From positions 1 through 64,000 of the forward strand of contig JAJECT010000032.1 in the NCBI GenBank assembly GCA_022821845.1: 64,000 nt of DNA, read 5' to 3'. The translations under genes and the position numbers were made by a program. The notes under the pieces are model-generated. The model made no database searches and was not told the origin of the DNA. It saw only the letters and a list, made by a program, of their open reading frames with translations. The DNA comes from Rhodothermales bacterium (lineage in GTDB: Bacteria; Bacteroidota; Rhodothermia; Rhodothermales; VXPQ01). Below, in pieces: positions 1 through 64,000 of this stretch (the stretch's first letter is position 1; the number at the start of each line of letters is the position of its first letter).

Positions 1-87
1 CACCTGGAGGTTCGAGATGCTTACGTTACCGCGCTGTTTGGGAAGCAGCGGTGCGATCCGTTCAAATTGGGCCTCGGTGAGTTCCAT
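1..87 (-). CDS. IS5-family transposase, N-terminal 29 residues only (truncated by window edge)
   Basis: Reading from an ATG at 85-87 toward the window start, the frame gives MELTEAQFERIAPLLPKQRG followed by nine more residues. This opening (LT-x-x-Q-F/W-x-x-I-x-P-L-L-P) is characteristic of the DUF4096-type N-terminal domain of IS5-family transposases. The catalytic DDE core would lie outside the window. No ribosome-binding site stands out. Identification rests only on the N-terminal motif, so the subgroup is not assigned. Confidence 0.75.
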   Translation of the reverse strand, partial: MELTEAQFERIAPLLPKQRGNVSISNLQV

Positions 88-173
88 GTCTCTGAAATTT
101 GCTTTAGATTGCAGCGTTCATAGACAACGAAACAAAGGAAACCATGTTCCCATATAGTGTTAACAGGCCCTAA
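1..173 (-). mobile_element. End of an IS5-family-like insertion sequence (partial, runs off the window)
   Basis: The segment holds the first 29 codons of an IS5-type transposase reading leftwards and about 85 bases of leader ending in GTTAACAGGCCCTAA (160-173 region), which reads TTAGGGCCTGTTAAC on the element strand and looks like a terminal inverted repeat. The other end is outside the window, so neither the repeat pair nor a target duplication can be checked. The last bases overlap the ftsX stop codon (170-172), which places the insertion exactly at the 3' end of that gene. Confidence 0.6.
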
Positions 174-1051
174 TGCAACGAGATGTTGCCTATCACCTTG
201 CGAAAGGCGAAACGGGAACCGATCCAGCCAAGCGCAAGGCCGCATAGCGCGAGGCCGCCAAGCGCAACAAGCAGCCAGGCGTTCGGAAAGACGGTCATTT
301 GCGGCAGATATCGCTGCGACAGCGCGTACAATCCCCAGAGCAGCAAAAAAGCCAATACGGCGGACCCCATCCCTTGCGCCATGCCTTCCACCACGAACGG
401 CCGCCGGATAAAGCGCTCGGTGGCGCCCACCAGTTTCATGGTGCGAATGAGCAGGCGCCGCGCATACATGGTAAGGCGAATCGTGTTGGCGACCAGAAAT
501 ATGGACGTGAGTACGACAATGCTCCCGATCAACAGGCCAATAATAGCCAGCAGGCGCAGATTTTCCTGCACCTTGGCGAGCAAGGCGCTGTTGAAAACCA
601 CTTCGTCCACGTGATCCCACGAACGGAATTCCCCGGCGATCGCCTCCAGGCTATCCGGATGCGCATAGACGGGGGCCACGCGAACCTTGATAGACGCCGG
701 CAGAAAAGGCGTATCCAGAAACGCGTCGGCGCCCTCTCCGAACTCTTCCTGGAAAATACGGCGGGCGTCCTGGCGGGAAACAAATTCGGTTTCGGCGACG
801 CCCCGCGTTCCATCCACCTGCAGGCGGATGGCCGAAATGGCGGCGTCCTCCGCCGATTCCTCCACGAAAATTTCCAGTTCGCCGACGCGCTGACGCAACC
901 AGGTCGATACCTGTTGCGCCTCGTACGCAAGCCATGCGAAAAGCCCGATCATCGTCAGGGCCACCGTCATCGCGCTAATCGAAGTAAACGCCGAAATGCG
1001 GGCGCGGCGCAACCCGGCCAATCCTTCCCGAATGCTGTAGGGCAAACGCAT
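170..1051 (-). CDS. ftsX: Cell division protein FtsX (permease-like subunit of FtsEX)
   Basis: FtsX is the membrane subunit of the FtsEX ABC-type complex that couples septal assembly to peptidoglycan hydrolase activation. The 293-residue product has the expected layout: a short cytoplasmic N-terminus, a membrane segment at about residues 21-44, a periplasmic domain at about 45-165, then three membrane segments at about 167-192, 226-245 and 258-280. Conserved text includes SISAMTVALTMIG and LIRTMKLVGAT. The ATG at 1049-1051 is chosen because the product then begins with the usual MxxPYSIREG; upstream codons would run into pheA. It lies 16 bases after pheA and is the last gene of the cluster. 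No ftsE is adjacent. The final residues (GNISLH) and stop abut an IS end, so the native C-terminus may have been altered slightly. Confidence 0.9.
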   Translation of the reverse strand: MRLPYSIREGLAGLRRARISAFTSISAMTVALTMIGLFAWLAYEAQQVSTWLRQRVGELEIFVEESAEDAAISAIRLQVDGTRGVAETEFVSRQDARRIFQEEFGEGADAFLDTPFLPASIKVRVAPVYAHPDSLEAIAGEFRSWDHVDEVVFNSALLAKVQENLRLLAIIGLLIGSIVVLTSIFLVANTIRLTMYARRLLIRTMKLVGATERFIRRPFVVEGMAQGMGSAVLAFLLLWGLYALSQRYLPQMTVFPNAWLLVALGGLALCGLALGWIGSRFAFRKVIGNISLH

Positions 1052-1067
1052 TATTGCTGAAGTACGC

Positions 1068-1925
1068 TTATGTTTTTCCGCTCCTGTACGACCCAAGCAC
1101 CTTGAGGTACGAAGCAATTTCCCGAAGATGATCCAGCGCCAGCTCCACCGGCTTGTCCGACGCGGAGCCAAGCACGTCAAGATAAAAACGATAATTGCCC
1201 GGACTCCCCGCGAGCGGGCGGCTTTCTATCTTGAACAAGTCCAGTTCCCGAAGCGCGAAGACGGCAAGGCTCTTGAACAGGGCGCCGGGGACATTGGCGC
1301 GCATGGAGAACACGATGGACGTTTTCCAGTCGGGGCGGACGTCGGGACGCGGCGACGGCAATGCCCGCTCGCGCGAAAGCAACAGAAACCGCGTATAATT
1401 CCGATGATTGTTTTCGATGTCGGCTTCGAGGATGTCGAGTCCGTACACCGCCGCGGCGCGGGCGCTCCCGATGGCGGCTTCGCCCGGAGCGCCATGCCGG
1501 GCCAGGTCCCGTACGGCCCCCGCCGTGTCGTAGGCCGCCACGGCCTCCGCGGACGACAGGCGCGTTCGCAGAAAATCCCGACACTGGCCAAGCGCCTGCG
1601 GATGCGAACGCACCACGCGAATATCGTCCAGGGCGGTCCCCGGCGCCGCAATCAGATTGTGCCGTATCCGCAACTGCAACTCGCCAATAATGAACGCTTC
1701 GTACATGCGCAACAGGTCGTAGCACGCGTGTACGCTCCCGAACAGGGAATTTTCGATGGGAATGACCGCCCGCTCGACCGCCTCGCTTTCCAGCGCCTCG
1801 AACACCTTTTCGAAGGAAGGCAAGGGAACCGCTTCGGCGTCCGCAACAAAGCCCCGCAGCGCTTCTTCGCTGAAAGCGCCCGTTTCGCCCTGAAAAGCAA
1901 TCCGTATGGAAGAAGGAGACGACAT
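1068..1925 (-). CDS. pheA: Prephenate dehydratase
   Basis: Converts prephenate to phenylpyruvate in phenylalanine biosynthesis, cytoplasmic. The 285-residue protein starts with the FQGETGAFSEEAL signature (about residues 11-23), carries the NYTRF catalytic motif at about 176-180 (Thr-Arg-Phe), and ends in a C-terminal ACT domain (about 200-275) with the ESRP phenylalanine-binding motif at 234-237. There is no N-terminal chorismate mutase domain, so this is the monofunctional form. Its ATG overlaps the argS stop as TAATG, sharing one base, which points to translational coupling. The ACT domain implies feedback inhibition by phenylalanine (family knowledge). Confidence 0.93.
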   Translation of the reverse strand: MSSPSSIRIAFQGETGAFSEEALRGFVADAEAVPLPSFEKVFEALESEAVERAVIPIENSLFGSVHACYDLLRMYEAFIIGELQLRIRHNLIAAPGTALDDIRVVRSHPQALGQCRDFLRTRLSSAEAVAAYDTAGAVRDLARHGAPGEAAIGSARAAAVYGLDILEADIENNHRNYTRFLLLSRERALPSPRPDVRPDWKTSIVFSMRANVPGALFKSLAVFALRELDLFKIESRPLAGSPGNYRFYLDVLGSASDKPVELALDHLREIASYLKVLGSYRSGKT

Positions 1926-3646
1926 TACATGCGTTCCGGTCTGGAAATGCCAAGCGCTTGCAAACCATTCGAAAGTACGATCCGCGCCGCGCGCGCCAAC
2001 TGCATGCGGGCCGCCGCCAGATCGTTTGCTTCTCCGATAATACGGCAATGGCCGTAGAACTGCGTAAAAGCAACGGCTACTTCGCGCAAATAATTGGCCG
2101 CCTGGTGCGGCTCGCGCGCGGCGGCGGCCTGCGCAAGGACCTCCGGGAACCGCAAGAGGACCTTCATTAACGCGATTTCGGCGGGATGCGCAAGCAACGA
2201 CAAATCGGCGCCCTCGTCGCAAAAACCCGTTTCCGCCGCTTTGCGCAGAATGGAGCAAATGCGCGCATGGGCGTACTGCAAGTAAAATACGGGATTCTTG
2301 TCGCTGGCTTCCCTGGCCAGGTCCAGGTCGAATTCAAGGTGCGCGTTGGGGGACCGCATCAAAAAGAAAAACCGCGTAACGTCTTCGCCCGCTTCGTCCA
2401 TCAAATCGTCCAGGGTCACATAGGTTGCGCGCCGGGTGCTCATCTTTACGGGCGCGCCCCCGCGCACCAGCGTAACGAACTGGTGCACCAGGACTTCCAC
2501 GCGGTCGGCGTCGCGACCCAGCGCCCGGAGGCCATGCAGCACGTCCGGGTACGTCGCAATGTGGTCGGCGCCGAGAATATCCACGATGCGGTCGAAACCC
2601 CGGTCGCACTTGTCGACGTGGTAGGCGATATCGGGCAGGCGATAGGTTGGCTCGCCGCTGCGCTTGACGAGCACGGTGTCCTGTTCCTTGCCGAACGCCG
2701 TGGTCCGGAACCATACGGCGCCGTCCCGATCATAGCAATGCCCCGCGTCGCGCAACGCCTGTAGCGCGCGCCACACCGCATCGTTCTCGTACAGGCTCCG
2801 TTCGTTGAAATACGTATCCATGCGGACGCCAAGCCGGTTCAACGTCCGTTCGATGTCGGCGAAAATAGCCTTTTCCGCCGCCTCCTTGAACGGGGCCGCG
2901 TCGCCCGCCGGGTCGGGAGGGTTTTCCGCTTCGGCATGCAGGCGTTCGGCGATGTCCGTAATATAGGCGCCAAGGTAGCCGTCCTCCGGAAAAGACGCCG
3001 GGACCTCGACCGATACGCCACCCGCGTCTATCTGCTTGCGCGGCGTGTCCGGGTCGATAACCGCCTGGTATCGCGCCTGCACGGATTCGCCCAGCACGCG
3101 CATCTGCCGCCCGGCGTCGTTAAAATAATACTCGCGGGTTACGTCGTAGCCGCTCCAGGCCAGCAAATTGGCCACCGTGTCGCCAAGCACCGCATTGCGG
3201 CCATGGCCCACCGTCAGCGGTCCGGTGGGATTCGCGCTCACATACTCCACCAGCGCCCGCTTTCCCTTCCCGGTTTCGCCGCGGCCAAACGCCTCCCCCG
3301 CAGCAAGCAGCGCGCGCATCTCCTCCGCCAGATAGTCCGTCGCAAAGCGAAAGTTGACGAACCCGGACCCGGCCGCCTCCACGGAAGCGATCCGCGCAGG
3401 GTCGAGCGGGCGGGCGCGCAGCGCTTCCGCCAGCTCCTCGGCGATGCGGCGCGGCGGGCGACGCAAATGCCGCGCCAGCTGCATGGCCGCATTCGTGGCC
3501 AGGTCGCCGTGCTCGGGGTTTTTAGGCTTTTCGAATTCCGGCGCGAAATCCGGCGGCGTCCCGTCGAACTGCGTCAGGACCTCGACCAGCGCGCTTGCAA
3601 GATACGTTTTCACTTTGGCTGCAAATCTGCGACCGTGCAGGGCCAT
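1925..3646 (-). CDS. argS: Arginine--tRNA ligase
   Basis: Class I aminoacyl-tRNA synthetase charging tRNA-Arg. The 573-residue product shows the N-terminal Arg-tRNA synthetase domain (about 10-105), the ANPTGP and VGHG (HIGH-type) motifs at 138-149, the KMSTR motif near residue 400 and a C-terminal DALR anticodon-binding domain ending in ALGISRPERM. The length is normal for the family. An ATG at 3644-3646 is used; it lies 10 bases after the rodA stop. A later initiation site near VKTYLASALVE is possible and would shorten the protein by about 11 residues. The gene sits between rodA and pheA in one transcription unit. Confidence 0.95.
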   Translation of the reverse strand: MALHGRRFAAKVKTYLASALVEVLTQFDGTPPDFAPEFEKPKNPEHGDLATNAAMQLARHLRRPPRRIAEELAEALRARPLDPARIASVEAAGSGFVNFRFATDYLAEEMRALLAAGEAFGRGETGKGKRALVEYVSANPTGPLTVGHGRNAVLGDTVANLLAWSGYDVTREYYFNDAGRQMRVLGESVQARYQAVIDPDTPRKQIDAGGVSVEVPASFPEDGYLGAYITDIAERLHAEAENPPDPAGDAAPFKEAAEKAIFADIERTLNRLGVRMDTYFNERSLYENDAVWRALQALRDAGHCYDRDGAVWFRTTAFGKEQDTVLVKRSGEPTYRLPDIAYHVDKCDRGFDRIVDILGADHIATYPDVLHGLRALGRDADRVEVLVHQFVTLVRGGAPVKMSTRRATYVTLDDLMDEAGEDVTRFFFLMRSPNAHLEFDLDLAREASDKNPVFYLQYAHARICSILRKAAETGFCDEGADLSLLAHPAEIALMKVLLRFPEVLAQAAAAREPHQAANYLREVAVAFTQFYGHCRIIGEANDLAAARMQLARAARIVLSNGLQALGISRPERM

Positions 3647-3656
3647 TGCAAAAGGA

Positions 3657-4916
3657 TCAATATACGTAGATGGGGAAATCGTCGCGCCGCATGTGCAAAT
3701 TCAGCAAGAGGGCCAGCAGCACCGTGTTGGCGAGCATCGCCGATCCTCCGTAGGAAATGAACGGCAGCGGAATCCCGATGACCGGCAGCAAACCCGCCAC
3801 CATCCCGATATTAACGAAAACATGCGCCAGAAAGATGCTTGCGGTCCCCACGGCCACCATGCTCCCGAAGGGGTGTTTGATCTGCATGCCCATCTGAATC
3901 ACGCGAACAAGCAGAATCGTAAACAGGGCAATCACTACCATGGAGCCAAGAAATCCCCATTCTTCGCCAATAATGCTGAACACGAAATCCGTCGATTGCT
4001 CCGGCACGTAGGCGCCTTGCGTCTGCGTCCCCTCCATGAAGCCCTTGCCGGTCAAGCCACCCGATCCGATCGCCGCTTTCGACTGCACCAGGTGAAAGCC
4101 CACCCCCGACCGGAATTCCTCCGCGCCCGGGTTCGTAAAGGAACGAATGCGCGCCACCTGATGCGGACGAAACACCTCGTTCAGCGCAAACAGCACGGCG
4201 GCGATCGCGCCCCCGGAAAATACCCCTGCCATGCCGCCGTACAACCGTGATCGGGTCTTCCAGAACACGAAAATCGTAAAGAGCGCCGCGAAAACGAGGG
4301 CGGTGGGAAGGTGCACCACCGCAAAATAACCCGCCACGCCCGACGCAGCCATAAGAATAAACATGCTGGTCGGCCAGATGGCCCAAAACACGGCCACAGG
4401 CGCGACCGCGCAAAACACCAGGGCGGTTCCGGCGTCGTTCTGAAGCAGAATCAACGCCACGGGAACCATAAAAACGGCGACCAGCAGCAACGCATAGCGC
4501 ACTTTGCTCGAATTGGGCCGTATGGACGAAACCAGCTGGGCCGCCGCCAGCACGGCGCCCACCTTGGCGATTTCGGAAACTTGCAGGCTAAACCCTCCTA
4601 TGTACAACCAGCTCCGCGCGCCGTTGACTTCGCGCCCGAACAACAGGGCGAGGGCCAGCAAAAGCAACGTCCCCAGGTATGCGACCCAGGCGACGCGCTG
4701 GAAAAAATGCACGGGAATAAAGAGACACGCCAGGCCCGCGCCCGACGATATGACAATCCATGCCAGCTGGCGCCAGAAATTCTGGCGGACGGACGCAAGG
4801 AGATACTCCGCGGACGGGCCATTCGTGGTGCTGTAGATGGCGACGAGGCCAATGGACGCCAACCCGACCCAGGCGAAAATCGTAAGGTAATCCAGATTCC
4901 GATACCAGATGCGCAT
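3657..4916 (-). CDS. rodA: Rod shape-determining protein RodA (SEDS peptidoglycan glycosyltransferase)
   Basis: SEDS-family polymerase of the elongasome, paired with PBP2. The 419-residue protein is an integral membrane protein with about ten hydrophobic segments. It begins MRIWYRNLDYLTIFAW and carries the SEDS signature region GVGFHLVQSKAAIGSGG followed by GKGFMEGTQTQ and TDFVFSIIGEEWG, plus the C-terminal PFISYGGSAML motif typical of RodA/FtsW. It lies 66 bases downstream of mrdA on the same strand, the usual partner order, which favours RodA over FtsW. The start is the first ATG after the gap from mrdA. Confidence 0.93.
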   Translation of the reverse strand: MRIWYRNLDYLTIFAWVGLASIGLVAIYSTTNGPSAEYLLASVRQNFWRQLAWIVISSGAGLACLFIPVHFFQRVAWVAYLGTLLLLALALLFGREVNGARSWLYIGGFSLQVSEIAKVGAVLAAAQLVSSIRPNSSKVRYALLLVAVFMVPVALILLQNDAGTALVFCAVAPVAVFWAIWPTSMFILMAASGVAGYFAVVHLPTALVFAALFTIFVFWKTRSRLYGGMAGVFSGGAIAAVLFALNEVFRPHQVARIRSFTNPGAEEFRSGVGFHLVQSKAAIGSGGLTGKGFMEGTQTQGAYVPEQSTDFVFSIIGEEWGFLGSMVVIALFTILLVRVIQMGMQIKHPFGSMVAVGTASIFLAHVFVNIGMVAGLLPVIGIPLPFISYGGSAMLANTVLLALLLNLHMRRDDFPIYVY

Positions 4917-4982
4917 GGGCCAAACCGTCGGAAAACAGAAATGGGAGCAGGGTGCGGGTCTGTACGAACGAGGCGGGCGTAA

Positions 4983-6923
4983 TCAGGCGTCGGCTTCGGC
5001 GGCGGCGGATTCGCTCTCCTGCGGCGCCTGGGCAGTCTCCTCGCCGGGTCCCGCTTCTTCGGGAACGTGCTCTTCCTCGGAGCTACGCGCCGCCTCGGAA
5101 GCGTCTTCTTCCCCATGCAGCGGCTCGCTTTCAATGGCAAGCACGGACTGAAGCACCCATTGTCGCGCAGGACTTGCGTCAATGGAACCGGTCAGGTATT
5201 GTTCGGCCATCAACGACCCGATGGGGCCCGCAGCGACGGAGCCATAACCGGCGTTCTCCACCTGAACCGCCACGGCGATTTGCGGATTGTCGTAGGGAGC
5301 GAACAGAATGAACACGGAATCGTCCTTCCGGCCATGGGGAGCCTGGGCCGTACCGGTTTTTCCCCCGCTGGGAATGCCGGGAATCTGAATCCATCGTCCC
5401 GTCCCGACTTCCATCACGCGCTTCATGCCTTCGCGCACCACATCGAAATGCGCCTCGCGGATCGGCAGTTTCACCGGCGCGGCGATTTTCGGATATAAAA
5501 TCTCCCCGGTCTCGGCATGCGCCATCCGGGTAACGAGGTGGGGCGTATACAGCGTTCCCCGGTTGCCCACGGCGGCGGCGTACCGGGCCAGTTGCAAAGG
5601 CGTTACGCCCATGTCCCCTTGTCCCACGCCAAGATTGATCGTATAGCCGGGGCCCCAGGCGGGGAAGCGCTGATTATAATAGGCGGAGTCGGGGATCAAC
5701 CCGGACCCCTGCTCGCCAATATCCGTAACTACCTGCTCGCCGAATCCGAACATGCGCGCATATTCGCTGAATACCTCGACATTCGTGCGCATCATCAATT
5801 CGAAGAAAAACGTGTTGCACGATTTTTCCAGCGCCTCTTCCACGGCGATGTGCCCGTGCGCGTCCATGTCGCGAAACACGCTCGGGCCGCCAAGCGGGTG
5901 ATAGCCTGCGCAGTAGACATGCTCCGTCGGGACGACGGTACCTTCCTGAAGCGCCATCAGCGCCATAAACGGCTTCCAGGTCGAGCCCGGCGGCAACAGG
6001 TTCATCGTGGCCCGGTTGTACAGCGGCTTCTCCGGGCTGTTGATTAAATGGTCCCACTCCTCGGGATCCATGGCCTCCGTAAACACATCCGGATCATAGT
6101 CCGGCTTGCTCACAAGCGCCAGGATTTCGCCGCTGTTCGCGTCAAGCGCCACCGCGCCGCCCCGCTTGCCGACGAACAAAGACTCCGCCAGCGCCTGAAG
6201 GTCCGTATCCAGGCCAAGGTGCATGTCGTACCCGCTTGTCGGGGCATGGTCGAAGGCGCCGTCCTGCCAGGAGTTGACCTCCAGGCCGTGTACGTTGACC
6301 ACTTTGATTTCGGAGCCCAGACTCCCGCGCAGGCCAAATTCGTATCGGCTTTCGACGCCGGACTTCCCGATCAGGTCGCCCTGCCGATATTCCCTTTCTT
6401 GCAGCCGGGCCAATTCGCTGTCCGTGACTTCCCGGACATACCCAAGGACATGCGCCGCCGTGGCCTTCGTATGATACCGCCGACGGAAATCCTGGTCGTA
6501 CCCCACGCCGGGCAATCGATAAAAATTCTCCGCCACGCGGCTGAAAATATCTTCCGGCACGTCCCGGAACGCTTTCCCGGGCTGAAAGGCGCTGTAGCGG
6601 CGCAATTCGGCGAAACGAGCGGCAACCACGCTGTCGGGGACTTCCAGCAGGTCGGCGAGCAGCGGAATCTTGTCCGCGTCGAAATTCCGCGGGGTGATCG
6701 TAACCGTGTAGCTGGGCTCGTTGTTCACCAGGATGCGGCCGTTCCGATCGTAGATGGCGCCGCGGGCAGGCAATACCCTGCGCTCCCGAAGCGCATTCGT
6801 TTCGGATTCGCTGACGTAATCGTCGGTGCGGATCAGCTGAAGTTGCGCCAGGCGCAAACTCAAAAGACCCATGGCGACCAGGATAACGCCGATAAAAACA
6901 CGTCCGCGCAGCGTGTAATCCAT
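4983..6923 (-). CDS. mrdA: Penicillin-binding protein 2 (elongasome transpeptidase)
   Basis: Class B PBP that cross-links peptidoglycan during cell elongation together with RodA. The 646-residue product has an N-terminal membrane anchor (about 8-28), a pedestal domain with RGAIYDRNGRILVNNEPSY, and a transpeptidase domain with the active-site PGSTWKPF (S-x-x-K), KSCNTFFFE (S-x-N) and GGKTGTAQ (K-T-G) motifs. The last ~45 residues form a Glu/Ala/Ser-rich acidic tail not needed for catalysis and not typical of the E. coli protein. It is the first gene of the mrdA-rodA-argS-pheA-ftsX run and is divergent from the metallopeptidase gene at 7215; the 291-base gap between them must hold both promoters. 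Confidence 0.93.
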   Translation of the reverse strand: MDYTLRGRVFIGVILVAMGLLSLRLAQLQLIRTDDYVSESETNALRERRVLPARGAIYDRNGRILVNNEPSYTVTITPRNFDADKIPLLADLLEVPDSVVAARFAELRRYSAFQPGKAFRDVPEDIFSRVAENFYRLPGVGYDQDFRRRYHTKATAAHVLGYVREVTDSELARLQEREYRQGDLIGKSGVESRYEFGLRGSLGSEIKVVNVHGLEVNSWQDGAFDHAPTSGYDMHLGLDTDLQALAESLFVGKRGGAVALDANSGEILALVSKPDYDPDVFTEAMDPEEWDHLINSPEKPLYNRATMNLLPPGSTWKPFMALMALQEGTVVPTEHVYCAGYHPLGGPSVFRDMDAHGHIAVEEALEKSCNTFFFELMMRTNVEVFSEYARMFGFGEQVVTDIGEQGSGLIPDSAYYNQRFPAWGPGYTINLGVGQGDMGVTPLQLARYAAAVGNRGTLYTPHLVTRMAHAETGEILYPKIAAPVKLPIREAHFDVVREGMKRVMEVGTGRWIQIPGIPSGGKTGTAQAPHGRKDDSVFILFAPYDNPQIAVAVQVENAGYGSVAAGPIGSLMAEQYLTGSIDASPARQWVLQSVLAIESEPLHGEEDASEAARSSEEEHVPEEAGPGEETAQAPQESESAAAEADA

Positions 6924-7214
6924 ACTATTTATCGTATCGCGCTCGTTATAAAAGACCCGTTATGCAGTGCGCGGCGCGCAGGGAATGCGCAGCCCGCTGA
7001 ACAATCTGTAACGATCCAAAGCGGTTTTTGGTCAATCCGAAACGCCCGAAACGCAAATTCTTGCGCGAATGCGCGAACCGGAAGCGTCCGCGCTCGTAAA
7101 CAACCTTGCGCCGCCAGCCAAACAAACCCTTCGCGAATACCGCGTCCGCCGCGGCGTCGCCTCCATAGCACGCCATTACGGGAGTCCCGCTCTCCGACCC
7201 TGTCAGGACCGCCC

Positions 7215-10200
7215 ATGTTTCGAACCGCCTCCCTGCTTGCATATCTCCTTGTCTTTTGCGCATGCGCGGCGCTGACCCCCGTAGCCGTCGAGGCGCAATA
7301 TTTTGGTCGAAACAAGGTCCAGTACGATCGTTTCGACTTCAAGCATTTCGAAACCGAGCATTTCGTCATCTACTATTACCCCGAAGAAGAGCAGGCGGTT
7401 CGCGACGCGGCGCGCATGGCCGAACGGTGGTACAGCCGGCATTCCCGCACGTACCTCCGGGAATTCAACGAAAAGAAACCGCTCATTTTCTATGCGAACG
7501 ACGCCGATTTCCACCAGACGAATGTAATCGGGGGGCTGATTGGGGAAGGCACCGGCGGCGTAACCGAATCGCTCAAGCAACGCGTCATCATGCCGCTTAC
7601 CGGCAGCTACGCCGAAACGGACCACGTATTGGGGCACGAACTGGTCCACTCCTTCCAGTACGACATTGGCCTGAGCGACCAGGAGCCCATCCGGTTCAAT
7701 CTGGGGCTCTTGCCGTTGTGGCTGATCGAAGGCACGGCGGAGTATCTTTCCGTAGGACGGTCCGACTCGCATACGGCGATGTGGCTGCGGGACGCCTTGC
7801 TTCGGGACGACTTGCCCACCATCGAGCAGTTGACGCGGGACCAGCGCTATTTCCCGTATCGCTTCGGGCAGGCGTACATGGCCTACGTCGGCGGCAAATA
7901 CGGCGACGCCGCCGTGGCGAACCTGTTCAAACTGGCGGGGCGGGCCGGCGTGGACTCTGCGTTCGTCTACGCGCTGGGCATTACGACCGACTCGCTCTCT
8001 ACGGAATGGAAGCAGGTGGTGCGCAAAACCTACGAGCCGTTCATGGAGAACAAAACGCCCCCCGAAGAATCGGGACGGCGCATTCTGGCCCCGGACATCG
8101 ACGGGGGCGAAGTGAACCTTTCTCCTGCGCTCAGCCCGGACGGGGACTACATTGCGTTTCTTTCGGAAAGAGATTTGTTCTCCATCAACCTGTTCGTGGC
8201 CGAAACGAAAACGGGCAAGGTCATATCGAGTCTGAAAAACCCGGCGGCGAACCCCCACATGGACGCGCTGCGCTTCATCCAGTCCGCCGGATCCTGGTCG
8301 CCGGACGGACGGCGGCTGGCCTTCGTTTCCTTTGCGGACGGGGACAACCGGATATCTATTTTCGACGTCAGGCGACGGAAAGTGCGCCAGAACATCGCCG
8401 TGGAAGGGGTTACCGCGCTGACGAACCTCGCCTGGTCGCCGGACGGATCTTCCATTGCGTTTACCGGACTGGAAGGCGGCATCAGCGACCTGTACGTGCT
8501 GAACCTCGAAACAAGCGCCGTGCGACAACTGACCAACGATCGGTACGCAGACCTGCAACCGGACTGGTCGCCGGACGGAAAATACATTGCCTTTACGACG
8601 GATCGGGGCGAAAACCCCACGGACTTCGACCAGCTTCAGTACCAGAAAAACGGGATTGCGCTGTTCGACCTGGAGCGCAACGAAATACGGTCGTTGCGGC
8701 CTTTCGGCGATGTGCTGCATCACAATCCGCAATTCTCGCCGGACGGCAAGGACCTCTATTTCATCAGCGATCAAAACGGTTTCAAGGACGTCTACCGGCT
8801 TGATCTGGCCTCCGAACAGGCGTACCGGATCACCAACCTGGCCACAGGGGTGAGCGGCATTACCGCGCTGTCTCCGGCCATGTCGGTGGCGGACCGCAGC
8901 GGCGAGATGTCCTTTTCGGTGTTCTCGGACAACGCGTATACGGTGTACGTGCGGGAGCCGGACGAACTGCAGGGCGAACCGGCGCCGCCCCAGCCCGCCG
9001 GGCATATCGCTACGGCAAGCGTCCTGCCCCCGATCCGGTCGCTCAACGAAGGGCTGGTGGGCAACTACCTCAACGATTCGATGACGGGCCTGCCCCGCCC
9101 GGACCTGCACTGGCCCGGACACGATTACAAGTCCAGCCTCGAACTGGATTACGTAGCCCCGCCGACCATCGGGGTGGCGGCGGGCGGCTTGTACGGCACG
9201 CAAGTCGCGGGCGGCATCGGCTTTGCGTTCTCGGACATGCTTGGGAACCGGAACCTGTACCTGATCGCGCAAGCCCAGGGCACGTTCAAGGATATCGGGG
9301 GGCAGGCCTCCTATATCGATTACGGACAGCGCATTAACCTGGGCGCCTCCGCAGGACATATTCCGCTCTTGTACGGTTATTCCGCCGGCGGATTCGTGGA
9401 GGGAGGATATCAGGTGGTGGAACAGCTTCGGCAACGCATCTTCATCGACCAGGTGGCGGGCATCGCCCAGTATCCGTTCAGCCAGACGCGGCGGGTCGAA
9501 GCGAATGCGGGATTCATCCGGTACGGATTCGACAACGAGGTGGAGCAATTCGTGGGGTCAGGCTTTTCCTTCGGACGAAATCGCGTCGATCCCGAAGAAT
9601 CCCTGTTTTTCAAGGGAATTACCGAACGAAAACCCTTCTATTTTTTCCAGGCCGGGCTGGCCTTTGTCGGAGATTACTCCTTCAACGGATTCACCTCGCC
9701 GATCAGCGGAGGACGCTACCGCATCGAAGTCTCTCCGAACATCGGAACCGAGACCTTCGTGCGCGGGCTGTTCGATTACCGGCAATACCTGTACGCAGCG
9801 CCCGCCACGTTCGCCGTGCGCGGATTGCACATCGGAAACTACGGGGCCAGATCCACAGACGATCTGTTCACCACGCAATACCTCGGCTATTCCTACTATC
9901 CGGCGTTCGTTCGCGGATACAATTTCCGGTCGTTCGAGACATCGGAATGCATCCCCACGGACATAGGCTTTTCCGGCAGGTGCCCCTCAATGGATCGTTT
10001 GCGGGGTACGCACGTGGCCCTGACGAGCGTGGAAATTCGCATCCCGTTTCTGGGAACCGAGCAGCTGGGGCTTGTTTCGTTTCCGTATCTCCCGACCGAA
10101 CTGGCCTTGTTCGCGGACGGCGGCATAGCATGGAGCAAAGACAGTTCGCCGACGCTCAAATTCGAACGGGACACCAACGAGCACGTACCCGTCTTCAGCG

Positions 10201-10322
10201 CCGGCATGTCTGCGCGGGTCAATATTTTGGGGTACATTGTGCTGGAATCGTATTACGCATATCCTTTCCAGCGCCCGAAAGCCGGTTGGCAGTTGGGATT
10301 CCGCCTGGCGCCCGGCTGGTAA
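7215..10322 (+). CDS. Secreted/outer-membrane metallopeptidase-like protein with PD40 propeller and C-terminal beta-barrel
   Basis: The 1035-residue product has a signal peptide (MFRTASLLAYLLVFCACAAL, cleaved near VEAQ). An N-terminal gluzincin-like domain carries HELVH at residues 141-145 and a downstream WLIEGTAEY (Glu 172), the arrangement of zinc ligands and catalytic Glu in peptidase-MA-like enzymes. Next come at least five TolB/PD40 blades (SPDGDYIAF, SPDGRRLAF, SPDGSSIAF, SPDGKYIAF, SPDGKDLYF). The last ~350 residues are Gly/aromatic-rich and read like a BamA/TamA-type outer-membrane barrel ending with LGFRLAPGW. The ATG at 7215 is chosen because the signal peptide follows directly; the frame stays open far upstream but there lies antisense to mrdA. 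The substrate is unknown. Confidence 0.85.
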   Translation: MFRTASLLAYLLVFCACAALTPVAVEAQYFGRNKVQYDRFDFKHFETEHFVIYYYPEEEQAVRDAARMAERWYSRHSRTYLREFNEKKPLIFYANDADFHQTNVIGGLIGEGTGGVTESLKQRVIMPLTGSYAETDHVLGHELVHSFQYDIGLSDQEPIRFNLGLLPLWLIEGTAEYLSVGRSDSHTAMWLRDALLRDDLPTIEQLTRDQRYFPYRFGQAYMAYVGGKYGDAAVANLFKLAGRAGVDSAFVYALGITTDSLSTEWKQVVRKTYEPFMENKTPPEESGRRILAPDIDGGEVNLSPALSPDGDYIAFLSERDLFSINLFVAETKTGKVISSLKNPAANPHMDALRFIQSAGSWSPDGRRLAFVSFADGDNRISIFDVRRRKVRQNIAVEGVTALTNLAWSPDGSSIAFTGLEGGISDLYVLNLETSAVRQLTNDRYADLQPDWSPDGKYIAFTTDRGENPTDFDQLQYQKNGIALFDLERNEIRSLRPFGDVLHHNPQFSPDGKDLYFISDQNGFKDVYRLDLASEQAYRITNLATGVSGITALSPAMSVADRSGEMSFSVFSDNAYTVYVREPDELQGEPAPPQPAGHIATASVLPPIRSLNEGLVGNYLNDSMTGLPRPDLHWPGHDYKSSLELDYVAPPTIGVAAGGLYGTQVAGGIGFAFSDMLGNRNLYLIAQAQGTFKDIGGQASYIDYGQRINLGASAGHIPLLYGYSAGGFVEGGYQVVEQLRQRIFIDQVAGIAQYPFSQTRRVEANAGFIRYGFDNEVEQFVGSGFSFGRNRVDPEESLFFKGITERKPFYFFQAGLAFVGDYSFNGFTSPISGGRYRIEVSPNIGTETFVRGLFDYRQYLYAAPATFAVRGLHIGNYGARSTDDLFTTQYLGYSYYPAFVRGYNFRSFETSECIPTDIGFSGRCPSMDRLRGTHVALTSVEIRIPFLGTEQLGLVSFPYLPTELALFADGGIAWSKDSSPTLKFERDTNEHVPVFSAGMSARVNILGYIVLESYYAYPFQRPKAGWQLGFRLAPGW

Positions 10323-10340
10323 GGCAACATCGCCCCCCCG

Positions 10341-11447
10341 ATGTACGACATTTTCCGCACCGCACTGTTCAGGTTAGACCCCGAGCAAGCCCATTACGTC
10401 GCCGCTTGCGCCGCGCGAAGCGTACAATTCGCGCGGGCAGAGCAGGCGCTGAAAAAAATGTTTGCGTTCGAGGATGCGCGCCTTGAACAAACGCTTTGGG
10501 GCCATACCTTCCCGTCTCCGGTCGGCCTTGCCGCCGGGTTCGACAAGAATGCGTCGCTGGCGCCGTTCTGGCAGGCGCTGGGATTCGGCTTTGCGGAAAT
10601 CGGCTCGGTCACGGCCTGGCCATCCCGGGGAAACCCCCGACCGCGCGCCTTTCGCCTGATCGAAGACGAAGCGCTCGTCAACCGGATGGGCCTCAACAAC
10701 AAGGGCGTCCGCAACATTGCCCGGCGCCTTCGCCGAACCGCCCCTCGGAGCCGGATTCCCCTCGGAATCAATATCGCCAGTACGCATGGCCGCGCGCTTG
10801 CGGGCAACTCGGCCGTGGAAGATTTCCGCTTGAGTTTCAAGACCATCGCAAACCAGGGAGCCTATGTTGCGCTGAATATCTCTTGCCCGAATACGCCGGA
10901 CGGCAAAACCTTTGAGGACCCAGGGTCCCTGGAAATCCTTTTGAAGGTAATCATGGAGCAACGAAGAAAATCGGCGCCCGACGCGCCCGTGCTCCTGAAG
11001 TTGCCGCCGCCGGTTTCCGATCAGATCGTATTCGACAGCGGCCTCGAGGAAATCGTCCGGCTTGCCCGCGAATACGGCGTTACGGGGTTCGTAGCCGCCA
11101 ACACGGCCCCCGACCGGGAAGGACTTGCCGCGCAGCCCGCCCGCCTCGCCGCCATCGGCGCCGGCGGACTAAGCGGACGACCGCTCGAATCCCGCGCCAC
11201 GCACCTTGTGCGGCATCTGTACCGGCTCACGGAAGGCGCGATGCCCATTATTGGCGTGGGCGGCGTATTTTCCGCCGAGGACGCCTACCGGAAAATCCGC
11301 GCCGGGGCCTCGCTCGTGCAACTGTACACCGCGCTCGTGTACCGCGGCCCGGACGTCGTACGCGAGATCAAGGCCGGGCTGGCGCAGCTGCTCGAACGGG
11401 ACGGCCTGGGTTCGGTGGCGGACGCGGTGGGCGCAGACGCCGCATAA
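10341..11447 (+). CDS. pyrD: Dihydroorotate dehydrogenase (quinone, class 2)
   Basis: Oxidises dihydroorotate to orotate in pyrimidine synthesis, passing electrons to quinone at the inner membrane. The 368-residue protein has an N-terminal helical membrane-association segment (LFRLDPEQAHYVA), FPSPVGLAAGFDKNA, MGLNNKG, the active-site loop NISCPNTPD (class 2 enzymes use a nearby Ser as base), and the C-terminal FMN phosphate site GVGGVFSAEDAYRKIRAGAS. The length and N-terminal extension match the quinone-dependent class. It follows the preceding gene by 18 bases and precedes the TonB receptor by 28 bases, so cotranscription is plausible. Confidence 0.95.
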   Translation: MYDIFRTALFRLDPEQAHYVAACAARSVQFARAEQALKKMFAFEDARLEQTLWGHTFPSPVGLAAGFDKNASLAPFWQALGFGFAEIGSVTAWPSRGNPRPRAFRLIEDEALVNRMGLNNKGVRNIARRLRRTAPRSRIPLGINIASTHGRALAGNSAVEDFRLSFKTIANQGAYVALNISCPNTPDGKTFEDPGSLEILLKVIMEQRRKSAPDAPVLLKLPPPVSDQIVFDSGLEEIVRLAREYGVTGFVAANTAPDREGLAAQPARLAAIGAGGLSGRPLESRATHLVRHLYRLTEGAMPIIGVGGVFSAEDAYRKIRAGASLVQLYTALVYRGPDVVREIKAGLAQLLERDGLGSVADAVGADAA

Positions 11448-11475
11448 CGCCTTTTTCCTTGCCCGCCAGCAAGCC

Positions 11476-14400
11476 GTGCCTGTCCCCGCGACCCGCCTTC
11501 TTATCAGCGCGCTTCTCTGCGCCGCCGCGCTTCTTTGCGGCGGGACAGATTCGGCGCGCGCGCAGTCGGCGGCCACCACCGGCGTCATACGGGGAACCGT
11601 ATACAGCGCTTCGGGCGAACCCGTGGTCGACGCCGGGATCATTATCCACCACCTGGACACCGGCCTGCGCACGATCGTCGAAACCACGGCTACGGGGGCT
11701 TTTGCGCGGGCGCTGCTGCCGCGCGGCGAATATACTATCCTGGTCGTCTCCGAAACCAATCTGGGGGAAATCCGCCGGGAAGGGCTGGTGTTGCATACCG
11801 GCGAAACGCTCGTCCTCGACCTGGCCTTTGCCGTCATCGACCTGGAAGAAATCACCGTAACCGCCCCCGAAGCGCCGCTTCTCGATCCGGAAGACGCGAC
11901 CCGCTCGCAGCGCCTTTCCGAGGACATCGTGGACGCCTTGCCCAACAATGGCCGCAACCTGCTCGACCTGACCCTGCTGACCCCCGGCGTCTCCATCGGA
12001 CAAGGGCCGGACGGAGACGTGCTCAACATCGCCGGACAGCGCGGCATATTCAACAACTTCATGGTCGATGGCGCCGATTTCAACAATCCCTTTTTCGGCG
12101 AACAGCGCGGCGGGCAGCGGCCTGCGTTTACCTTCAATCAGGACGCCGTGGAAGAAATGGTCGTCGTAAGTCAGGGGGCGCCCGCCGAATTCGGTCGTTC
12201 CGCAGGCGGATTCATCCATGTCGTTACGCGCTCCGGGACCAACGATTTCCAGGGATCGGCGCACTATTTCGGGCAATGGGACGCCGTCGCCGCCGAATAT
12301 CGCGCGGAACGGGGAGGCGGCAAGCCGTCCTTTGGACGAAATCAGTTCGGATTTACGCTGGGCGGACCCATCGTACGGGACCGCGCCTTCTTCTTCGCCG
12401 CCTACGATCAGCAGGTTTCGTCCGAAACGAAGCAGACAGACCGGGCGGTTGAGCGGCCGGCGGAACTGGAAAAACTGGAAAATTTCCTGCGCGCGCAGTG
12501 GCCCGGGCGCTTCGAAAACGAATTCGGACCCATCTCCCGCAGCGACGACGCCCGCGCCCTGACCGCCAAGCTGGACTTCCACCTGAACACGCAGAACCAG
12601 GCTTCCATAAAATACAACTATGCCTGGTCCGAACAGGTAAACGGCACCTTCGACGTGGATTCCTGGGGGCGCTCGGCGAACGGGATCGAGCAGGACTACT
12701 CGCACGCCGTCAATGTCGGCTTGCGGTCCTTGCTGGGCAATGCGGCGTTCAACGAATTCCGCGCCCAGTGGGCCGTGGAGCATCGCCCGCGACGCTATCG
12801 GGGGCCTGTTTTGCCGGACGCGGCCCCGCCGCCCACCCCCCAGTTCGACGAAGTGGGCGGACGCCCCTTTCCCGACATCGGCATGGATTTCGCCGACGGG
12901 TTCCGGATCGGCCTGCCATACTTCCTGCCGGTGCACCCCAGCAAAGACGGGCGGTTGCAACTCGTCAACAATGTTTCCTTTCTGGCGGGCGACCATCTTT
13001 TCAAAACCGGGGCAGAATACAACCGCACCACGGTAACGCAACAATTCATCGGCTTCGCCAACGGGCGGTACATTTTCGATTCGGTGGACGGGTTCATCGG
13101 GTTCGTGGAACAGGGGAACCGGTATGTTACCTGTTCGGACGGGGCCAGCAGCGCAGCGGGAATTTGCCCGGAAGGGACGTCGATCACCGGGCCGGCGCTG
13201 TTGTATCTGCAATCGGCGACAGTCCCCGGCGTGCCCCCCGAAAACCTCGGGGTCCAGACCCTCCGCGCCCACGAGCTGGCGCTGTTCGTACAGGACGCCT
13301 GGACGATAAGAACCGACCTGATCCTGCATCTGGGGCTGCGATGGGAAGGGGTATGGCATCCGGACGTGTTCGTAAAGCCGGAGGATACGTTCTATGCGCC
13401 GTATCTGAGCGATCCGCGTTTTCCCTCGGACGGGACCATTCCCGACGACCTCGACAATTTCCAGCCCCGCCTGGGATTGACCTGGAATGTCGGGGGAAAG
13501 AACGCCACGGTGGCGCGCGCCAACGCCGGATCGTATTATGCGCGCATACCGGGGCTGGTCTTTGCCTCGCCGCGCTCCACCAACGGCGCGTACCAGCAGA
13601 TTCTGTTCCGAAGCAGCGCCGATTCGCCCGCGCTGGGCCCCGTGCCCGCGATCGACGCCCTGATTGACGGGTCCGATACGGTCCCCTTCCTGCCGGACGT
13701 CCATGTTGTCGGGCGCGATCTGGAACTGCCGCGCACCTGGTCGTTCAGCGCCGGAGTAGACCATGCGCTGGGCGCCGGCCTGGCGGCGGGCGTGTCCTGG
13801 CAACATGCCCGCACCGATCATCTTTTTCGCTTTGTGGATCGCAACGCCGCCGCGCTCGGATCGCCCTTCGGCGCGGGGACGCACCCGGGAGGCGGCGGAC
13901 TCGCTACGCTGTACGCCGTGGAAAGCACGGCCCGCTCGCGGTACCACGGAATCACGCTGGGCGCGCGGGGACGGGACGCGCTGAGGGGCCTGCTGGATTT
14001 CGAAGCCAGTTACACCCTTTCTTTCGACCGCTCCGACGACGACAACGAACGCGACCCGTTCACGTTCACGTACGCAGACGCCCGCAACCTGGACCCGGAA
14101 TACGGCTGGTCCGACCGCGACCGACGCCATCGGTTCGCCGGGTATTTCGCCTTTGCGCTTCCGGGGAAGATTTCGTTCAGCAACATTTTCCGGTATCTTT
14201 CGGCTTCGCCGGTTTCCGAGCGGTGCGACCGGCGGGGGGAACGCGCCGCCGCGCCGGCGGACCGCGTCTGCGCGGACGGCGCAATCCTGCAGCGCAATAC
14301 CCTGCGGCGGAACAACGCCTTCTTTACCTGGGACGCCCGGATCGCGCGCACATTCGGGACCCGGGCCCGGCTCGAAGTCATGGTCGATTTTTTCAATGTC

Positions 14401-14523
14401 ACGAATGCGGACAACTTCCTTGACGCCGCCCTGGGCTCGCTCCTTTTCCACTTCGGCGGGACGATTCGCAGCGGCCTTGGGGACACGCGGCGGGCGCAAA
14501 TAGGGGCCAAACTGCGTTTCTGA
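11476..14523 (+). CDS. TonB-dependent receptor, Oar-like, with N-terminal carboxypeptidase-regulatory domain
   Basis: Outer-membrane ligand transporter or adhesin-type receptor, about 1015 residues. After a signal peptide (TRLLISALLCAAALLCGG, ending SARAQ) comes a carboxypeptidase-regulatory-like beta-sandwich (about residues 35-120: GVIRGTVYSASGEPVVDAGI), then a plug region (NNGRNLLDLTLLTPGVSIGQ) and a long barrel ending in IGAKLRF. Aromatic C-terminal Phe is typical of outer-membrane barrels. No ATG lies between the pyrD stop and the signal peptide; the GTG at 11476 is the only usual start codon in a suitable place. The ligand is not evident. Proteins of this layout are common in Bacteroidota/Rhodothermota and acidobacteria. 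Confidence 0.88.
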   Translation: MPVPATRLLISALLCAAALLCGGTDSARAQSAATTGVIRGTVYSASGEPVVDAGIIIHHLDTGLRTIVETTATGAFARALLPRGEYTILVVSETNLGEIRREGLVLHTGETLVLDLAFAVIDLEEITVTAPEAPLLDPEDATRSQRLSEDIVDALPNNGRNLLDLTLLTPGVSIGQGPDGDVLNIAGQRGIFNNFMVDGADFNNPFFGEQRGGQRPAFTFNQDAVEEMVVVSQGAPAEFGRSAGGFIHVVTRSGTNDFQGSAHYFGQWDAVAAEYRAERGGGKPSFGRNQFGFTLGGPIVRDRAFFFAAYDQQVSSETKQTDRAVERPAELEKLENFLRAQWPGRFENEFGPISRSDDARALTAKLDFHLNTQNQASIKYNYAWSEQVNGTFDVDSWGRSANGIEQDYSHAVNVGLRSLLGNAAFNEFRAQWAVEHRPRRYRGPVLPDAAPPPTPQFDEVGGRPFPDIGMDFADGFRIGLPYFLPVHPSKDGRLQLVNNVSFLAGDHLFKTGAEYNRTTVTQQFIGFANGRYIFDSVDGFIGFVEQGNRYVTCSDGASSAAGICPEGTSITGPALLYLQSATVPGVPPENLGVQTLRAHELALFVQDAWTIRTDLILHLGLRWEGVWHPDVFVKPEDTFYAPYLSDPRFPSDGTIPDDLDNFQPRLGLTWNVGGKNATVARANAGSYYARIPGLVFASPRSTNGAYQQILFRSSADSPALGPVPAIDALIDGSDTVPFLPDVHVVGRDLELPRTWSFSAGVDHALGAGLAAGVSWQHARTDHLFRFVDRNAAALGSPFGAGTHPGGGGLATLYAVESTARSRYHGITLGARGRDALRGLLDFEASYTLSFDRSDDDNERDPFTFTYADARNLDPEYGWSDRDRRHRFAGYFAFALPGKISFSNIFRYLSASPVSERCDRRGERAAAPADRVCADGAILQRNTLRRNNAFFTWDARIARTFGTRARLEVMVDFFNVTNADNFLDAALGSLLFHFGGTIRSGLGDTRRAQIGAKLRF

Positions 14524-14598
14524 ACGGCGGGAACGAGGAGCAAAGCGGGGAAACCCGCGGGGAAAACATGCGTTAAAATGCGTTACGGCGGTTTTCGG

Positions 14599-14623
14599 GC
14601 TTTGCGCAACGCAGGCGCAAAGC
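14599..14623 (+). terminator. Perfect 9-bp hairpin downstream of the TonB receptor (possible terminator)
   Basis: GCTTTGCGC at 14599-14607 and GCGCAAAGC at 14615-14623 form a perfect inverted repeat with a 7-base loop, about 75 bases after the receptor stop and upstream of tRNA-Pro. The downstream bases (GATTTCCTT) are only weakly T-rich, so its role as an intrinsic terminator is uncertain. Confidence 0.45.
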
Positions 14624-14680
14624 GATTTCCTTGCCGCGTTCGCCGCCGATTCAGATTTTCAAGAGGGATAACCGGTTTTT

Positions 14681-14757
<77 letters not shown>

Positions 14758-14854
14758 TTTTATATTTCCGGCGCTTTCGCGCGCCTCCGCGTTTTCAACA
14801 CGCATCAGGGCACGGTAGTGCGACCAGCTCAGGTCGGAATGGAAGCCAGTGGCG

Positions 14855-15009
14855 AATTTAGTACCCGTGGGTACTGTTTTTCACTATTGCCCAATTCTTT
14901 CCCCGCTGGGAAAAGATTCTCTTGTTGTCGCAATTCTCTACCCACCGGGGAGAGAATCTTTTGCTGCCTGAATTCACTACCCGCCGGGTAGCGGATCTCC
15001 GGAATGCGT
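14855..15009 (+). repeat. Tandem array of four degenerate 39-bp units, each with a palindromic core
   Basis: Units begin AATT at about 14855 (38 bp), 14893, 14932 and 14971. Each contains a short inverted repeat: GTACCCGTGGGTAC, TTCCCCGCTGGGAA, a CCCACCGGGG core and CTACCCGCCGGGTAG. On the minus strand each unit would encode a 13-residue repeat of the type x-P-A-G-x-E-L-R-Q-Q-E-x-L. The rest of the 419-base gap between tRNA-Pro and the next gene (14758-15176) shows no gene I can support, although a frame stays open on the minus strand through it. There are no unique spacers, so this is not a CRISPR array. Confidence 0.7.
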
Positions 15010-15176
15010 TGTTGGTAAACCAGATAGAACTGCCGGAAGCTGCGCCCGTTCGGAACAGCAAAACCCATGGGCGCTGCGTCTTGCGCCACCCGTTTTCCCG
15101 GAAACCATTTCCCGCCTTGCCCTTATTATAAGCGAACGGCCAACCGGATAACGCGCATTGCGGCGCGGTCTCTTTC

Positions 15177-15665
15177 ATGCTTGCTGCACGGAGAACATAC
15201 AGGAAAACATACCGGATTATCGCCACGCTGCTCGGCCTGAGCTTGCTGTTCGGCGTGGCGGCCCCTTGGGCGCAAACAACCTGCGCCATGGGACAAAACG
15301 GGCAAAACGACCGGCATGGAACCCACGACTGCCCCCACGAAAACACGCATTCCCATGCGTCCGACGAGGCGCCGGCTGCCCCCTGCCCGCACGAAGCGGA
15401 ATCGACGCAGGAAGGCGCGGCGCCTTCTTCTTTGGACGCTCGGCCCTGCTGCGCATTCGAATCGGCTGCAACGGGCGAGGCCGTAACGCTTCTTTCGAGG
15501 ATCGCGTGGCGAGATGCGAGCAATCTTTTCCTTGCGCTCCTTCCCCCTGCCCGATACGAAGCGCCGCACAAGGTATCTGCACCCGCGCATATCTCCGCCC
15601 CGCCGCGCTTTAGCGGCGCTCCCCACATCGACAGGCAGGCCCTGCTCGCTACGTTCCTGATCTGA
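15177..15665 (+). CDS. Small secreted His/Cys-rich protein, possible metal-binding partner of the efflux operon
   Basis: A 162-residue protein with an N-terminal hydrophobic segment (about 14-31, IIATLLGLSLLFGVAAPWAQ), probably a signal peptide. The mature part is rich in His and Cys: HGTHDCPHENTHSH at about 47-60, APCPHEAES, then ARPCCAFES. These clusters could bind soft or borderline metals. It lies 90 bases upstream of the TolC-type gene of a heavy-metal RND operon, on the same strand. I do not recognise a named family. Function as a periplasmic metal chaperone or sensor is an inference from composition and context. Confidence 0.7.
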   Translation: MLAARRTYRKTYRIIATLLGLSLLFGVAAPWAQTTCAMGQNGQNDRHGTHDCPHENTHSHASDEAPAAPCPHEAESTQEGAAPSSLDARPCCAFESAATGEAVTLLSRIAWRDASNLFLALLPPARYEAPHKVSAPAHISAPPRFSGAPHIDRQALLATFLI

Positions 15666-15755
15666 CAGGCTTGTTGCTTTCCGCTATTTCCCGGGGTCCG
15701 GCTCGACCGCGCCCCTTGCGTTTGCAACAGGAAGTCCCAACAGGTCAGGAAATCC

Positions 15756-17069
15756 ATGAAGCTGATTCAACCCATTGGCGCAGTCTGCGCCCTGTTCATC
15801 GCCCTGCTTTTGCTCCCGGCGATGGCCCATGCAAGGCATCGACCGTTTGCGCCGGTCGATACGCTGCTGAGCCTTGACAATCTCATCACAGAGATACGGG
15901 CGAGCAACCCATCCCTGCGCGTATCCCGACTGGAGGCAGAGGCGCTGGCTACCCGAAGCCGTCAGGCGTCCGCCTTCCCAGACCCTTCCGTGACGGTCGG
16001 ATACCAACCGTATTCGCTCCTGACGGCGCGCGGCGCGCAGCGCAGTCAATGGCGCGTCGAGCAGATGGCGCCGTACCCGGGCAAGCTCCGCCTTCAGGGC
16101 GCCATCGCCGACCTGAACGCCGAAGTCGCAGGTTTTGAAGCAGATACGTTCGAAGAAGACCTGCTCTTCGAGGCCAAGCAGGCGTACTACGAACTCTATC
16201 GGGTTCAGCAACAGGAAAAGCGCATCCTCGCTTTTCAGGGCAGGCTGGAAAATTTTGAAGAGGCGGCCGCCACGCAATACGAAGTGGGCGCCGGCATGCA
16301 ACAAGCCATTCTGAAAGCGCAGCTGGAAAAGAACGCGCTCGTACGCGAGCGACTTGAACTGGCAGCGCGTCGCCGTGCGGCCACCGAAACCCTGACGCGC
16401 TTGCTAAACCGGCCCGCATCCGGCGCTTTTACGGCGAATGTCCAGGTAGAGGCGCCGGAGGGGCTCCCCCTTGACGAAGCCGCGCTGTTCGCCATTGCCC
16501 TGCGGGAACGACCGGAAACCCGCGCCCTTGACGCGGCAACGCGCCGCGCCGACGCCCGCATCGCCCTGGCCCGCAAAGCGTTCATGCCCGACTTCGGCCT
16601 GAGCGTGACGTATTTCGACATAGGCCGCGCCGACGCGCCGCCGACGGCCACGGGACGGGACGCCGTCGCGATCGGCGCCACCATAAAAGTGCCTGTCCGG
16701 CGCGGGGGGCGCCGGGCCCGGCTGGAGGAAACCCGCGTACGACGCATCCAGGCGGAGACGCGGCGGGAAGCGCTCGAAACCTCGTTTCGGACGCAGATCG
16801 CCGATCTCGCAAGCAGGCTGCGCGAGGAGGCCCGGCAACTTGCCTTGTATCGGGAAGCCCTTATCCCCCAGGCCGAAACCACGCTTCAGGCTACGCTCGG
16901 CGCCTATACGACAGGCCGCACCAATTTTCTCGACCTCCTGGATGCCGAGCGCATGCTTTTTTCGTTGGAAACGGGCTACGAAGACACGTTCGCCCGCTAC
17001 CTGAAGACAACCGCCGCCCTCGAACGAGCGCTTGGTATCCGCTCGCTTGCAGACCTTGACACGCTTTAG
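15756..17069 (+). CDS. TolC-family outer-membrane efflux protein (CusC/CzcC-like)
   Basis: Outer-membrane channel of a tripartite metal efflux pump. The 437-residue product has a signal peptide (to about residue 27) and two OEP repeats rich in Ala/Arg/Glu coiled-coil helices: NPSLRVSRLEAEALATRSRQ with FPDPSVTVGYQP in the first, RPETRALDAATRRADARIAL with FMPDFGLSVTYF in the second. It ends near RTNFLDLLDAERMLFS, a usual OEP motif. No lipobox Cys is evident, unlike E. coli CusC. It is first of three pump genes, 36 bases ahead of the adaptor gene. The ATG at 15756 has a suitable signal peptide directly after it. Confidence 0.9.
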   Translation: MKLIQPIGAVCALFIALLLLPAMAHARHRPFAPVDTLLSLDNLITEIRASNPSLRVSRLEAEALATRSRQASAFPDPSVTVGYQPYSLLTARGAQRSQWRVEQMAPYPGKLRLQGAIADLNAEVAGFEADTFEEDLLFEAKQAYYELYRVQQQEKRILAFQGRLENFEEAAATQYEVGAGMQQAILKAQLEKNALVRERLELAARRRAATETLTRLLNRPASGAFTANVQVEAPEGLPLDEAALFAIALRERPETRALDAATRRADARIALARKAFMPDFGLSVTYFDIGRADAPPTATGRDAVAIGATIKVPVRRGGRRARLEETRVRRIQAETRREALETSFRTQIADLASRLREEARQLALYREALIPQAETTLQATLGAYTTGRTNFLDLLDAERMLFSLETGYEDTFARYLKTTAALERALGIRSLADLDTL

Positions 17070-17105
17070 ACGCCCTACCCCGCGTCCAACCACACCCTGA
17101 ACGCC

Positions 17106-18497
17106 ATGAACACGCAACGATTCGCCAAATGGCTCGGAATTCCGCTGCTGCTTGCAGCGCTTGCCGCCGGCGGTTTTTTCCTCGGGCGCATCACCACAGA
17201 CGGAACGGCAACCGCAGCCGGGAATGAGGCGTCTGCCGACCAGGGGGAACGCAAAATCCTCTACTGGCAGGCCCCCATGAACCCGGAGGAAATCTACGAC
17301 CAGCCCGGCAAATCCGCCATGGGCATGGACCTCGTCCCCGTCTACGAGGACGAAGCCGATGCGGAACCGAGCCGTATGGTGTCCATCGACCCGGCGACGG
17401 TACAGAACATGGGCGTACGCACCGAGCGCGTCCGGCGGATGGATTTTTCCCGCATGATCCGCACCGTCGGCGAAGTCCGGTACGACGAAGAGCGGCTCTA
17501 TCTGGTCAACGCCAAAATATCCGGCTGGATAGAAAGGCTTTACGTCAACTTTATCGGGGATCAGGTCCGGCGGGGAGACCCGTTGATGGAAATTTACTCC
17601 CCGGAACTGGTTGCCACGCAGCAGGAATATCTGCTGGCGCTCAAAAACCACCGGATGCTGGCCGAAAGCAGCATCGCTTCGGTCCGGGAGGACGCCGGGA
17701 AATTGCTGGCTTCGGCGCGCACCCGCCTTGAATACTGGGACATCCCCCCCTCGGAGATTGAGCGTCTGGAGCAAACCGGCGAGGCGAAAAAGACCACCCT
17801 GCTCGAAGCCCCGGCCACCGGCGTCGTCGTGAAAAGAGACGCCATGGAGGGCGCCCATATCGAGGCCGGCATGGACCTCTTCGAAATCGCCGACCTGCGG
17901 ACCGTGTGGGTGCACGCCAGCTTCTACGACAACGAGGCGCCGTGGATCAGCGAGGGGCAACCGGTCGAAATGGAACTATCCTACCTGCCGGGGAAAACCT
18001 ACGCAGGGCAGGTCTCCTACATTTACCCCTATCTGCGCGAGAAAGCCCGCGACGTGCACGTGCGGCTGATCTTTTCCAATCCGGACCTGGACCTGAAGCC
18101 CGGAATGTACGCCAATATCCGGCTCCAGGGCAAGGTCATACCCGACGCCCTCGTCGTGCCCTCCGAAGCCGTGATTCGTTCCGGCGCGCGCGCACTTGTT
18201 TTCGTGGCCCACGGAGAAGGCCGGTTCGAGCCGCGCGAAATCCGGATCGGGGAGGAAGGCGGGCCGGGAAACAGCCTGGTGCGGGTGCTCGACGGCCTGT
18301 CGGGCGACGAAGCGGTCGTCACGTCGGCCCAGTTCATGCTGGACAGCGAAAGCCGCCTGCAAGAAGCCATCCGGAATATGTTGCAGGAGCGGACGCAATC
18401 GGACGCGCAGCCTGCCGGCGAAGCCTCGGAAGCCATGCCGGAAAGGGTCTCCACAGCGCCTGAAGAATCCGACGCGCACAGGCATCATCCGCATTGA
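17106..18497 (+). CDS. cusB: RND efflux periplasmic adaptor subunit with heavy-metal-binding domain (CusB-like)
   Basis: Membrane-fusion protein joining the inner-membrane pump to the outer-membrane channel. The 463-residue product has an N-terminal membrane anchor (about 9-27), then a heavy-metal-binding domain at about 53-81 (YWQAPMNPEEIYDQPG, MGMDLVPVYE) in which the usual Cys is replaced by Ala, leaving Met residues. Barrel-sandwich and hairpin segments follow (LVNAKISGWIERLYVNFIGD, EAPATGVVVKRDAMEGAHIE) and the C-terminus is His-rich (DAHRHHPH). The Met pattern favours Cu/Ag but Zn/Co/Cd cannot be excluded. It lies 59 bases upstream of the pump gene. Confidence 0.88.
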   Translation: MNTQRFAKWLGIPLLLAALAAGGFFLGRITTDGTATAAGNEASADQGERKILYWQAPMNPEEIYDQPGKSAMGMDLVPVYEDEADAEPSRMVSIDPATVQNMGVRTERVRRMDFSRMIRTVGEVRYDEERLYLVNAKISGWIERLYVNFIGDQVRRGDPLMEIYSPELVATQQEYLLALKNHRMLAESSIASVREDAGKLLASARTRLEYWDIPPSEIERLEQTGEAKKTTLLEAPATGVVVKRDAMEGAHIEAGMDLFEIADLRTVWVHASFYDNEAPWISEGQPVEMELSYLPGKTYAGQVSYIYPYLREKARDVHVRLIFSNPDLDLKPGMYANIRLQGKVIPDALVVPSEAVIRSGARALVFVAHGEGRFEPREIRIGEEGGPGNSLVRVLDGLSGDEAVVTSAQFMLDSESRLQEAIRNMLQERTQSDAQPAGEASEAMPERVSTAPEESDAHRHHPH

Positions 18498-18556
18498 GCC
18501 GGTCCATCCTTCCTGATTCGCCTTAGGGCATTCCCCGACTTTTTTCAGAGAAAATC

Positions 18557-21500
18557 ATGTTGGAAAAGATCATAGAGGCCTCGGTCAATAACCGCCTGCT
18601 GGTGATCGTCTTTACGATCCTGATCGGACTGGCCGGCGCCTACGCGATGCTCCGTACGCCCGTAGACGCCATCCCCGACCTGAGCGACGTGCAGGCGATC
18701 GTTTTCACCGAGTATCCGGGCCAGGCCCCGCAGGTCATCGAAGACCAGGTAACGTATCCGCTCACGACGGCCATGCTGGGGGTACCCTTCGCGAAAGCCG
18801 TGCGCGGCTATTCGTTCTTCGGCTACTCGTTCGTCTATATCATCTTCGAAGACGGCACGGACATGTACTGGGCCCGCAGCCGGGTTCTGGAGTACCTCAA
18901 CTATGTGGCCAATCGGCTTCCCGGCGGGGTGACGCCCACGCTGGGGCCGGACGCCACCGGCGTAGGCTGGGCCTTCGAATATGTGATCGACGGCGGAGAC
19001 CGGTACGACCTTCAGCAACTGCGCTCCATCCAGGACTGGTTTCTGCGCTACGAGCTGATGAGCGTGCCTGGCGTAGCCGAAGTGGCCTCCATCGGCGGCT
19101 ACGTCAAGCAGTATCAGGTCGAGGTCGATCCGAACAGGCTGCTGGCCTACGACATCCCTCTTTCGAAAGTGCGCGTGGCCCTGCAACGCAGCAACAACGA
19201 TGTGGGCGGCAGGCTGGTAGAGATGGGCGAGACCGAGTTTATGGTGCGCGGCCTGGGCTATATCCAATCGAGCGAGGACATAGAGAATACGCCCGTGGGG
19301 GTAGACGAAAACGGCACCCCCATCCTGATTCGGAACATCGCCCATGTGCACCTGGGACCCGAGTTGCGCCGCGGGCTGGCGGATCTGGACGGGGAAGGCG
19401 AAACCGTCGGCGGAATCGTGGTCATGCGCTATGGCGAAAACGCCCTCGAAACCATCGACGCCGTCAAAGCGAAACTGGAAGAACTGAAAGCGGGACTGCC
19501 GGAAGGCGTAACCATCCAGGCCGTCTACGACCGCAGCAGCCTCATCGAGCGCGCTATCGACAACCTGAAAGGGAAGCTGCTCGAAGAAAGCCTCATCGTC
19601 GCGCTGGTAACCATCCTGTTCCTGCTGCACGTCCGCAGCGCCTTCGTGGCGATCTTCACCCTTCCGATGGGCATTCTGATCGCGTTCCTGATAATGTATT
19701 ACCAGGGCCTCAACGCCAACATCATGTCGCTTAGCGGCATCGCCATCGCCATCGGCGCCATGGTCGACGCGGCGATCGTGATGATCGAAAACGCCCACAA
19801 ACACATGGAGCGCGACGCCGGAAAGAAAGACCGCTGGCGCATCATTATCGATGCGTCCAAAGAGGTCGGACCGGCTTTGTTCTATTCGCTGCTGATTATC
19901 ACGCTCTCTTTTCTGCCCGTATTCACGCTTCAGGCGCAGGAAGGCCGGCTCTTCAAGCCGCTGGCTTTCACGAAAACCTACGCCATGGCGGCCTCGGCGC
20001 TGCTGGCCATTACGGTGGTGCCGGCGCTGATGGGCTATTTCATACGCGGCAACATCCTGCCGGAGAAGAAGAACCCTGTCAATCGGTTTCTGATTGCCCT
20101 GTACCGCCCGGTAATTCACGCCGTGCTCCGGTTCAAATGGATAACCATTGCCGCGGCGGTAGTGGCGCTGGGCGCAACGGCCTATCCGCTCGGCAAACTG
20201 GGTTCCGAATTCATGCCGCCTTTGAACGAGGGCGATCTGCTCTACATGCCTACTACCGATCCGGGCGTCAGCATTGCCAAGGCCAGGGAACTCTTGCAGC
20301 AAACCAACAAGATCATCAAGACCTTCCCTGAAGTAGACCATGCTTTCGGCAAAGCGGGCCGCGCCGAAACAGCGACGGACCCGGCGCCATTGTCCATGAT
20401 AGAAACCACGATCACCCTGAAGCCGGAAAGCGAGTGGCGGGAAGGCATGACCATGGACCGGCTTGTCCGCGAACTGGACGCCGCGATCGACTTTCCGGGC
20501 CTCACCAACGCCTGGACCATGCCCATCAAAACGCGCATCGATATGCTTTCGACAGGCATCAAGACGCCCGTCGGCGTCAAACTGATGGGGCCCGACCTGA
20601 ATATCCTTTCTGACCTGGGGCAACGCGTTGCAGCCCTCCTGCAGACCGTGCCGGGGACGTTGAGCGCCTTCCCGGACAAGGCCGTCGGCGGCAATTTTAT
20701 CGACTATCGCATAAACCGCGAAGAAGCCGCCCGGTACGGCCTGACGGTGGGCGACGTGCAGGATGTGATCATGTCGGCCATCGGCGGAATGAATGTCACG
20801 CAAACAGTCGAGGGCCTGGAGCGGTATCCGGTCAACGTCCGGTACAGCCGCGAACTGCGCGATAACCTGCCGGCGCTCCAGCGGGTGCTGATTCCTACCC
20901 CTGCGGGCGCGCAGATTCCGCTGAGCTATGTGGCTGATTTCAGCATCGTCAACGGACCGCCCGTCATCAAGAGCGAAAACGCGCGCACGACCTCCTGGGT
21001 TTATGTGGACATCCGCGACATCGACGTAGGCACCTACGTACAGAATGCCCGCGCCGCCGTGCAGGAGCAAATAGGCCTGCCAGAGGGATACAGCATGGTC
21101 TGGAGCGGGCAATACGAATACATGGAACGGGCCCGGCAGCGCCTGCAGGTCGTGATTCCGCTGACGCTCGCAATCATCTTTCTTTTGCTCTACCTGAACT
21201 TCAGAAACATTACCGAAAGCCTTATCGTGATGTTGTCGCTGCCGTTTTCGCTTGTCGGCGGCGTCTGGCTCTTGTATCTGTTCGACTATAACCTCAGCGT
21301 AGCCGTTGGGGTGGGCTTCATTGCGCTGGCGGGGGTCGCCGCCGAAACCGGCGTCATCATGCTGATTTATCTCGATCAGGCCTGGAAGGAGAGGCGGGCG
21401 CGCGGACACATGACTTCGCTGAAGGATCTGTACGAAGCCGTCGTTGCGGGCGCCGTCGATCGGGTGCGTCCCAAAATGATGACCGTCATGGCCATCATGG

Positions 21501-21667
21501 CGGGTCTTTTGCCCATTTTATGGGGGCACGGCGCAGGTTCGCAAGTCATGAAACGCATCGCGGCGCCGATGGTCGGGGGCATGGTTTCGTCCACGATCCT
21601 GACGCTGGTCGTCATCCCGGTCATCTACTACCTGTGGAAAAGCCGGGCCCTGAAGAGGCGGGCCTGA
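18557..21667 (+). CDS. cusA: Heavy-metal efflux RND pump (CusA/CzcA family)
   Basis: Proton-driven inner-membrane metal exporter, 1036 residues, the family's usual length. Features seen: MLEKIIEASVNNRLLVI at the N-terminus, first large periplasmic loop starting DAIPDLSDVQAIVFTEYPGQ, the HME-type membrane motif GAMVDAAIVMIENAHKHME (conserved Asp and Glu for proton relay), WTMPIKTRIDMLSTGI, and a second half with FIALAGVAAETGVIMLIYLD. The IDMLSTGIKTPVGVKL stretch and Met-containing cleft resemble CusA, so monovalent Cu/Ag export is the better guess. The last part (GAVDRVRPKMMTVMAIMAGL) is also typical. It is the third gene of the operon. Confidence 0.93.
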   Translation: MLEKIIEASVNNRLLVIVFTILIGLAGAYAMLRTPVDAIPDLSDVQAIVFTEYPGQAPQVIEDQVTYPLTTAMLGVPFAKAVRGYSFFGYSFVYIIFEDGTDMYWARSRVLEYLNYVANRLPGGVTPTLGPDATGVGWAFEYVIDGGDRYDLQQLRSIQDWFLRYELMSVPGVAEVASIGGYVKQYQVEVDPNRLLAYDIPLSKVRVALQRSNNDVGGRLVEMGETEFMVRGLGYIQSSEDIENTPVGVDENGTPILIRNIAHVHLGPELRRGLADLDGEGETVGGIVVMRYGENALETIDAVKAKLEELKAGLPEGVTIQAVYDRSSLIERAIDNLKGKLLEESLIVALVTILFLLHVRSAFVAIFTLPMGILIAFLIMYYQGLNANIMSLSGIAIAIGAMVDAAIVMIENAHKHMERDAGKKDRWRIIIDASKEVGPALFYSLLIITLSFLPVFTLQAQEGRLFKPLAFTKTYAMAASALLAITVVPALMGYFIRGNILPEKKNPVNRFLIALYRPVIHAVLRFKWITIAAAVVALGATAYPLGKLGSEFMPPLNEGDLLYMPTTDPGVSIAKARELLQQTNKIIKTFPEVDHAFGKAGRAETATDPAPLSMIETTITLKPESEWREGMTMDRLVRELDAAIDFPGLTNAWTMPIKTRIDMLSTGIKTPVGVKLMGPDLNILSDLGQRVAALLQTVPGTLSAFPDKAVGGNFIDYRINREEAARYGLTVGDVQDVIMSAIGGMNVTQTVEGLERYPVNVRYSRELRDNLPALQRVLIPTPAGAQIPLSYVADFSIVNGPPVIKSENARTTSWVYVDIRDIDVGTYVQNARAAVQEQIGLPEGYSMVWSGQYEYMERARQRLQVVIPLTLAIIFLLLYLNFRNITESLIVMLSLPFSLVGGVWLLYLFDYNLSVAVGVGFIALAGVAAETGVIMLIYLDQAWKERRARGHMTSLKDLYEAVVAGAVDRVRPKMMTVMAIMAGLLPILWGHGAGSQVMKRIAAPMVGGMVSSTILTLVVIPVIYYLWKSRALKRRA

Positions 21668-21729
21668 ACCAAACGCAGCGGCGCACGTAAGGGACGCTCC
21701 TGTTTTTTCGAACCATCTCAGTACACTCC

Positions 21730-22062
21730 GTGGAAGCATTCATCGACTGGTTTATGGGGCTGGGAGCGCGCTACGGAGTCAACCCGATCGTCTTCGGGTC
21801 GATCTACGTAGGGGCCATTCCCTTCTTTACCCTGTCCATCGCGTGGCTCGCGCGGAATTTGCGGCGGCGCCGGTCGATCGTCGCCCCCCTGCTGTCCGCC
21901 TCGTTCTTCTTCGTCTCGGCCTACCTGTACCTGATCGTCGTCGGGCGGGACATTCCCGTCTGGGTGTACCTCTTCATCGGCGGCATGGTGGTCTTCGGCG
22001 CATTCTCCACCCTGAAGAAAATCCGCGGGCAGTTGCAGGAGGGGGAAGATAGCGAAGCGTAG
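21730..22062 (+). CDS. Small integral membrane protein of unknown function
   Basis: A 110-residue protein starting with GTG at 21730, with three clear hydrophobic segments: about residues 18-40 (VNPIVFGSIYVGAIPFFTL), 50-70 (VAPLLSASFFFVSAYLYLIV) and 76-92 (VWVYLFIGGMVVFGAF). The C-terminus is short and charged (GQLQEGEDSEA). It lies 62 bases downstream of the RND pump on the same strand, so it may be the last gene of the metal operon. I do not recognise a family; a role in metal efflux is only an inference from position. Confidence 0.7.
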   Translation: MEAFIDWFMGLGARYGVNPIVFGSIYVGAIPFFTLSIAWLARNLRRRRSIVAPLLSASFFFVSAYLYLIVVGRDIPVWVYLFIGGMVVFGAFSTLKKIRGQLQEGEDSEA

Positions 22063-22146
22063 AAATTATTTATTTTTGCAACCTTTAATGGAACTTTTTT
22101 ATTTAATATTGGTATATTAAAGGCGCTTTTGATTTTTCGACATCGT

Positions 22147-22416
22147 ATGGAATTTGAATTTGACCCCGGAAAAAGCGAGAGCAATCTCTGCAAACATGGC
22201 ATAGATTTTCAGGCAGCCCAAAGCTTATGGGATGATCCCTGGCTGCTTGAAGTGCCTGCCAGAACAGTGGGTGAGCCACGATGGCTTGCTATTGGCGAAA
22301 TCGCAGGTAAGCGATGGTCGGCAATAATCACCTATCGCGGCAGGGCTATCCGCATAATCTCGGTACGGCGTTCGCAAAAAAAGGAGGAAACACTGTATGA
22401 AGACCACCGAATTTGA
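22147..22416 (+). CDS. brnT: BrnT-family ribonuclease toxin
   Basis: Type II toxin of the RelE-like fold. The 89-residue product starts MEFEFDPGKSESNLCKHGID, the hallmark BrnT opening (F-E-W/F-D-x-x-K-x-x-x-N-x-x-K-H-G-I), and continues WLAIGEIAGKRWSAIITYRG and IRIISVRRSQKKEE, the region with the catalytic Arg residues. The ATG at 22147 is preferred over an upstream TTG because the family motif starts there. The preceding 80 bases are AT-rich, with TATTTTTG at 22071-22078 matching the Bacteroidota -7 consensus TAnnTTTG, although no -33 box is clear. It overlaps brnA by 20 bases. Confidence 0.9.
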   Translation: MEFEFDPGKSESNLCKHGIDFQAAQSLWDDPWLLEVPARTVGEPRWLAIGEIAGKRWSAIITYRGRAIRIISVRRSQKKEETLYEDHRI

Positions 22417-22663
22417 CGCGGCTTTTGACAAGGGCGAGGACATAACGAGTGCGCTGGACCTATCCAAAGCGCGACGGCCCAAGCATCAACAGCGGCGCAT
22501 TAATGTCGATTGCCCGGTGTGGGTGATCGAAAGCCTGGATAGAGAAGCGGACCGCCTCGGCGTCACGCGACAATCGCTCATCAAGGTTTGGCTGGCCGAG
22601 CGGCTGGAAAAACTGGATGCGCCGGACCGCCGAACGGCTGAGCCTTCCGCCACATGCTTGTAG
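22397..22663 (+). CDS. brnA: BrnA-family antitoxin
   Basis: Cognate antitoxin and likely autorepressor of the brnTA operon. The 88-residue protein contains a disordered N-terminal half and a ribbon-helix-helix domain: RINVDCPVWVIESLDREADR (about 35-54) followed by LGVTRQSLIKVWLAERLEKL. The order toxin-then-antitoxin and the 20-base overlap are typical of brnTA (family knowledge). Its ATG lies inside the last codons of brnT. The C-terminal tail after the RHH domain (DAPDRRTAEPSATCL) is variable in the family. Confidence 0.88.
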   Translation: MKTTEFDAAFDKGEDITSALDLSKARRPKHQQRRINVDCPVWVIESLDREADRLGVTRQSLIKVWLAERLEKLDAPDRRTAEPSATCL

Positions 22664-22731
22664 CGATAATTGAGCCAGCGTAATGCAACGGGTTCAGGGG
22701 CGCCGCCCTGCTGGATGCAAGGCGACTTCCC

Positions 22732-25251
22732 TTACCGCCATATCTTGCGGGAAAGGCGGAGCACGTAGAAAAGATATCCGTCTACCCCCTTCCTGAAGGG
22801 CAGTTTAAACGAATCCCAAGGGTTGTCCCAGGCAAAATTGCCTTCGAAATTGCGATCGTTCATAACGCTTAAACTCAAGACCGATCCCTGCTTGTATTCC
22901 CATCGAATGCCGGCGAAAAGCGTTGACTGGCTGTTCCATCTGGCCCGGCTTGCCGCTACGCCCTCGCCCGCCTTGCGGTAATAGCCGACCGCTTGCAGAC
23001 TCACCCCAAGTTCGCCGTCCAGCGATTGCAGTAGTCCTATGGCAAGGCGGACGCGGCCATACGTTTCCCTGAATTCCGAGTTGATACTTTGCTCGACGCG
23101 AGCCGATTCGTACAGCAGATTATAGGGAACATAAAACGCGTCGCGCCTGCGATAACCGATGGTATAATCCCAGGCAGGCCATATACGCCGTATATCTGCC
23201 CCGGACGGGCGCAGAGACAAGCGGGACAGGTCCGTCAAGGCATCCGTGACGGACGCGTAGCGATCCAGGCCCACCTCGGCGCTGACCGCAATCCGCGACC
23301 ACATCCGGGCGGTAACCTGCGCCGAAGTCCCCCAATTAAGCACTCCCCTTTCCACAAGGTCCAGCCATACGTACGGCCGCAGCGCCCAATTGCGGCGCAT
23401 ATCGGAAGAAATTCCCAAATCCCCTCCGAAGCGCCCCTTGCCCGATGGACCGATGCCGCCAACAAAGGACAAAGCCGCTTCGTTATGCCTGCGGGTCAGC
23501 AAGGTCGCGTATCCTTCAAGCCTCGCCGCCTGCAAATCCATGCCTGCGTAGGCGAATTCGTTTGTCCATTGCACGGAAAGACGCCCTTGACGCCATAGGC
23601 GCCCCCCGGACAACGTATGATGAACCCCTGCGGAAAGCAGCAGGCGATCAGCCCGCCCTGTCATGCCGTGCGGACCGGTGCGAAATTCCGGATCCATGGC
23701 CACCGCCCTGCCATACCAGTTCCAGCGTCGCCCTATCTGCTCGAAATCCATCCGGGCGGCAAAACCGTGCAAGGAGCGCAACACATCGTTGGATCGCCGC
23801 GTAAGTCCGCGATGTTCATAAACAAATCCACCATATTCATCGTCATAACGAAACTTTCCTGAGTCGGTTTGAACAAGTATGTCCTGTTCTCGGGAGAGCA
23901 GAACCTGCCCCGCCACGCGCCAGGCGTTATCGCCAAAGCGCAGATCCCAGTCCACAGAAGATACGCCCGCCATCGTGTCGATTTGTCGTTCCGTCCATGT
24001 TGTGTCCTTTCTTGTCAAAACCGTCTCCGTGGTTTTAGGACCAAGCACACCCGTAAACCCTATCTTCGATAATCTCCCCGCATCCTTCAGCAAACGGATG
24101 GAATATCCCTGATCTATCTCCAGGAAATCCTGCGATCCAAGTGCCGCCATGCCTGTAGCCCCTATAGTGAGCCCAAAGGGCATGCGCCCATGCAAAGCCA
24201 TCGCGCCGAGCATAATCGGGGCGCTCTCGGTGGTCTCCAGCATGTTGCCGACAATGTGAGGCGATCCAATTACGCGCCGGGCCGCTGGAAACAATCTCGG
24301 ATAGACATTGCCGTCGTCGAGACGCAAAAAACTCCATCCGACAGACTCTTCAAAATACTCTGGCGTAAAGTCCGGCAGCAACGCCACATCCAACGTTAGG
24401 GCAGGCCGCATAGCCAATGCTCCCTCTACTCCTGGCAATGGCAAAGCAGGAAACACATCTGATTCTTCCTCTATCTTGATGAGCGTATTCACGTAAGGCG
24501 TAATCGAACGACGAACGCCCGGGGCTATTTCTGCCTCAAAGCGTAGCCGCCCGTAGTGCGCTACGGAGCCGTGGCTGCGATCCTGGCTGCGCGCCAGAGA
24601 CCATTCGCTTAATTCCCCTCGGCGGGCAGCCCAGCGCCGAAAATTAACGCCCACTTCCCTCCGGCCCGGATGGGCTATTTCCAGGGCAGAAAGCGGAATC
24701 GCCAGTTCCACCGTCCACCCGCTGCTGTCTACGCGGGCGGCAGCGGACCACTCCACGTCCCAGGATGGATCGAACCCGAAGAGTTCCGACGCAAAAAACG
24801 TCGGCCGGCCCGAACCGTCCGGCAGCATGGCGTCCACCCCCATCCCTTCCACCCGCACCCCCGCCGCATTGATTGCAAAGTTGAACGAGGTCTTGCGGTC
24901 GTCGTAGGTATCCAGAGACGCTACGAACCAGTCGCCCGGATTAAATTCGTCCCGGCGGCCCAGGGTGCGGCGAATGCGATTCGGTTCCGGATCCGCCAGT
25001 TTCGCGCCGATAAACAGCGTACGCGCATCGTGCAGGAGGTATACCCGCGTAGCCAGCGTGGCCGGAGCGCCTTCCTGCGGGGCGTATTGCAAAAAATCGC
25101 CCGCAGGCGCGGCCTGCGCCCACGCGGGTTCGTCCAGTACGCCGTCTACCCGGATAAGCGTCTCCGTATGCGCCGCCTCTACCACACAGTCCGGCTCGCA
25201 GCCGGGCGCCGTTTGCCAAAAAACCGCAGCGAAGAGGGATAAAACGATCAT
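22732..25251 (-). CDS. DUF5916-type protein: carbohydrate-binding-9-like domain plus beta-barrel
   Basis: An 839-residue secreted or outer-membrane protein. A short signal peptide (MIVLSLFAAVFWQTAPG) is followed by a CBM9-like domain (about residues 25-200: IRVDGVLDEPAWAQA, FIGAKLADPEPNRIRRTLGR, FNPGDWFVASLDTYDDRKT, FNFAINAAGVRVEG) and then a long aromatic-rich region alternating short strands, as in DUF5916 proteins. The ATG at 25249-25251 gives this signal peptide; the frame stays open upstream only antisense to other sequence. It is on the same strand as, and 74 bases after, the DUF4249 gene. The ligand is unknown. Confidence 0.85.
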   Translation of the reverse strand: MIVLSLFAAVFWQTAPGCEPDCVVEAAHTETLIRVDGVLDEPAWAQAAPAGDFLQYAPQEGAPATLATRVYLLHDARTLFIGAKLADPEPNRIRRTLGRRDEFNPGDWFVASLDTYDDRKTSFNFAINAAGVRVEGMGVDAMLPDGSGRPTFFASELFGFDPSWDVEWSAAARVDSSGWTVELAIPLSALEIAHPGRREVGVNFRRWAARRGELSEWSLARSQDRSHGSVAHYGRLRFEAEIAPGVRRSITPYVNTLIKIEEESDVFPALPLPGVEGALAMRPALTLDVALLPDFTPEYFEESVGWSFLRLDDGNVYPRLFPAARRVIGSPHIVGNMLETTESAPIMLGAMALHGRMPFGLTIGATGMAALGSQDFLEIDQGYSIRLLKDAGRLSKIGFTGVLGPKTTETVLTRKDTTWTERQIDTMAGVSSVDWDLRFGDNAWRVAGQVLLSREQDILVQTDSGKFRYDDEYGGFVYEHRGLTRRSNDVLRSLHGFAARMDFEQIGRRWNWYGRAVAMDPEFRTGPHGMTGRADRLLLSAGVHHTLSGGRLWRQGRLSVQWTNEFAYAGMDLQAARLEGYATLLTRRHNEAALSFVGGIGPSGKGRFGGDLGISSDMRRNWALRPYVWLDLVERGVLNWGTSAQVTARMWSRIAVSAEVGLDRYASVTDALTDLSRLSLRPSGADIRRIWPAWDYTIGYRRRDAFYVPYNLLYESARVEQSINSEFRETYGRVRLAIGLLQSLDGELGVSLQAVGYYRKAGEGVAASRARWNSQSTLFAGIRWEYKQGSVLSLSVMNDRNFEGNFAWDNPWDSFKLPFRKGVDGYLFYVLRLSRKIWR

Positions 25252-25325
25252 CTGGCGACGCCAAAGGGTGGGTGGATTGTTTCGCGAGACGGCAGGTCCC
25301 ATCCCGCACAGGACCGAGGCTGCGC

Positions 25326-26375
25326 CTATCCGGTTTCGTCTGTTTCTTCGGCTTCTTCCATCTCTTCCGCGCAAGGCCGCGCGTACGAAAGGCCTGTTTT
25401 CAGGTCTTCTTCGGTCCAGGCATTCCCTTCGGCATCGACGTAAAACGCGGCCTGGGACCACCCGCCAAAGACCCCAAGGCCATCTTCCACATTGGAATAC
25501 ACAAAAACCGGCCGCTCCGAAAACGGCCCCTCGTTCAGGTAGTATCGATCGACGGATTCCTCGTGTCGCCACAACGCGTCGCTCCAGCTTCGCAACAGAA
25601 TGCGGAAGTGCGGCGACAGCGCCGTCGGATTCTCGGAGGTAGCCTCAAGCGCTATTTCCAGGGTCTCTCCATCGAAAAGGTCGTCCGAAAAGTACGCCTC
25701 GCCATAAAACTGCTCCGGGACAAAAGGCTCCGAGGCGTCCGCTACCTGAAAAACGTAGTCGCGCATAGAGGGCAAATCGCTCGTGAACAATACAAGATTG
25801 CGATACCAGGTAGCCGAGTCCGTATTTTCGCTTGTACTCAAAAACCCCCTTTCGTCGTAGCAAACCCAGTCCAGCATATCCATTTTAACGCTGTAGCGAT
25901 GCGGCCCCGGCGCATCATGCAGGTTGAGCCGAATCACGTACGCGCCTGGATCATGGTCCGCAGGCGCCACGATCTCTTCAATATCAATCAGGGCCGCATC
26001 CACCGCCGGCACGATGGACGAAGCCCGGACGGGGGGCAAGCCGGGCGCATTGGCTGTGAGCGTATACCGAACCTCGGGGACCGGACGACTGCCGAGCGCA
26101 GAACGAAAATCCCCTTCGCCGACATGGACCAATGCCTCCCGAAACCCGTCTTCGCCCGCCACGACGACCGCGGCTTCCGTAACCAGGTACGCCTCCGGGG
26201 GCACAAGGTCGGAGAAATAGGGCGCGCTCTGGCTCAGCCTTACCGACCAGAGGCTATCCGGGGTAAACTTCGAATCCACCGCCAACCGGGGTTCGTAGCC
26301 CCCGGGCACGTCCAGCTCGATGGGGGTCGTGCACCCTGCCGCCCCCAGCAACATCCATACGAATAGCCTGCGCAT
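25326..26375 (-). CDS. DUF4249-type lipoprotein, partner of the upstream TonB receptor
   Basis: A 349-residue protein with a lipoprotein signal (MRRLFVWMLLGAAGC, lipid Cys at residue 15). The mature part begins TTPIELDVPGGYEPRLAVDS, with VRLSQSAPYF and VVVAGEDG further on, which is the pattern of DUF4249 proteins: an N-terminal Ig-like domain followed by a beta-rich domain. In Bacteroidota DUF4249 genes usually follow directly after a TonB-dependent receptor gene, as here, with 3 bases between the receptor stop and this start. It probably sits at the outer membrane. The C-terminus is Glu/Thr-rich. Confidence 0.85.
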   Translation of the reverse strand: MRRLFVWMLLGAAGCTTPIELDVPGGYEPRLAVDSKFTPDSLWSVRLSQSAPYFSDLVPPEAYLVTEAAVVVAGEDGFREALVHVGEGDFRSALGSRPVPEVRYTLTANAPGLPPVRASSIVPAVDAALIDIEEIVAPADHDPGAYVIRLNLHDAPGPHRYSVKMDMLDWVCYDERGFLSTSENTDSATWYRNLVLFTSDLPSMRDYVFQVADASEPFVPEQFYGEAYFSDDLFDGETLEIALEATSENPTALSPHFRILLRSWSDALWRHEESVDRYYLNEGPFSERPVFVYSNVEDGLGVFGGWSQAAFYVDAEGNAWTEEDLKTGLSYARPCAEEMEEAEETDETG

Positions 26376-26378
26376 AGG

Positions 26379-28742
26379 TCAGAACCGCAATTGGTAGGAT
26401 ATGGCTGGAATGAGTTGCAGCACGCTCACTTTCTTCCACCGGATCCTCCCCTCGAAATCCGAATCGGGATACACCAGCATCGGGTTCTTGCGGTTGTAGG
26501 CGTTGTATAGCCCAAGCGAAAATGTGCGCTCGCCCCAGCGAACCTGTTTGGTGAAATGCGCGATCACGTCAAGGCGGTGGTGCGCAGGCGCGCGGGATGC
26601 ATTCACCGGGCCGTAATCCAGGAAAGACTCATAATTGCGGCCCTCCAGAGAACCAGAAAGCCGGTACATTCCGGTTCCGCTCCATACGGGATAGCCGCTC
26701 CCGTACACCCAGGACCCGGAGAGGGAAGTATGGTCCGTCAAACGGTATTGCAAAACCACCGAAACGTCGTGGCGGCGGTCGTACCCGTCCGGAAACGGAT
26801 CGCCCTCGTTGAGCCCCGCGAACGTACGGCGCGTACGCGCCCAGGTGTAACTGAGCCACCCGCTTAGCCTGCGCCGCCGCCGTTCCGCGAAAAACTCGGC
26901 GCCGTAACTGCGGCCCGAACCATGCGCAAGCAAGGACGGCCACCCCGCTTGCAGCGCCTGATACCCATAGGCTCCGGTCCTTTATTCGACCTGGCTCGTC
27001 ATAGTCTTGTAGTATCCTTCCAGGGACAATTCCAGTCCATGCGCCGGCAGGCTCCGCGCAAGGCCTGCGGCAATCTGCGAACTGCGCTGCGGGCGAACGC
27101 CCGGCATGAAGGGAATCCACAAGTCATTCGGCAGCGATGCGCCCGTCCCTGTCAGCAAGTGCATATACTGCTGCGTATACGCATAGGACAGCTTGCCTGC
27201 ATAGCCGCCCCACAGCGGAATATTGAGCGCCAGGCGCGGCTCCGCCGAACGGGCGACCGCGCCCTCGCTGTCCGATCCCGAAAACCGAAGCCCTGCATTC
27301 GCGCGTACGCCCCAGGATCCGCGCCATTCGTCTTCCACGTACAGCGCAAACTCCCGGGACGGCAGGGGATTCGACTCCGCCCGCATGTAGTTCACGTCTT
27401 CTTCGTCCGATACCGTCAGGGACGTACGCGTACTCCCGGGCGTAAAACGATGCGCCACATACTCCGCGCCAAACCGGAGATAATGCCGCAGGCTGAGGGC
27501 GTACTCCATATCCAGGCGGGTCGCGTAATCCCGCACGGACGAAGCCCACGCCTGCCGATACGCATCCACTTCGCCCCCCTTGTCCCCGTCCCGCGAGCCA
27601 ACCTGCGAACGTATGCGATAGTGCGTAACGCCTGCAAGCACGCTGGCGAACCAGCGGTCGCTGATCAGGCGATTCCAGCGAAGCGAAGCAAGCCGGTTCC
27701 GCCAGGCAATCTCGAAGTCGATCTCGTCGACGATCGGGCGCGCCCCCCGGTATCGCTCCCGGTACGTGAACGCATCCCGCCCCAGATACCCGCTCACATA
27801 GACCCGATCCCGGTCCGAAATCAGGTAGTTGGCCTTGAAATTCAGATCATGAAAATGGGCGCCATACCGCTTGCCCGAATCCCAAATCCGCTGCGGCCAC
27901 CATGCAAGCAGGTCCAGAAACGTCCGCCGCCCGGAAACAATGAACGAAGCGCGGTCCCGCGCGATAGGCCCTTCCAGCAGGAACCGGGAGGTCAACAAAC
28001 CCAACGCGGCTTCCCCTGCGAAACGCTTCCTGTTGCCCTCCTTCATCGTAAAGTTCGCAACGGAGGACAGCCGCCCTCCGTAGCGGGCCGGAAAACCGCC
28101 CTTGATCAACTCCACCTGCTTCATCGCAGACGCGTTGAACACGCTGAAAAGGCCCAGAACATGGGCGGGATTATACAAGGGCAGACCATCCAGCAGGATC
28201 AGGTTCTGCCCTGCGCGCCCCCCGCGTACGTACAGGCCCGTAAAGCCTTCCCGACCGGATTGCACCCCCGGCAACAATTGCAGCGTCTTGAGCAGGTCCG
28301 GCTCGCCAAGCAACACAGGCAGGGTTTCCACTTCCTCGACCGCCAGGCGGTGCCGGCTCATCTGCACTTCGCTGGCCCCCGACGCTTCGTCCGCAGTGAC
28401 CAGCGCCTCGTCCATCTGCAACACGCGCGGCGCCAGCCGGACGACAAGCGAGGTGTCCGCGGCGACCGGGAAATCAAGGCGCTGCGACAGGTAGGAAACA
28501 TGCGTTACGGACGCCCGCAACGGCCCGGGGGCCACCGCAAGGCTGTAGAAACCGAATGCGTTCGACGTGGCCCCGACCTGCTCCTGCACCAGATAGATAT
28601 GCACGCCGGGTATCCGCTCGCCGCTGGACGCATCCTCGACATAGCCGCTGACAATGACGCTCTGGGCCGACGCGCGCGAACCGCACGCAAGCAGCGCGGC
28701 GACGAGGCCAAGTAGCGTAACCGACGTGCGGAGGGCAAGCAT
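26379..28742 (-). pseudogene. TonB-dependent receptor interrupted by a single in-frame stop codon
   Basis: Read through, this is a 787-residue receptor: signal peptide ([20 protein letters not shown]), carboxypeptidase-like domain (VIVSGYVEDASSGERIPGVH), plug (LPVLLGEPDLLKTLQLLPGV, GGRAGQNLILLDGLPLYNP) and barrel ending AISYQLRF. A TAA at 26982-26984 replaces residue 587. The frame is unchanged on both sides: MTSQVE, stop, RTGAYGYQALQAGWPS, then LAHGSGRSYGAEFF. Relatives commonly have Tyr or another aromatic residue here, so one base change (TAT or TAC to TAA) would explain it. The first 586 residues would lack about a quarter of the barrel. Inactivation, readthrough or a sequence error cannot be distinguished here. 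Confidence 0.85.
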
Positions 28743-29036
28743 CGCGAAGAAATCTTGATACGGAAAGTAAAAAATCGGCAGGGAATTGCCGAGAGACGTA
28801 TCAAATCGTCATGCTGCGCAGTCGGGAGAGAGGGAAATGCCATCGGATCCGTTCCCCTCGTCAACCGTTTACGGGAACGCCGTGTTCCGCGCCGCTGGCA
28901 GCCTCGGCTTCGCCCGCAAGCAAGGAGGCGCGACGATCCGGCCGCGCGCCGGCGCCCTGTTCCGCCATCGTTCGCTGCTGTTCCCCGCGCGCCAACACTT
29001 ACGTTCACCCCCCTGCGCACAAAACTTGCGCCCGCC

Positions 29037-30740
<1,704 letters not shown>

Positions 30741-30966
30741 GGGGGCGGGCCGAAGCGAATATTTTGTGAAAAAGCGCCGGGCGGGGATTTTTCGGCGTTC
30801 CTGGGCGTTCAATTAGGCTGAGTCCCCCATTTTGTACGTTTTTTTCCGACTGCCTTGGCATCGGGTATTCGCGAAGTTATACCTAATATCTCCTGCTCGG
30901 CGCCGAACAGGAGCGGACGACAGCCCCGCTGGCGCCGCGTTGGACTTGCCATTCCCTCTGGACGTA

Positions 30967-33900
30967 ATGCATGATTATTTTCGAGTACCCCCCCCCCTCG
31001 CACATGTTAGAAGGAACGGTGCGGGCGGCGGGAGCAGACGCTTTCGGAGCCGGGCCGGTTGGCGGCAGGGCGGTATTCCTCGCCTCCTTGCCGCCGCGCT
31101 GCTCGGCGTAACGGTCCTGGGCGGCTTTGCGCGCCCCGCCGCCGCGCAGGACCCTGTCATCGTTCCAGAATCCTGGGTGTTCACTCCTTCGGGATTTACG
31201 AATGGCGATCAGTTCCGGCTCCTTTTCGTCACGTCCACCAAGCGCGACGCAAGTTCGACGAATATTGCGGACTACGATACGCATGTGCAGAATGCGGCGG
31301 CGGGCGGGCATAACGCGATCCGGCAATACAGTGCGCAATTCAAGGTCGTCGGCTCCACCCCGTCGGTAGCTGCAAGAAACCATACCGGGACGACGCATAC
31401 GACGATGAGCCCCGGCGTACCAATCTACTGGCTGAAGACCAACCCCGGGAACGGGGCCAAGGTAGCCGACGACTACGCGGATTTCTACGATGGTTCGTGG
31501 GATAATTACAGTAATAGTAAATACGCTAATGCCAGGAAGGAATCCGGACAGCCATTTGACACCGATGGTCTCGCATTCCTTACGCTCAAGATATGGACGG
31601 GGACACACCACAACGGGACGAAGGCAAGTCCTTTGGGTAGTTCCCTCACGCCGCATGTAACAACTGGCGCGCTGGCTTTTTCGAATGGACCCTTGAGCAG
31701 CAGCTCTGCACCTAAAACAGAGCAACACGAGCTGTACGGCCTTTCGCCTGTTTTCGAGGTGGGGGTAGTGCCTGTGGACGTGAGCCTTTCGGTAAGCGCA
31801 AGCGGGGCCGTAACAGAAGGGGGTTCCGTTACGATCACGGCGACCGCCTCCCAGCAGAACGACACCGGCGCGGCGGTGAGCCTGCCTGTCCAGGCGCGCG
31901 CGGCGGAAACGACGGCGCAGGCATCGGACTATACGGTGGCTTCCGCCATCAGCATTGCAAACGGCGCGACGACCGGGACGACCGCCTTTTCCGCAACGCT
32001 GGGCGACGGCGACGAACTCGGCGAAGAAGTGGTAATCGAACTGGGTACGTTGCCAACCGGCTGGCAAGGGAAGGACATGGCGGACTCCGTGCTTATTTCA
32101 ATCACGGACAACGATCCGACGCCCGTAACGGTCTCGGTGACAGACGGCACGGCGGACGAGGGGGACATGACGGACACGGGAACGATCCGGCTCACGCTGG
32201 GCCGCGCGCTCATTGCAAACGAGGCGCTCGCCGTCCCGCTCCAGTTCGCGGGGGGCGACGTGGGCACGAACTTCAGCCTGGCGCTTTCCGGCTCGCCCGC
32301 CGGCGTAACGTTCTCGTCGAATACGGTCACCTTCACCGGGCCCAGCGCGACGACGGCGGACGTGACGCTGACGGCGCTCCAAGACAACCTGGGCGTGGAC
32401 GAGACCGTTACCGTGTCCATTCCGGCAACGGATTCGGGTACGCCGAGCCTTTCGGCGACGGGCCTCGACGGCGGAGCAAGCGGCAGCGGCACAGGCCAGG
32501 TCATGATTGACGACGACGATCCCACGACATACGTCGTGTCGCTCACAAGCACGGCGGCGGATTCGCTGGAAGGCAGCGCGGGGCAGGAGGACCGCGGCGT
32601 AATAGAGATCAGCATGGCCCCCGATCCCCCCCGCGGCACGTCATTGAATATCGACATCTGCCTGAGCGGGAACGCCACGTATGGCAGAACGACGGGCGGT
32701 ACATGGGATTACCATATTGTCGACCAGTACGGCGACCCGCTGGCGTTTCACAATGGCTGCACGACGAACGGCCTTCATCCAAACACCCCCCTGGATCCTT
32801 TTTCGATTCGGGTTCGCAGCGATACGGACATCGAAGACGACGAGACGGTGACGCTAACGCTGCGCCGCATCACAACAAGCGGAGGGCGACCTAACAGGCA
32901 TCTCACGCCGGCAAATCTCATCGTTTCCTCTACGAATTCCTCGGTGACCTACACGATCCTGAACGACGACTTTCCGTCGCTGGATCTGTCGGTGAGCGAC
33001 GACGGAGAGGTTACGGAGGGCGGTACGCTGACAGTGACGGCGACGTTGGGCGAAGCGCGATCCGGCAGCGGCCTTGACATTCCCTTGCGGCGCGCGGGGG
33101 CGCATTCGACGGCTTCGGCGTCGGACTATACGCTTTCGGGCTCGCCTGCGGGCACGATCTCGATCGCCGACGGCGCAACAAGCGGCTCGGTCACGCTGAC
33201 CGCCGTGGACAACGCCCAGGACATGCCGTCGAAAACGCTGCGGCTTGCGCTCGCTTCGCCGCCCTCCGATTACGCGGTGGGCACGGATCATGTAGACGTC
33301 CGGATCGTGGACAACGACGCGTCGCGGATGAACCTTATCTTATCGGACACGACCGCTACGGAGGGCGACCCGTCGGCGACGGCCCAGATCGACCTGGGCC
33401 TGAATCGGCGGCTCTATGCGCCCGAGGCGCTTGTGGCCCCGCTACTCTTCGAGGGCGGCACGCTCGGGGCAGACTTCACCCTGTCGCTGGGTTCTGCAAC
33501 CGAGCCGGACATCGCGCTCAACCCGGCGACCGGCGAGTTGACCTTCTCCGGCGCCGGCAACGACGCAGTCATTTTGCTGACCGCGGCGGACGACGCGGAC
33601 GCCATGGACTCGAGGGTGACCGTATCGATACCGGCATCGTCTTTGGGCCCGGCGCCCATCTTTACGGCGACGAATATGGACGGAGAGGTCCTGGGAGCCG
33701 CACATACCAGTACCGTGATCGCAATCACGGACGACGACGAAGCGGCGGCGACCTTTGCCTTGACGTCGGCGACCGCAGGAGAAGCAAACGCAACGGTGGA
33801 CGCAACGGTGCGCCTCTCGCCCGCGCCGCCAGTGGACGTCACCCTGCGCTACGCTATCGCCGGGTCGGCGACGCGGGGCGCGGACTACGATATCGCGGGG

Positions 33901-36366
33901 GTGACGAGCAGTACGGGAACGGTGTCCGTGCCTGCGGGCGCGACCGCCGCGACCATTTCTGTCGGCGTCATGGACGACATCGCATGGGAATCGTCCGAAA
34001 CGGTCGTCCTGACGCTTAAGGACGGGACAGACTACGAGGTAGGCAGCGATAGCGTGTATACGCTCACGATCACAGACAACGACACGGCGGAGGCGTCCTT
34101 CGCTTCGTCGTCGTCGAGCTCGGGCGAGGCGACCGTCGCGTTCGACGTAACGATCAATCTCGATCCCGCGCCGCCGGCGGGCATTACGCTGAATTATATG
34201 CTTTCCGGCACGGCGACGCGGGGCGTGGACTACGGTATCGCGGGGGTAACGAGCAATACGGGAACGCTGTCTGTGTCTGCGGGCGCCGCCACGGCGACCC
34301 TTTCTGCCAATGTCGCGAACGACAATGTGACGGAGGCGGGCGAAACGGTGATTCTGACGCTTCGGCCCGGCACGGGCTACACGGTGGGGAGCATGAATCA
34401 GCATACGGTTACGATTACGGACAACGACGCGGCGGCGCTTGTCTTGTCAAGGGGGTCGCTTACGGTGCACGAGGGCGGCGAGGATGGGAGGTACTCGATA
34501 CGCCTCGCCACGGACCCGAACGGGCCGGTTACCGTTACGCCGCAATCCGGCAACGCGGCGGCGGCGACCGTCTCGGGCCCGCTCGCGTTCAATCGTTCGA
34601 ACTGGGAGACGCCGCAAACCGTCACAGTAACGCCCGTGGACGACGACGACGCGGACGACGAAATCGCAACGATTACGCATGCGGTGTCGGGCTACGGCAA
34701 CCTGACGCAGGGACCGACGGTGACCGTGGGGGTGAACGACGACGAAATATCCCCGAATGCAGGGGTGCAAACAAGCGTCCTGACGCTGCAACTTACGGAG
34801 GGCGGGGCTGCCGGCAGGTACGAGGTTACGCTGAACACGGACCCGGAGGCTACGGTAACGGTTACGCCGCAGTCGGGCGACACGGGAGCGCTGACCGTCT
34901 CTGGCGCGCTTACGTTCGACAGTTCGAACTGGGGGGACCCGCAGACCGTCACGGCGACGCCCCGAAACGATACGGACACGGACAACGAGACGGTGACGAT
35001 CGCGCACCTCGTGGCGGGCTACCCCGGCGTACCGTCCGCCGGCCCGAACGTCACGGCGACGATCGCGGACAACGACGAGCCGCCCCCGGCGGCCTCCTTC
35101 GCTGCTTCTTCGGCCAGCGCAAGCGAGGGAACGGGGACGGTTAACGTGCGGATCAATCTTGATCGCGCGGCGCCGACGGACCTTGCGCTCGGCTACTCCA
35201 TAAGCGGCACGGCAAGCAGCGGGGCGGACTTTAGCATCGCCGGTTCCGGGTCGGCTACGGTGTCTTCCGGCTCGGCGGCGGCGACGGCGACGATTTCCAT
35301 TGCGGAGGACGGCGTGACGGAAAGCGGCGAGACGGTCGTGCTGACGCTTCAGGGCGGCGCAGGCTATACGGTGGGGAATCCGTCTACGTATTCGCTTGTC
35401 ATTGCGGACAACGACGCGGGGGACATTTCGACGAATTTGCCGTCGCTGTCCCTTACTCTGCAAGAGGGCGGCGAGGCGGGCAGCTATACGCTGGCGCTGG
35501 ACAACGAGCCGGACGGCGCAGTTACCGTTACGCCGTCCTCAAGCGACGCGCAGGCGGTCGCTGTTTCGGGCGCCCTGAAGTTCGACCGTTCCAACTGGGA
35601 AAAACCGCAAACCGTGACGGTAACGCCCGTGGACGATGCGGACATGGACGACGAGTCGGTAACCATCACGCATGCGGTGGCGGGCTACGGCGACCTGACG
35701 CAGGGGCCTGAGGTGCAGGTGGCGGTGGCGGACAACGAGGCGCCGGGCGTTATGGCAAGTACGCTGACGCTGTCGATTACAGAAGGCGGCGAGGCGGCGA
35801 GCTACACGCTGGCGCTGCGGACCGATCCGGGCGGTCCGGTAACCGTTACGCCCTCCTCGAGCAACGAGCGGGCGGCGACGGTGTCGGGCGCGCTCGCGTT
35901 CGACAATGCCAACTGGCAAACGCCGCAAACCGTTACGGTAACGCCGGTGGACGATGCGAATGTGGAAGACGATATGGTGACGATCGCGCATACGGTGGCG
36001 GGCTACCCGAACGTGGCTGCGGGGCCGGTCGTCCATGTTACGGTGATAGACGCTACGACCATCGTATCCGTCGAAGAGGAACGCAAGGAAGAGGAGATAC
36101 CGACCGCCTTCGCGCTGGAGCAAAACTATCCGAACCCGTTCAATCCAACGACGACCATTGCGTTCGCGCTGGACGAAACGCAGCGCGTCACGCTTACGGT
36201 CTACGACCTGCTGGGGCAAAAGGTGCAGACGCTGGTGGACGGGATACGGCCGGCGGCCCGCTACCGCGTTCCGTTCGACGCGTCGGACCTCGCCAGCGGC
36301 ACATACATCTACGTCCTGCGCACCGAAGCGCAAACCGCCGCGAAGACGATGGTGCTGCTCAAGTAG
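30967..36366 (+). CDS. Giant secreted multi-Calx-beta protein with type IX secretion sorting domain
   Basis: A 1799-residue surface or secreted protein. After a long N-terminus comes a hydrophobic signal core (RLLAAALLGVTVLGG, cleavage near AAAQ), then a ~200-residue domain (VIVPESWVFTPSGFTNGDQF onward), then a chain of Calx-beta-type domains with acidic Ca-binding ends (ITDNDxx). Four repeats of a second type carry the motif SNWxxPQTVTVTPVDD, encoded near 34590, 34930, 35590 and 35910. The C-terminus (FALEQNYPNPFNPTTTIAFA, TYIYVLRT, MVLLK) is a type-A Por sorting signal. The ATG at 30967 is the only start codon close to the signal core in frame. A run of ten C at 30988-30997 lies in codons 8-11. 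Likely a Ca-binding adhesin, by family analogy. Confidence 0.85.
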   Translation: MHDYFRVPPPLAHVRRNGAGGGSRRFRSRAGWRQGGIPRLLAAALLGVTVLGGFARPAAAQDPVIVPESWVFTPSGFTNGDQFRLLFVTSTKRDASSTNIADYDTHVQNAAAGGHNAIRQYSAQFKVVGSTPSVAARNHTGTTHTTMSPGVPIYWLKTNPGNGAKVADDYADFYDGSWDNYSNSKYANARKESGQPFDTDGLAFLTLKIWTGTHHNGTKASPLGSSLTPHVTTGALAFSNGPLSSSSAPKTEQHELYGLSPVFEVGVVPVDVSLSVSASGAVTEGGSVTITATASQQNDTGAAVSLPVQARAAETTAQASDYTVASAISIANGATTGTTAFSATLGDGDELGEEVVIELGTLPTGWQGKDMADSVLISITDNDPTPVTVSVTDGTADEGDMTDTGTIRLTLGRALIANEALAVPLQFAGGDVGTNFSLALSGSPAGVTFSSNTVTFTGPSATTADVTLTALQDNLGVDETVTVSIPATDSGTPSLSATGLDGGASGSGTGQVMIDDDDPTTYVVSLTSTAADSLEGSAGQEDRGVIEISMAPDPPRGTSLNIDICLSGNATYGRTTGGTWDYHIVDQYGDPLAFHNGCTTNGLHPNTPLDPFSIRVRSDTDIEDDETVTLTLRRITTSGGRPNRHLTPANLIVSSTNSSVTYTILNDDFPSLDLSVSDDGEVTEGGTLTVTATLGEARSGSGLDIPLRRAGAHSTASASDYTLSGSPAGTISIADGATSGSVTLTAVDNAQDMPSKTLRLALASPPSDYAVGTDHVDVRIVDNDASRMNLILSDTTATEGDPSATAQIDLGLNRRLYAPEALVAPLLFEGGTLGADFTLSLGSATEPDIALNPATGELTFSGAGNDAVILLTAADDADAMDSRVTVSIPASSLGPAPIFTATNMDGEVLGAAHTSTVIAITDDDEAAATFALTSATAGEANATVDATVRLSPAPPVDVTLRYAIAGSATRGADYDIAGVTSSTGTVSVPAGATAATISVGVMDDIAWESSETVVLTLKDGTDYEVGSDSVYTLTITDNDTAEASFASSSSSSGEATVAFDVTINLDPAPPAGITLNYMLSGTATRGVDYGIAGVTSNTGTLSVSAGAATATLSANVANDNVTEAGETVILTLRPGTGYTVGSMNQHTVTITDNDAAALVLSRGSLTVHEGGEDGRYSIRLATDPNGPVTVTPQSGNAAAATVSGPLAFNRSNWETPQTVTVTPVDDDDADDEIATITHAVSGYGNLTQGPTVTVGVNDDEISPNAGVQTSVLTLQLTEGGAAGRYEVTLNTDPEATVTVTPQSGDTGALTVSGALTFDSSNWGDPQTVTATPRNDTDTDNETVTIAHLVAGYPGVPSAGPNVTATIADNDEPPPAASFAASSASASEGTGTVNVRINLDRAAPTDLALGYSISGTASSGADFSIAGSGSATVSSGSAAATATISIAEDGVTESGETVVLTLQGGAGYTVGNPSTYSLVIADNDAGDISTNLPSLSLTLQEGGEAGSYTLALDNEPDGAVTVTPSSSDAQAVAVSGALKFDRSNWEKPQTVTVTPVDDADMDDESVTITHAVAGYGDLTQGPEVQVAVADNEAPGVMASTLTLSITEGGEAASYTLALRTDPGGPVTVTPSSSNERAATVSGALAFDNANWQTPQTVTVTPVDDANVEDDMVTIAHTVAGYPNVAAGPVVHVTVIDATTIVSVEEERKEEEIPTAFALEQNYPNPFNPTTTIAFALDETQRVTLTVYDLLGQKVQTLVDGIRPAARYRVPFDASDLASGTYIYVLRTEAQTAAKTMVLLK
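30988..30997 (+). repeat. C10 homopolymer inside the 5' coding region of the giant surface protein
   Basis: Ten consecutive C lie 21 bases after the ATG at 30967 and encode part of VPPPL. Gain or loss of one C would shift the frame upstream of the signal peptide, the arrangement used by phase-variable surface genes. No in-frame start codon follows the tract before the signal core. Whether it varies cannot be told from one sequence. Confidence 0.8.
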
Positions 36367-36598
36367 GAAGTTCTTTGGGAAGGCGGGGCCTTGGGGGAGG
36401 CGGGCGCTCGGCTTAGACGCGGCGGGGCGCTCGGCTCTGGGGGAGGCGGGCGGGAAGCGTGGTTTAAGGATAAAACGGGTTTCCGTATAGCCTGACAGAT
36501 ACACAGTCTCGCGCCCTGGACGCGCCGGGCGAGAAGCGTGGTTTAAGGAGGGGTATCCCCGTTTGGGCGAGGCGGACAAGCGCCGACTTGTCGCGCAT
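36367..36598 (+). repeat. Intergenic GC-rich direct repeats
   Basis: The gap 36367-36802 has no gene I can support. It holds two copies of TGGGGGAGGCGGGCG (36392-36406 and 36438-36452), weaker versions near 36562 and 36650, and two copies of GAAGCGTGGTTTAAGGA (36454-36470 and 36533-36549, 79 bases apart). The rest of the gap carries the double-hairpin repeat at 36599 and the regulatory palindromes before relB. Confidence 0.65.
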
Positions 36599-36643
36599 CC
36601 TAAAATATTTAGGCGGCGAATTTCCGAGCCTTACTTTTTTAGG
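36599..36643 (+). repeat. Double-hairpin dispersed repeat, copy 1 (CCTTAA-TTAAGG family)
   Basis: Two AT-loop palindromes separated by a GC-containing linker: CCTAAA-ATA-TTTAGG, then CGGCGAATTTCCGAG, then CCTTAC-TTT-TTTAGG. The same layout and spacing recur at 41734-41780 and 56381-56423. It lies in the gap between the giant surface protein and relB. Confidence 0.65.
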
Positions 36644-36691
36644 TTTCCCCCTGGGAGAGGCGGGCTGCGCCGGGTTTTGCCGCGCGGTATT

Positions 36692-36748
36692 TGCATACAA
36701 TGGGGCTTTTATTGTAGATGCATTATTCGTATGTTGCATCATGATCAT
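36692..36748 (+). promoter_or_regulatory. Palindromes upstream of relB/yafQ, possible autoregulatory operator
   Basis: TGCATACAAT (36692-36701) faces ATTGTAGATGCA (36711-36722) as an imperfect inverted repeat, and CATGATCATG follows at about 36739-36748. Antitoxins of the RelB/DinJ type usually repress their own promoter through such sites. The region is AT-rich compared with its surroundings. The binding assignment is an inference. Confidence 0.4.
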
Positions 36749-36802
36749 GTCTCCGAATGCGTTCCTTCGAATCGACGAAGCCATAAGCCTTCAGGAAAAG
36801 CC

Positions 36803-37090
36803 ATGCCGCCCACTGACGCTATTTCCAAAACGACCACGGTGTCCGCCCGAATCGACGAGGCCACCAAGGAGAACGCCGTGCGCGTTTTCGAACGACTTGG
36901 TCTCACGACGTCTCAGGCCATCATGTTGTTCTACAAACAGGTTGAACTGCGCCAGGACCTGCCTTTTGCGGTCGAATTGCCCAAAGCGCCCAATGAGGAT
37001 ACGCTGGCGGCGATGAGAGAGGCCGAAAACCCGGAAGCCCTTTGTAGTTTCGAAACGCCGGAGGCGCTCTTCCGGGATTTGGGCGTCTGA
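36803..37090 (+). CDS. relB: RelB/DinJ-family antitoxin
   Basis: Antitoxin of a type II toxin-antitoxin pair. The 95-residue product has the N-terminal ribbon-helix-helix dimerisation region (TTTVSARIDEATKENAVRVF, about residues 10-29) followed by the DinJ signature LGLTTSQAIMLFYKQVELRQ and DLPFAVELPKAPNEDT. The C-terminal half would wrap the toxin. The ATG at 36803 is preceded by AGGAAAAG, an acceptable ribosome-binding site. Its stop overlaps the toxin start as TGATG, sharing one base, so translation is coupled. It probably represses its own operon through the palindromes upstream. Confidence 0.9.
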   Translation: MPPTDAISKTTTVSARIDEATKENAVRVFERLGLTTSQAIMLFYKQVELRQDLPFAVELPKAPNEDTLAAMREAENPEALCSFETPEALFRDLGV

Positions 37091-37362
37091 TGAAGCATAT
37101 CCGGCGAACGGGCCAGTTTAAAAAGGATGTCCGACGCCTGCAAAAACGAGGGTATGATCTCGATAGGCTGAAAAGGGTTATCGAGAAGTTGGCGCACAAC
37201 GATCCGCTTGATGCGCAATATGCAGACCATGCACTACAGGGAAATTTCAAAGGACTGCGGGATTGCCATATAAAACCTGACTGGCTTCTCATATACAAAA
37301 ACGCGCCCGATGAGTTGGTGCTTGTTCGGACAGGTACGCACTCTGATCTGTTTGGCAGGTAA
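37090..37362 (+). CDS. yafQ: YafQ-family mRNA interferase toxin
   Basis: RelE-superfamily ribosome-dependent mRNase. The 90-residue product shows the YafQ pattern: FKKDVRRLQKRGYDLDRL near the N-terminus, LDAQYADHALQGNFKGLRDC in the middle, HIKPDWLLIYK, and the C-terminal LVRTGTHSDLFGR containing the conserved His used in catalysis. The length is normal for intact YafQ and all key residues are present, so the toxin appears functional. It follows the antitoxin gene with a one-base overlap and faces folA, which is on the opposite strand 30 bases away. Confidence 0.92.
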   Translation: MKHIRRTGQFKKDVRRLQKRGYDLDRLKRVIEKLAHNDPLDAQYADHALQGNFKGLRDCHIKPDWLLIYKNAPDELVLVRTGTHSDLFGR

Positions 37363-37392
37363 ATTCTTCTTGTTGGGCCGCCTTAAGGTTGG

Positions 37393-37923
37393 TTATTCTT
37401 GCAGAGCAACGATACGCCCAAAAGTTACGAAACGAAACCCGTCGCGGCGGGCTTCCGCCGTCTGTTCGAACGCGGCGCCGATTAGGTGTTCGTATCGGGG
37501 AAAAAAGGTGTCTCCCGCATAATCGCCCGCCACCAGGGTCAGTTCCCACCGATCCGCGCGTTCGAGGAATTGTTCGTAGAGGGCGGCGCCGCCCCCAATG
37601 AACACGCGGGACGCCCCCTGCGCGGCGGTCAGCGCCGCCTCCGGGTTGGCGAACGTCTCCATATCGGGATACCCTGCCATCTGCCCCTGCGACGTAACGA
37701 TCAGCAAGCGGCGATCCGGCAGCGGTCCGCCGAACTCGTCCACCAGCGATTCGAAGGTGCGGCGGCCCATGATCATGGGGAAGCCCGTGGTCAAGCGCTT
37801 GAAGCGCTTCAGGTCCTCGGGAAGGCGCCAGGGCAACCGATTCTCCACGCCGATGACGCGGTTCGTCTCGGCCACGGCGGCGATGAGCACGATTTCCGGG
37901 CGGGCGGGAACAGGGTCGGTCAT
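37393..37923 (-). CDS. folA: Dihydrofolate reductase
   Basis: Regenerates tetrahydrofolate using NADPH. The 176-residue protein has the standard elements: IVLIAAVAETNRVIGVENRL (residues 11-30), PWRLPEDLKRFKRLT with the acidic active-site residue at about 36, MGRRTFESL at about 52-60, and the cofactor motif VFIGGGAALYEQFL. The ATG at 37921-37923 gives an eleven-residue leader before the first strand. It lies 10 bases downstream of the metallo-beta-lactamase-fold gene and is on the same strand as thyA, which usually neighbours it but is here separated by about 2.6 kb of other genes. Confidence 0.94.
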   Translation of the reverse strand: MTDPVPARPEIVLIAAVAETNRVIGVENRLPWRLPEDLKRFKRLTTGFPMIMGRRTFESLVDEFGGPLPDRRLLIVTSQGQMAGYPDMETFANPEAALTAAQGASRVFIGGGAALYEQFLERADRWELTLVAGDYAGDTFFPRYEHLIGAAFEQTAEARRDGFRFVTFGRIVALQE

Positions 37924-37933
37924 GAGGGCTGGC

Positions 37934-38791
37934 TCATTCGGTGAGGTCGCGGTGCAAGGTGGCGATCCAGCGGTCGGTGGAAATGAATCCGTCGCCCCAG
38001 GTCGCCCATTCGTCGCCCGCGCCCGCCGCCTGGAGCTCCTCCAGACTGTGGCCCGCGTCGATCCCCGACGCGACCGCCGCCCGGGTTTCCTCGATCATCC
38101 GGAGATAGGTTTCCAGATCGCTCGGCGAAGCCACCGGACCGTGGCCCGGAATAATTCGGGTTTCGGGGTTGGCCTGCGCCAATACCGCGCGGCCCGCCGC
38201 AAGGACCCCGTCCACCGCGCCCCCGCTATCCATATCGACGAAGGGGAAGCGCTGGTTGAAGAACGTATCGCCCATGTGGATGACATTGGAGCCGGTGAAG
38301 AAAATGAGGGCGTCTCCGTCTGTGTGCGCATGGGGAACGTGCAGCACCCGGACTTCCTCCCCATTGAAATGGATGGAAAGGGCCTCGGCGAAGGTAATCA
38401 CCGGCCAGGCGGCGGGCGGGGCGGGCGGCGTAATCCGGTCGCCGCGTTGCTGTTCGGTCGTCAGCCGGGCGCGGACATTGTGGTGGGCGATAATGGGGGT
38501 TTCTGCGCCAAATTCCGCATTGCCGCCCGTGTGATCGCCGTGAAAATGGGTGTTGAGGAGAAATTCGAGATCGCCCTCGCCAAGGTCCTGGAGCAAGGCG
38601 CGAATCTGGTCGGCCAGCGGGGCGAATTTGTCGTCCACCATCAGAAAGCCGTCCGCCCCGACGGAAACGCCGATATTGCCGCCCTGCCCATTGATCATAT
38701 GGATCGACCCGGCGACATGGGACACCGTAAGGTCCTGGCTGGAAACAGGCGCGGCTGCAAGCAACAGCGCAAAAAACAGGGATCGGGGCAT
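37934..38791 (-). CDS. Secreted metallo-beta-lactamase-fold hydrolase
   Basis: A 285-residue protein with a signal peptide (MPRSLFFALLLAAAPVSS). The MBL core follows: GGNIGVSVGADGFLMVDDKF, the zinc motif NTHFHGDHTGGN, then HVPHAHTDGDALIFF and VIHMGDTFFNQRFPF, and the late His in IIPGHGPVAS. The metal ligands are therefore complete. The substrate is not predictable from the motif; this subgroup is often annotated as cyclase-like or SoxH-type MBL proteins. The ATG at 38789-38791 directly precedes the signal peptide. It probably shares a transcript with folA (10 bases apart). Confidence 0.88.
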   Translation of the reverse strand: MPRSLFFALLLAAAPVSSQDLTVSHVAGSIHMINGQGGNIGVSVGADGFLMVDDKFAPLADQIRALLQDLGEGDLEFLLNTHFHGDHTGGNAEFGAETPIIAHHNVRARLTTEQQRGDRITPPAPPAAWPVITFAEALSIHFNGEEVRVLHVPHAHTDGDALIFFTGSNVIHMGDTFFNQRFPFVDMDSGGAVDGVLAAGRAVLAQANPETRIIPGHGPVASPSDLETYLRMIEETRAAVASGIDAGHSLEELQAAGAGDEWATWGDGFISTDRWIATLHRDLTE

Positions 38792-38986
38792 GGCGGAGTG
38801 TTGGGAAGCTGGGGGTGGAGGCGGGGTGGTCTCGCTTGCCCATAAATATCCGGGCGCGAAACCAGCGGAATGGCTACGGAAGAACGGGATAGAGGGTTCC
38901 GGCAGAATTGGCAAGCAGGGTTGCTTAGAATCCAAAAAAGCGCTATATTGCCTTCACGTCGGGTGCCCTTGACGGGCTCGATATGG

Positions 38987-39823
38987 CTATATGCCCAGCC
39001 CGACATCATTTTTTTCTGCCCGTTCCCGGAGAGCCACAAGCGGCGAATTATCGGGCCATACTTTGAGTCCATGGAGCGTTTCCCCATCGATTCCACGATA
39101 GAAATTGGGGAGTATATTGGTAAAATAGGGATAATCCAAATTCGTATCCTTGAAAGCACGATAAACGTTATACGCCAGAAGATCAGCAAGCTGAACACCA
39201 TTTGACAATTCACTTCTTGTAAAGAATGGGTATTCGACGATATTTTTAAACTTCACATTTTTATTTCCAGCACGCTGGAAAAAAGCATGTTTCATTGCGA
39301 CGGCACGATTAAGTTGCTTGCTTGTATCATCCATAACTATTAGTGCCTGATGTTTGCGATGATGTTCGTACATATAATTCTGAATTCTTTCTAATACGAA
39401 TTCATAAGCTTTTGTGTGAAGCGTTTCATGAGTTATGTGATGATATAAATAACGTTTATCAATGACAGTCGCCACAATTACCATATTACGTTCAATAACT
39501 TGCTGGAAAAACATATCTGTTAAATTTTTCATATTAGTAACAGTTAAGGCATCAAGAAACGGGCTTTTTTGTCTACGTGTTTCGGGAATACGAACCCAAT
39601 TTGATTTTACTTCACAATCTGCAAGATCAAAATCATTTCCATAATCTCTTTTCAAAGAATTGATAAACCTGAGTTTCAAATTCGAAATCGACGATTCGAA
39701 TGGTCGCCATTGATGCTCGTACATTCCCACTGCGAGCAAGACATAGAGATGATCCTTAGGATTTGTAGGTGTTCCAGTAGACGGGTCCCGACTTCCTGAC
39801 TCGTCAAAATAGAAAAAATACAT
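38987..39823 (-). CDS. DUF3800-domain protein, AT-rich and likely acquired
   Basis: A 278-residue protein starting MYFFYFDESGSRD, the Asp-Glu-Ser motif that opens DUF3800 proteins, with other conserved acidic sites at LIVMDDTSKQLN and VQLADLLAYNVYR. DUF3800 has been linked to an RNase-H-like fold and its genes are common on mobile elements and near defence genes (established for the family in general terms). Base composition is clearly AT-richer than the flanking genes, and the upstream 178 bases (39824-40001) are AT-rich and hold no gene I can see. It sits within the thyA-folA neighbourhood and looks like an insertion. Its biochemical activity is unknown. Confidence 0.82.
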   Translation of the reverse strand: MYFFYFDESGSRDPSTGTPTNPKDHLYVLLAVGMYEHQWRPFESSISNLKLRFINSLKRDYGNDFDLADCEVKSNWVRIPETRRQKSPFLDALTVTNMKNLTDMFFQQVIERNMVIVATVIDKRYLYHHITHETLHTKAYEFVLERIQNYMYEHHRKHQALIVMDDTSKQLNRAVAMKHAFFQRAGNKNVKFKNIVEYPFFTRSELSNGVQLADLLAYNVYRAFKDTNLDYPYFTNILPNFYRGIDGETLHGLKVWPDNSPLVALRERAEKNDVGLGI

Positions 39824-40001
39824 GAGATCATGCCTCGGATTAGGGAGTAATTGGCTCGAAACAGAATAAATATATGATATTTTTATAACAATATTCCGAA
39901 TAAATTATTTTTTGGATCGTTTATAAGTATTTAGTTTGACAGCGAATATGGAATACTTCTATCGGGTTGGCTAAATCGCGACCAAGTCGCAATCCGCCAC
40001 C

Positions 40002-40475
40002 TTATAAATCCCAAAACGCTGTCCACCCGCCCCGCCGCTCTACGCGGCGTACGCCATCCTCAAGCGTGGCCGTAACAGAAATATTGCGCCGGACGAATTC
40101 CCATGCCTGCTCGACCAGTCCCGTTTCCACAATATTGCCGTTCGCGGCCATTAGCGGAGTCATTGGACCGCGCAGCGTCACACGCTCTTTGGCCGCATAG
40201 TCCTTTTCCGTTCCCGGAAACGCCGCCGCGTCGATGCCCGCCTGCGGCAAAAACCGATTGGGCGCGGCGCCAAAGAGTAGCATGCCCGAAAGGCTCGCGC
40301 CCTCTTCAACCATAATCCCCGTGTTGACCAGAAGGGTTTGCCACCCCTGCATGTCGTCATCTTCCGGTATGTCCTGCTCGCGAACCCGCCCGAAATAATC
40401 CTGGAGCCGAACCATATCCAGATCGCCCATAGACGTACCGGAAACAGGAATTTTCACTTTCGTAACCATACTCAA
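40002..40475 (-). pseudogene. Remnant of an AlbA_2/schlafen-type ATP-binding regulator
   Basis: The 157-residue reading frame contains the middle portion of a larger family: GTSMGDLDMVRLQDYFGRV, MLLFGAAPNRFLPQAG, FPGTEKDYAAKERVTLRGPM, NIVETGLVEQAWEFVRRN and TLEDGVRRVERR. In full-length AlbA_2-containing proteins of about 400-500 residues this segment is preceded by the AlbA_2 domain and followed by a GHKL-like ATPase region beginning Y/WDYPxEAVREA. Both are missing; the frame ends abruptly in GGWTAFWDL. I therefore read it as a fragment left after deletion, lying between thyA and the DUF3800 gene. Confidence 0.7.
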
Positions 40476-40517
40476 AACCCGCGGCTGGCGCGGCGCCTTT
40501 CAAGGCTTCATCCCCTT

Positions 40518-41312
40518 TCACACCGCGATCGGGGCCCGGATGTGCGCATGGGGGTAGTAATCCACGATCTTGAAATCGTCGTACGCATAGTCGTAGATGG
40601 AGGACGGCTTGCGACGGATGATCAAACGCGGCAAGGATGTCGGCTCGCGCTGGAGTTGCTCCCGGACCTGGTCCAGATGATTCAGATAAATATGGCAATC
40701 GCCGCCGGTCCATACGAATTCGCCCGGCTTCAGGTCGCACTGCTCGGCGAACATGTGCGTCAGTATGGCATAGGACGCAATATTGAAGGGCAAGCCCAGA
40801 AAACTGTCCACGCTTCGCTGGTAGAGCTGGCAGGATAACCGCCCCTGGGCCACATAGAACTGAAAGAGCGCGTGGCAGGGCGGGAGCGCCATGCGGTCCA
40901 GTTCGTCCACCTTCCAGGCGCTGACGATATGGCGGCGGGAATCGGGGTTCTCCCGAAGGCTTCGCAGCACGGCGTCGATCTGGTCGTGAATGCTCCCGTT
41001 GTCCCCTTCCCAGCGGCGCCACTGCTTTCCGTACACGGGACCCAGGTCGCCGTCCTCGTCCGCCCACTCGTCCCAGATCGTCACGCCATGGTCGTTCAGG
41101 TAGCGAACGTTCGTATCCCCGTTCAGAAACCAGAACAACTCGTGGAAAATGCTCCGAAGGTGCAGCTTCTTGGTGGTCAACAGGGGAAATCCCTCCGCCA
41201 GATCGAAGCGCATCTGATACCCGAAGGCGCTGATCGTACCCGTGCCCGTACGGTCGTTCTTGCGAACGCCGCGGTCCAGAATGTGCTGGAGATAGTCAAG
41301 ATACTGGCGCAT
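40518..41312 (-). CDS. thyA: Thymidylate synthase
   Basis: Methylates dUMP to dTMP using methylenetetrahydrofolate. At 264 residues it matches the E. coli enzyme in length. Motifs: [51 protein letters not shown], the catalytic Cys in [31 protein letters not shown], and the C-terminal [13 protein letters not shown]. The ATG at 41310-41312 gives the usual [12 protein letters not shown] start. Its product is coupled biochemically with folA further along the same strand. Confidence 0.97.
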
Positions 41313-41458
41313 CGGGACGGGATGGACCAGGGTTGGCGTTGGCGCTCGGGCGCCGGGCTGAAAATGGCTTGCGGAAAATGTAAATTATGGAATCTGCAGC
41401 GCATTATCATCAGACGGCGCCGATAGTTTTCCACATCTTGTCAAGCACTTCGGGCGGC

Positions 41459-41723
41459 GGCGCGTCACAGATTTGTCCAACGATGGACACCGGGGCCTGG
41501 GGTGCGCCTTTTCACGAAACATCGGGCCCGAATACGCACGCCAACCCATGAGCCTGCCTACCTTATGTATTTCGTGATAAGGCGCGTCACAGATTTGTCC
41601 AACGATGGACACCGGGGCCTGGGGTGCGCCTTTTAACGAAACATCGGGCCCCGAAAACGCACGCCAACCCATGAACCAGCCAACCCATTATGTATTCGTG
41701 AAAAGGCGCACCGCAGGCCCCGG
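41459..41723 (-). repeat. Tandem pair of ~122-bp repeats with an inverted partial third copy
   Basis: Unit A (41459-41580) and unit B (41581 to about 41704) both begin GGCGCGTCACAGATTTGTCC and match over nearly their full length with scattered differences. A 29-base segment at 41695-41723 (TTCGTGAAAAGGCGCACC onward) is the reverse complement of an internal part of the units (41490-41518) with about one mismatch, so a hairpin could form. On the minus strand each unit would encode a short peptide starting MGWRA. This fills most of the 582-base gap between thyA and the next gene; the remainder (41313-41458) shows nothing recognisable. Confidence 0.8.
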
Positions 41724-41733
41724 CAACCGCCTC

Positions 41734-41780
41734 GCCTTAATTATTAAGGCGGCGATTTTTCGCGCCTAATATTTTAAGGC
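41734..41780 (+). repeat. Double-hairpin dispersed repeat, copy 2 (CCTTAA-TTAAGG family)
   Basis: GCCTTAA-TTA-TTAAGGC, then a linker GGCGATTTTTCGC, then GCCTAA-TAT-TTTAAGGC. It has the same two-palindrome layout as the copies at 36599 and 56381 and is the most symmetrical of the three. It lies just after the tandem 122-bp repeats and upstream of a small hypothetical gene. Confidence 0.7.
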
Positions 41781-41894
41781 AGCGCGGAAAGCGGCGAAAT
41801 CTCTTGACCGGAACGGCTCGTATGCGGATATTGGCGGGGGCAGAAGATTTTCCGGCGGCGCCCGACACAGCCCTTTCCCTGCATCGCAAAGCAA

Positions 41895-42155
41895 ATGGAC
41901 CCGAACCTGCACCAGAAACAGGCCATAAATCACCTGAACAAGGTGCTGGACTATGCCCCGTTCGTCGCCGAAGAGGGCCAGGCCACGGTGCACCTGACGC
42001 AGGAGGACTGGCATGTGGTGGCCGACGCGCTTTTCAGGATGGACACCCCTGCGGAAATGATCCCGAAAAAGATCAGAAAATACCGCATCGCGAACGACTA
42101 CCGCACCATCCAGCTCGACACAGAGGACTGCCTGATCGACGTAGAAATGATCTGA
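41895..42155 (+). CDS. Small hypothetical protein
   Basis: An 86-residue reading frame starting with ATG at 41895 (MDPNLHQKQAINHLNKVLDY) and ending LDTEDCLIDVEMI. It is soluble, slightly acidic, with no signal peptide or membrane segment; the first half is predicted helical by eye (HLNKVLDYAPFVAEEG) and the second half contains KKIRKYRIANDYRTIQL. No family is recognised. Codon use is in line with neighbouring genes, which is the main reason to accept it. It stands alone, 236 bases upstream of korA on the same strand; that gap shows no other gene. Confidence 0.5.
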   Translation: MDPNLHQKQAINHLNKVLDYAPFVAEEGQATVHLTQEDWHVVADALFRMDTPAEMIPKKIRKYRIANDYRTIQLDTEDCLIDVEMI

Positions 42156-42391
42156 CGGCGCCCGGCTTCACAAAAAATCCTTATGCCGACGGCAAACGAT
42201 TTTGACCTGGCGCGAACTTGTCGCCTCATGCGGCGTTGCAAGTTTAATTATACCCTCCACCCGTCTGCAACCGGCCTGCCCCGATGACGCCATCGCCCGG
42301 CGCGCCCCTCGATACGACTCGACCCCGCCCGTAATAAGCGCAATCAGGTTGCCCCTTTCACACAGAAATTATTTGTAAAGACGCCGGCGTC

Positions 42392-44269
42392 ATGGCAGTC
42401 AAAACGCAGGAAAAAACGGTCCGGGAAATCCCCGAAGCCACCATCCTTTTCGCAGGAGATTCCGGCGACGGGATGCAGCTCGCCGGGGGACAGTTTACGC
42501 TGGCCAGCGCGTACGCCCGCAACGACCTGGCGACGCTGCCGGATTTCCCCGCAGAAATTCGCGCCCCGGCGGGCACGACCTACGGGGTGAGCGGCTTCCA
42601 GCTGCACTTCGGGTCCGTGAACGTGCGCACGCCCGGCGACGAAGTGGACGTGCTGGTGGCCATGAATCCGGCGGCGCTCAAGGTCAGCCTGGACAGGGTG
42701 CGCAAGGGCGGTACGCTCATCGTCAATGCGGACGCCTTCGGGAAGCGGGACCTGGACCTGGCCGGATACAACCAGAATCCGCTGGAAGACGACTCGCTGA
42801 AGGCGTACCGCGTGGTGCGGATTCCGCTCGCCAAACTGACGCACGAAACGCTAAGCGACGCCGATCTCGACAAAAAGACGATGGATCGGTGCAAAAATAT
42901 GTTTGCGCTGGGCCTGGCCCTGTGGATGTATTCGATGCCGATCGAACCGGCGCTCGAATGGCTGAGCAGCAAATTCGCCCGCAAGCCGGACATTCTGGAA
43001 GCAAACCGGCGCGTCCTGAAGAAGGGCAACCACTACGGAGAAACGGTAGAGGAATTCGCCGTCCGCTACGAAGTCCGCCCGGCCAAACTCAAGCCGGGCA
43101 AATACCGCGCGATTCTGGGTACGGAAGCGCTGGCTATGGGACTGATCGCCGCAAGCCGGAAATGCGGATTGCCCATTTTCTACGGATCGTATCCGATTAC
43201 GCCGGCCTCGGAAATTCTGCACGAACTCAGCCGGCACAAGAACTTCGGGGTGAAAACCTTCCAGGCGGAGGACGAAATCGCGGCGGCGGGCGCGGCGCTC
43301 GGCGCAAGTTTCGGGGGCTATCTCGGCGTTACGGCGACAAGCGGACCCGGCCTGGCTCTGAAAAGCGAAACGGTCGCCCTGGCCGTCATGGCGGAATTGC
43401 CGCTGGTCATCGTGAACATGCAGCGCGGCGGGCCTTCCACAGGCCTTCCCACGAAAACCGAACAGGCCGACCTGTTGCAGGCCCTATTCGGACGAAACGG
43501 CGAAGCGCCCCTGCCGGTCATTGCGCCGGGAACGCCGGGGGACTGTTTTTACGCCGCCTTTGAAGCCTGTCGCATAGCCATCCGGTACATGACGCCGGTT
43601 ATCCTGCTTTCGGACGGGTATCTGGGCACGGGCTCCGAGCCCTGGCTCATTCCCAACGCAGACGATCTGGAAGATTTTACGCCGTCTTTCGCCACGGCGC
43701 CGAACCGAACCGTGGACGGCAAGGACGTTTTCCTGCCCTACGTTCGGGACGAGAAAACGCTGGCGCGGCCCTGGGCCAAACCGGGTACGGCGGGCCTCGA
43801 ACACCGACTCGGCGGACTGGAAAAAGAGCACGAAACGGGCAATGTGTCGTACGAGCCGGAAAACCACGAATACATGGTGAAACTGCGCGCCGAGAAGGTG
43901 GAGCGCGTGGCGCAGGACATTCCGCCGCTGGAAGTGTTCGGCGCGCAGGAAGGAGATTTGCTCGTGGTCGGGTGGGGATCGACGCAAGGGGCCATCGAAA
44001 CCGCCGTGGACGCCTGCGTAGCCCGGGGCCTTCGCGTGGGCGCCGTGCACTTGCGACACCTTGCGCCCTTGCCGAACGACCTCGGCAAAATACTCAGCCG
44101 CTACGAATATGCGCTGGCCCCCGAGTTGAACAATGGCCAGCTGGTCCGCCTGCTGCGCGAACGGTTCCTCTTGCCCGTCGCCTCGCTCCGAAAAATCAAA
44201 GGGTTGCCTTTCAAGGCGCGTGAGATCGAAAAGGAGATTTGCGACATGCTCGGAATTTCCATCGCATAA
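42392..44269 (+). CDS. korA: 2-oxoacid:ferredoxin oxidoreductase, fused gamma-alpha subunit (KorA-like)
   Basis: Large subunit of the enzyme that oxidatively decarboxylates 2-oxoglutarate (or a related 2-oxoacid) with ferredoxin. The 625-residue product has an N-terminal gamma domain (ILFAGDSGDGMQLAGGQFT, about 18-36; TTYGVSGFQLHFGSVNV) and a C-terminal alpha domain with YGSYPITPASEILHELS, GGYLGVTATSGPGLALKSE and IVNMQRGGPSTGLPTKTEQA. The gamma-alpha fusion is the usual KorA arrangement in two-subunit enzymes. It ends with LPFKAREIEKEICDMLGIS. korB starts 40 bases later. In organisms of this type the pair may replace 2-oxoglutarate dehydrogenase in the TCA cycle (inference). Confidence 0.93.
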   Translation: MAVKTQEKTVREIPEATILFAGDSGDGMQLAGGQFTLASAYARNDLATLPDFPAEIRAPAGTTYGVSGFQLHFGSVNVRTPGDEVDVLVAMNPAALKVSLDRVRKGGTLIVNADAFGKRDLDLAGYNQNPLEDDSLKAYRVVRIPLAKLTHETLSDADLDKKTMDRCKNMFALGLALWMYSMPIEPALEWLSSKFARKPDILEANRRVLKKGNHYGETVEEFAVRYEVRPAKLKPGKYRAILGTEALAMGLIAASRKCGLPIFYGSYPITPASEILHELSRHKNFGVKTFQAEDEIAAAGAALGASFGGYLGVTATSGPGLALKSETVALAVMAELPLVIVNMQRGGPSTGLPTKTEQADLLQALFGRNGEAPLPVIAPGTPGDCFYAAFEACRIAIRYMTPVILLSDGYLGTGSEPWLIPNADDLEDFTPSFATAPNRTVDGKDVFLPYVRDEKTLARPWAKPGTAGLEHRLGGLEKEHETGNVSYEPENHEYMVKLRAEKVERVAQDIPPLEVFGAQEGDLLVVGWGSTQGAIETAVDACVARGLRVGAVHLRHLAPLPNDLGKILSRYEYALAPELNNGQLVRLLRERFLLPVASLRKIKGLPFKAREIEKEICDMLGISIA

Positions 44270-44309
44270 ACCCCTGCCATCCGCCGGGACGACGCGGTCC
44301 CTGTTCGTT

Positions 44310-45512
44310 ATGAACGACGTCAACGGAAAACCCGATCCTGTTTCGCCTTCAGGTAAAAAGCCGGGCAAAAAACCGGCCATGCCGCCCGCGGGCAAAAAAC
44401 CGACGCTGCCTCCGGCAGGCAAGAAGCCCGCAGGCCTGCCCGGTCGCAAGCCCGCGGGGCCCGGCGGAGGAAAAAAACCGTCCCTCCCGATGGGCGCGGG
44501 CGGCGACGGCGCGCCCGCCGGCCTCACCAGAAAGGATTTTGCGACCGATCAGGACGTGCGCTGGTGTCCGGGATGCGGAGACTACGCGATCCTCGCCACC
44601 ATGCAACGGCTCATGCCCGAACTGGGCGTCCCCAGGGAAAAAACCGTCTTCGTTAGCGGAATCGGCTGTTCGAGCCGCTTCCCGTACTACATGAATACGT
44701 ACGGACTGCATTCCATCCATGGACGCGCCCCGGCGATCGCTACGGGACTCAAAGCCAGCCGCCCGGACCTGGACGTCTGGATCGTCACAGGCGACGGCGA
44801 CGCCCTTTCCATAGGCGGAAACCATCTCATCCACCTGCTGCGCCGGAACGTAAACGTGCAGCTGCTGCTCTTCAACAACCAGATATACGGCCTGACGAAA
44901 GGACAATACAGCCCCACGTCGGAGCAGGGCAAGGTCACGAAAAGCACGCCGTACGGGTCCGTGGACCATCCATTTTTTCCCGTACCGCTCGCCTTGGGCG
45001 CAGACGCCACGTTCGTTGCGCGCACCATGGACCGAGATCCCAAACACATGCAGGCGATGATGCGGCGGGCGCACGACCACCAGGGCGCCGCGTTCCTGGA
45101 AATCTACCAGAATTGCAACATTTTCAACGACGGGGCCTTCTTCGAATTCACGGAACGGAACACGAAGGCGCACAGCGCGATTTTCCTGGAGCATGGCAAG
45201 CCGCTCGTATACGACAACGGGCAGCGCGGCCTGCGCCTGAAGAGTTTCGCACTCGAATCCATTGATCTCTCCACCGGGAAATGGTCCGTGGACGACTGCC
45301 TGGTATACGACGAAGGCAGCATCGAACTGGCGAACATCGTATCGCGGATGTCCTGGCAGAAAGACCTTCCGCGCCCGTTCGGGGTGTTTTTCCGGGAAGA
45401 TCGGCCTTCCTACGACGAACTCGTGCAGCGGCAAATAGACGACGTCACCGTCCGGCGCGGCGAAGGAGACCTCGCCGCCTTGCTGAACGCCGGCAATACG
45501 TGGGAAATTTAG
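44310..45512 (+). CDS. korB: 2-oxoacid:ferredoxin oxidoreductase beta subunit (KorB-like) with Lys/Pro/Gly-rich N-terminal extension
   Basis: Thiamine-diphosphate-binding subunit. From about residue 70 the core is standard: VRWCPGCGDYAILATMQRLM with cluster-ligand Cys residues, FVSGIGCSSRFPYYMNTYG, the TPP/Mg motif GDGDALSIGGNHLIHLLRRN and LLFNNQIYGLTKGQYSPTS. The product is 400 residues; the core alone would be about 330. The extra N-terminal ~65 residues are low-complexity, with repeats of the type PPAGKKP (GKKPAMPPAGKKPTLPPAG, KPAGLPGRKPAGPGGGKK). The ATG at 44310 is the plausible start; no later in-frame ATG precedes the core. The extension is unusual and its role is unknown. Confidence 0.92.
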   Translation: MNDVNGKPDPVSPSGKKPGKKPAMPPAGKKPTLPPAGKKPAGLPGRKPAGPGGGKKPSLPMGAGGDGAPAGLTRKDFATDQDVRWCPGCGDYAILATMQRLMPELGVPREKTVFVSGIGCSSRFPYYMNTYGLHSIHGRAPAIATGLKASRPDLDVWIVTGDGDALSIGGNHLIHLLRRNVNVQLLLFNNQIYGLTKGQYSPTSEQGKVTKSTPYGSVDHPFFPVPLALGADATFVARTMDRDPKHMQAMMRRAHDHQGAAFLEIYQNCNIFNDGAFFEFTERNTKAHSAIFLEHGKPLVYDNGQRGLRLKSFALESIDLSTGKWSVDDCLVYDEGSIELANIVSRMSWQKDLPRPFGVFFREDRPSYDELVQRQIDDVTVRRGEGDLAALLNAGNTWEI

Positions 45513-45518
45513 GGAGCC

Positions 45519-46760
45519 CTACGGCTTCCAGGTTCCCTGGGCCACGGCGGGGACGAAATCTTCCAGCCCGTCCGGTTTCCAGGACAGGGTGCGCTCCATT
45601 TCGGCGCTCATGTACGCCGTCATAAGGAGTTCCACCACCTCAAGCCCGGCATGGAAGTCCACGTCGGACTGCTTCCCGTCCAGAAACTGCTGCACGAAGT
45701 AGCGATTCTCGTTCTCGTAGCCGTACTCGCACGCCTCGTTGCCCACCACCGGCATCAGCCCCTGCTCGGCGTTCTGCTTCTCAACCAGGTCTTCCCCCTC
45801 TCCCCCCGACACTTTCCGGCTGAAGAACAGCTTCGTACCGGCGTCCAGCGTGTTGTGGTACATGGAATATTCGGGTCCCAGCAATTCGGAACTGAGCCGC
45901 AACCCCGCGCCCACGAAACTCCACGACGTGGTCACTTCCGCAATCAACGGACGCCCCTCTTCGTCCTCGTATTCGATGGTGGCGCGCGCAAAATCCTCCG
46001 ACGGACGATGGGCGTAGTCTACCTCCGGCCCGAATCGCTTTTTGAGGTCCTCTACGTACTGCGGACGCGACCATTTGAGGCTGGCGATCTTGGCCGTGAC
46101 TTTCCTGAGGCGAATGCTGCCCCGGGGCGCGCCCGGCGCCGTAAGCAAGTACCGACCGACCTCCACGCTGTGGCACATCATGTCGTTCAGTACGCCGCCG
46201 CCCTGCATCTCCCCCTGCCAGAACCAGGGCGCGTGCGGACCGCTATGCTCTTCGGCGGCGCGGGCCAGATAGGGACGGCCCGTAATGGCCGCCGCCCGCC
46301 GCCACGCGATTTCGTGGCCGCGCACCAGGCCCGGCTCGAAAAGTTGATCTTCAAGATAGCCGTGCAGGACGCCCGCCTCCTCGATCAGTTCAACGACCCG
46401 TTTCGCCTCCCGCACGTTGCGGGCCAGCGGTTTCTCGCAAGCGATGCCAACCAGTTCGCCCTTGCCGGACTTGAGCGCCGCCACGATTTCTTCCATGTTC
46501 TCGATGCGCTTGTGGTTCGGGCCGCATATCCAGAGCGCGTCGATGGCGGGGTCCGCCACCATGTCGGTGATCGAATCGTAGGCTTTGGCTTCGCCTACGC
46601 GAAGTTCGCGCGCATAGGCGGCCGTGCTCGCCGCCCGCTCGCGGTTCGGACTCCATATCCCCAGCACGTCCGCATCGCGAACTGCCTGCCAGGACAACAA
46701 ATGAAACCGGGTAATGAACCCGCTGCCGATGAAACCTACGCCAAGTCGTCGTTGAGCCAT
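45519..46760 (-). CDS. Gfo/Idh/MocA-family oxidoreductase
   Basis: NAD(P)-dependent sugar or cyclitol oxidoreductase of 413 residues. The N-terminal Rossmann motif is LGVGFIGSGFITRFHLLSW (about 6-24) and the family signature CEKPLARN lies near 120, followed by an alpha/beta substrate domain containing GEMQGGGVLNDMMCHSVEVG with a probable catalytic His. It is convergent with korB (stops 6 bases apart) and divergent from the TRAP transporter operon (164 bases), suggesting shared control of uptake and oxidation of one substrate. The ATG at 46758-46760 is chosen because the Rossmann strand begins right after it. The substrate is not identified. Confidence 0.88.
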   Translation of the reverse strand: MAQRRLGVGFIGSGFITRFHLLSWQAVRDADVLGIWSPNRERAASTAAYARELRVGEAKAYDSITDMVADPAIDALWICGPNHKRIENMEEIVAALKSGKGELVGIACEKPLARNVREAKRVVELIEEAGVLHGYLEDQLFEPGLVRGHEIAWRRAAAITGRPYLARAAEEHSGPHAPWFWQGEMQGGGVLNDMMCHSVEVGRYLLTAPGAPRGSIRLRKVTAKIASLKWSRPQYVEDLKKRFGPEVDYAHRPSEDFARATIEYEDEEGRPLIAEVTTSWSFVGAGLRLSSELLGPEYSMYHNTLDAGTKLFFSRKVSGGEGEDLVEKQNAEQGLMPVVGNEACEYGYENENRYFVQQFLDGKQSDVDFHAGLEVVELLMTAYMSAEMERTLSWKPDGLEDFVPAVAQGTWKP

Positions 46761-46924
46761 GCTTGAATTCGTGTTTTTGCGTACAGGATGGTGCGTATAG
46801 CCAAACAAAGTAGGCATTTCATGCGTTCCCGTGCGTAGCATTCAGGCAAAGAAATTTCCTGGCGCGCCGCAGGCATACGACGAATGACCGCAGCCGCCCC
46901 GCCGCATCACGCAAACCAGACGCC

Positions 46925-48046
46925 ATGAAACGCCGCGCTTTTCTCAAAACGGCCGCCGCCGGAATAGCCGGAAGCAGCCTCCTCGCCGGATGCGGCGGAG
47001 GCGCCAACGAAACCGGCGACGCCCCCGGCGCGCGAACCCGTCCGCAGGTCCGCTGGCGCCTCATATCCAGTTACCCCCGATCCCTCGACACGATTTTCGG
47101 CGTGTCGGAGGAGGCGGCCCGGCGCGTGGCCGCCTTGACGGAAGGACGCTTTCAGATTCAGGTTTTCCCGCCGGGCGAACTGGCCCCGGCGACCGAAGTG
47201 CTGGGCGCCGTGCAGAAAGGCGCCGTGGAAATGGGCCATTCCGCCAGTTATTATTATACGGGACACCATCCGGCGCTTGTCTTCGACACGGGTACGCCGT
47301 TCGGCCTTTCCTCGCGACAGCAAACAGCCTGGCTCCGCCATGGCGGCGGCCTGGAGTTGATTCGATCGATCTATGCGGATTTCAACATAATTAATTTTCC
47401 CGGCGGCAATACGGGCGCGCAGATGGGCGGCTGGTTTCGACGGGAAATCAATACGCTCGAAGACTTGCAGGGCCTCAAAATGCGCATTCCGGGGCTGGGA
47501 GGCCAGGTCATGAACGAACTGGGCGTGACCGTGCAGCTCATAGCGGGGGGCGAACTGTACCAGGCGCTGGAGCGCGGCGCGCTCGACGCGGCGGAATGGG
47601 GCGGTCCGCACGACGACATGCGCCTCGGCTTCCATGAAATCGCGCCGTATTATTACTATCCGGGGTGGTGGGAACCCGGACCCGGCGTATCCTTTATGGT
47701 CAACCGGGGCGCCTGGGACGCGCTGCCCTCCGCATACCAGGAAGCCCTCGCAGCCGCCACCGCCGAGGCGGGCCTGCGCATGCTTGCGCGGTACGACGCC
47801 CGCAATCAGGAAGCGTTTCGGGAAATGCGCGAGGAAAACGCCATCCGGATCCGGCCCTTTTCTCGAGAGATGATGCAGGAAGCGGAACGCATTACCATGG
47901 ACCTGATAGAAAGCGACGCAGCGCAAGACCCCGCCTATCGGCAGGTATACGATTCGTTCCGGGCCTTCCGGGAAGATGCGTACGCCTGGTTCGCCGCATC
48001 GGAACATGCCTTTGCCTCCTTTGCGTATCCCCGCGCAATTTCATGA
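46925..48046 (+). CDS. dctP: TRAP transporter substrate-binding lipoprotein, TakP/DctP-like (copy 1)
   Basis: Periplasmic ligand-binding subunit of a TRAP transporter, 373 residues. The N-terminus MKRRAFLKTAAAGIAGSSLL with LAGC is a twin-arginine signal followed by a lipobox (Cys 25), so it is exported folded and lipid-anchored. The mature part shows the DctP fold: EGRFQIQVFPPGELAPATEV, FPGGNTGAQMGGWFRRE, LKMRIPGLGGQVMNELGV with the conserved ligand-binding Arg, and YYYYPGWWEPGPGVSFMVN. The last motif resembles 2-keto-acid-binding TakP proteins, so an alpha-keto or sugar acid ligand is likely (inference). Its stop overlaps the next start as ATGA. Confidence 0.9.
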   Translation: MKRRAFLKTAAAGIAGSSLLAGCGGGANETGDAPGARTRPQVRWRLISSYPRSLDTIFGVSEEAARRVAALTEGRFQIQVFPPGELAPATEVLGAVQKGAVEMGHSASYYYTGHHPALVFDTGTPFGLSSRQQTAWLRHGGGLELIRSIYADFNIINFPGGNTGAQMGGWFRREINTLEDLQGLKMRIPGLGGQVMNELGVTVQLIAGGELYQALERGALDAAEWGGPHDDMRLGFHEIAPYYYYPGWWEPGPGVSFMVNRGAWDALPSAYQEALAAATAEAGLRMLARYDARNQEAFREMREENAIRIRPFSREMMQEAERITMDLIESDAAQDPAYRQVYDSFRAFREDAYAWFAASEHAFASFAYPRAIS

Positions 48047-49125
48047 AACGACGAGATTTTCTTCGCGCCGCCGCGCCGGGTTCGCAAGAGGCGCCCGCTT
48101 CGGAAGCGCCCGCCGTACAAACCCGGCCCCGCGTTGCGTGGCGCCTGGCGTCCAGTTTCCCGAACGGTCTGGACACGATCTACGGCGCCGCCGAAACGCT
48201 GGCCCGCCGCGTGGAGGCGCTTACGGAAGGGCGTTTTCGCATCCGCTCGTATCCCGCCGGAGAACTCATTCCGCCGCTGGAGGTGCTGAGCGCCGTGCAG
48301 AACGGAACGGTCCAGGCGGGACACAGCGCAAGCTATTACTTTCAGGGCAAGAACCCCGCCCTCGTCTTCGACTGCACCATCCCGTTCGGGCTATCGGCGC
48401 GGCAACTCAACGCCTGGTTCTACTATGGGGAAGGCCTTGCGCTTACGCGAGAACTGTTTGCGGATTTCAATGTGATCAATTTTCCCGGCGGCAATACGGG
48501 CGCGCAGATGGGCGGCTGGTTTCGGCGCGAAATCGGGTCGCTCCAGGATTTGCGCGGACTGAAAATGCGCATTCCGGGACTGGGCGGCGAAGTCATGAAT
48601 CGTCTGGACGTGACGGTGCAGGTGATTCCGGGGGGCGAAATTTACCTGGCGCTCGAACGCGGCGCCATCGACGCCACGGAATGGGTAGGGCCGTACGACG
48701 ACGAAAAACTCGGGTTTCAGGAGATTGCGAAGAATTATTACTACCCGGGATGGTGGGAACCCGGACCCGGCCTTTCGTTCTACGTAAATCGGGACGCCTG
48801 GGACGCCTTGCCGACCGCGTACCAGGAAGCCTTCCGAACGGCCGCCGCCGAGGCCAACGAACATATGCTGGCGCTCTACGACGCCCGCAACGGACCGGCC
48901 TTGCGACGCCTGGTGGCGGGCGGGGTGCAGTTGCATCCGTTCCCGGAAGAAGTGATGACGGCGGCAAGAAGGATTACGGAAGAAGTGCTTGAAGAATTCG
49001 CCAGCGATCCTGCGTACCGCAAGGTGTACGCAGCCTGCAAGGCATGGCGCGACGACGCCTACCGGTGGTTCGGGACCGCCGAACTGGCGTACGGCGATTA
49101 TGTTTTCGGTACGGGAAACCGGTAA
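48043..49125 (+). CDS. dctP: TRAP transporter substrate-binding protein, TakP/DctP-like (copy 2), with shortened leader
   Basis: A tandem paralogue of the preceding gene (360 residues; long identical stretches such as INFPGGNTGAQMGGWFRREI). The ligand-binding motifs are conserved: LKMRIPGLGGEVMNRLDV and YYYPGWWEPGPGLSFYVN. The leader is odd: MKRRDFLRAAAPGSQEAPAS keeps the twin Arg but lacks the hydrophobic core and lipobox present in copy 1, as if about a dozen residues had been deleted. Export may therefore be impaired. The ATG at 48043 overlaps the stop of copy 1 by 4 bases (ATGA). The permease genes follow after 28 bases. Confidence 0.88.
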   Translation: MKRRDFLRAAAPGSQEAPASEAPAVQTRPRVAWRLASSFPNGLDTIYGAAETLARRVEALTEGRFRIRSYPAGELIPPLEVLSAVQNGTVQAGHSASYYFQGKNPALVFDCTIPFGLSARQLNAWFYYGEGLALTRELFADFNVINFPGGNTGAQMGGWFRREIGSLQDLRGLKMRIPGLGGEVMNRLDVTVQVIPGGEIYLALERGAIDATEWVGPYDDEKLGFQEIAKNYYYPGWWEPGPGLSFYVNRDAWDALPTAYQEAFRTAAAEANEHMLALYDARNGPALRRLVAGGVQLHPFPEEVMTAARRITEEVLEEFASDPAYRKVYAACKAWRDDAYRWFGTAELAYGDYVFGTGNR

Positions 49126-49153
49126 GGATTCGCTGCGTCATCCAGAATGCTCC

Positions 49154-49732
49154 ATGCGCGCGCTGCTTCGCATTGCTCACCGCATCGATCAAGCCAACGA
49201 ATGGGTCGGGCGGATCGCATACTGGCTGACGCTTGTCATGGTGGGGGTGGGCGCCTACAATACGCTCGTGCGGTATCTGGACCGCTTCACCGGGCTGGGC
49301 CTGAGTTCGAACACCTACATCGAGCTCCAGTGGTATATGTACAGCCTGATTTTTCTGCTGGGGGCCGCCTGGACCCTGAAGCACGACGCCCATGTGCGCG
49401 TGGACGTGCTGTTCGCCCGCCTCGCGCCCCGGGGACGCGCCTGGGTAAACCTGGGCGGCGCGGCGCTTTTCCTTTTGCCCTTCTGCCTGTTCGTAATCTG
49501 GACGTCCTGGCCCACCGTGCATAATTCGTGGGCGGTCTGGGAGGTCTCGCCCGATCCGGGCGGCTTGCCCCGATATCCGATCAAAACGGTCATCCCCGTC
49601 GCGTTTTTCCTGCTGTTCCTGCAGGGGGTCAGCCTTGCAATCAAGCAAATCGCCTTTCTGCGCGGGGGGGCGGAGGAATACGCTCCGAAAACCGGGCCAG
49701 GGAACTTCGTACAATCGCAAGGAGACGCATGA
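49154..49732 (+). CDS. dctQ: TRAP transporter small permease (DctQ-like)
   Basis: The 192-residue small membrane subunit links the binding protein and large permease. Four hydrophobic segments are visible: YWLTLVMVGVGAYNTLV (about 22-38), YMYSLIFLLGAAWTL (about 60-75), VNLGGAALFLLPFCLFVIW (about 98-116) and TVIPVAFFLLFLQGVSLAI (about 148-167). The motif LKHDAHVRVDVLFARL is typical of DctQ. The ATG at 49154 is chosen over earlier codons because the first helix follows at a normal distance and earlier codons overlap the binding-protein gene. Its stop overlaps the large permease start (ATGA). Confidence 0.88.
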   Translation: MRALLRIAHRIDQANEWVGRIAYWLTLVMVGVGAYNTLVRYLDRFTGLGLSSNTYIELQWYMYSLIFLLGAAWTLKHDAHVRVDVLFARLAPRGRAWVNLGGAALFLLPFCLFVIWTSWPTVHNSWAVWEVSPDPGGLPRYPIKTVIPVAFFLLFLQGVSLAIKQIAFLRGGAEEYAPKTGPGNFVQSQGDA

Positions 49733-51060
49733 TGGGCGACTGGCTCGGGCTGCTTATGTTCGTTGCAGCGTTGATCTTCATCTTTTCGGGGTTTCCGGTT
49801 GCTTTCGCCCTTGGAGGCGCTGCCCTGATTTTCGCCTTCGTGGGCATTGAACTGGGCTATTTCAGCTGGCATCTTCTGCTGGCCATGCCGGACCGCATCT
49901 TCGACGTCATGTCGAATACGCTGCTGCTGGCGGTGCCGTATTTCATCTTCATGGGGGCCATGCTGGAAAAATCTCGCCTGGCAGAAGACCTGCTCCAGAC
50001 CATTGGCTTGCTGTTTGGGCGGATGCGCGGCGGGTTGGCCATTGCGGTGGTGTTCGTGGGAGCGCTGCTGGCCGCGGCGACGGGCGTGGTGGGGGCGTCC
50101 GTGGTCGCCATGGGGGTCATTTCCCTGCCCGTTATGATGCGCTACGGATATTCGCACGCCTTGTCCGCCGGCGTGATTTCCGCATCGGGTACGCTGGGAC
50201 AAATCATTCCCCCCAGCATCGTGCTGATCGTGTTGGCGGATCAACTCAGCGTGGCGGGGCGGATTTCTGTCGGCGACCTGTTTCTGGGCGCGTTCGTTCC
50301 CGGTTTGCTCCTGGCCGGGCTGTTTGCGCTCTACGCGGCGGGCGTGGCCTTCTTCAAGCCGTCCGCGGCGCCGGCCCTTCCCGCAGAAGAACGCGGCCTG
50401 CCTTCCCGGGAACTGATTCGCCGCGTGGCACTCGTCATGCTGCCGCCCTTGCTGCTTATCGTCGTGGTGCTGGGCAGCATCTTCGCGGGCGTCGCGACGC
50501 CTACGGAAGCCGGGGCGCTGGGCGCGCTGGGGGCCTTGCTCCTCGCCGCCATCAACCGCCGGCTTACCCTGACGGCGCTCCGGGAAACCATGAAGGAGAC
50601 GGCCAAGTTGACCGCCATGATCCTGATTCTTCTGGTCGGCGCGCGGGCTTTTTCGCTCGTATTCATCGGGCTGAACGGCGACCTGTGGATCGAGGAGCTG
50701 CTCACCGGCTTGCCGGGCGGCGTGATCGGGCTGATTCTGGTGGCGAACCTCACCATTTTCCTGCTTGGTTTCTTTATCGATTTCTTCGAGATCGCGTTCA
50801 TTATCGTACCCCTGCTGGCGCCCGCGGCGGCGTTCCTCGGCGTGGACCTCGTATGGTTCGGGGTGATGATCGCCATGAACCTGCAAATGTCCTTCCTGAC
50901 GCCGCCGTTCGGATTTGCGCTGTTCTACCTGCGCGGGGTGGCGCCCCCCGAAATCGCCACCACCCAGATTTACCGCGGCGCCATTCCTTTCATAGGCATC
51001 CAGGCGGTCGGACTCATGCTGGTGATCCTTTTCCCTGGAATTGCAACGTGGATGTCGTGA
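49729..51060 (+). CDS. dctM: TRAP transporter large permease (DctM-like)
   Basis: The 443-residue main transport subunit of the TRAP system, sodium-coupled by family analogy. About 12 hydrophobic segments are visible, with DctM landmarks: FSGFPVAFALGGAALIFAFV, AVPYFIFMGAMLEKSRLAEDL, GTLGQIIPPSIVLIVLADQL, GVATPTEAGALGALGALLLA and MNLQMSFLTPPFGFALFYLR. Two ATG codons are adjacent at 49729 and 49732; either could serve. The gene ends in TGA at 51058-51060 directly followed by a run of eleven G. It is the last gene of the dctP-dctP-dctQ-dctM unit. Confidence 0.92.
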   Translation: MMGDWLGLLMFVAALIFIFSGFPVAFALGGAALIFAFVGIELGYFSWHLLLAMPDRIFDVMSNTLLLAVPYFIFMGAMLEKSRLAEDLLQTIGLLFGRMRGGLAIAVVFVGALLAAATGVVGASVVAMGVISLPVMMRYGYSHALSAGVISASGTLGQIIPPSIVLIVLADQLSVAGRISVGDLFLGAFVPGLLLAGLFALYAAGVAFFKPSAAPALPAEERGLPSRELIRRVALVMLPPLLLIVVVLGSIFAGVATPTEAGALGALGALLLAAINRRLTLTALRETMKETAKLTAMILILLVGARAFSLVFIGLNGDLWIEELLTGLPGGVIGLILVANLTIFLLGFFIDFFEIAFIIVPLLAPAAAFLGVDLVWFGVMIAMNLQMSFLTPPFGFALFYLRGVAPPEIATTQIYRGAIPFIGIQAVGLMLVILFPGIATWMS

Positions 51061-51071
51061 GGGGGGGGGGG
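51061..51071 (+). repeat. G11 homopolymer immediately after the dctM stop codon
   Basis: Eleven consecutive G follow the TGA without a gap. The run is non-coding in the annotation given here. It marks the boundary between the transporter operon and the region with HD/YwgA and HipA-like genes. Confidence 0.8.
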
Positions 51072-51118
51072 TGGAGCCTGTTTTTCAGTGCATACGTCGG
51101 AAAGGGCGCAGCGCTTTC

Positions 51119-51205
51119 TTATTCCGCCTTCTCGACCAGCGGAAGAAAATCCTCGCCCGCCATCGGTTCGTGTTCGCCGAGATTGCCGCGCAGTTCGATG
51201 AGCAA
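51119..51205 (-). pseudogene. Degraded 3' fragment of a HIRAN-protein gene (inverted copy of 56250-56345)
   Basis: Reading leftwards, the fragment encodes RLLIELRGNLGEHEP, then MAGEDFLPLVEKAE and a stop. The intact HIRAN-type protein at 55584-56345 ends RLLIELRGNLGEHEP, MADEDFLPLVEAAG. The DNA matches over about 85 bases with fewer than ten differences by eye. No upstream part of the gene remains. It lies in the 259-base gap between dctM and the HD gene, opposite in orientation to the intact copy. Confidence 0.8.
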
Positions 51206-51264
51206 CCTGCGGGCCGTAAATGGAAAAATAAGGCAAAAAAATCGCAAAAACCTTGACTTGTACA

Positions 51265-51310
51265 TATAATGAACATATATTGATTTGCGTCAATCAATAA
51301 CGTCAAGGGA
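51265..51310 (+). promoter_or_regulatory. Putative promoter/operator of the HD-YwgA operon
   Basis: A TATAAT at 51265-51270 is followed by a perfect inverted repeat ATTGATT-TGCGTC-AATCAAT (51279-51298), and AAGGGAG at about 51305-51311 lies 8-9 bases ahead of the GTG start at 51320, a good ribosome-binding site. The region is distinctly AT-rich. A repressor binding the palindrome would sit over the start of transcription (inference). Confidence 0.45.
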
Positions 51311-51319
51311 GACGATTCA

Positions 51320-52699
51320 GTGAAGAACAGGAACAGGGAAGTGCAGCGTATTCGCGATCCGGTCCACGGCCTTATCGTGTTTGGCGGCGGGAGCGATCCG
51401 CATCAGAACGAGACCGATCTGATCGCATGGCGTCTGCTGAATACCCGTGAATTTCAGCGACTTCGGCGGATTCGCCAACTGGGCTTTTCCGATCTGGTTT
51501 TTCCCGGCGCCACGCACAGCCGCTTTGCGCACAGCGTTGGCGTCTACCATGTCGCCCGACAACTGGTTAATGTGGTGAGGCGCAGGCAGTTGGAGCGGGA
51601 CGAAAAATACGACAAGGAACGGGCTCGCGTGGTTCTGCTGGCCGCTCTGTTACACGACGTAGGGCACGGGCCATTCAGTCATGTGTTCGAGGAAGTGACA
51701 AGCGATTTGGAGTTGCCGAGACGTCACGAGGACTGGGGAGCGAACATTCTCCAGGATGACACGGAGGTCAACGGGCTACTCCGGGAGGTGGACGAAGAAC
51801 TCCCCAAACAAATAGGAGCCCTTTTGAAGGACAAAGACCCCAAGGATATCTATGCGACCATCGTTTCCAGTCAGTTCGACGCAGACCGACTTGACTATCT
51901 TCAGCGGGATCGCCTGATGACCGGCGTCGGGTTTGCTCATTTCGATATTGACTGGCTACTTGACTGCCTTGAGGTCGGCTCGGTCACGATCGAGTCAAGC
52001 AACGATTTTTTAGAAGCGCCATGTCTCTATCTTGGCCCCAAGGGCCTGCAAACGGCGGAAGAATATCTCGAAGCCCGTTTTCGACTCTATACGATGGTCT
52101 ACATGCACAAGACCACCAGAGCCGCCGAGAAAATGCTGGTATCTCTATTGAAGCAAGCAGTGAACCATCGGGCGGGCTCTTCTTTAATACAGCAAAATCC
52201 GGTTTGGCATTACCTTGCGCCTGGAGAAACGCCGCCCGATTCGGGCGCATACCTTGATCTTGACGATGCCTCCGTCTGGTCTGTCATCGCCGCTCTGGAA
52301 TCCTTGAAGCAATACCCGCGGATTTCCGAATTGGCAGGTCGCTTGCGACGACGCAACCTGTATAAATGTCTTGACATAGGGAGCAGAGATAGTCAAGAAG
52401 GTAACCTTTATAATCGCTTGCGACGTAAATTACAGGGTGCGGGGGTACAGGGGATAGACGAACGCGCCCTTTTCGACGATGCGTCGGTTACGCTTTACAA
52501 GCGATATGGCTTCAACGATGCCTCAGCGCTGAACAAGGTACTTGTAAAGACGCATCCCAGCGATACCGAGCCGCAGGACATTGTCGAGGCGTCGCCTGTT
52601 GTCCGGGCGTTTCGGGACGCGAGGCGCATCCAGCGCGTTTATGCGCCGGATCAGGAAGGTACCGCACAACTTCAAAAAATCATGGAGGAAATCCAATGA
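51320..52699 (+). CDS. HD-domain phosphohydrolase (SAMHD1/dGTPase-like)
   Basis: A 459-residue protein of the HD superfamily. It opens RIRDPVHGLIVF, then carries THSRFAHSVGVYHVARQL with the first metal His, LLAALLHDVGHGPFSHVFEE with the His-Asp pair, and SSQFDADRLDYLQRDRLMTG with the distal Asp. This spacing matches the SAMHD1/YwfO type that hydrolyses dNTPs or other phosphoesters (family knowledge). Start is GTG at 51320 with a strong ribosome-binding site. Its stop overlaps the YwgA-like gene by 4 bases (ATGA), so they are translated together. dNTP depletion in antiviral defence is one possible role; housekeeping nucleotide control is another. Confidence 0.88.
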   Translation: MKNRNREVQRIRDPVHGLIVFGGGSDPHQNETDLIAWRLLNTREFQRLRRIRQLGFSDLVFPGATHSRFAHSVGVYHVARQLVNVVRRRQLERDEKYDKERARVVLLAALLHDVGHGPFSHVFEEVTSDLELPRRHEDWGANILQDDTEVNGLLREVDEELPKQIGALLKDKDPKDIYATIVSSQFDADRLDYLQRDRLMTGVGFAHFDIDWLLDCLEVGSVTIESSNDFLEAPCLYLGPKGLQTAEEYLEARFRLYTMVYMHKTTRAAEKMLVSLLKQAVNHRAGSSLIQQNPVWHYLAPGETPPDSGAYLDLDDASVWSVIAALESLKQYPRISELAGRLRRRNLYKCLDIGSRDSQEGNLYNRLRRKLQGAGVQGIDERALFDDASVTLYKRYGFNDASALNKVLVKTHPSDTEPQDIVEASPVVRAFRDARRIQRVYAPDQEGTAQLQKIMEEIQ

Positions 52700-53235
52700 A
52701 CCAACACCCAATAACCGCAGAAGAAAAGGTGGTTGTCGCGTTGATCTCGCTGTGCGGGAACGAAATCGTCGGCAGAACGCGGTTCCAGAAACAGGCGTAT
52801 CTGCTGGATCGTTGCGGGGCGGACTTCGGTTTCCGGTTCGACTATCACCACTACGGTCCCTACTCTTTCGCGCTTGCAGACGGATGGGTGGACGCCAGAG
52901 CCGAACAAAGGATAACCATTGAAGAGCGGTTAGGCAGATATAGCATTCGGTACTCTATTTTCAGGACCCCCGAGTCTACCGAGCCGCCAAATAGCATCGG
53001 GAAGTTGCCCGCCGAGACTGCGCGCAAACTCCTTGACAAGATGCAGGAAGTTTCCGACATCGTCCTGGAACTTGCGGCGACCATCGCTTTTTTCCGGGCG
53101 GATGGATACGACGAACGCGAGGCGGTTAAAGAAACCAGAGAGCGTAAATCGATCAAGGCGGAAAATGGCCGCCTTGAAAAGGCCCAGCGCTTTCTGCAAG
53201 AAATTGGACTTCCCGGAGGGGTTGCAGCCGCCTGA
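52696..53235 (+). CDS. YwgA-like protein, partner of the HD phosphohydrolase
   Basis: A 179-residue soluble protein. The N-terminal half reads like a winged-helix domain of the YwgA/Panacea-related kind: EEKVVVALISLCGNEIVGRT, RFQKQAYLLD, FRFDYHHYGPYSFALADGW. The C-terminal half is helical and charged (ETARKLLDKMQEVSDIVLEL, ETRERKSIKAENGRLEKAQR). From memory, YwgA-type genes lie beside the HD gene ywfO in Bacillus, so the pair seems conserved across phyla. The 4-base overlap with the HD gene supports joint function. Whether it regulates or inhibits the hydrolase is unknown. rarA follows after 21 bases. Confidence 0.72.
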   Translation: MNQHPITAEEKVVVALISLCGNEIVGRTRFQKQAYLLDRCGADFGFRFDYHHYGPYSFALADGWVDARAEQRITIEERLGRYSIRYSIFRTPESTEPPNSIGKLPAETARKLLDKMQEVSDIVLELAATIAFFRADGYDEREAVKETRERKSIKAENGRLEKAQRFLQEIGLPGGVAAA

Positions 53236-53256
53236 TCCGCGTTACCTCTCTTTCCC

Positions 53257-54627
53257 ATGCCCGACTTGTTCAAGGAAGCCGCCGACCGGTATATTTCGCG
53301 GAATGCGCCGCTGGCGGATCGCATGCGTCCTCGTACGCTGGACGAATTCGTCGGGCAGGAACACATTCTCGGGCCGGGCAGGCTTCTGCGCCGGGCCATC
53401 CAGGCGGATCGCATCACGTCCGTCATCTTCTATGGCCCGCCGGGCAGCGGCAAAACCACCCTCGCCCGCATCGTTGCAAACACCACCAAGGCGCATTTTG
53501 CGTCTCTGAATGCGGTGCTGTCCGGCGTCAAGGACATCCGCGAGGCGATCAGCGACGCGAGAACCCGACTGGAGCAGCATCAGCGGCGGACCATCCTGTT
53601 CATCGACGAGGTGCACCGGTTCAACAAGTCGCAGCAGGATGCGCTCCTGCCGCATGTCGAGAACGGGACGGTCGTGCTGATCGGGGCCACGACGGAGAAT
53701 CCGTATTTCGAAGTGAACAAGGCGCTCGTGAGCCGGTCCCGCATTTTCGAATTGCGGACGCTCGACGAACCGGCGCTGCGGCAGATTGCGGTCTATGCGC
53801 TCGAAGATACGGAACGAGGATACGGCGACCACGATGTGCAGATCGCGCCCGAGGCGCTGGATCATTTGATCGACACGGCCAACGGCGATGCGCGTTCGGC
53901 GCTGAATGCCCTGGAACTGGCCGTGGAGACAACCGCTCCGGACGAGGCGGGCGCCATTCGGATCGATCTGGCGGTGGCGGAAGAAAGCATCCAGCGGCGC
54001 GCCGTCCTGTACGACAAGGAAGGGGACGTGCACTACGACACGATCAGCGCGTTCATCAAGAGCCTCCGCGGGTCCGATCCCGACGCGGCCCTGTACTGGA
54101 TGGCCAAAATGCTGTACGCCGGAGAGGACCCCCGTTTCATCATTCGCCGCATGTTCATCTTCGCGGCGGAGGACATCGGCCTGGCGGATCCCCGCGCGCT
54201 TCAGATCGCGTCGGCTACGGCGCACGGATTCGACTATGTGGGCATGCCCGAAGGGCAGTTTATGTTATCCGAGTGCTGCCTGTATCTGGCCACGGCGCCC
54301 AAAAGCAACTCCACCATGTCGTATTTCAGCGCGCTTTCCCATGTCCGGCAGGAGCGGTCCGACGACGTGCCGAATCACCTCAAGGACGCCAGTCGGGACA
54401 AGGAAGGGTTTGGCCACGGGAAGGGCTACAAGTACCCCCATGCATTCCATGAACACTATGTGCCCCAGCAATATTTGCCCGACGAAATGCGGGGCACGTA
54501 CTTTTACGAACCCGCCGAGATAGGCTACGAGGCGGAGGTGGTTCGCCGCATGGAGGAATTTCGCCGCCGCGACGCCGAAGAAGACTTCGAACGCCGCGTC
54601 CGCAAATACGCGGAAGGGGAGGAATAG
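53257..54627 (+). CDS. rarA: Replication-associated recombination protein A (RarA/MgsA AAA+ ATPase)
   Basis: Clamp-loader-like AAA+ ATPase acting at stalled replication forks. The 456-residue protein begins with [20 protein letters not shown], then Walker [13 protein letters not shown] (about 60-71), Walker [21 protein letters not shown], sensor region [12 protein letters not shown], and the MgsA C-terminal domain with [20 protein letters not shown] and ending in the HYVPQQYLP motif. The length is normal. The ATG at 53257 fits the family start. It is likely housekeeping although it sits between two putative toxin or defence-type pairs. Confidence 0.95.
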
Positions 54628-54702
54628 GGCCCGCGGATTTGCAGGAACGTTTACAGGGGGTTGCGGATATGGGTAGCCTTCCGACCATGAAATACTTACG
54701 CC

Positions 54703-55587
54703 ATGTCTGAATTTTACCCCATCGTTACCGTAGAGCCGGAATGGGTGCTGGGAGGCGAGGACATGGGCAGCAAGGAAAAGTTCTGGTATCGCGATACCGC
54801 AGGGCGTAACAAGAATTGCCTGTTCAAATACTCAAGAAGGGATACGGGCGAGCATTGGGCTGAAAAGATCGCCGCAGAAGTAGCGGCATGCCTTGGGACG
54901 TTGCATGCCAAGGTGGAATTGGCTGAATTTCAGAATGTGTATGGATCGACAACAGAGTCTTTCGCTCGTCGGGGCCGGGCGCTGATCCATGGCAATGAGG
55001 TATTGGCCATTCTCATATCCGATTATAACCCGAGAAAAAAATTTCACCAGTCTGCCCATACGCTTGACAATATCCTGGCGGTATTGGATAGCGTTTTCAC
55101 AAACAGCGGAGAGAAACGGCTATTTGCAGAGTACCTGGTGCTGGATGCGGTGATCGGCAATACGGATCGCCACCATGAAAACTGGGGGTTTCAACTACGC
55201 CGTCGCGGCGAGAAGGAATGGGATATATCACTGGCCCCTTCTTTCGATCATGCCTCCTCTTTGGGCAGAGAGCTCAGGGACGAGCGGCGTGATCGGCTTA
55301 TGGCTGAAGATCGCGTCGGACGCTATGCGGAAAAGGGCCATGGCGGAATCTACTGGTCCCCGGACGAACGACGCGGCCCCAGCCCGCTTGAACTGGTGCG
55401 ACGAGCCGCCAGCACGTATCTGGACCTGTTCCGCCCAGCGCTCGCGAAACTGGACCGGCTTGACGAGGGTATATTACGGAGCATAATCGACCGCGTACCT
55501 TCCGACTGGATGTCTGCATCGGCTCGGAAGTTCGCATTGGCGTTGATGCGTTATAACCTCGAACAATTAAGACGACTTGAACCATGA
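54703..55587 (+). CDS. HipA-like kinase domain protein (compact form)
   Basis: A 294-residue protein with a HipA C-terminal-like kinase fold. The N-lobe carries GSKEKFWYRD and NCLFKYSRRDTGEHWAEKIA with a probable ATP-binding Lys. The catalytic loop is VLDAVIGNTDRHHENWGFQL (Asp-Arg and Asn spaced as in HipA) and the metal-binding motif LAPSFDHASSLG follows. It lacks the N-terminal subdomain of the 440-residue HipA. Its stop overlaps the next gene by 4 bases (ATGA), and that gene supplies a HipA-N-like and HIRAN segment, so the two may form one split kinase system. The target is unknown; E. coli HipA phosphorylates glutamyl-tRNA synthetase. Confidence 0.8.
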   Translation: MSEFYPIVTVEPEWVLGGEDMGSKEKFWYRDTAGRNKNCLFKYSRRDTGEHWAEKIAAEVAACLGTLHAKVELAEFQNVYGSTTESFARRGRALIHGNEVLAILISDYNPRKKFHQSAHTLDNILAVLDSVFTNSGEKRLFAEYLVLDAVIGNTDRHHENWGFQLRRRGEKEWDISLAPSFDHASSLGRELRDERRDRLMAEDRVGRYAEKGHGGIYWSPDERRGPSPLELVRRAASTYLDLFRPALAKLDRLDEGILRSIIDRVPSDWMSASARKFALALMRYNLEQLRRLEP

Positions 55588-56345
55588 ACGAAAGGACCCT
55601 CTTTCTTGCCTGGCAGGATAAGAGCCGCAGCCGCCAATGGTTTCCGATTGGCAGGCTGGATGCGGACCGAGACCTTTCCAGGTATCGTTTCCGATACACG
55701 CATGGCGCCCGTCGAGCGCAGGAGGAGGCGTATTTCCCGACCCTTCCAGAATTTCCGGAAATGGATAAGGAGTATTTTTCTCCAGCGTTGTTTTACCTTT
55801 TCCAGAACCGGGTTATGAAGCCGAACCGCCCGGATTTTCAGGAACACGTCAAGCGCCTGGGGCTTCCCGAGGATTCCAATCCCGATTCTTTTCAGATTCT
55901 ATCGGTGAGCGGCGGCCAGCGAATTACAGACTTTTACGAGGTTTTTCCGAAAATCGAGACGAATGCCGCTGGCGATTTTACCACCCGTTTTTTTCTTCAC
56001 GGTTGGCGATACGCCAATGAGGCCGCCCAAAGTCGCCTTGCCCAAGTGGAATCCGGGGAAGAACTGTACGTGGCCCTGGAACTGAACAATCCGGTGACCA
56101 GGGTGTCCGTGCAAATCCAGACAACAGATTATCATATGATTGGTTGGGCTCCGCGCTACCTTGTGTCGGACCTTGCGAAGTCAATCGCTTGTTCGCCCGG
56201 CAAGTATGAGGCGAAGGTTGTTCGGCTCAATCCTCCGCCAGCCCCCATGAAGCAACGGTTGCTCATCGAACTGCGCGGCAATCTCGGCGAGCACGAACCG
56301 ATGGCGGACGAGGATTTCCTTCCTCTGGTCGAGGCGGCGGGGTAG
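55584..56345 (+). CDS. HIRAN-domain protein with HipA-N-like region, partner of the HipA-like kinase
   Basis: A 253-residue protein. Residues about 5-95 resemble the HipA N-terminal subdomain (WFPIGRLDADRDLSRYRFRY, then FPEMDKEYFSPALFYLFQNR and KPNRPDFQEHVKRLGL). Residues about 105-215 look like a HIRAN domain (DFYEVFPKIETN, FFLHGWRYANEAAQSRLAQV, GEELYVALELNNPVTRVSVQ, MIGWAPRYLVSDL), a fold that binds DNA ends in HLTF-type proteins. It overlaps the kinase gene by 4 bases. No HipB-like repressor is adjacent. A degraded inverted copy of its 3' end lies at 51119-51205. The two-part composition is an inference from motif resemblance. Confidence 0.75.
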   Translation: MNERTLFLAWQDKSRSRQWFPIGRLDADRDLSRYRFRYTHGARRAQEEAYFPTLPEFPEMDKEYFSPALFYLFQNRVMKPNRPDFQEHVKRLGLPEDSNPDSFQILSVSGGQRITDFYEVFPKIETNAAGDFTTRFFLHGWRYANEAAQSRLAQVESGEELYVALELNNPVTRVSVQIQTTDYHMIGWAPRYLVSDLAKSIACSPGKYEAKVVRLNPPPAPMKQRLLIELRGNLGEHEPMADEDFLPLVEAAG

Positions 56346-56380
56346 GGAAAGCGCCGAAAATCCCTCTCCCGGATACGCAA

Positions 56381-56423
56381 CCTTAAAAAGTAAGGCGCGA
56401 AAATCTGGACTTAAAAAATTACG
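56381..56423 (+). repeat. Double-hairpin dispersed repeat, copy 3 (CCTTAA-TTAAGG family)
   Basis: CCTTAAAAAGTAAGG, linker CGCGAAAATCTGG, then ACTTAAAAAATTACGG. The second palindrome is degenerate but the spacing equals that of the copies at 36599 and 41734. It lies in the 202-base gap between the HIRAN gene and the isomerase-like gene. Confidence 0.55.
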
Positions 56424-56547
56424 GTTTGCCCGAATTAACGCCCGAAAAAGAGGCATTTCATTGCCAATGCAGCCGGTTTTTTCGTTTATTCATAGAGAGG
56501 GTGTCCGAAACACGCCGACTTATTCTCGACCAGAACGGAAAAATCTC

Positions 56548-57429
56548 ATGAGCAATACACGCCGAACTTTCCTGAAAACGCTGGGCGTAGCCGCCGCCGG
56601 CGCCGTGGTGGGCGGCTGCCGCGAAACTTCCGAGCCGCAAGCGGAACCCGTCGTGACCGAGCCGCCGCTTCCCAGAATCGGATTCCAGTTGTACACAGTT
56701 CGGGACGCCATCGAGGCGGACGCCGCAGCAGCGCTCGGTCGCGTCGCCGAAATGGGGTATACCTCCGTGGAAACAGGGTTCTGGCCAGAGGGCATGACCC
56801 TGACGCAGGCGAGCAATCTCCTCAAGGACGCGGGGCTCAGCGTGTTCTCGGCGCATATCGAGATTCCCGAAGGAGCGCACCGGGCTGCCGTGCTGGAGGC
56901 CGCCGAGGCCTACGACTGCGACCGCATGGTGTGGCACGGATGGCCCGAGGACGAACGCTACCAGACGATGGACGGCATCAGGGAACTGGCCGACGTCTAC
57001 AACGAGGCCTACGCTTTCTGCCAGGCGAATGGCCTGCAATTCGGGCTGCATAATCACTGGTGGGAATTCGAGCCGAATGCGGACGGCGCGCTTCCATACT
57101 ATGAAATCATGCCCCTCGTCGAGCCTGGAATTTTCTTCGAAATAGATACGTACTGGGCCAACGTGGGGGGACTCGACCCGGCGAAAGTAGTGGAGGATTG
57201 GGGCGCCCGCGCTCCCTTGTTGCACATCAAGGATGCGCTGGCGCTCTCGACCGAAGGTCCCATGGTGGCGGCGGGAAGCGGCCTGCAGGATTTCCCCGCC
57301 ATTGCGGCGGCAGGACGCGGACATACGGAATGGATGATCGTGGAAATGGACGATTGCGAGACAGACATCTTCGAAGCCGCCGCGCAAAGTTTCGCGTATC
57401 TTGTGGAAAACGGGTTGGCGGAAGGATAG
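56548..57429 (+). CDS. Exported sugar phosphate isomerase/epimerase-like TIM-barrel protein
   Basis: A 293-residue protein with a twin-arginine leader and lipobox (MSNTRRTFLKTLGVAAAGAV, VGGC), so it is predicted to be a periplasmic or surface lipoprotein. The body is an AP-endonuclease-2-type TIM barrel: RIGFQLYTVRDAIEADAAAA, GYTSVETGFWP, LQFGLHNHWWEFEP, FFEIDTYWANVGGLDP and LLHIKDAL, with metal-ligand Glu, His and Asp at the expected strand ends. The ATG at 56548 directly precedes the Tat motif. Similar exported proteins in Bacteroidota act on sugars or inositols together with Gfo/Idh/MocA enzymes such as the one at 45519; no direct link is shown here. Confidence 0.85.
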   Translation: MSNTRRTFLKTLGVAAAGAVVGGCRETSEPQAEPVVTEPPLPRIGFQLYTVRDAIEADAAAALGRVAEMGYTSVETGFWPEGMTLTQASNLLKDAGLSVFSAHIEIPEGAHRAAVLEAAEAYDCDRMVWHGWPEDERYQTMDGIRELADVYNEAYAFCQANGLQFGLHNHWWEFEPNADGALPYYEIMPLVEPGIFFEIDTYWANVGGLDPAKVVEDWGARAPLLHIKDALALSTEGPMVAAGSGLQDFPAIAAAGRGHTEWMIVEMDDCETDIFEAAAQSFAYLVENGLAEG

Positions 57430-57489
57430 CAGGGAGAATGCCCTCTCATAAATCACAAATTCCCCTGCGATACGAGAAACCACTACGGA

Positions 57490-60400
57490 TTAAAGGCCAT
57501 TAAGCAGCTCAGAAGTCAGAAACTCACGGGCCTTGTGACGATCAAGTTTGGTCGAGTAGTATTGGGTGCCATAGGTTAGCAGGCACCCATGACAAGCCCT
57601 GTCGCACTTCTTCACACAGCTCAGAACGGAAACCGAATCGCGCAACGAAGCGGCGACATGTTCGCGCAGCGCCGCCACATAGCCGTTGCCGCCCGCAGCC
57701 GCATCGTAGAGAAAAATCGATTGTTGAACCGTTTCGTCACGGGCTCTCCCCTCACGCACGGCAACGCCAACTTCTTCCTCCTCTATGCCAATGTAACGAC
57801 AGAAAGATCGGCGCAACGCGATGCTGATTGAAAGCGCCGTTCCCTCATCGGTCAAGCCCGCAAGTTGCAATTCGAAGATGTCGGTAGTCCGACTACCCCC
57901 CAGCGACAATTCGCGCTGAATGGCAAATCCGGTTCCATCGCACTGGCTACTGCCATCTGGATCCTTCCCGCCCCGGAGGCGTGGATGTCCATCTTTGAGT
58001 GCCTCTGGCAGGTTGGATTTTTTTGCCGAACCAACTTCGGACGCTGCACGACCACAGCGCAAACAAACAGCGTATCCATGGCCGTGTACGCCCCGACTGC
58101 CGTGAAACAGGTGCCCCTGATCAGTGTAGCGGAACCGCCCAATGCCTGAATCGACCAGTGAAGTCCATTCAAGCGTTGGACAGCTAATCCAAGGGGGTTC
58201 TACCGGAATGTAGGTTGGCGTAATGACATTGTTGTGCGGCGAATGGCGAATATCGACTGCGAATCCGGCAGGTTCCAAGTACTTTTCCGCCTTCACGGAG
58301 CCGTCGCAGTGCGGACATTGCTCAGGCGGTGAGTGATTATCGCCAGTAGCTCCGCATTCGCGACAGCGCCAAACGTGACGAAGTGACTGCACCTCATTTA
58401 CACTCTCCACGTCTGCAGGAATATGCCAATTGAGCGTTACGCCACCCGATTCATAGACCCGACCATCCATGACAATCTCCGCCCCCGGCGCGTACTCCCG
58501 AATAGCCATCTCAATTTGCCGCGACGGATAACCCAGCCGCTTGCCAAGCGCGTCGTCTCTGCCCTCGCGGTCTTTCTGTATTCGTTTCAAGTCGTTGATC
58601 GTCACCGGAATAAAGGTGACAATGCCCGTGGGAAATCCATAGCCGGGCAAGAATTGCCGATTTGCAAGTTCTCGTAACAGGTATTCTTTTTCTAACCGCT
58701 TTATCTGGTGTTCCACTGCGCGAACCGCCGGAGCTTTGGTTGCATCTGATTCATCCTCAAACTGTGCCGCATCCTTACGTAGAGCATCGACCTCGCGGCG
58801 CCATGCATCCATTGATTGCTCCATGGCCTCCGCGGTAGCATCAAGCAGATGAGAGACCTTACGAGCACACAGTGCAGTATCGCGGACCAAGCGATTCAAT
58901 CCCGTAATCAGTTCTTCGTTGCGCTCCGCTTTTGTGCGACACCACGCAATAAACTGCTCTCCAGGATTCGAACCAGACTCGTCGTCCTGAAAGAACAGTC
59001 CCGTCTTCAGGCGTCGGACATCTTGACCTTGCAAAAACGTGCCAAGGCACAAGGAATTGACATGTCTCTGCACAAGACGTGCGCTGTCAAACGCAATTCG
59101 GGGGGCGCTCATCTGCACGGTAAAGGGCCACAATGGACGGTTGAACACCTGCTCCCCATGAGGCGAACTCGGGCACAGCGTAACCGCAAAAGACACCCCC
59201 TCGCCCCGCCGTCCGGCCCGACCGGCGCGTTGCAGATAATTGGCGGAGCTTGGCGGCGCGTTATTCATGATCACCGCCGAGAGTCCGCCAATGTCAACGC
59301 CCATCTCCATCGTGGTCGAGCAACTGAGCACATTCAGTTTACCGTTCTTGAAACGCTTTTCAAGTTCGCGCAAACGTCCTCCGTCAAGTTGCGCAGAGTG
59401 TTCGGCGGCTTCAAAGTACGGCGCATTGGCGACGATGCGGTCGTTCAGATTGGTCCAGACTCCAAGTTTACGAGCCTCTTGTACCTTTGGATCGCTCTCC
59501 AGCCAATTTATAATCTCCTCGCGATCAGTCTCTTGCCCCGACGCGTCGCGCCAGTACGCCGAGGGAACACGGGGCGGAGTAAATTCCTGACACGGCTCCG
59601 CTACCCCCTTCGCCGGAAGGTAGGGCGAAAGGCCCTTCAGCGTTGCGTCAAGTACGCGTGCGGTATAGGGACAGACCGCGGCGAACGAAAGTTCACCCAG
59701 CACGGCAATCTCGTCGAGCTTGAGCAAATATCCATCTCCCACCGACTGAAACCAAGGAGACAATGCTTTCCAGGCGCACTGCAAAGCTTCGTTTATTTTG
59801 TCCGTACTGGACTTTGAATCATCGAGCCTGGCAGCTTCTCGCAAGAGCCTGGGCAAACGCGATGGCCTGCCACCCTGTCTGATCTCTGGCCACCGTCGTT
59901 GTCGAAATGTAAACGGGCCTTTGAAGCCGGGTCCTTGAACGTATCGCTTCCGAACAGGTATGCCCATCCATCGCAAATAAGCATCTTCCACCCGCACAGC
60001 GCTGACATCGCGCATGAAAAAATCGAGCACGAGTTTCAAAAATACGGTCCATTCCTCGACTGGAAGCGGCCAGCCGGGTGGAGGGTTCTTGCCTCCTAAG
60101 AAAGGATAACGTAGGGACACGAGTCCCATTGTCTCGGACGAGTTCATGCGCTTCGGTCGGCGGAAGAATTCCCGGTAGAGACAAAAATCGGCGAAGTCGT
60201 CCAGCGTGGCAGAAATGTAACTCGTTCGGCAGAAGCGCTTGTGCATCCGACAAAGGCTTGAATCGTCCTTGAGACGAGCGGCAGCGGCTTTCCACGACAG
60301 CGTTCCGAGCTCGCTCGCTGTACGGGCCCGAGAGAGTTCGGCTTCCTTCTGTTCCAAGATGGGACGCAGTGTCGAGGAGTTGATTTTTCGGAGATCTGCG

Positions 60401-62448
60401 ATCTGCTGCTCCAACTCGTCCAGATTGCTCGTACCCATGGCCTCCCTTTCGGCGGCCAGCGCGTGGTAGAGGATGCTCCGCACCCGATTGCGCTCCGCCT
60501 CCTGCTGAAGCCTCACCGCCAGACGCGCGGAGCCCTGCCGCGAGTCGCTGAAGCCCAAGAGTCTCCGGCCCTGGTTTGGCAGCCCGGCGGTACCGGGACG
60601 CATCGGTCGGGTGTGCTCCAGGGCTGTCGGCACAATGGTGGACAGCGCGAACGGCGCACCGATGCGCAACTCCCGGAAGAGTCGACGACGCTTGTTCTTC
60701 GCCCCGCATCGAACACAAATCGTTGAATCGTTACCGAGAGGAGCGAGACAAATCGGGGCCCCGTCTCCATTCTCACGAAGAGTACCATCTTGCTGAAGAC
60801 ACCACGTTTTTAGGTCTTCTACATTTGGGATTTTGTTACAAAGTAACCTGCGACATCCAGGCGATACGGATGCTTCGTCTTCGCTATCGCCATCATCATC
60901 CTCATCGGGATCAAATTCGAGCTGAAATTCGTCGATTTCCTCCGTTTCGATGTAGGGCAACAGCTTGTGTTCACCGGTGCCTTCCGAAAACTTCTCTTCG
61001 ACAGACAGATAGTCCTGCCCGCACTCCGTACAGGCCACCAGTTCGAATACAGGAAAATCGCAGTGTTCGCAATGGGTACGGCGGTGCGGGAATATGGCGC
61101 CAAAGCCCCAGCCGTCCCCAATGCTCCTGTCCCGACCGGAACAGACCGCATTGATGCATGCCCACAGGCCGCTCTGCGCCCGATGAAAGAGATGTATGCG
61201 CACCGGCAAAAAAGCCTCGCCGTTTCGGCGGGCGACCGAACCCTTTTCGACAAGTTCAATTATCTTCTTATCGTCATCAAGGCCAGACTTCTGCCGCAGT
61301 ACCTGAAGCGTGGCAGGCTTTTCAGCCAACTGATCACGAATCTTTCTTGCGCCTGGGTAATGGCAAAGCGCTTCGTATAGGTCCTCTGCTTGCAATCCTC
61401 CCAAAGTCTCCGGGCTCTGTGCCAGGTCCGCTGGTGGCAATGGTGGAATGTGCCGCTCACCGGTGACAACATGGACCCGATCCAATGGTGCTCCAGAGAC
61501 ATCCGCAAGGAAACGTTGCAAATCCTTTTGGGCTTCGTCGCCACCAATAGTGGCCGATGTGGCGATAAAGCGCACATCCCCCGGATCGACATTAAAGTGG
61601 TGTAGCACACGCCGGAGCAGCAAGGCCATTTCGGCGGCTTGGGAACCGATGTAGGTATGAGCCTCGTCCAGCACAATCCACCGGAGCTTGCCGCAAGATT
61701 GTTCGAGAATCGGTCTATCCTCAGTGCGAACAAGCATGTATTCCAGCATCGTCGAGTTGGTGACGAGTGCGGGAGCCGGATTTTCGCGGAGCGCCTTTCT
61801 TGAAATCTGTTCCGCACCCGCTCGCATCTGTTCATGGGCTGGCACCGTCTCTGGAGTTTCCCCGTTGTAAAGACAGAACCGAATATCGTCTCCAAAGCCA
61901 TTGCACCAGGCTCGAAGCCTGTCACGCTGACTATTGATAAGGGCATTCAGGGGATACAGAAATAGTGCACGAACGCCGGTCAAGGCACCGATTTTTTCGT
62001 GCTCGCGGGCCAAGTCTTCAAGGATCGGCACAAGGAAGCACTCCGTTTTTCCGGAACCGGTGCCGCTCGTGACCAATACCGAACGAGGCACATCGTCAAG
62101 CAGATGTTGCCAGCAATCGAGTTGATGTTGAAAGGGCTTTCTGGTTTGAGGAAATGCCTGCTCCTTGTATGGCCCCTTTGGCTTGGCCATCGCCGAGACC
62201 AGCTTTTGCCGAAGCAGGCCTCTTTGGACCAAACCACTCATGTTTACATCTGCAACTTTCCAGCCGAAAGTTGCTTCCAGCACAGGATCGGCTAATAAAG
62301 CGCCCGATTCGCCGGGATTCTGGGCATACAGATTTTCCAAATACTCTCGCAGCGCAAGAGAACGCAGACCCAGTTGGGATAGAATGGCGCGGCCGGAACG
62401 GGTCGAAATATCCCGGATGAGGTTCGAAATATTGACGGTTTCGGTCAT
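57490..62448 (-). CDS. Very large DEAD/DEAH-type helicase with zinc motifs and DUF1998-like C-terminus
   Basis: A 1652-residue superfamily 2 helicase. Motifs: Q-like FQHQLDCWQHLL (about 106-117), Walker A SGTGSGKT (128-135), DEAH (261-264, WIVLDEAHTYIGSQ), FIATSATIGG, and motif VI YLQRAGRAGRRGEG. Cys pairs suggest several zinc sites: CEHCDFP, CTECGQDY, CVRCGAKNK, WRCRECGATG with CPHCDG. The C-terminus (CVKKCDRACHGCLLTYGTQY) matches the four-Cys end of DUF1998. The core is split by a ~600-residue insertion between the two RecA domains. Large DUF1998 helicases occur in DISARM (DrmA) and Druantia (DruE) defence systems. Its ATG overlaps the stop of the upstream gene by 4 bases. Confidence 0.85.
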   Translation of the reverse strand: MTETVNISNLIRDISTRSGRAILSQLGLRSLALREYLENLYAQNPGESGALLADPVLEATFGWKVADVNMSGLVQRGLLRQKLVSAMAKPKGPYKEQAFPQTRKPFQHQLDCWQHLLDDVPRSVLVTSGTGSGKTECFLVPILEDLAREHEKIGALTGVRALFLYPLNALINSQRDRLRAWCNGFGDDIRFCLYNGETPETVPAHEQMRAGAEQISRKALRENPAPALVTNSTMLEYMLVRTEDRPILEQSCGKLRWIVLDEAHTYIGSQAAEMALLLRRVLHHFNVDPGDVRFIATSATIGGDEAQKDLQRFLADVSGAPLDRVHVVTGERHIPPLPPADLAQSPETLGGLQAEDLYEALCHYPGARKIRDQLAEKPATLQVLRQKSGLDDDKKIIELVEKGSVARRNGEAFLPVRIHLFHRAQSGLWACINAVCSGRDRSIGDGWGFGAIFPHRRTHCEHCDFPVFELVACTECGQDYLSVEEKFSEGTGEHKLLPYIETEEIDEFQLEFDPDEDDDGDSEDEASVSPGCRRLLCNKIPNVEDLKTWCLQQDGTLRENGDGAPICLAPLGNDSTICVRCGAKNKRRRLFRELRIGAPFALSTIVPTALEHTRPMRPGTAGLPNQGRRLLGFSDSRQGSARLAVRLQQEAERNRVRSILYHALAAEREAMGTSNLDELEQQIADLRKINSSTLRPILEQKEAELSRARTASELGTLSWKAAAARLKDDSSLCRMHKRFCRTSYISATLDDFADFCLYREFFRRPKRMNSSETMGLVSLRYPFLGGKNPPPGWPLPVEEWTVFLKLVLDFFMRDVSAVRVEDAYLRWMGIPVRKRYVQGPGFKGPFTFRQRRWPEIRQGGRPSRLPRLLREAARLDDSKSSTDKINEALQCAWKALSPWFQSVGDGYLLKLDEIAVLGELSFAAVCPYTARVLDATLKGLSPYLPAKGVAEPCQEFTPPRVPSAYWRDASGQETDREEIINWLESDPKVQEARKLGVWTNLNDRIVANAPYFEAAEHSAQLDGGRLRELEKRFKNGKLNVLSCSTTMEMGVDIGGLSAVIMNNAPPSSANYLQRAGRAGRRGEGVSFAVTLCPSSPHGEQVFNRPLWPFTVQMSAPRIAFDSARLVQRHVNSLCLGTFLQGQDVRRLKTGLFFQDDESGSNPGEQFIAWCRTKAERNEELITGLNRLVRDTALCARKVSHLLDATAEAMEQSMDAWRREVDALRKDAAQFEDESDATKAPAVRAVEHQIKRLEKEYLLRELANRQFLPGYGFPTGIVTFIPVTINDLKRIQKDREGRDDALGKRLGYPSRQIEMAIREYAPGAEIVMDGRVYESGGVTLNWHIPADVESVNEVQSLRHVWRCRECGATGDNHSPPEQCPHCDGSVKAEKYLEPAGFAVDIRHSPHNNVITPTYIPVEPPWISCPTLEWTSLVDSGIGRFRYTDQGHLFHGSRGVHGHGYAVCLRCGRAASEVGSAKKSNLPEALKDGHPRLRGGKDPDGSSQCDGTGFAIQRELSLGGSRTTDIFELQLAGLTDEGTALSISIALRRSFCRYIGIEEEEVGVAVREGRARDETVQQSIFLYDAAAGGNGYVAALREHVAASLRDSVSVLSCVKKCDRACHGCLLTYGTQYYSTKLDRHKAREFLTSELLNGL

Positions 62449-64000
62449 AGTTCACCTTTGTCTTGCATGATTGCAAATTGGAACCAGGCTGCCTCATACG
62501 CTAAATCAAACCACTCGGGGTCGTGGGCGCGTATACGCTTAACAAGAAATGTCGTGCGTTCGGTGGCTTTTGACTTGAAGCAACACCAGGCTGCGGCAAC
62601 GGGAGTGTCAAAAATGGGTTGGCGTTCTCGGGATTCCCCTTCTTGCTGCCAGACAGCGAGTTTGTTGAGCAACTCGCCCTGCTCAAGTTCATCCGCCCAC
62701 TCACTGCGCCCATTCCCTTTTGGCCAGTCGTTCAAGCTAAATCGCAGACGAAGTTGCTCTTGGGTTTTGTCGTTCCGGTTTTTCTGAGATTTCTCCATGA
62801 TCGAATCCGGGATTTGATGCCCCATCAACCGAAAGTCGATGTCACACTTCACGGTGTGCAGTTCCTGAATCTGACGAGTGCCCTCAGTTAAAATAGAACG
62901 AACATGTTCGCACGCTATCCGAACTGCCTGGTCATCATTTGCCATGTCGGTGAGCTGGCTATGGAGACGCTCGAATACCTGCTTGGCCTCGGTCCACCAT
63001 ATCTCACGCTTGATCAGAAACCAACTGAATGGAAGTTTGTCTTCCAATTTCCACAACAATTGTCGGGGTGCACTTTCGAGCTGGAACACACACCGAACTA
63101 GGAGATTCGGCTTTGACACTAGGACCTTCAGAAGATCGAGTTCGGTAGCGGGCAAACTTTCAGCACACAACAACGAATCAGTCAGAAAAGACCATTCTTC
63201 TTCATCCTGGTTCGTTTCTTCTGAATTCAACATAGCATCCATTGCCCTTGCAATGGCTCGTTTACGCAAATCTGGATCGTCTAAACTCATAGCCTCTCGT
63301 AAACAAGGAGCTTCTGCATCATTATTGCCGACAAAATCGGTTGACCTGCCGCCGATCACAATAGGTTGAACACGCATCTTATCGCCATGCCGCACCACTA
63401 TCATCCAAGGTTCCTTGAGGTCCAGATTTTGAGGTATTTCGACCATACCAATAGTACTATCCATAGAAACAGGATGAGCATCTGGACTAGCGAGAGATAA
63501 CAATTCAAAAGAAACATGTGCTTCGCCATTATCATCCAAAGCAGGCGATATGGAAATAGAAGCCTTGTTGGCATCATATTCCAATATCCCCTCGAAACGT
63601 TTGACTTCGGCGTACTCAGACTGATTTGGTTTGGGAATTGCTCTATCTGGAGACATAATTCTTAGTACAATCGTTGCCTCACCGGAAGATGATGCGGCCA
63701 GTAACTGTTCTATTATAGACCTTGCTTCAAAGAGAGGAAGTTCATATACCAATCCAGACTTCCGCAATGGGAACTGAAAATTGGCAATACGAAACAGACT
63801 ATTACCCAGATCTGATGTTTTTAATTCGCCATAGAGCCAAAATTGTTGAGTATCTTTCGGGGACAGCGCAATCGCCCGAACTCCATATAGGTCATCAATA
63901 GTAAATTTCTGATCCAAAGATTTGCCATCTCGCGAAAAATGTCCTCCATATCCGGGAAAAGGTGCTTTTACATGTAACTGGGCCCGATCCCGCCAATGCA
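62445..64000 (-). CDS. Unknown protein coupled to the DUF1998 helicase (5' end beyond the window)
   Basis: The frame is open from 62445 to the window edge (at least 517 codons). A TTG at 63917 could start it, but the residues upstream in frame (WRDRAQLHVKAPFPGYGGHF) read like protein, so the gene probably begins outside the window. No known domain is recognised. Visible segments: FWLYGELKTSDLGNSLFRIA, a beta-rich first half, and a helical second half with REIWWTEAKQVFERLHSQL and AAWCCFKSKATERTTFLVKR. Base composition is AT-richer than the housekeeping genes. Its stop overlaps the helicase start (ATGA). The order unknown-protein-then-helicase resembles Druantia type III (druH-druE), but homology is untested. 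Confidence 0.75.
   Translation of the reverse strand, partial: HWRDRAQLHVKAPFPGYGGHFSRDGKSLDQKFTIDDLYGVRAIALSPKDTQQFWLYGELKTSDLGNSLFRIANFQFPLRKSGLVYELPLFEARSIIEQLLAASSSGEATIVLRIMSPDRAIPKPNQSEYAEVKRFEGILEYDANKASISISPALDDNGEAHVSFELLSLASPDAHPVSMDSTIGMVEIPQNLDLKEPWMIVVRHGDKMRVQPIVIGGRSTDFVGNNDAEAPCLREAMSLDDPDLRKRAIARAMDAMLNSEETNQDEEEWSFLTDSLLCAESLPATELDLLKVLVSKPNLLVRCVFQLESAPRQLLWKLEDKLPFSWFLIKREIWWTEAKQVFERLHSQLTDMANDDQAVRIACEHVRSILTEGTRQIQELHTVKCDIDFRLMGHQIPDSIMEKSQKNRNDKTQEQLRLRFSLNDWPKGNGRSEWADELEQGELLNKLAVWQQEGESRERQPIFDTPVAAAWCCFKSKATERTTFLVKRIRAHDPEWFDLAYEAAWFQFAIMQDKGEL

Follow-up and report, generated by a model that had tools for sequence, protein, structure and literature searches.

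What kind of system is encoded by the two overlapping genes that lie at the end of the DNA stretch considered here, and how might it act if one of them lacks the part that is held to cut DNA in a known relative? The window, that is the whole stretch of 64,000 nucleotides that was analysed, corresponds to C42:1-64000 of a contig of 99,808 bp. An earlier note on it had described a 1652-residue DEAH helicase with zinc motifs and a DUF1998-type end, overlapping by 4 bases a gene of at least 517 codons, and had left it between a candidate new defence system and one resembling Druantia type III.

The two genes and their family

The helicase gene, druE, occupies 57490..62448 on the minus strand, begins with ATG and encodes a YprA-family SF2 helicase of 1652 aa. 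The Pfam domains DEAD, Helicase_C and MZB (the zinc-binding domain previously named DUF1998) all score over cut-off and many Cys pairs are invariant across the DruE alignment, which confirms the domain description of the earlier note. The Walker A motif GTGSGKTE (residues 129-136; 62041..62064, minus strand) contains K134, the equivalent of E. coli K121, where the lysine is invariant in 76/76, and in the DEAH box (residues 261-264; 61657..61668, minus strand) D261 and E262 correspond to E. coli D251 and E252. MZB (57580..57825, minus strand) is the last domain of the protein.

The partner, druH, is open on the minus strand over 62445-63998, and its C-terminal 517 codons (feature 62445..64000) fall within the window, the stop overlapping the druE start in a 4-nt ATGA at 62445..62448. 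The window thus ends inside the gene, as had been noted. In the longer locus sequence, L002, the full frame from a TTG runs over 8446-11919 on the minus strand (1157 aa, to window-equivalent 65918), and a start at Met36 (L002:11814) gives 1122 aa, to window-equivalent 65813; Met36 is the likelier start, since profile matches of the partner begin at about residue 41. The thought that further genes may follow is refuted by the sequence past 64000, in which an opposite-strand neighbour comes after the partner. No third operon gene was found after the partner in the contig sequence beyond the window, and the operon is read as comprising just two genes, both neighbours sitting on the opposite strand.

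The family of the pair was approached through profiles and solved structures. The PADLOC DruE3 profile (PDLC00037) aligns helicase residues 5-1649 with profile positions 5-1678 of 2055 at 1949.6 bits, against 581 bits for the DruE profile of type I, 353 for type II and 340 for type IV, and this best model is also that of the E. coli and Pseudomonas Druantia III proteins. The best solved homologue of the helicase is the DruE of E. coli Druantia III (PDB 9tu7_Y, 1176 bits), and that of the partner is the corresponding DruH (PDB 9tud_A, E=7e-63). The partner indeed has no Pfam domain and shares only about 25% identity with E. coli DruH, which could suggest a defence system of a new kind, outside Druantia, whose partner protein is of no known family; however, the DruH3 profile (PDLC00049) covers almost the whole of it, with 120 bits for the part in the window and 304.9 bits for the full protein, and a solved homologue exists. 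The partner is therefore DruH, and the new-system reading, already refuted, is highly improbable. DISARM was likewise rejected: the helicase and DUF1998 lie in one protein, the DrmA match reaches 39.9 bits, and no methylase or PLD gene stands alongside, as the earlier note had observed.

Profile matches, gene order, homologues of solved structure and pairing in other genomes assign the pair to Druantia type III (druH-druE), a firmer placing than the likeness first proposed. DruE falls in the type III clade by profile bits and by tree, DruH lies directly upstream of it with the 4-nt overlap, and the two-gene operon is without DruABCD or DruMFG, both neighbours being opposite-strand host genes. 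The C-terminal PLDi-PLDa nuclease of DruE is absent; this module varies within the family and is therefore neither a defining feature nor a bar to membership. Among fetched relatives with enough upstream sequence, DruH is directly upstream of DruE on the same strand, a few broken frames excepted, and the count speaks for pairing within the Druantia III family because the loci were sampled using a Druantia III alignment. Best hits to DruE and DruH are also the outcome that the earlier note had named as the mark of Druantia III. The 4-nt overlap recurs in the nearest relative (L013) and in about a dozen others. No phage records carrying DruH were found.

Acquisition between two housekeeping genes

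On the left the system is bordered by about 65 bp (57425..57489) without homology to sister genomes, which form the boundary of the inserted stretch and sit between the druE stop and the end of a convergent host gene (56461..57429, plus strand) that lies outside the system and encodes a TAT-signal protein with a xylose-isomerase-like TIM barrel. The other flank is an aspartokinase/DAP decarboxylase gene, the lysA-aspartokinase fusion, and no Zorya genes were found among the scanned flanking genes. In composition, druH has 49.6% GC and druE 55.7%, compared with 59.9% for the window and 61-64% for flanking housekeeping genes, so that the AT-richer character ascribed to the partner is borne out.

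The suggestion of acquisition can be taken beyond composition by comparison with five other genomes of the genus, four of which were included in the DruE search and gave no DruE match. The lysA-aspartokinase fusion adjoins a TIM-barrel homologue or remnant, 163-326 bp away, in 4/5 of these genomes; three have a close homologue (80-94%) beside lysA and the fourth, G313, a C-terminal remnant. Relative to sister genome G301, which is about 95% identical here, an extra 8,529 bp (L002:3426-11954) holding druHE only stands where G301 has 84 bp. Comparison of this 84-bp spacer with the spacer of G313 shows homology (score 50.5, shuffled sequence giving 12.2 +/- 2.3), and no such homology is seen for the boundary sequence of the window genome; the empty state is therefore taken as ancestral and druHE as gained. 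The empty site thus supports the acquisition of druHE and its insertion between two housekeeping genes, and with it horizontal acquisition of the pair. No integrase is visible at the insertion, and the search for a target-site duplication gave only shared 6-mers, which are not convincing. The nearest DruE relatives belong to gammaproteobacterial MAGs (72% and 62% identical), and the two full DruE matches from the same class reach 40-41% identity; G081, labelled as of the same class, has a DruE identical to that of L023 and seems to represent an Aliifodinibius (Balneolota) MAG.

Some further features of the region may be recorded here. About 3.3 kb beyond the intact lysA-aspartokinase gene, here as in G301, lies a second copy of part of its 3' end (aa 762-824), which is 89% identical and interrupted by stops; the repeat region (L002:14582-18123, window-equivalent 68581-72122) flanks genes without Pfam matches and looks like an inserted element or a duplication at the 3' end of the gene. 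On the other side, window positions 54000-56346, where a HipA_C-like gene (54703-55587) is followed by one with a HIRAN domain (55584-56345), have the opposite orientation in G301 when the TIM-barrel gene is taken as reference. A gene with GmrSD_N-like and Schlafen AlbA_2 domains, located some 6 kb upstream of druH (L002:18159-19985, window-equivalent 72158-73984), gives weak matches to PADLOC HEC-05 and PDC-M55C and is possibly another defence gene.

The absent PLD module of DruE

The reference for comparison is the Druantia III system of E. coli (DruH 1119 aa, DruE about 2104 aa; 9tu7, 9tud; PMC13192584), with which the window pair has in common gene order, DruH family, helicase/zinc/DUF1998 architecture, and catalytic and ssDNA residues. 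It differs in that DruE ends as ...LDRHKAREFLTSELLNGL and a stop directly after DUF1998/MZB, at a point matching E. coli residue about 1721, where the sister protein of L013 continues with ELLAGLDLEEYLRLLG... for about 390 aa. This is the most unusual trait of the locus, and one that the earlier note had overlooked. In E. coli the residues from about 1722 on make up the PLDi and PLDa part (PMC13192584), and both are missing here. Across 70 long DruEs the tail is weakly conserved overall, with 99% conservation of Y1945, D1947, H2037, R2039, D2056 and G2058 (E. coli numbering), which are read as a candidate active site under selection. Could the module have moved elsewhere? A tail profile found no PLD tail in all six frames of the contig stretches examined, and when the L013 tail was used as query neither the whole window genome nor those of L014 and L016 gave a match, the positive controls L013 and L080 both being detected; the window genome encodes other PLDc_2 proteins, outside contig C42. 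A minus-strand ORF of 341 aa after druE (56458-57483) was rejected as a split-off nuclease, being antisense to the TIM-barrel gene and without Pfam or PADLOC match.

The DruE tree, built without the actinobacterial short DruEs and without members of the III-like branch of Bell et al., joins the window with L013 (support 99, starred) and then with L014 (100, starred), pairs L016 with the long L080 (100, starred), and groups the window with E. coli DruE at a support of 93, below the star threshold. L013, from an uncultured gammaproteobacterium (OY282433.1), resembles the window in its upstream, overlapping druH and a DruE 72% identical, but keeps the PLD tail (2037 aa); L014 (VXYL01000093.1; 62% DruE identity, druH likewise upstream with overlap) is short as in the window, at 1638 aa. 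A single clade of short DruEs is rejected, since the five rows labelled short need five changes on the tree. The DruEs of the window, L014 and L016 have clean ends at the same linker, and by the tree and alignment L014 and L016 lost the module separately, at the same boundary as the window. In L031 the cut lies inside PLDi and in L059 inside the core, and both are probably broken genes; in L073 (5909-12440) the DruE frame is broken and the PLD tail lies in a following frame, by frameshift or as a split gene.

It thus looks as though the window DruE secondarily lost its C-terminal PLDi-PLDa module, cleanly and at a domain boundary. The main rival, judged unlikely, is that the locus is a decaying remnant: druE would have lost its 3' end upon insertion or shortly afterwards, and the system would no longer defend. 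The druE stop lies 65 bp inside the insertion boundary, and in a relative, the Asaia MAG gene L031:4331-9334, the cut in PLDi falls just before what looks by eye like IS transposase sequence. Moreover, a requirement for the PLD pocket and the CTD is reported for E. coli, where R1258A (assigned to the active PLD pocket) and CTD assembly mutants abolish defence by Druantia alone (PMC13192584); a DruE lacking PLD could thus be inactive on its own. Set against decay are the fully open frames of both genes (1122-1157 and 1652 codons), the stop exactly at a domain boundary, as in the separate losses of L014 and L016, and an unaccelerated rate: the window DruE has 114 unique changes and the intact L013 protein 104. 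Between these two dN is 0.19 and dS about 2, near saturation, and recent decay keeps some of its probability because selection tests mostly cover the time before truncation.

Nuclease-less DruEs have been described before, in the Druantia III-like branch of Bell et al. 2025, where DruE is most frequently without the nuclease domain (PMC12458937), and in M. smegmatis (PMC13316683). Unlike that branch, the window DruE falls among the long DruEs that carry PLD, next to a tailed sister, and its loss therefore looks separate. No description of repeated clean PLD loss inside a PLD-bearing group was found in the Druantia literature examined.

How a DruE without nuclease might defend

All the E. coli residues for ATP (K121, R165, D251, E252, R1135) and for ssDNA (N156, R207, N221, Y227, R231, R1372) are kept in the window DruE. 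In DruH, the N-terminal residues whose mutation kills defence in E. coli (PMC13192584) are mostly kept, with Q109 replacing R78 and W146 replacing Y114. The E. coli DruH nucleotide-interface residues and CTD assembly residues are not conserved in the window proteins, and R1258 is not conserved among long DruEs.

The second system of relevance is that of M. smegmatis (MSMEG_1253/1254; PMC13316683), likewise two overlapping genes, with a DruH of 1132 aa. Its 1667-aa DruE contains DExD/H, Helicase_C and DUF1998 only and gives DruH-dependent defence, blocking phage circularisation and replication. It is from a different phylum and, by its published description, has the same Pfam domain set. The window therefore presents the mycobacterial architecture inside the E. 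coli lineage, which favours a DruH-licensed, helicase-based block.

The preferred reading, with a probability of about 0.72, is thus a complete, horizontally acquired Druantia III operon in which a nuclease-less DruE would act as a DruH-licensed helicase block of phage DNA. Its identity, intactness, gene order, acquisition, conserved helicase catalytic and ssDNA residues and lack of the nuclease are established by the analysis; sensing, DNA loading and replication block are proposed from literature on relatives. DruH would register infection by means of its conserved N-terminal surface, the cue in known systems being a phage tail or baseplate protein, and would license DruE. The latter may load on 3' ssDNA that is accessible in intermediates of phage replication or processing and, with the use of ATP, remodel and occupy the DNA such that the phage genome could neither circularise nor replicate. 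Any DNA cleavage would be the work of DruH or of host nucleases rather than of DruE. A sub-case with a different cutter, in which DruH supplies the nuclease and the pair still destroys phage DNA, is doubtful: nicking and cutting of DNA in vitro is reported for dimers of the E. coli protein (PMC13192584) and DruH is full-length here, but among 73 DruH sequences, in a divergent alignment, almost no charged residue is conserved (R110, at 90%, is the one exception), and N672, Y733, D735, R1064 and K1067, which belong to the nucleotide site in E. coli, are kept neither in the family nor in the window, so that no family-wide catalytic site is visible.

For the family, it may be suggested, quite tentatively, that the core act of canonical Druantia III is non-nucleolytic, the PLD of DruE being a detachable effector that is shed repeatedly while the pair stays functional. 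This matters given that the two 2026 studies of Druantia III seem at odds over cutting by DruE, with an essential PLD in E. coli and nuclease-less defence in mycobacteria. The window and L013 represent a natural pair, their DruEs 72% identical, one without and one with the module, and make the nuclease question testable by a tail swap.
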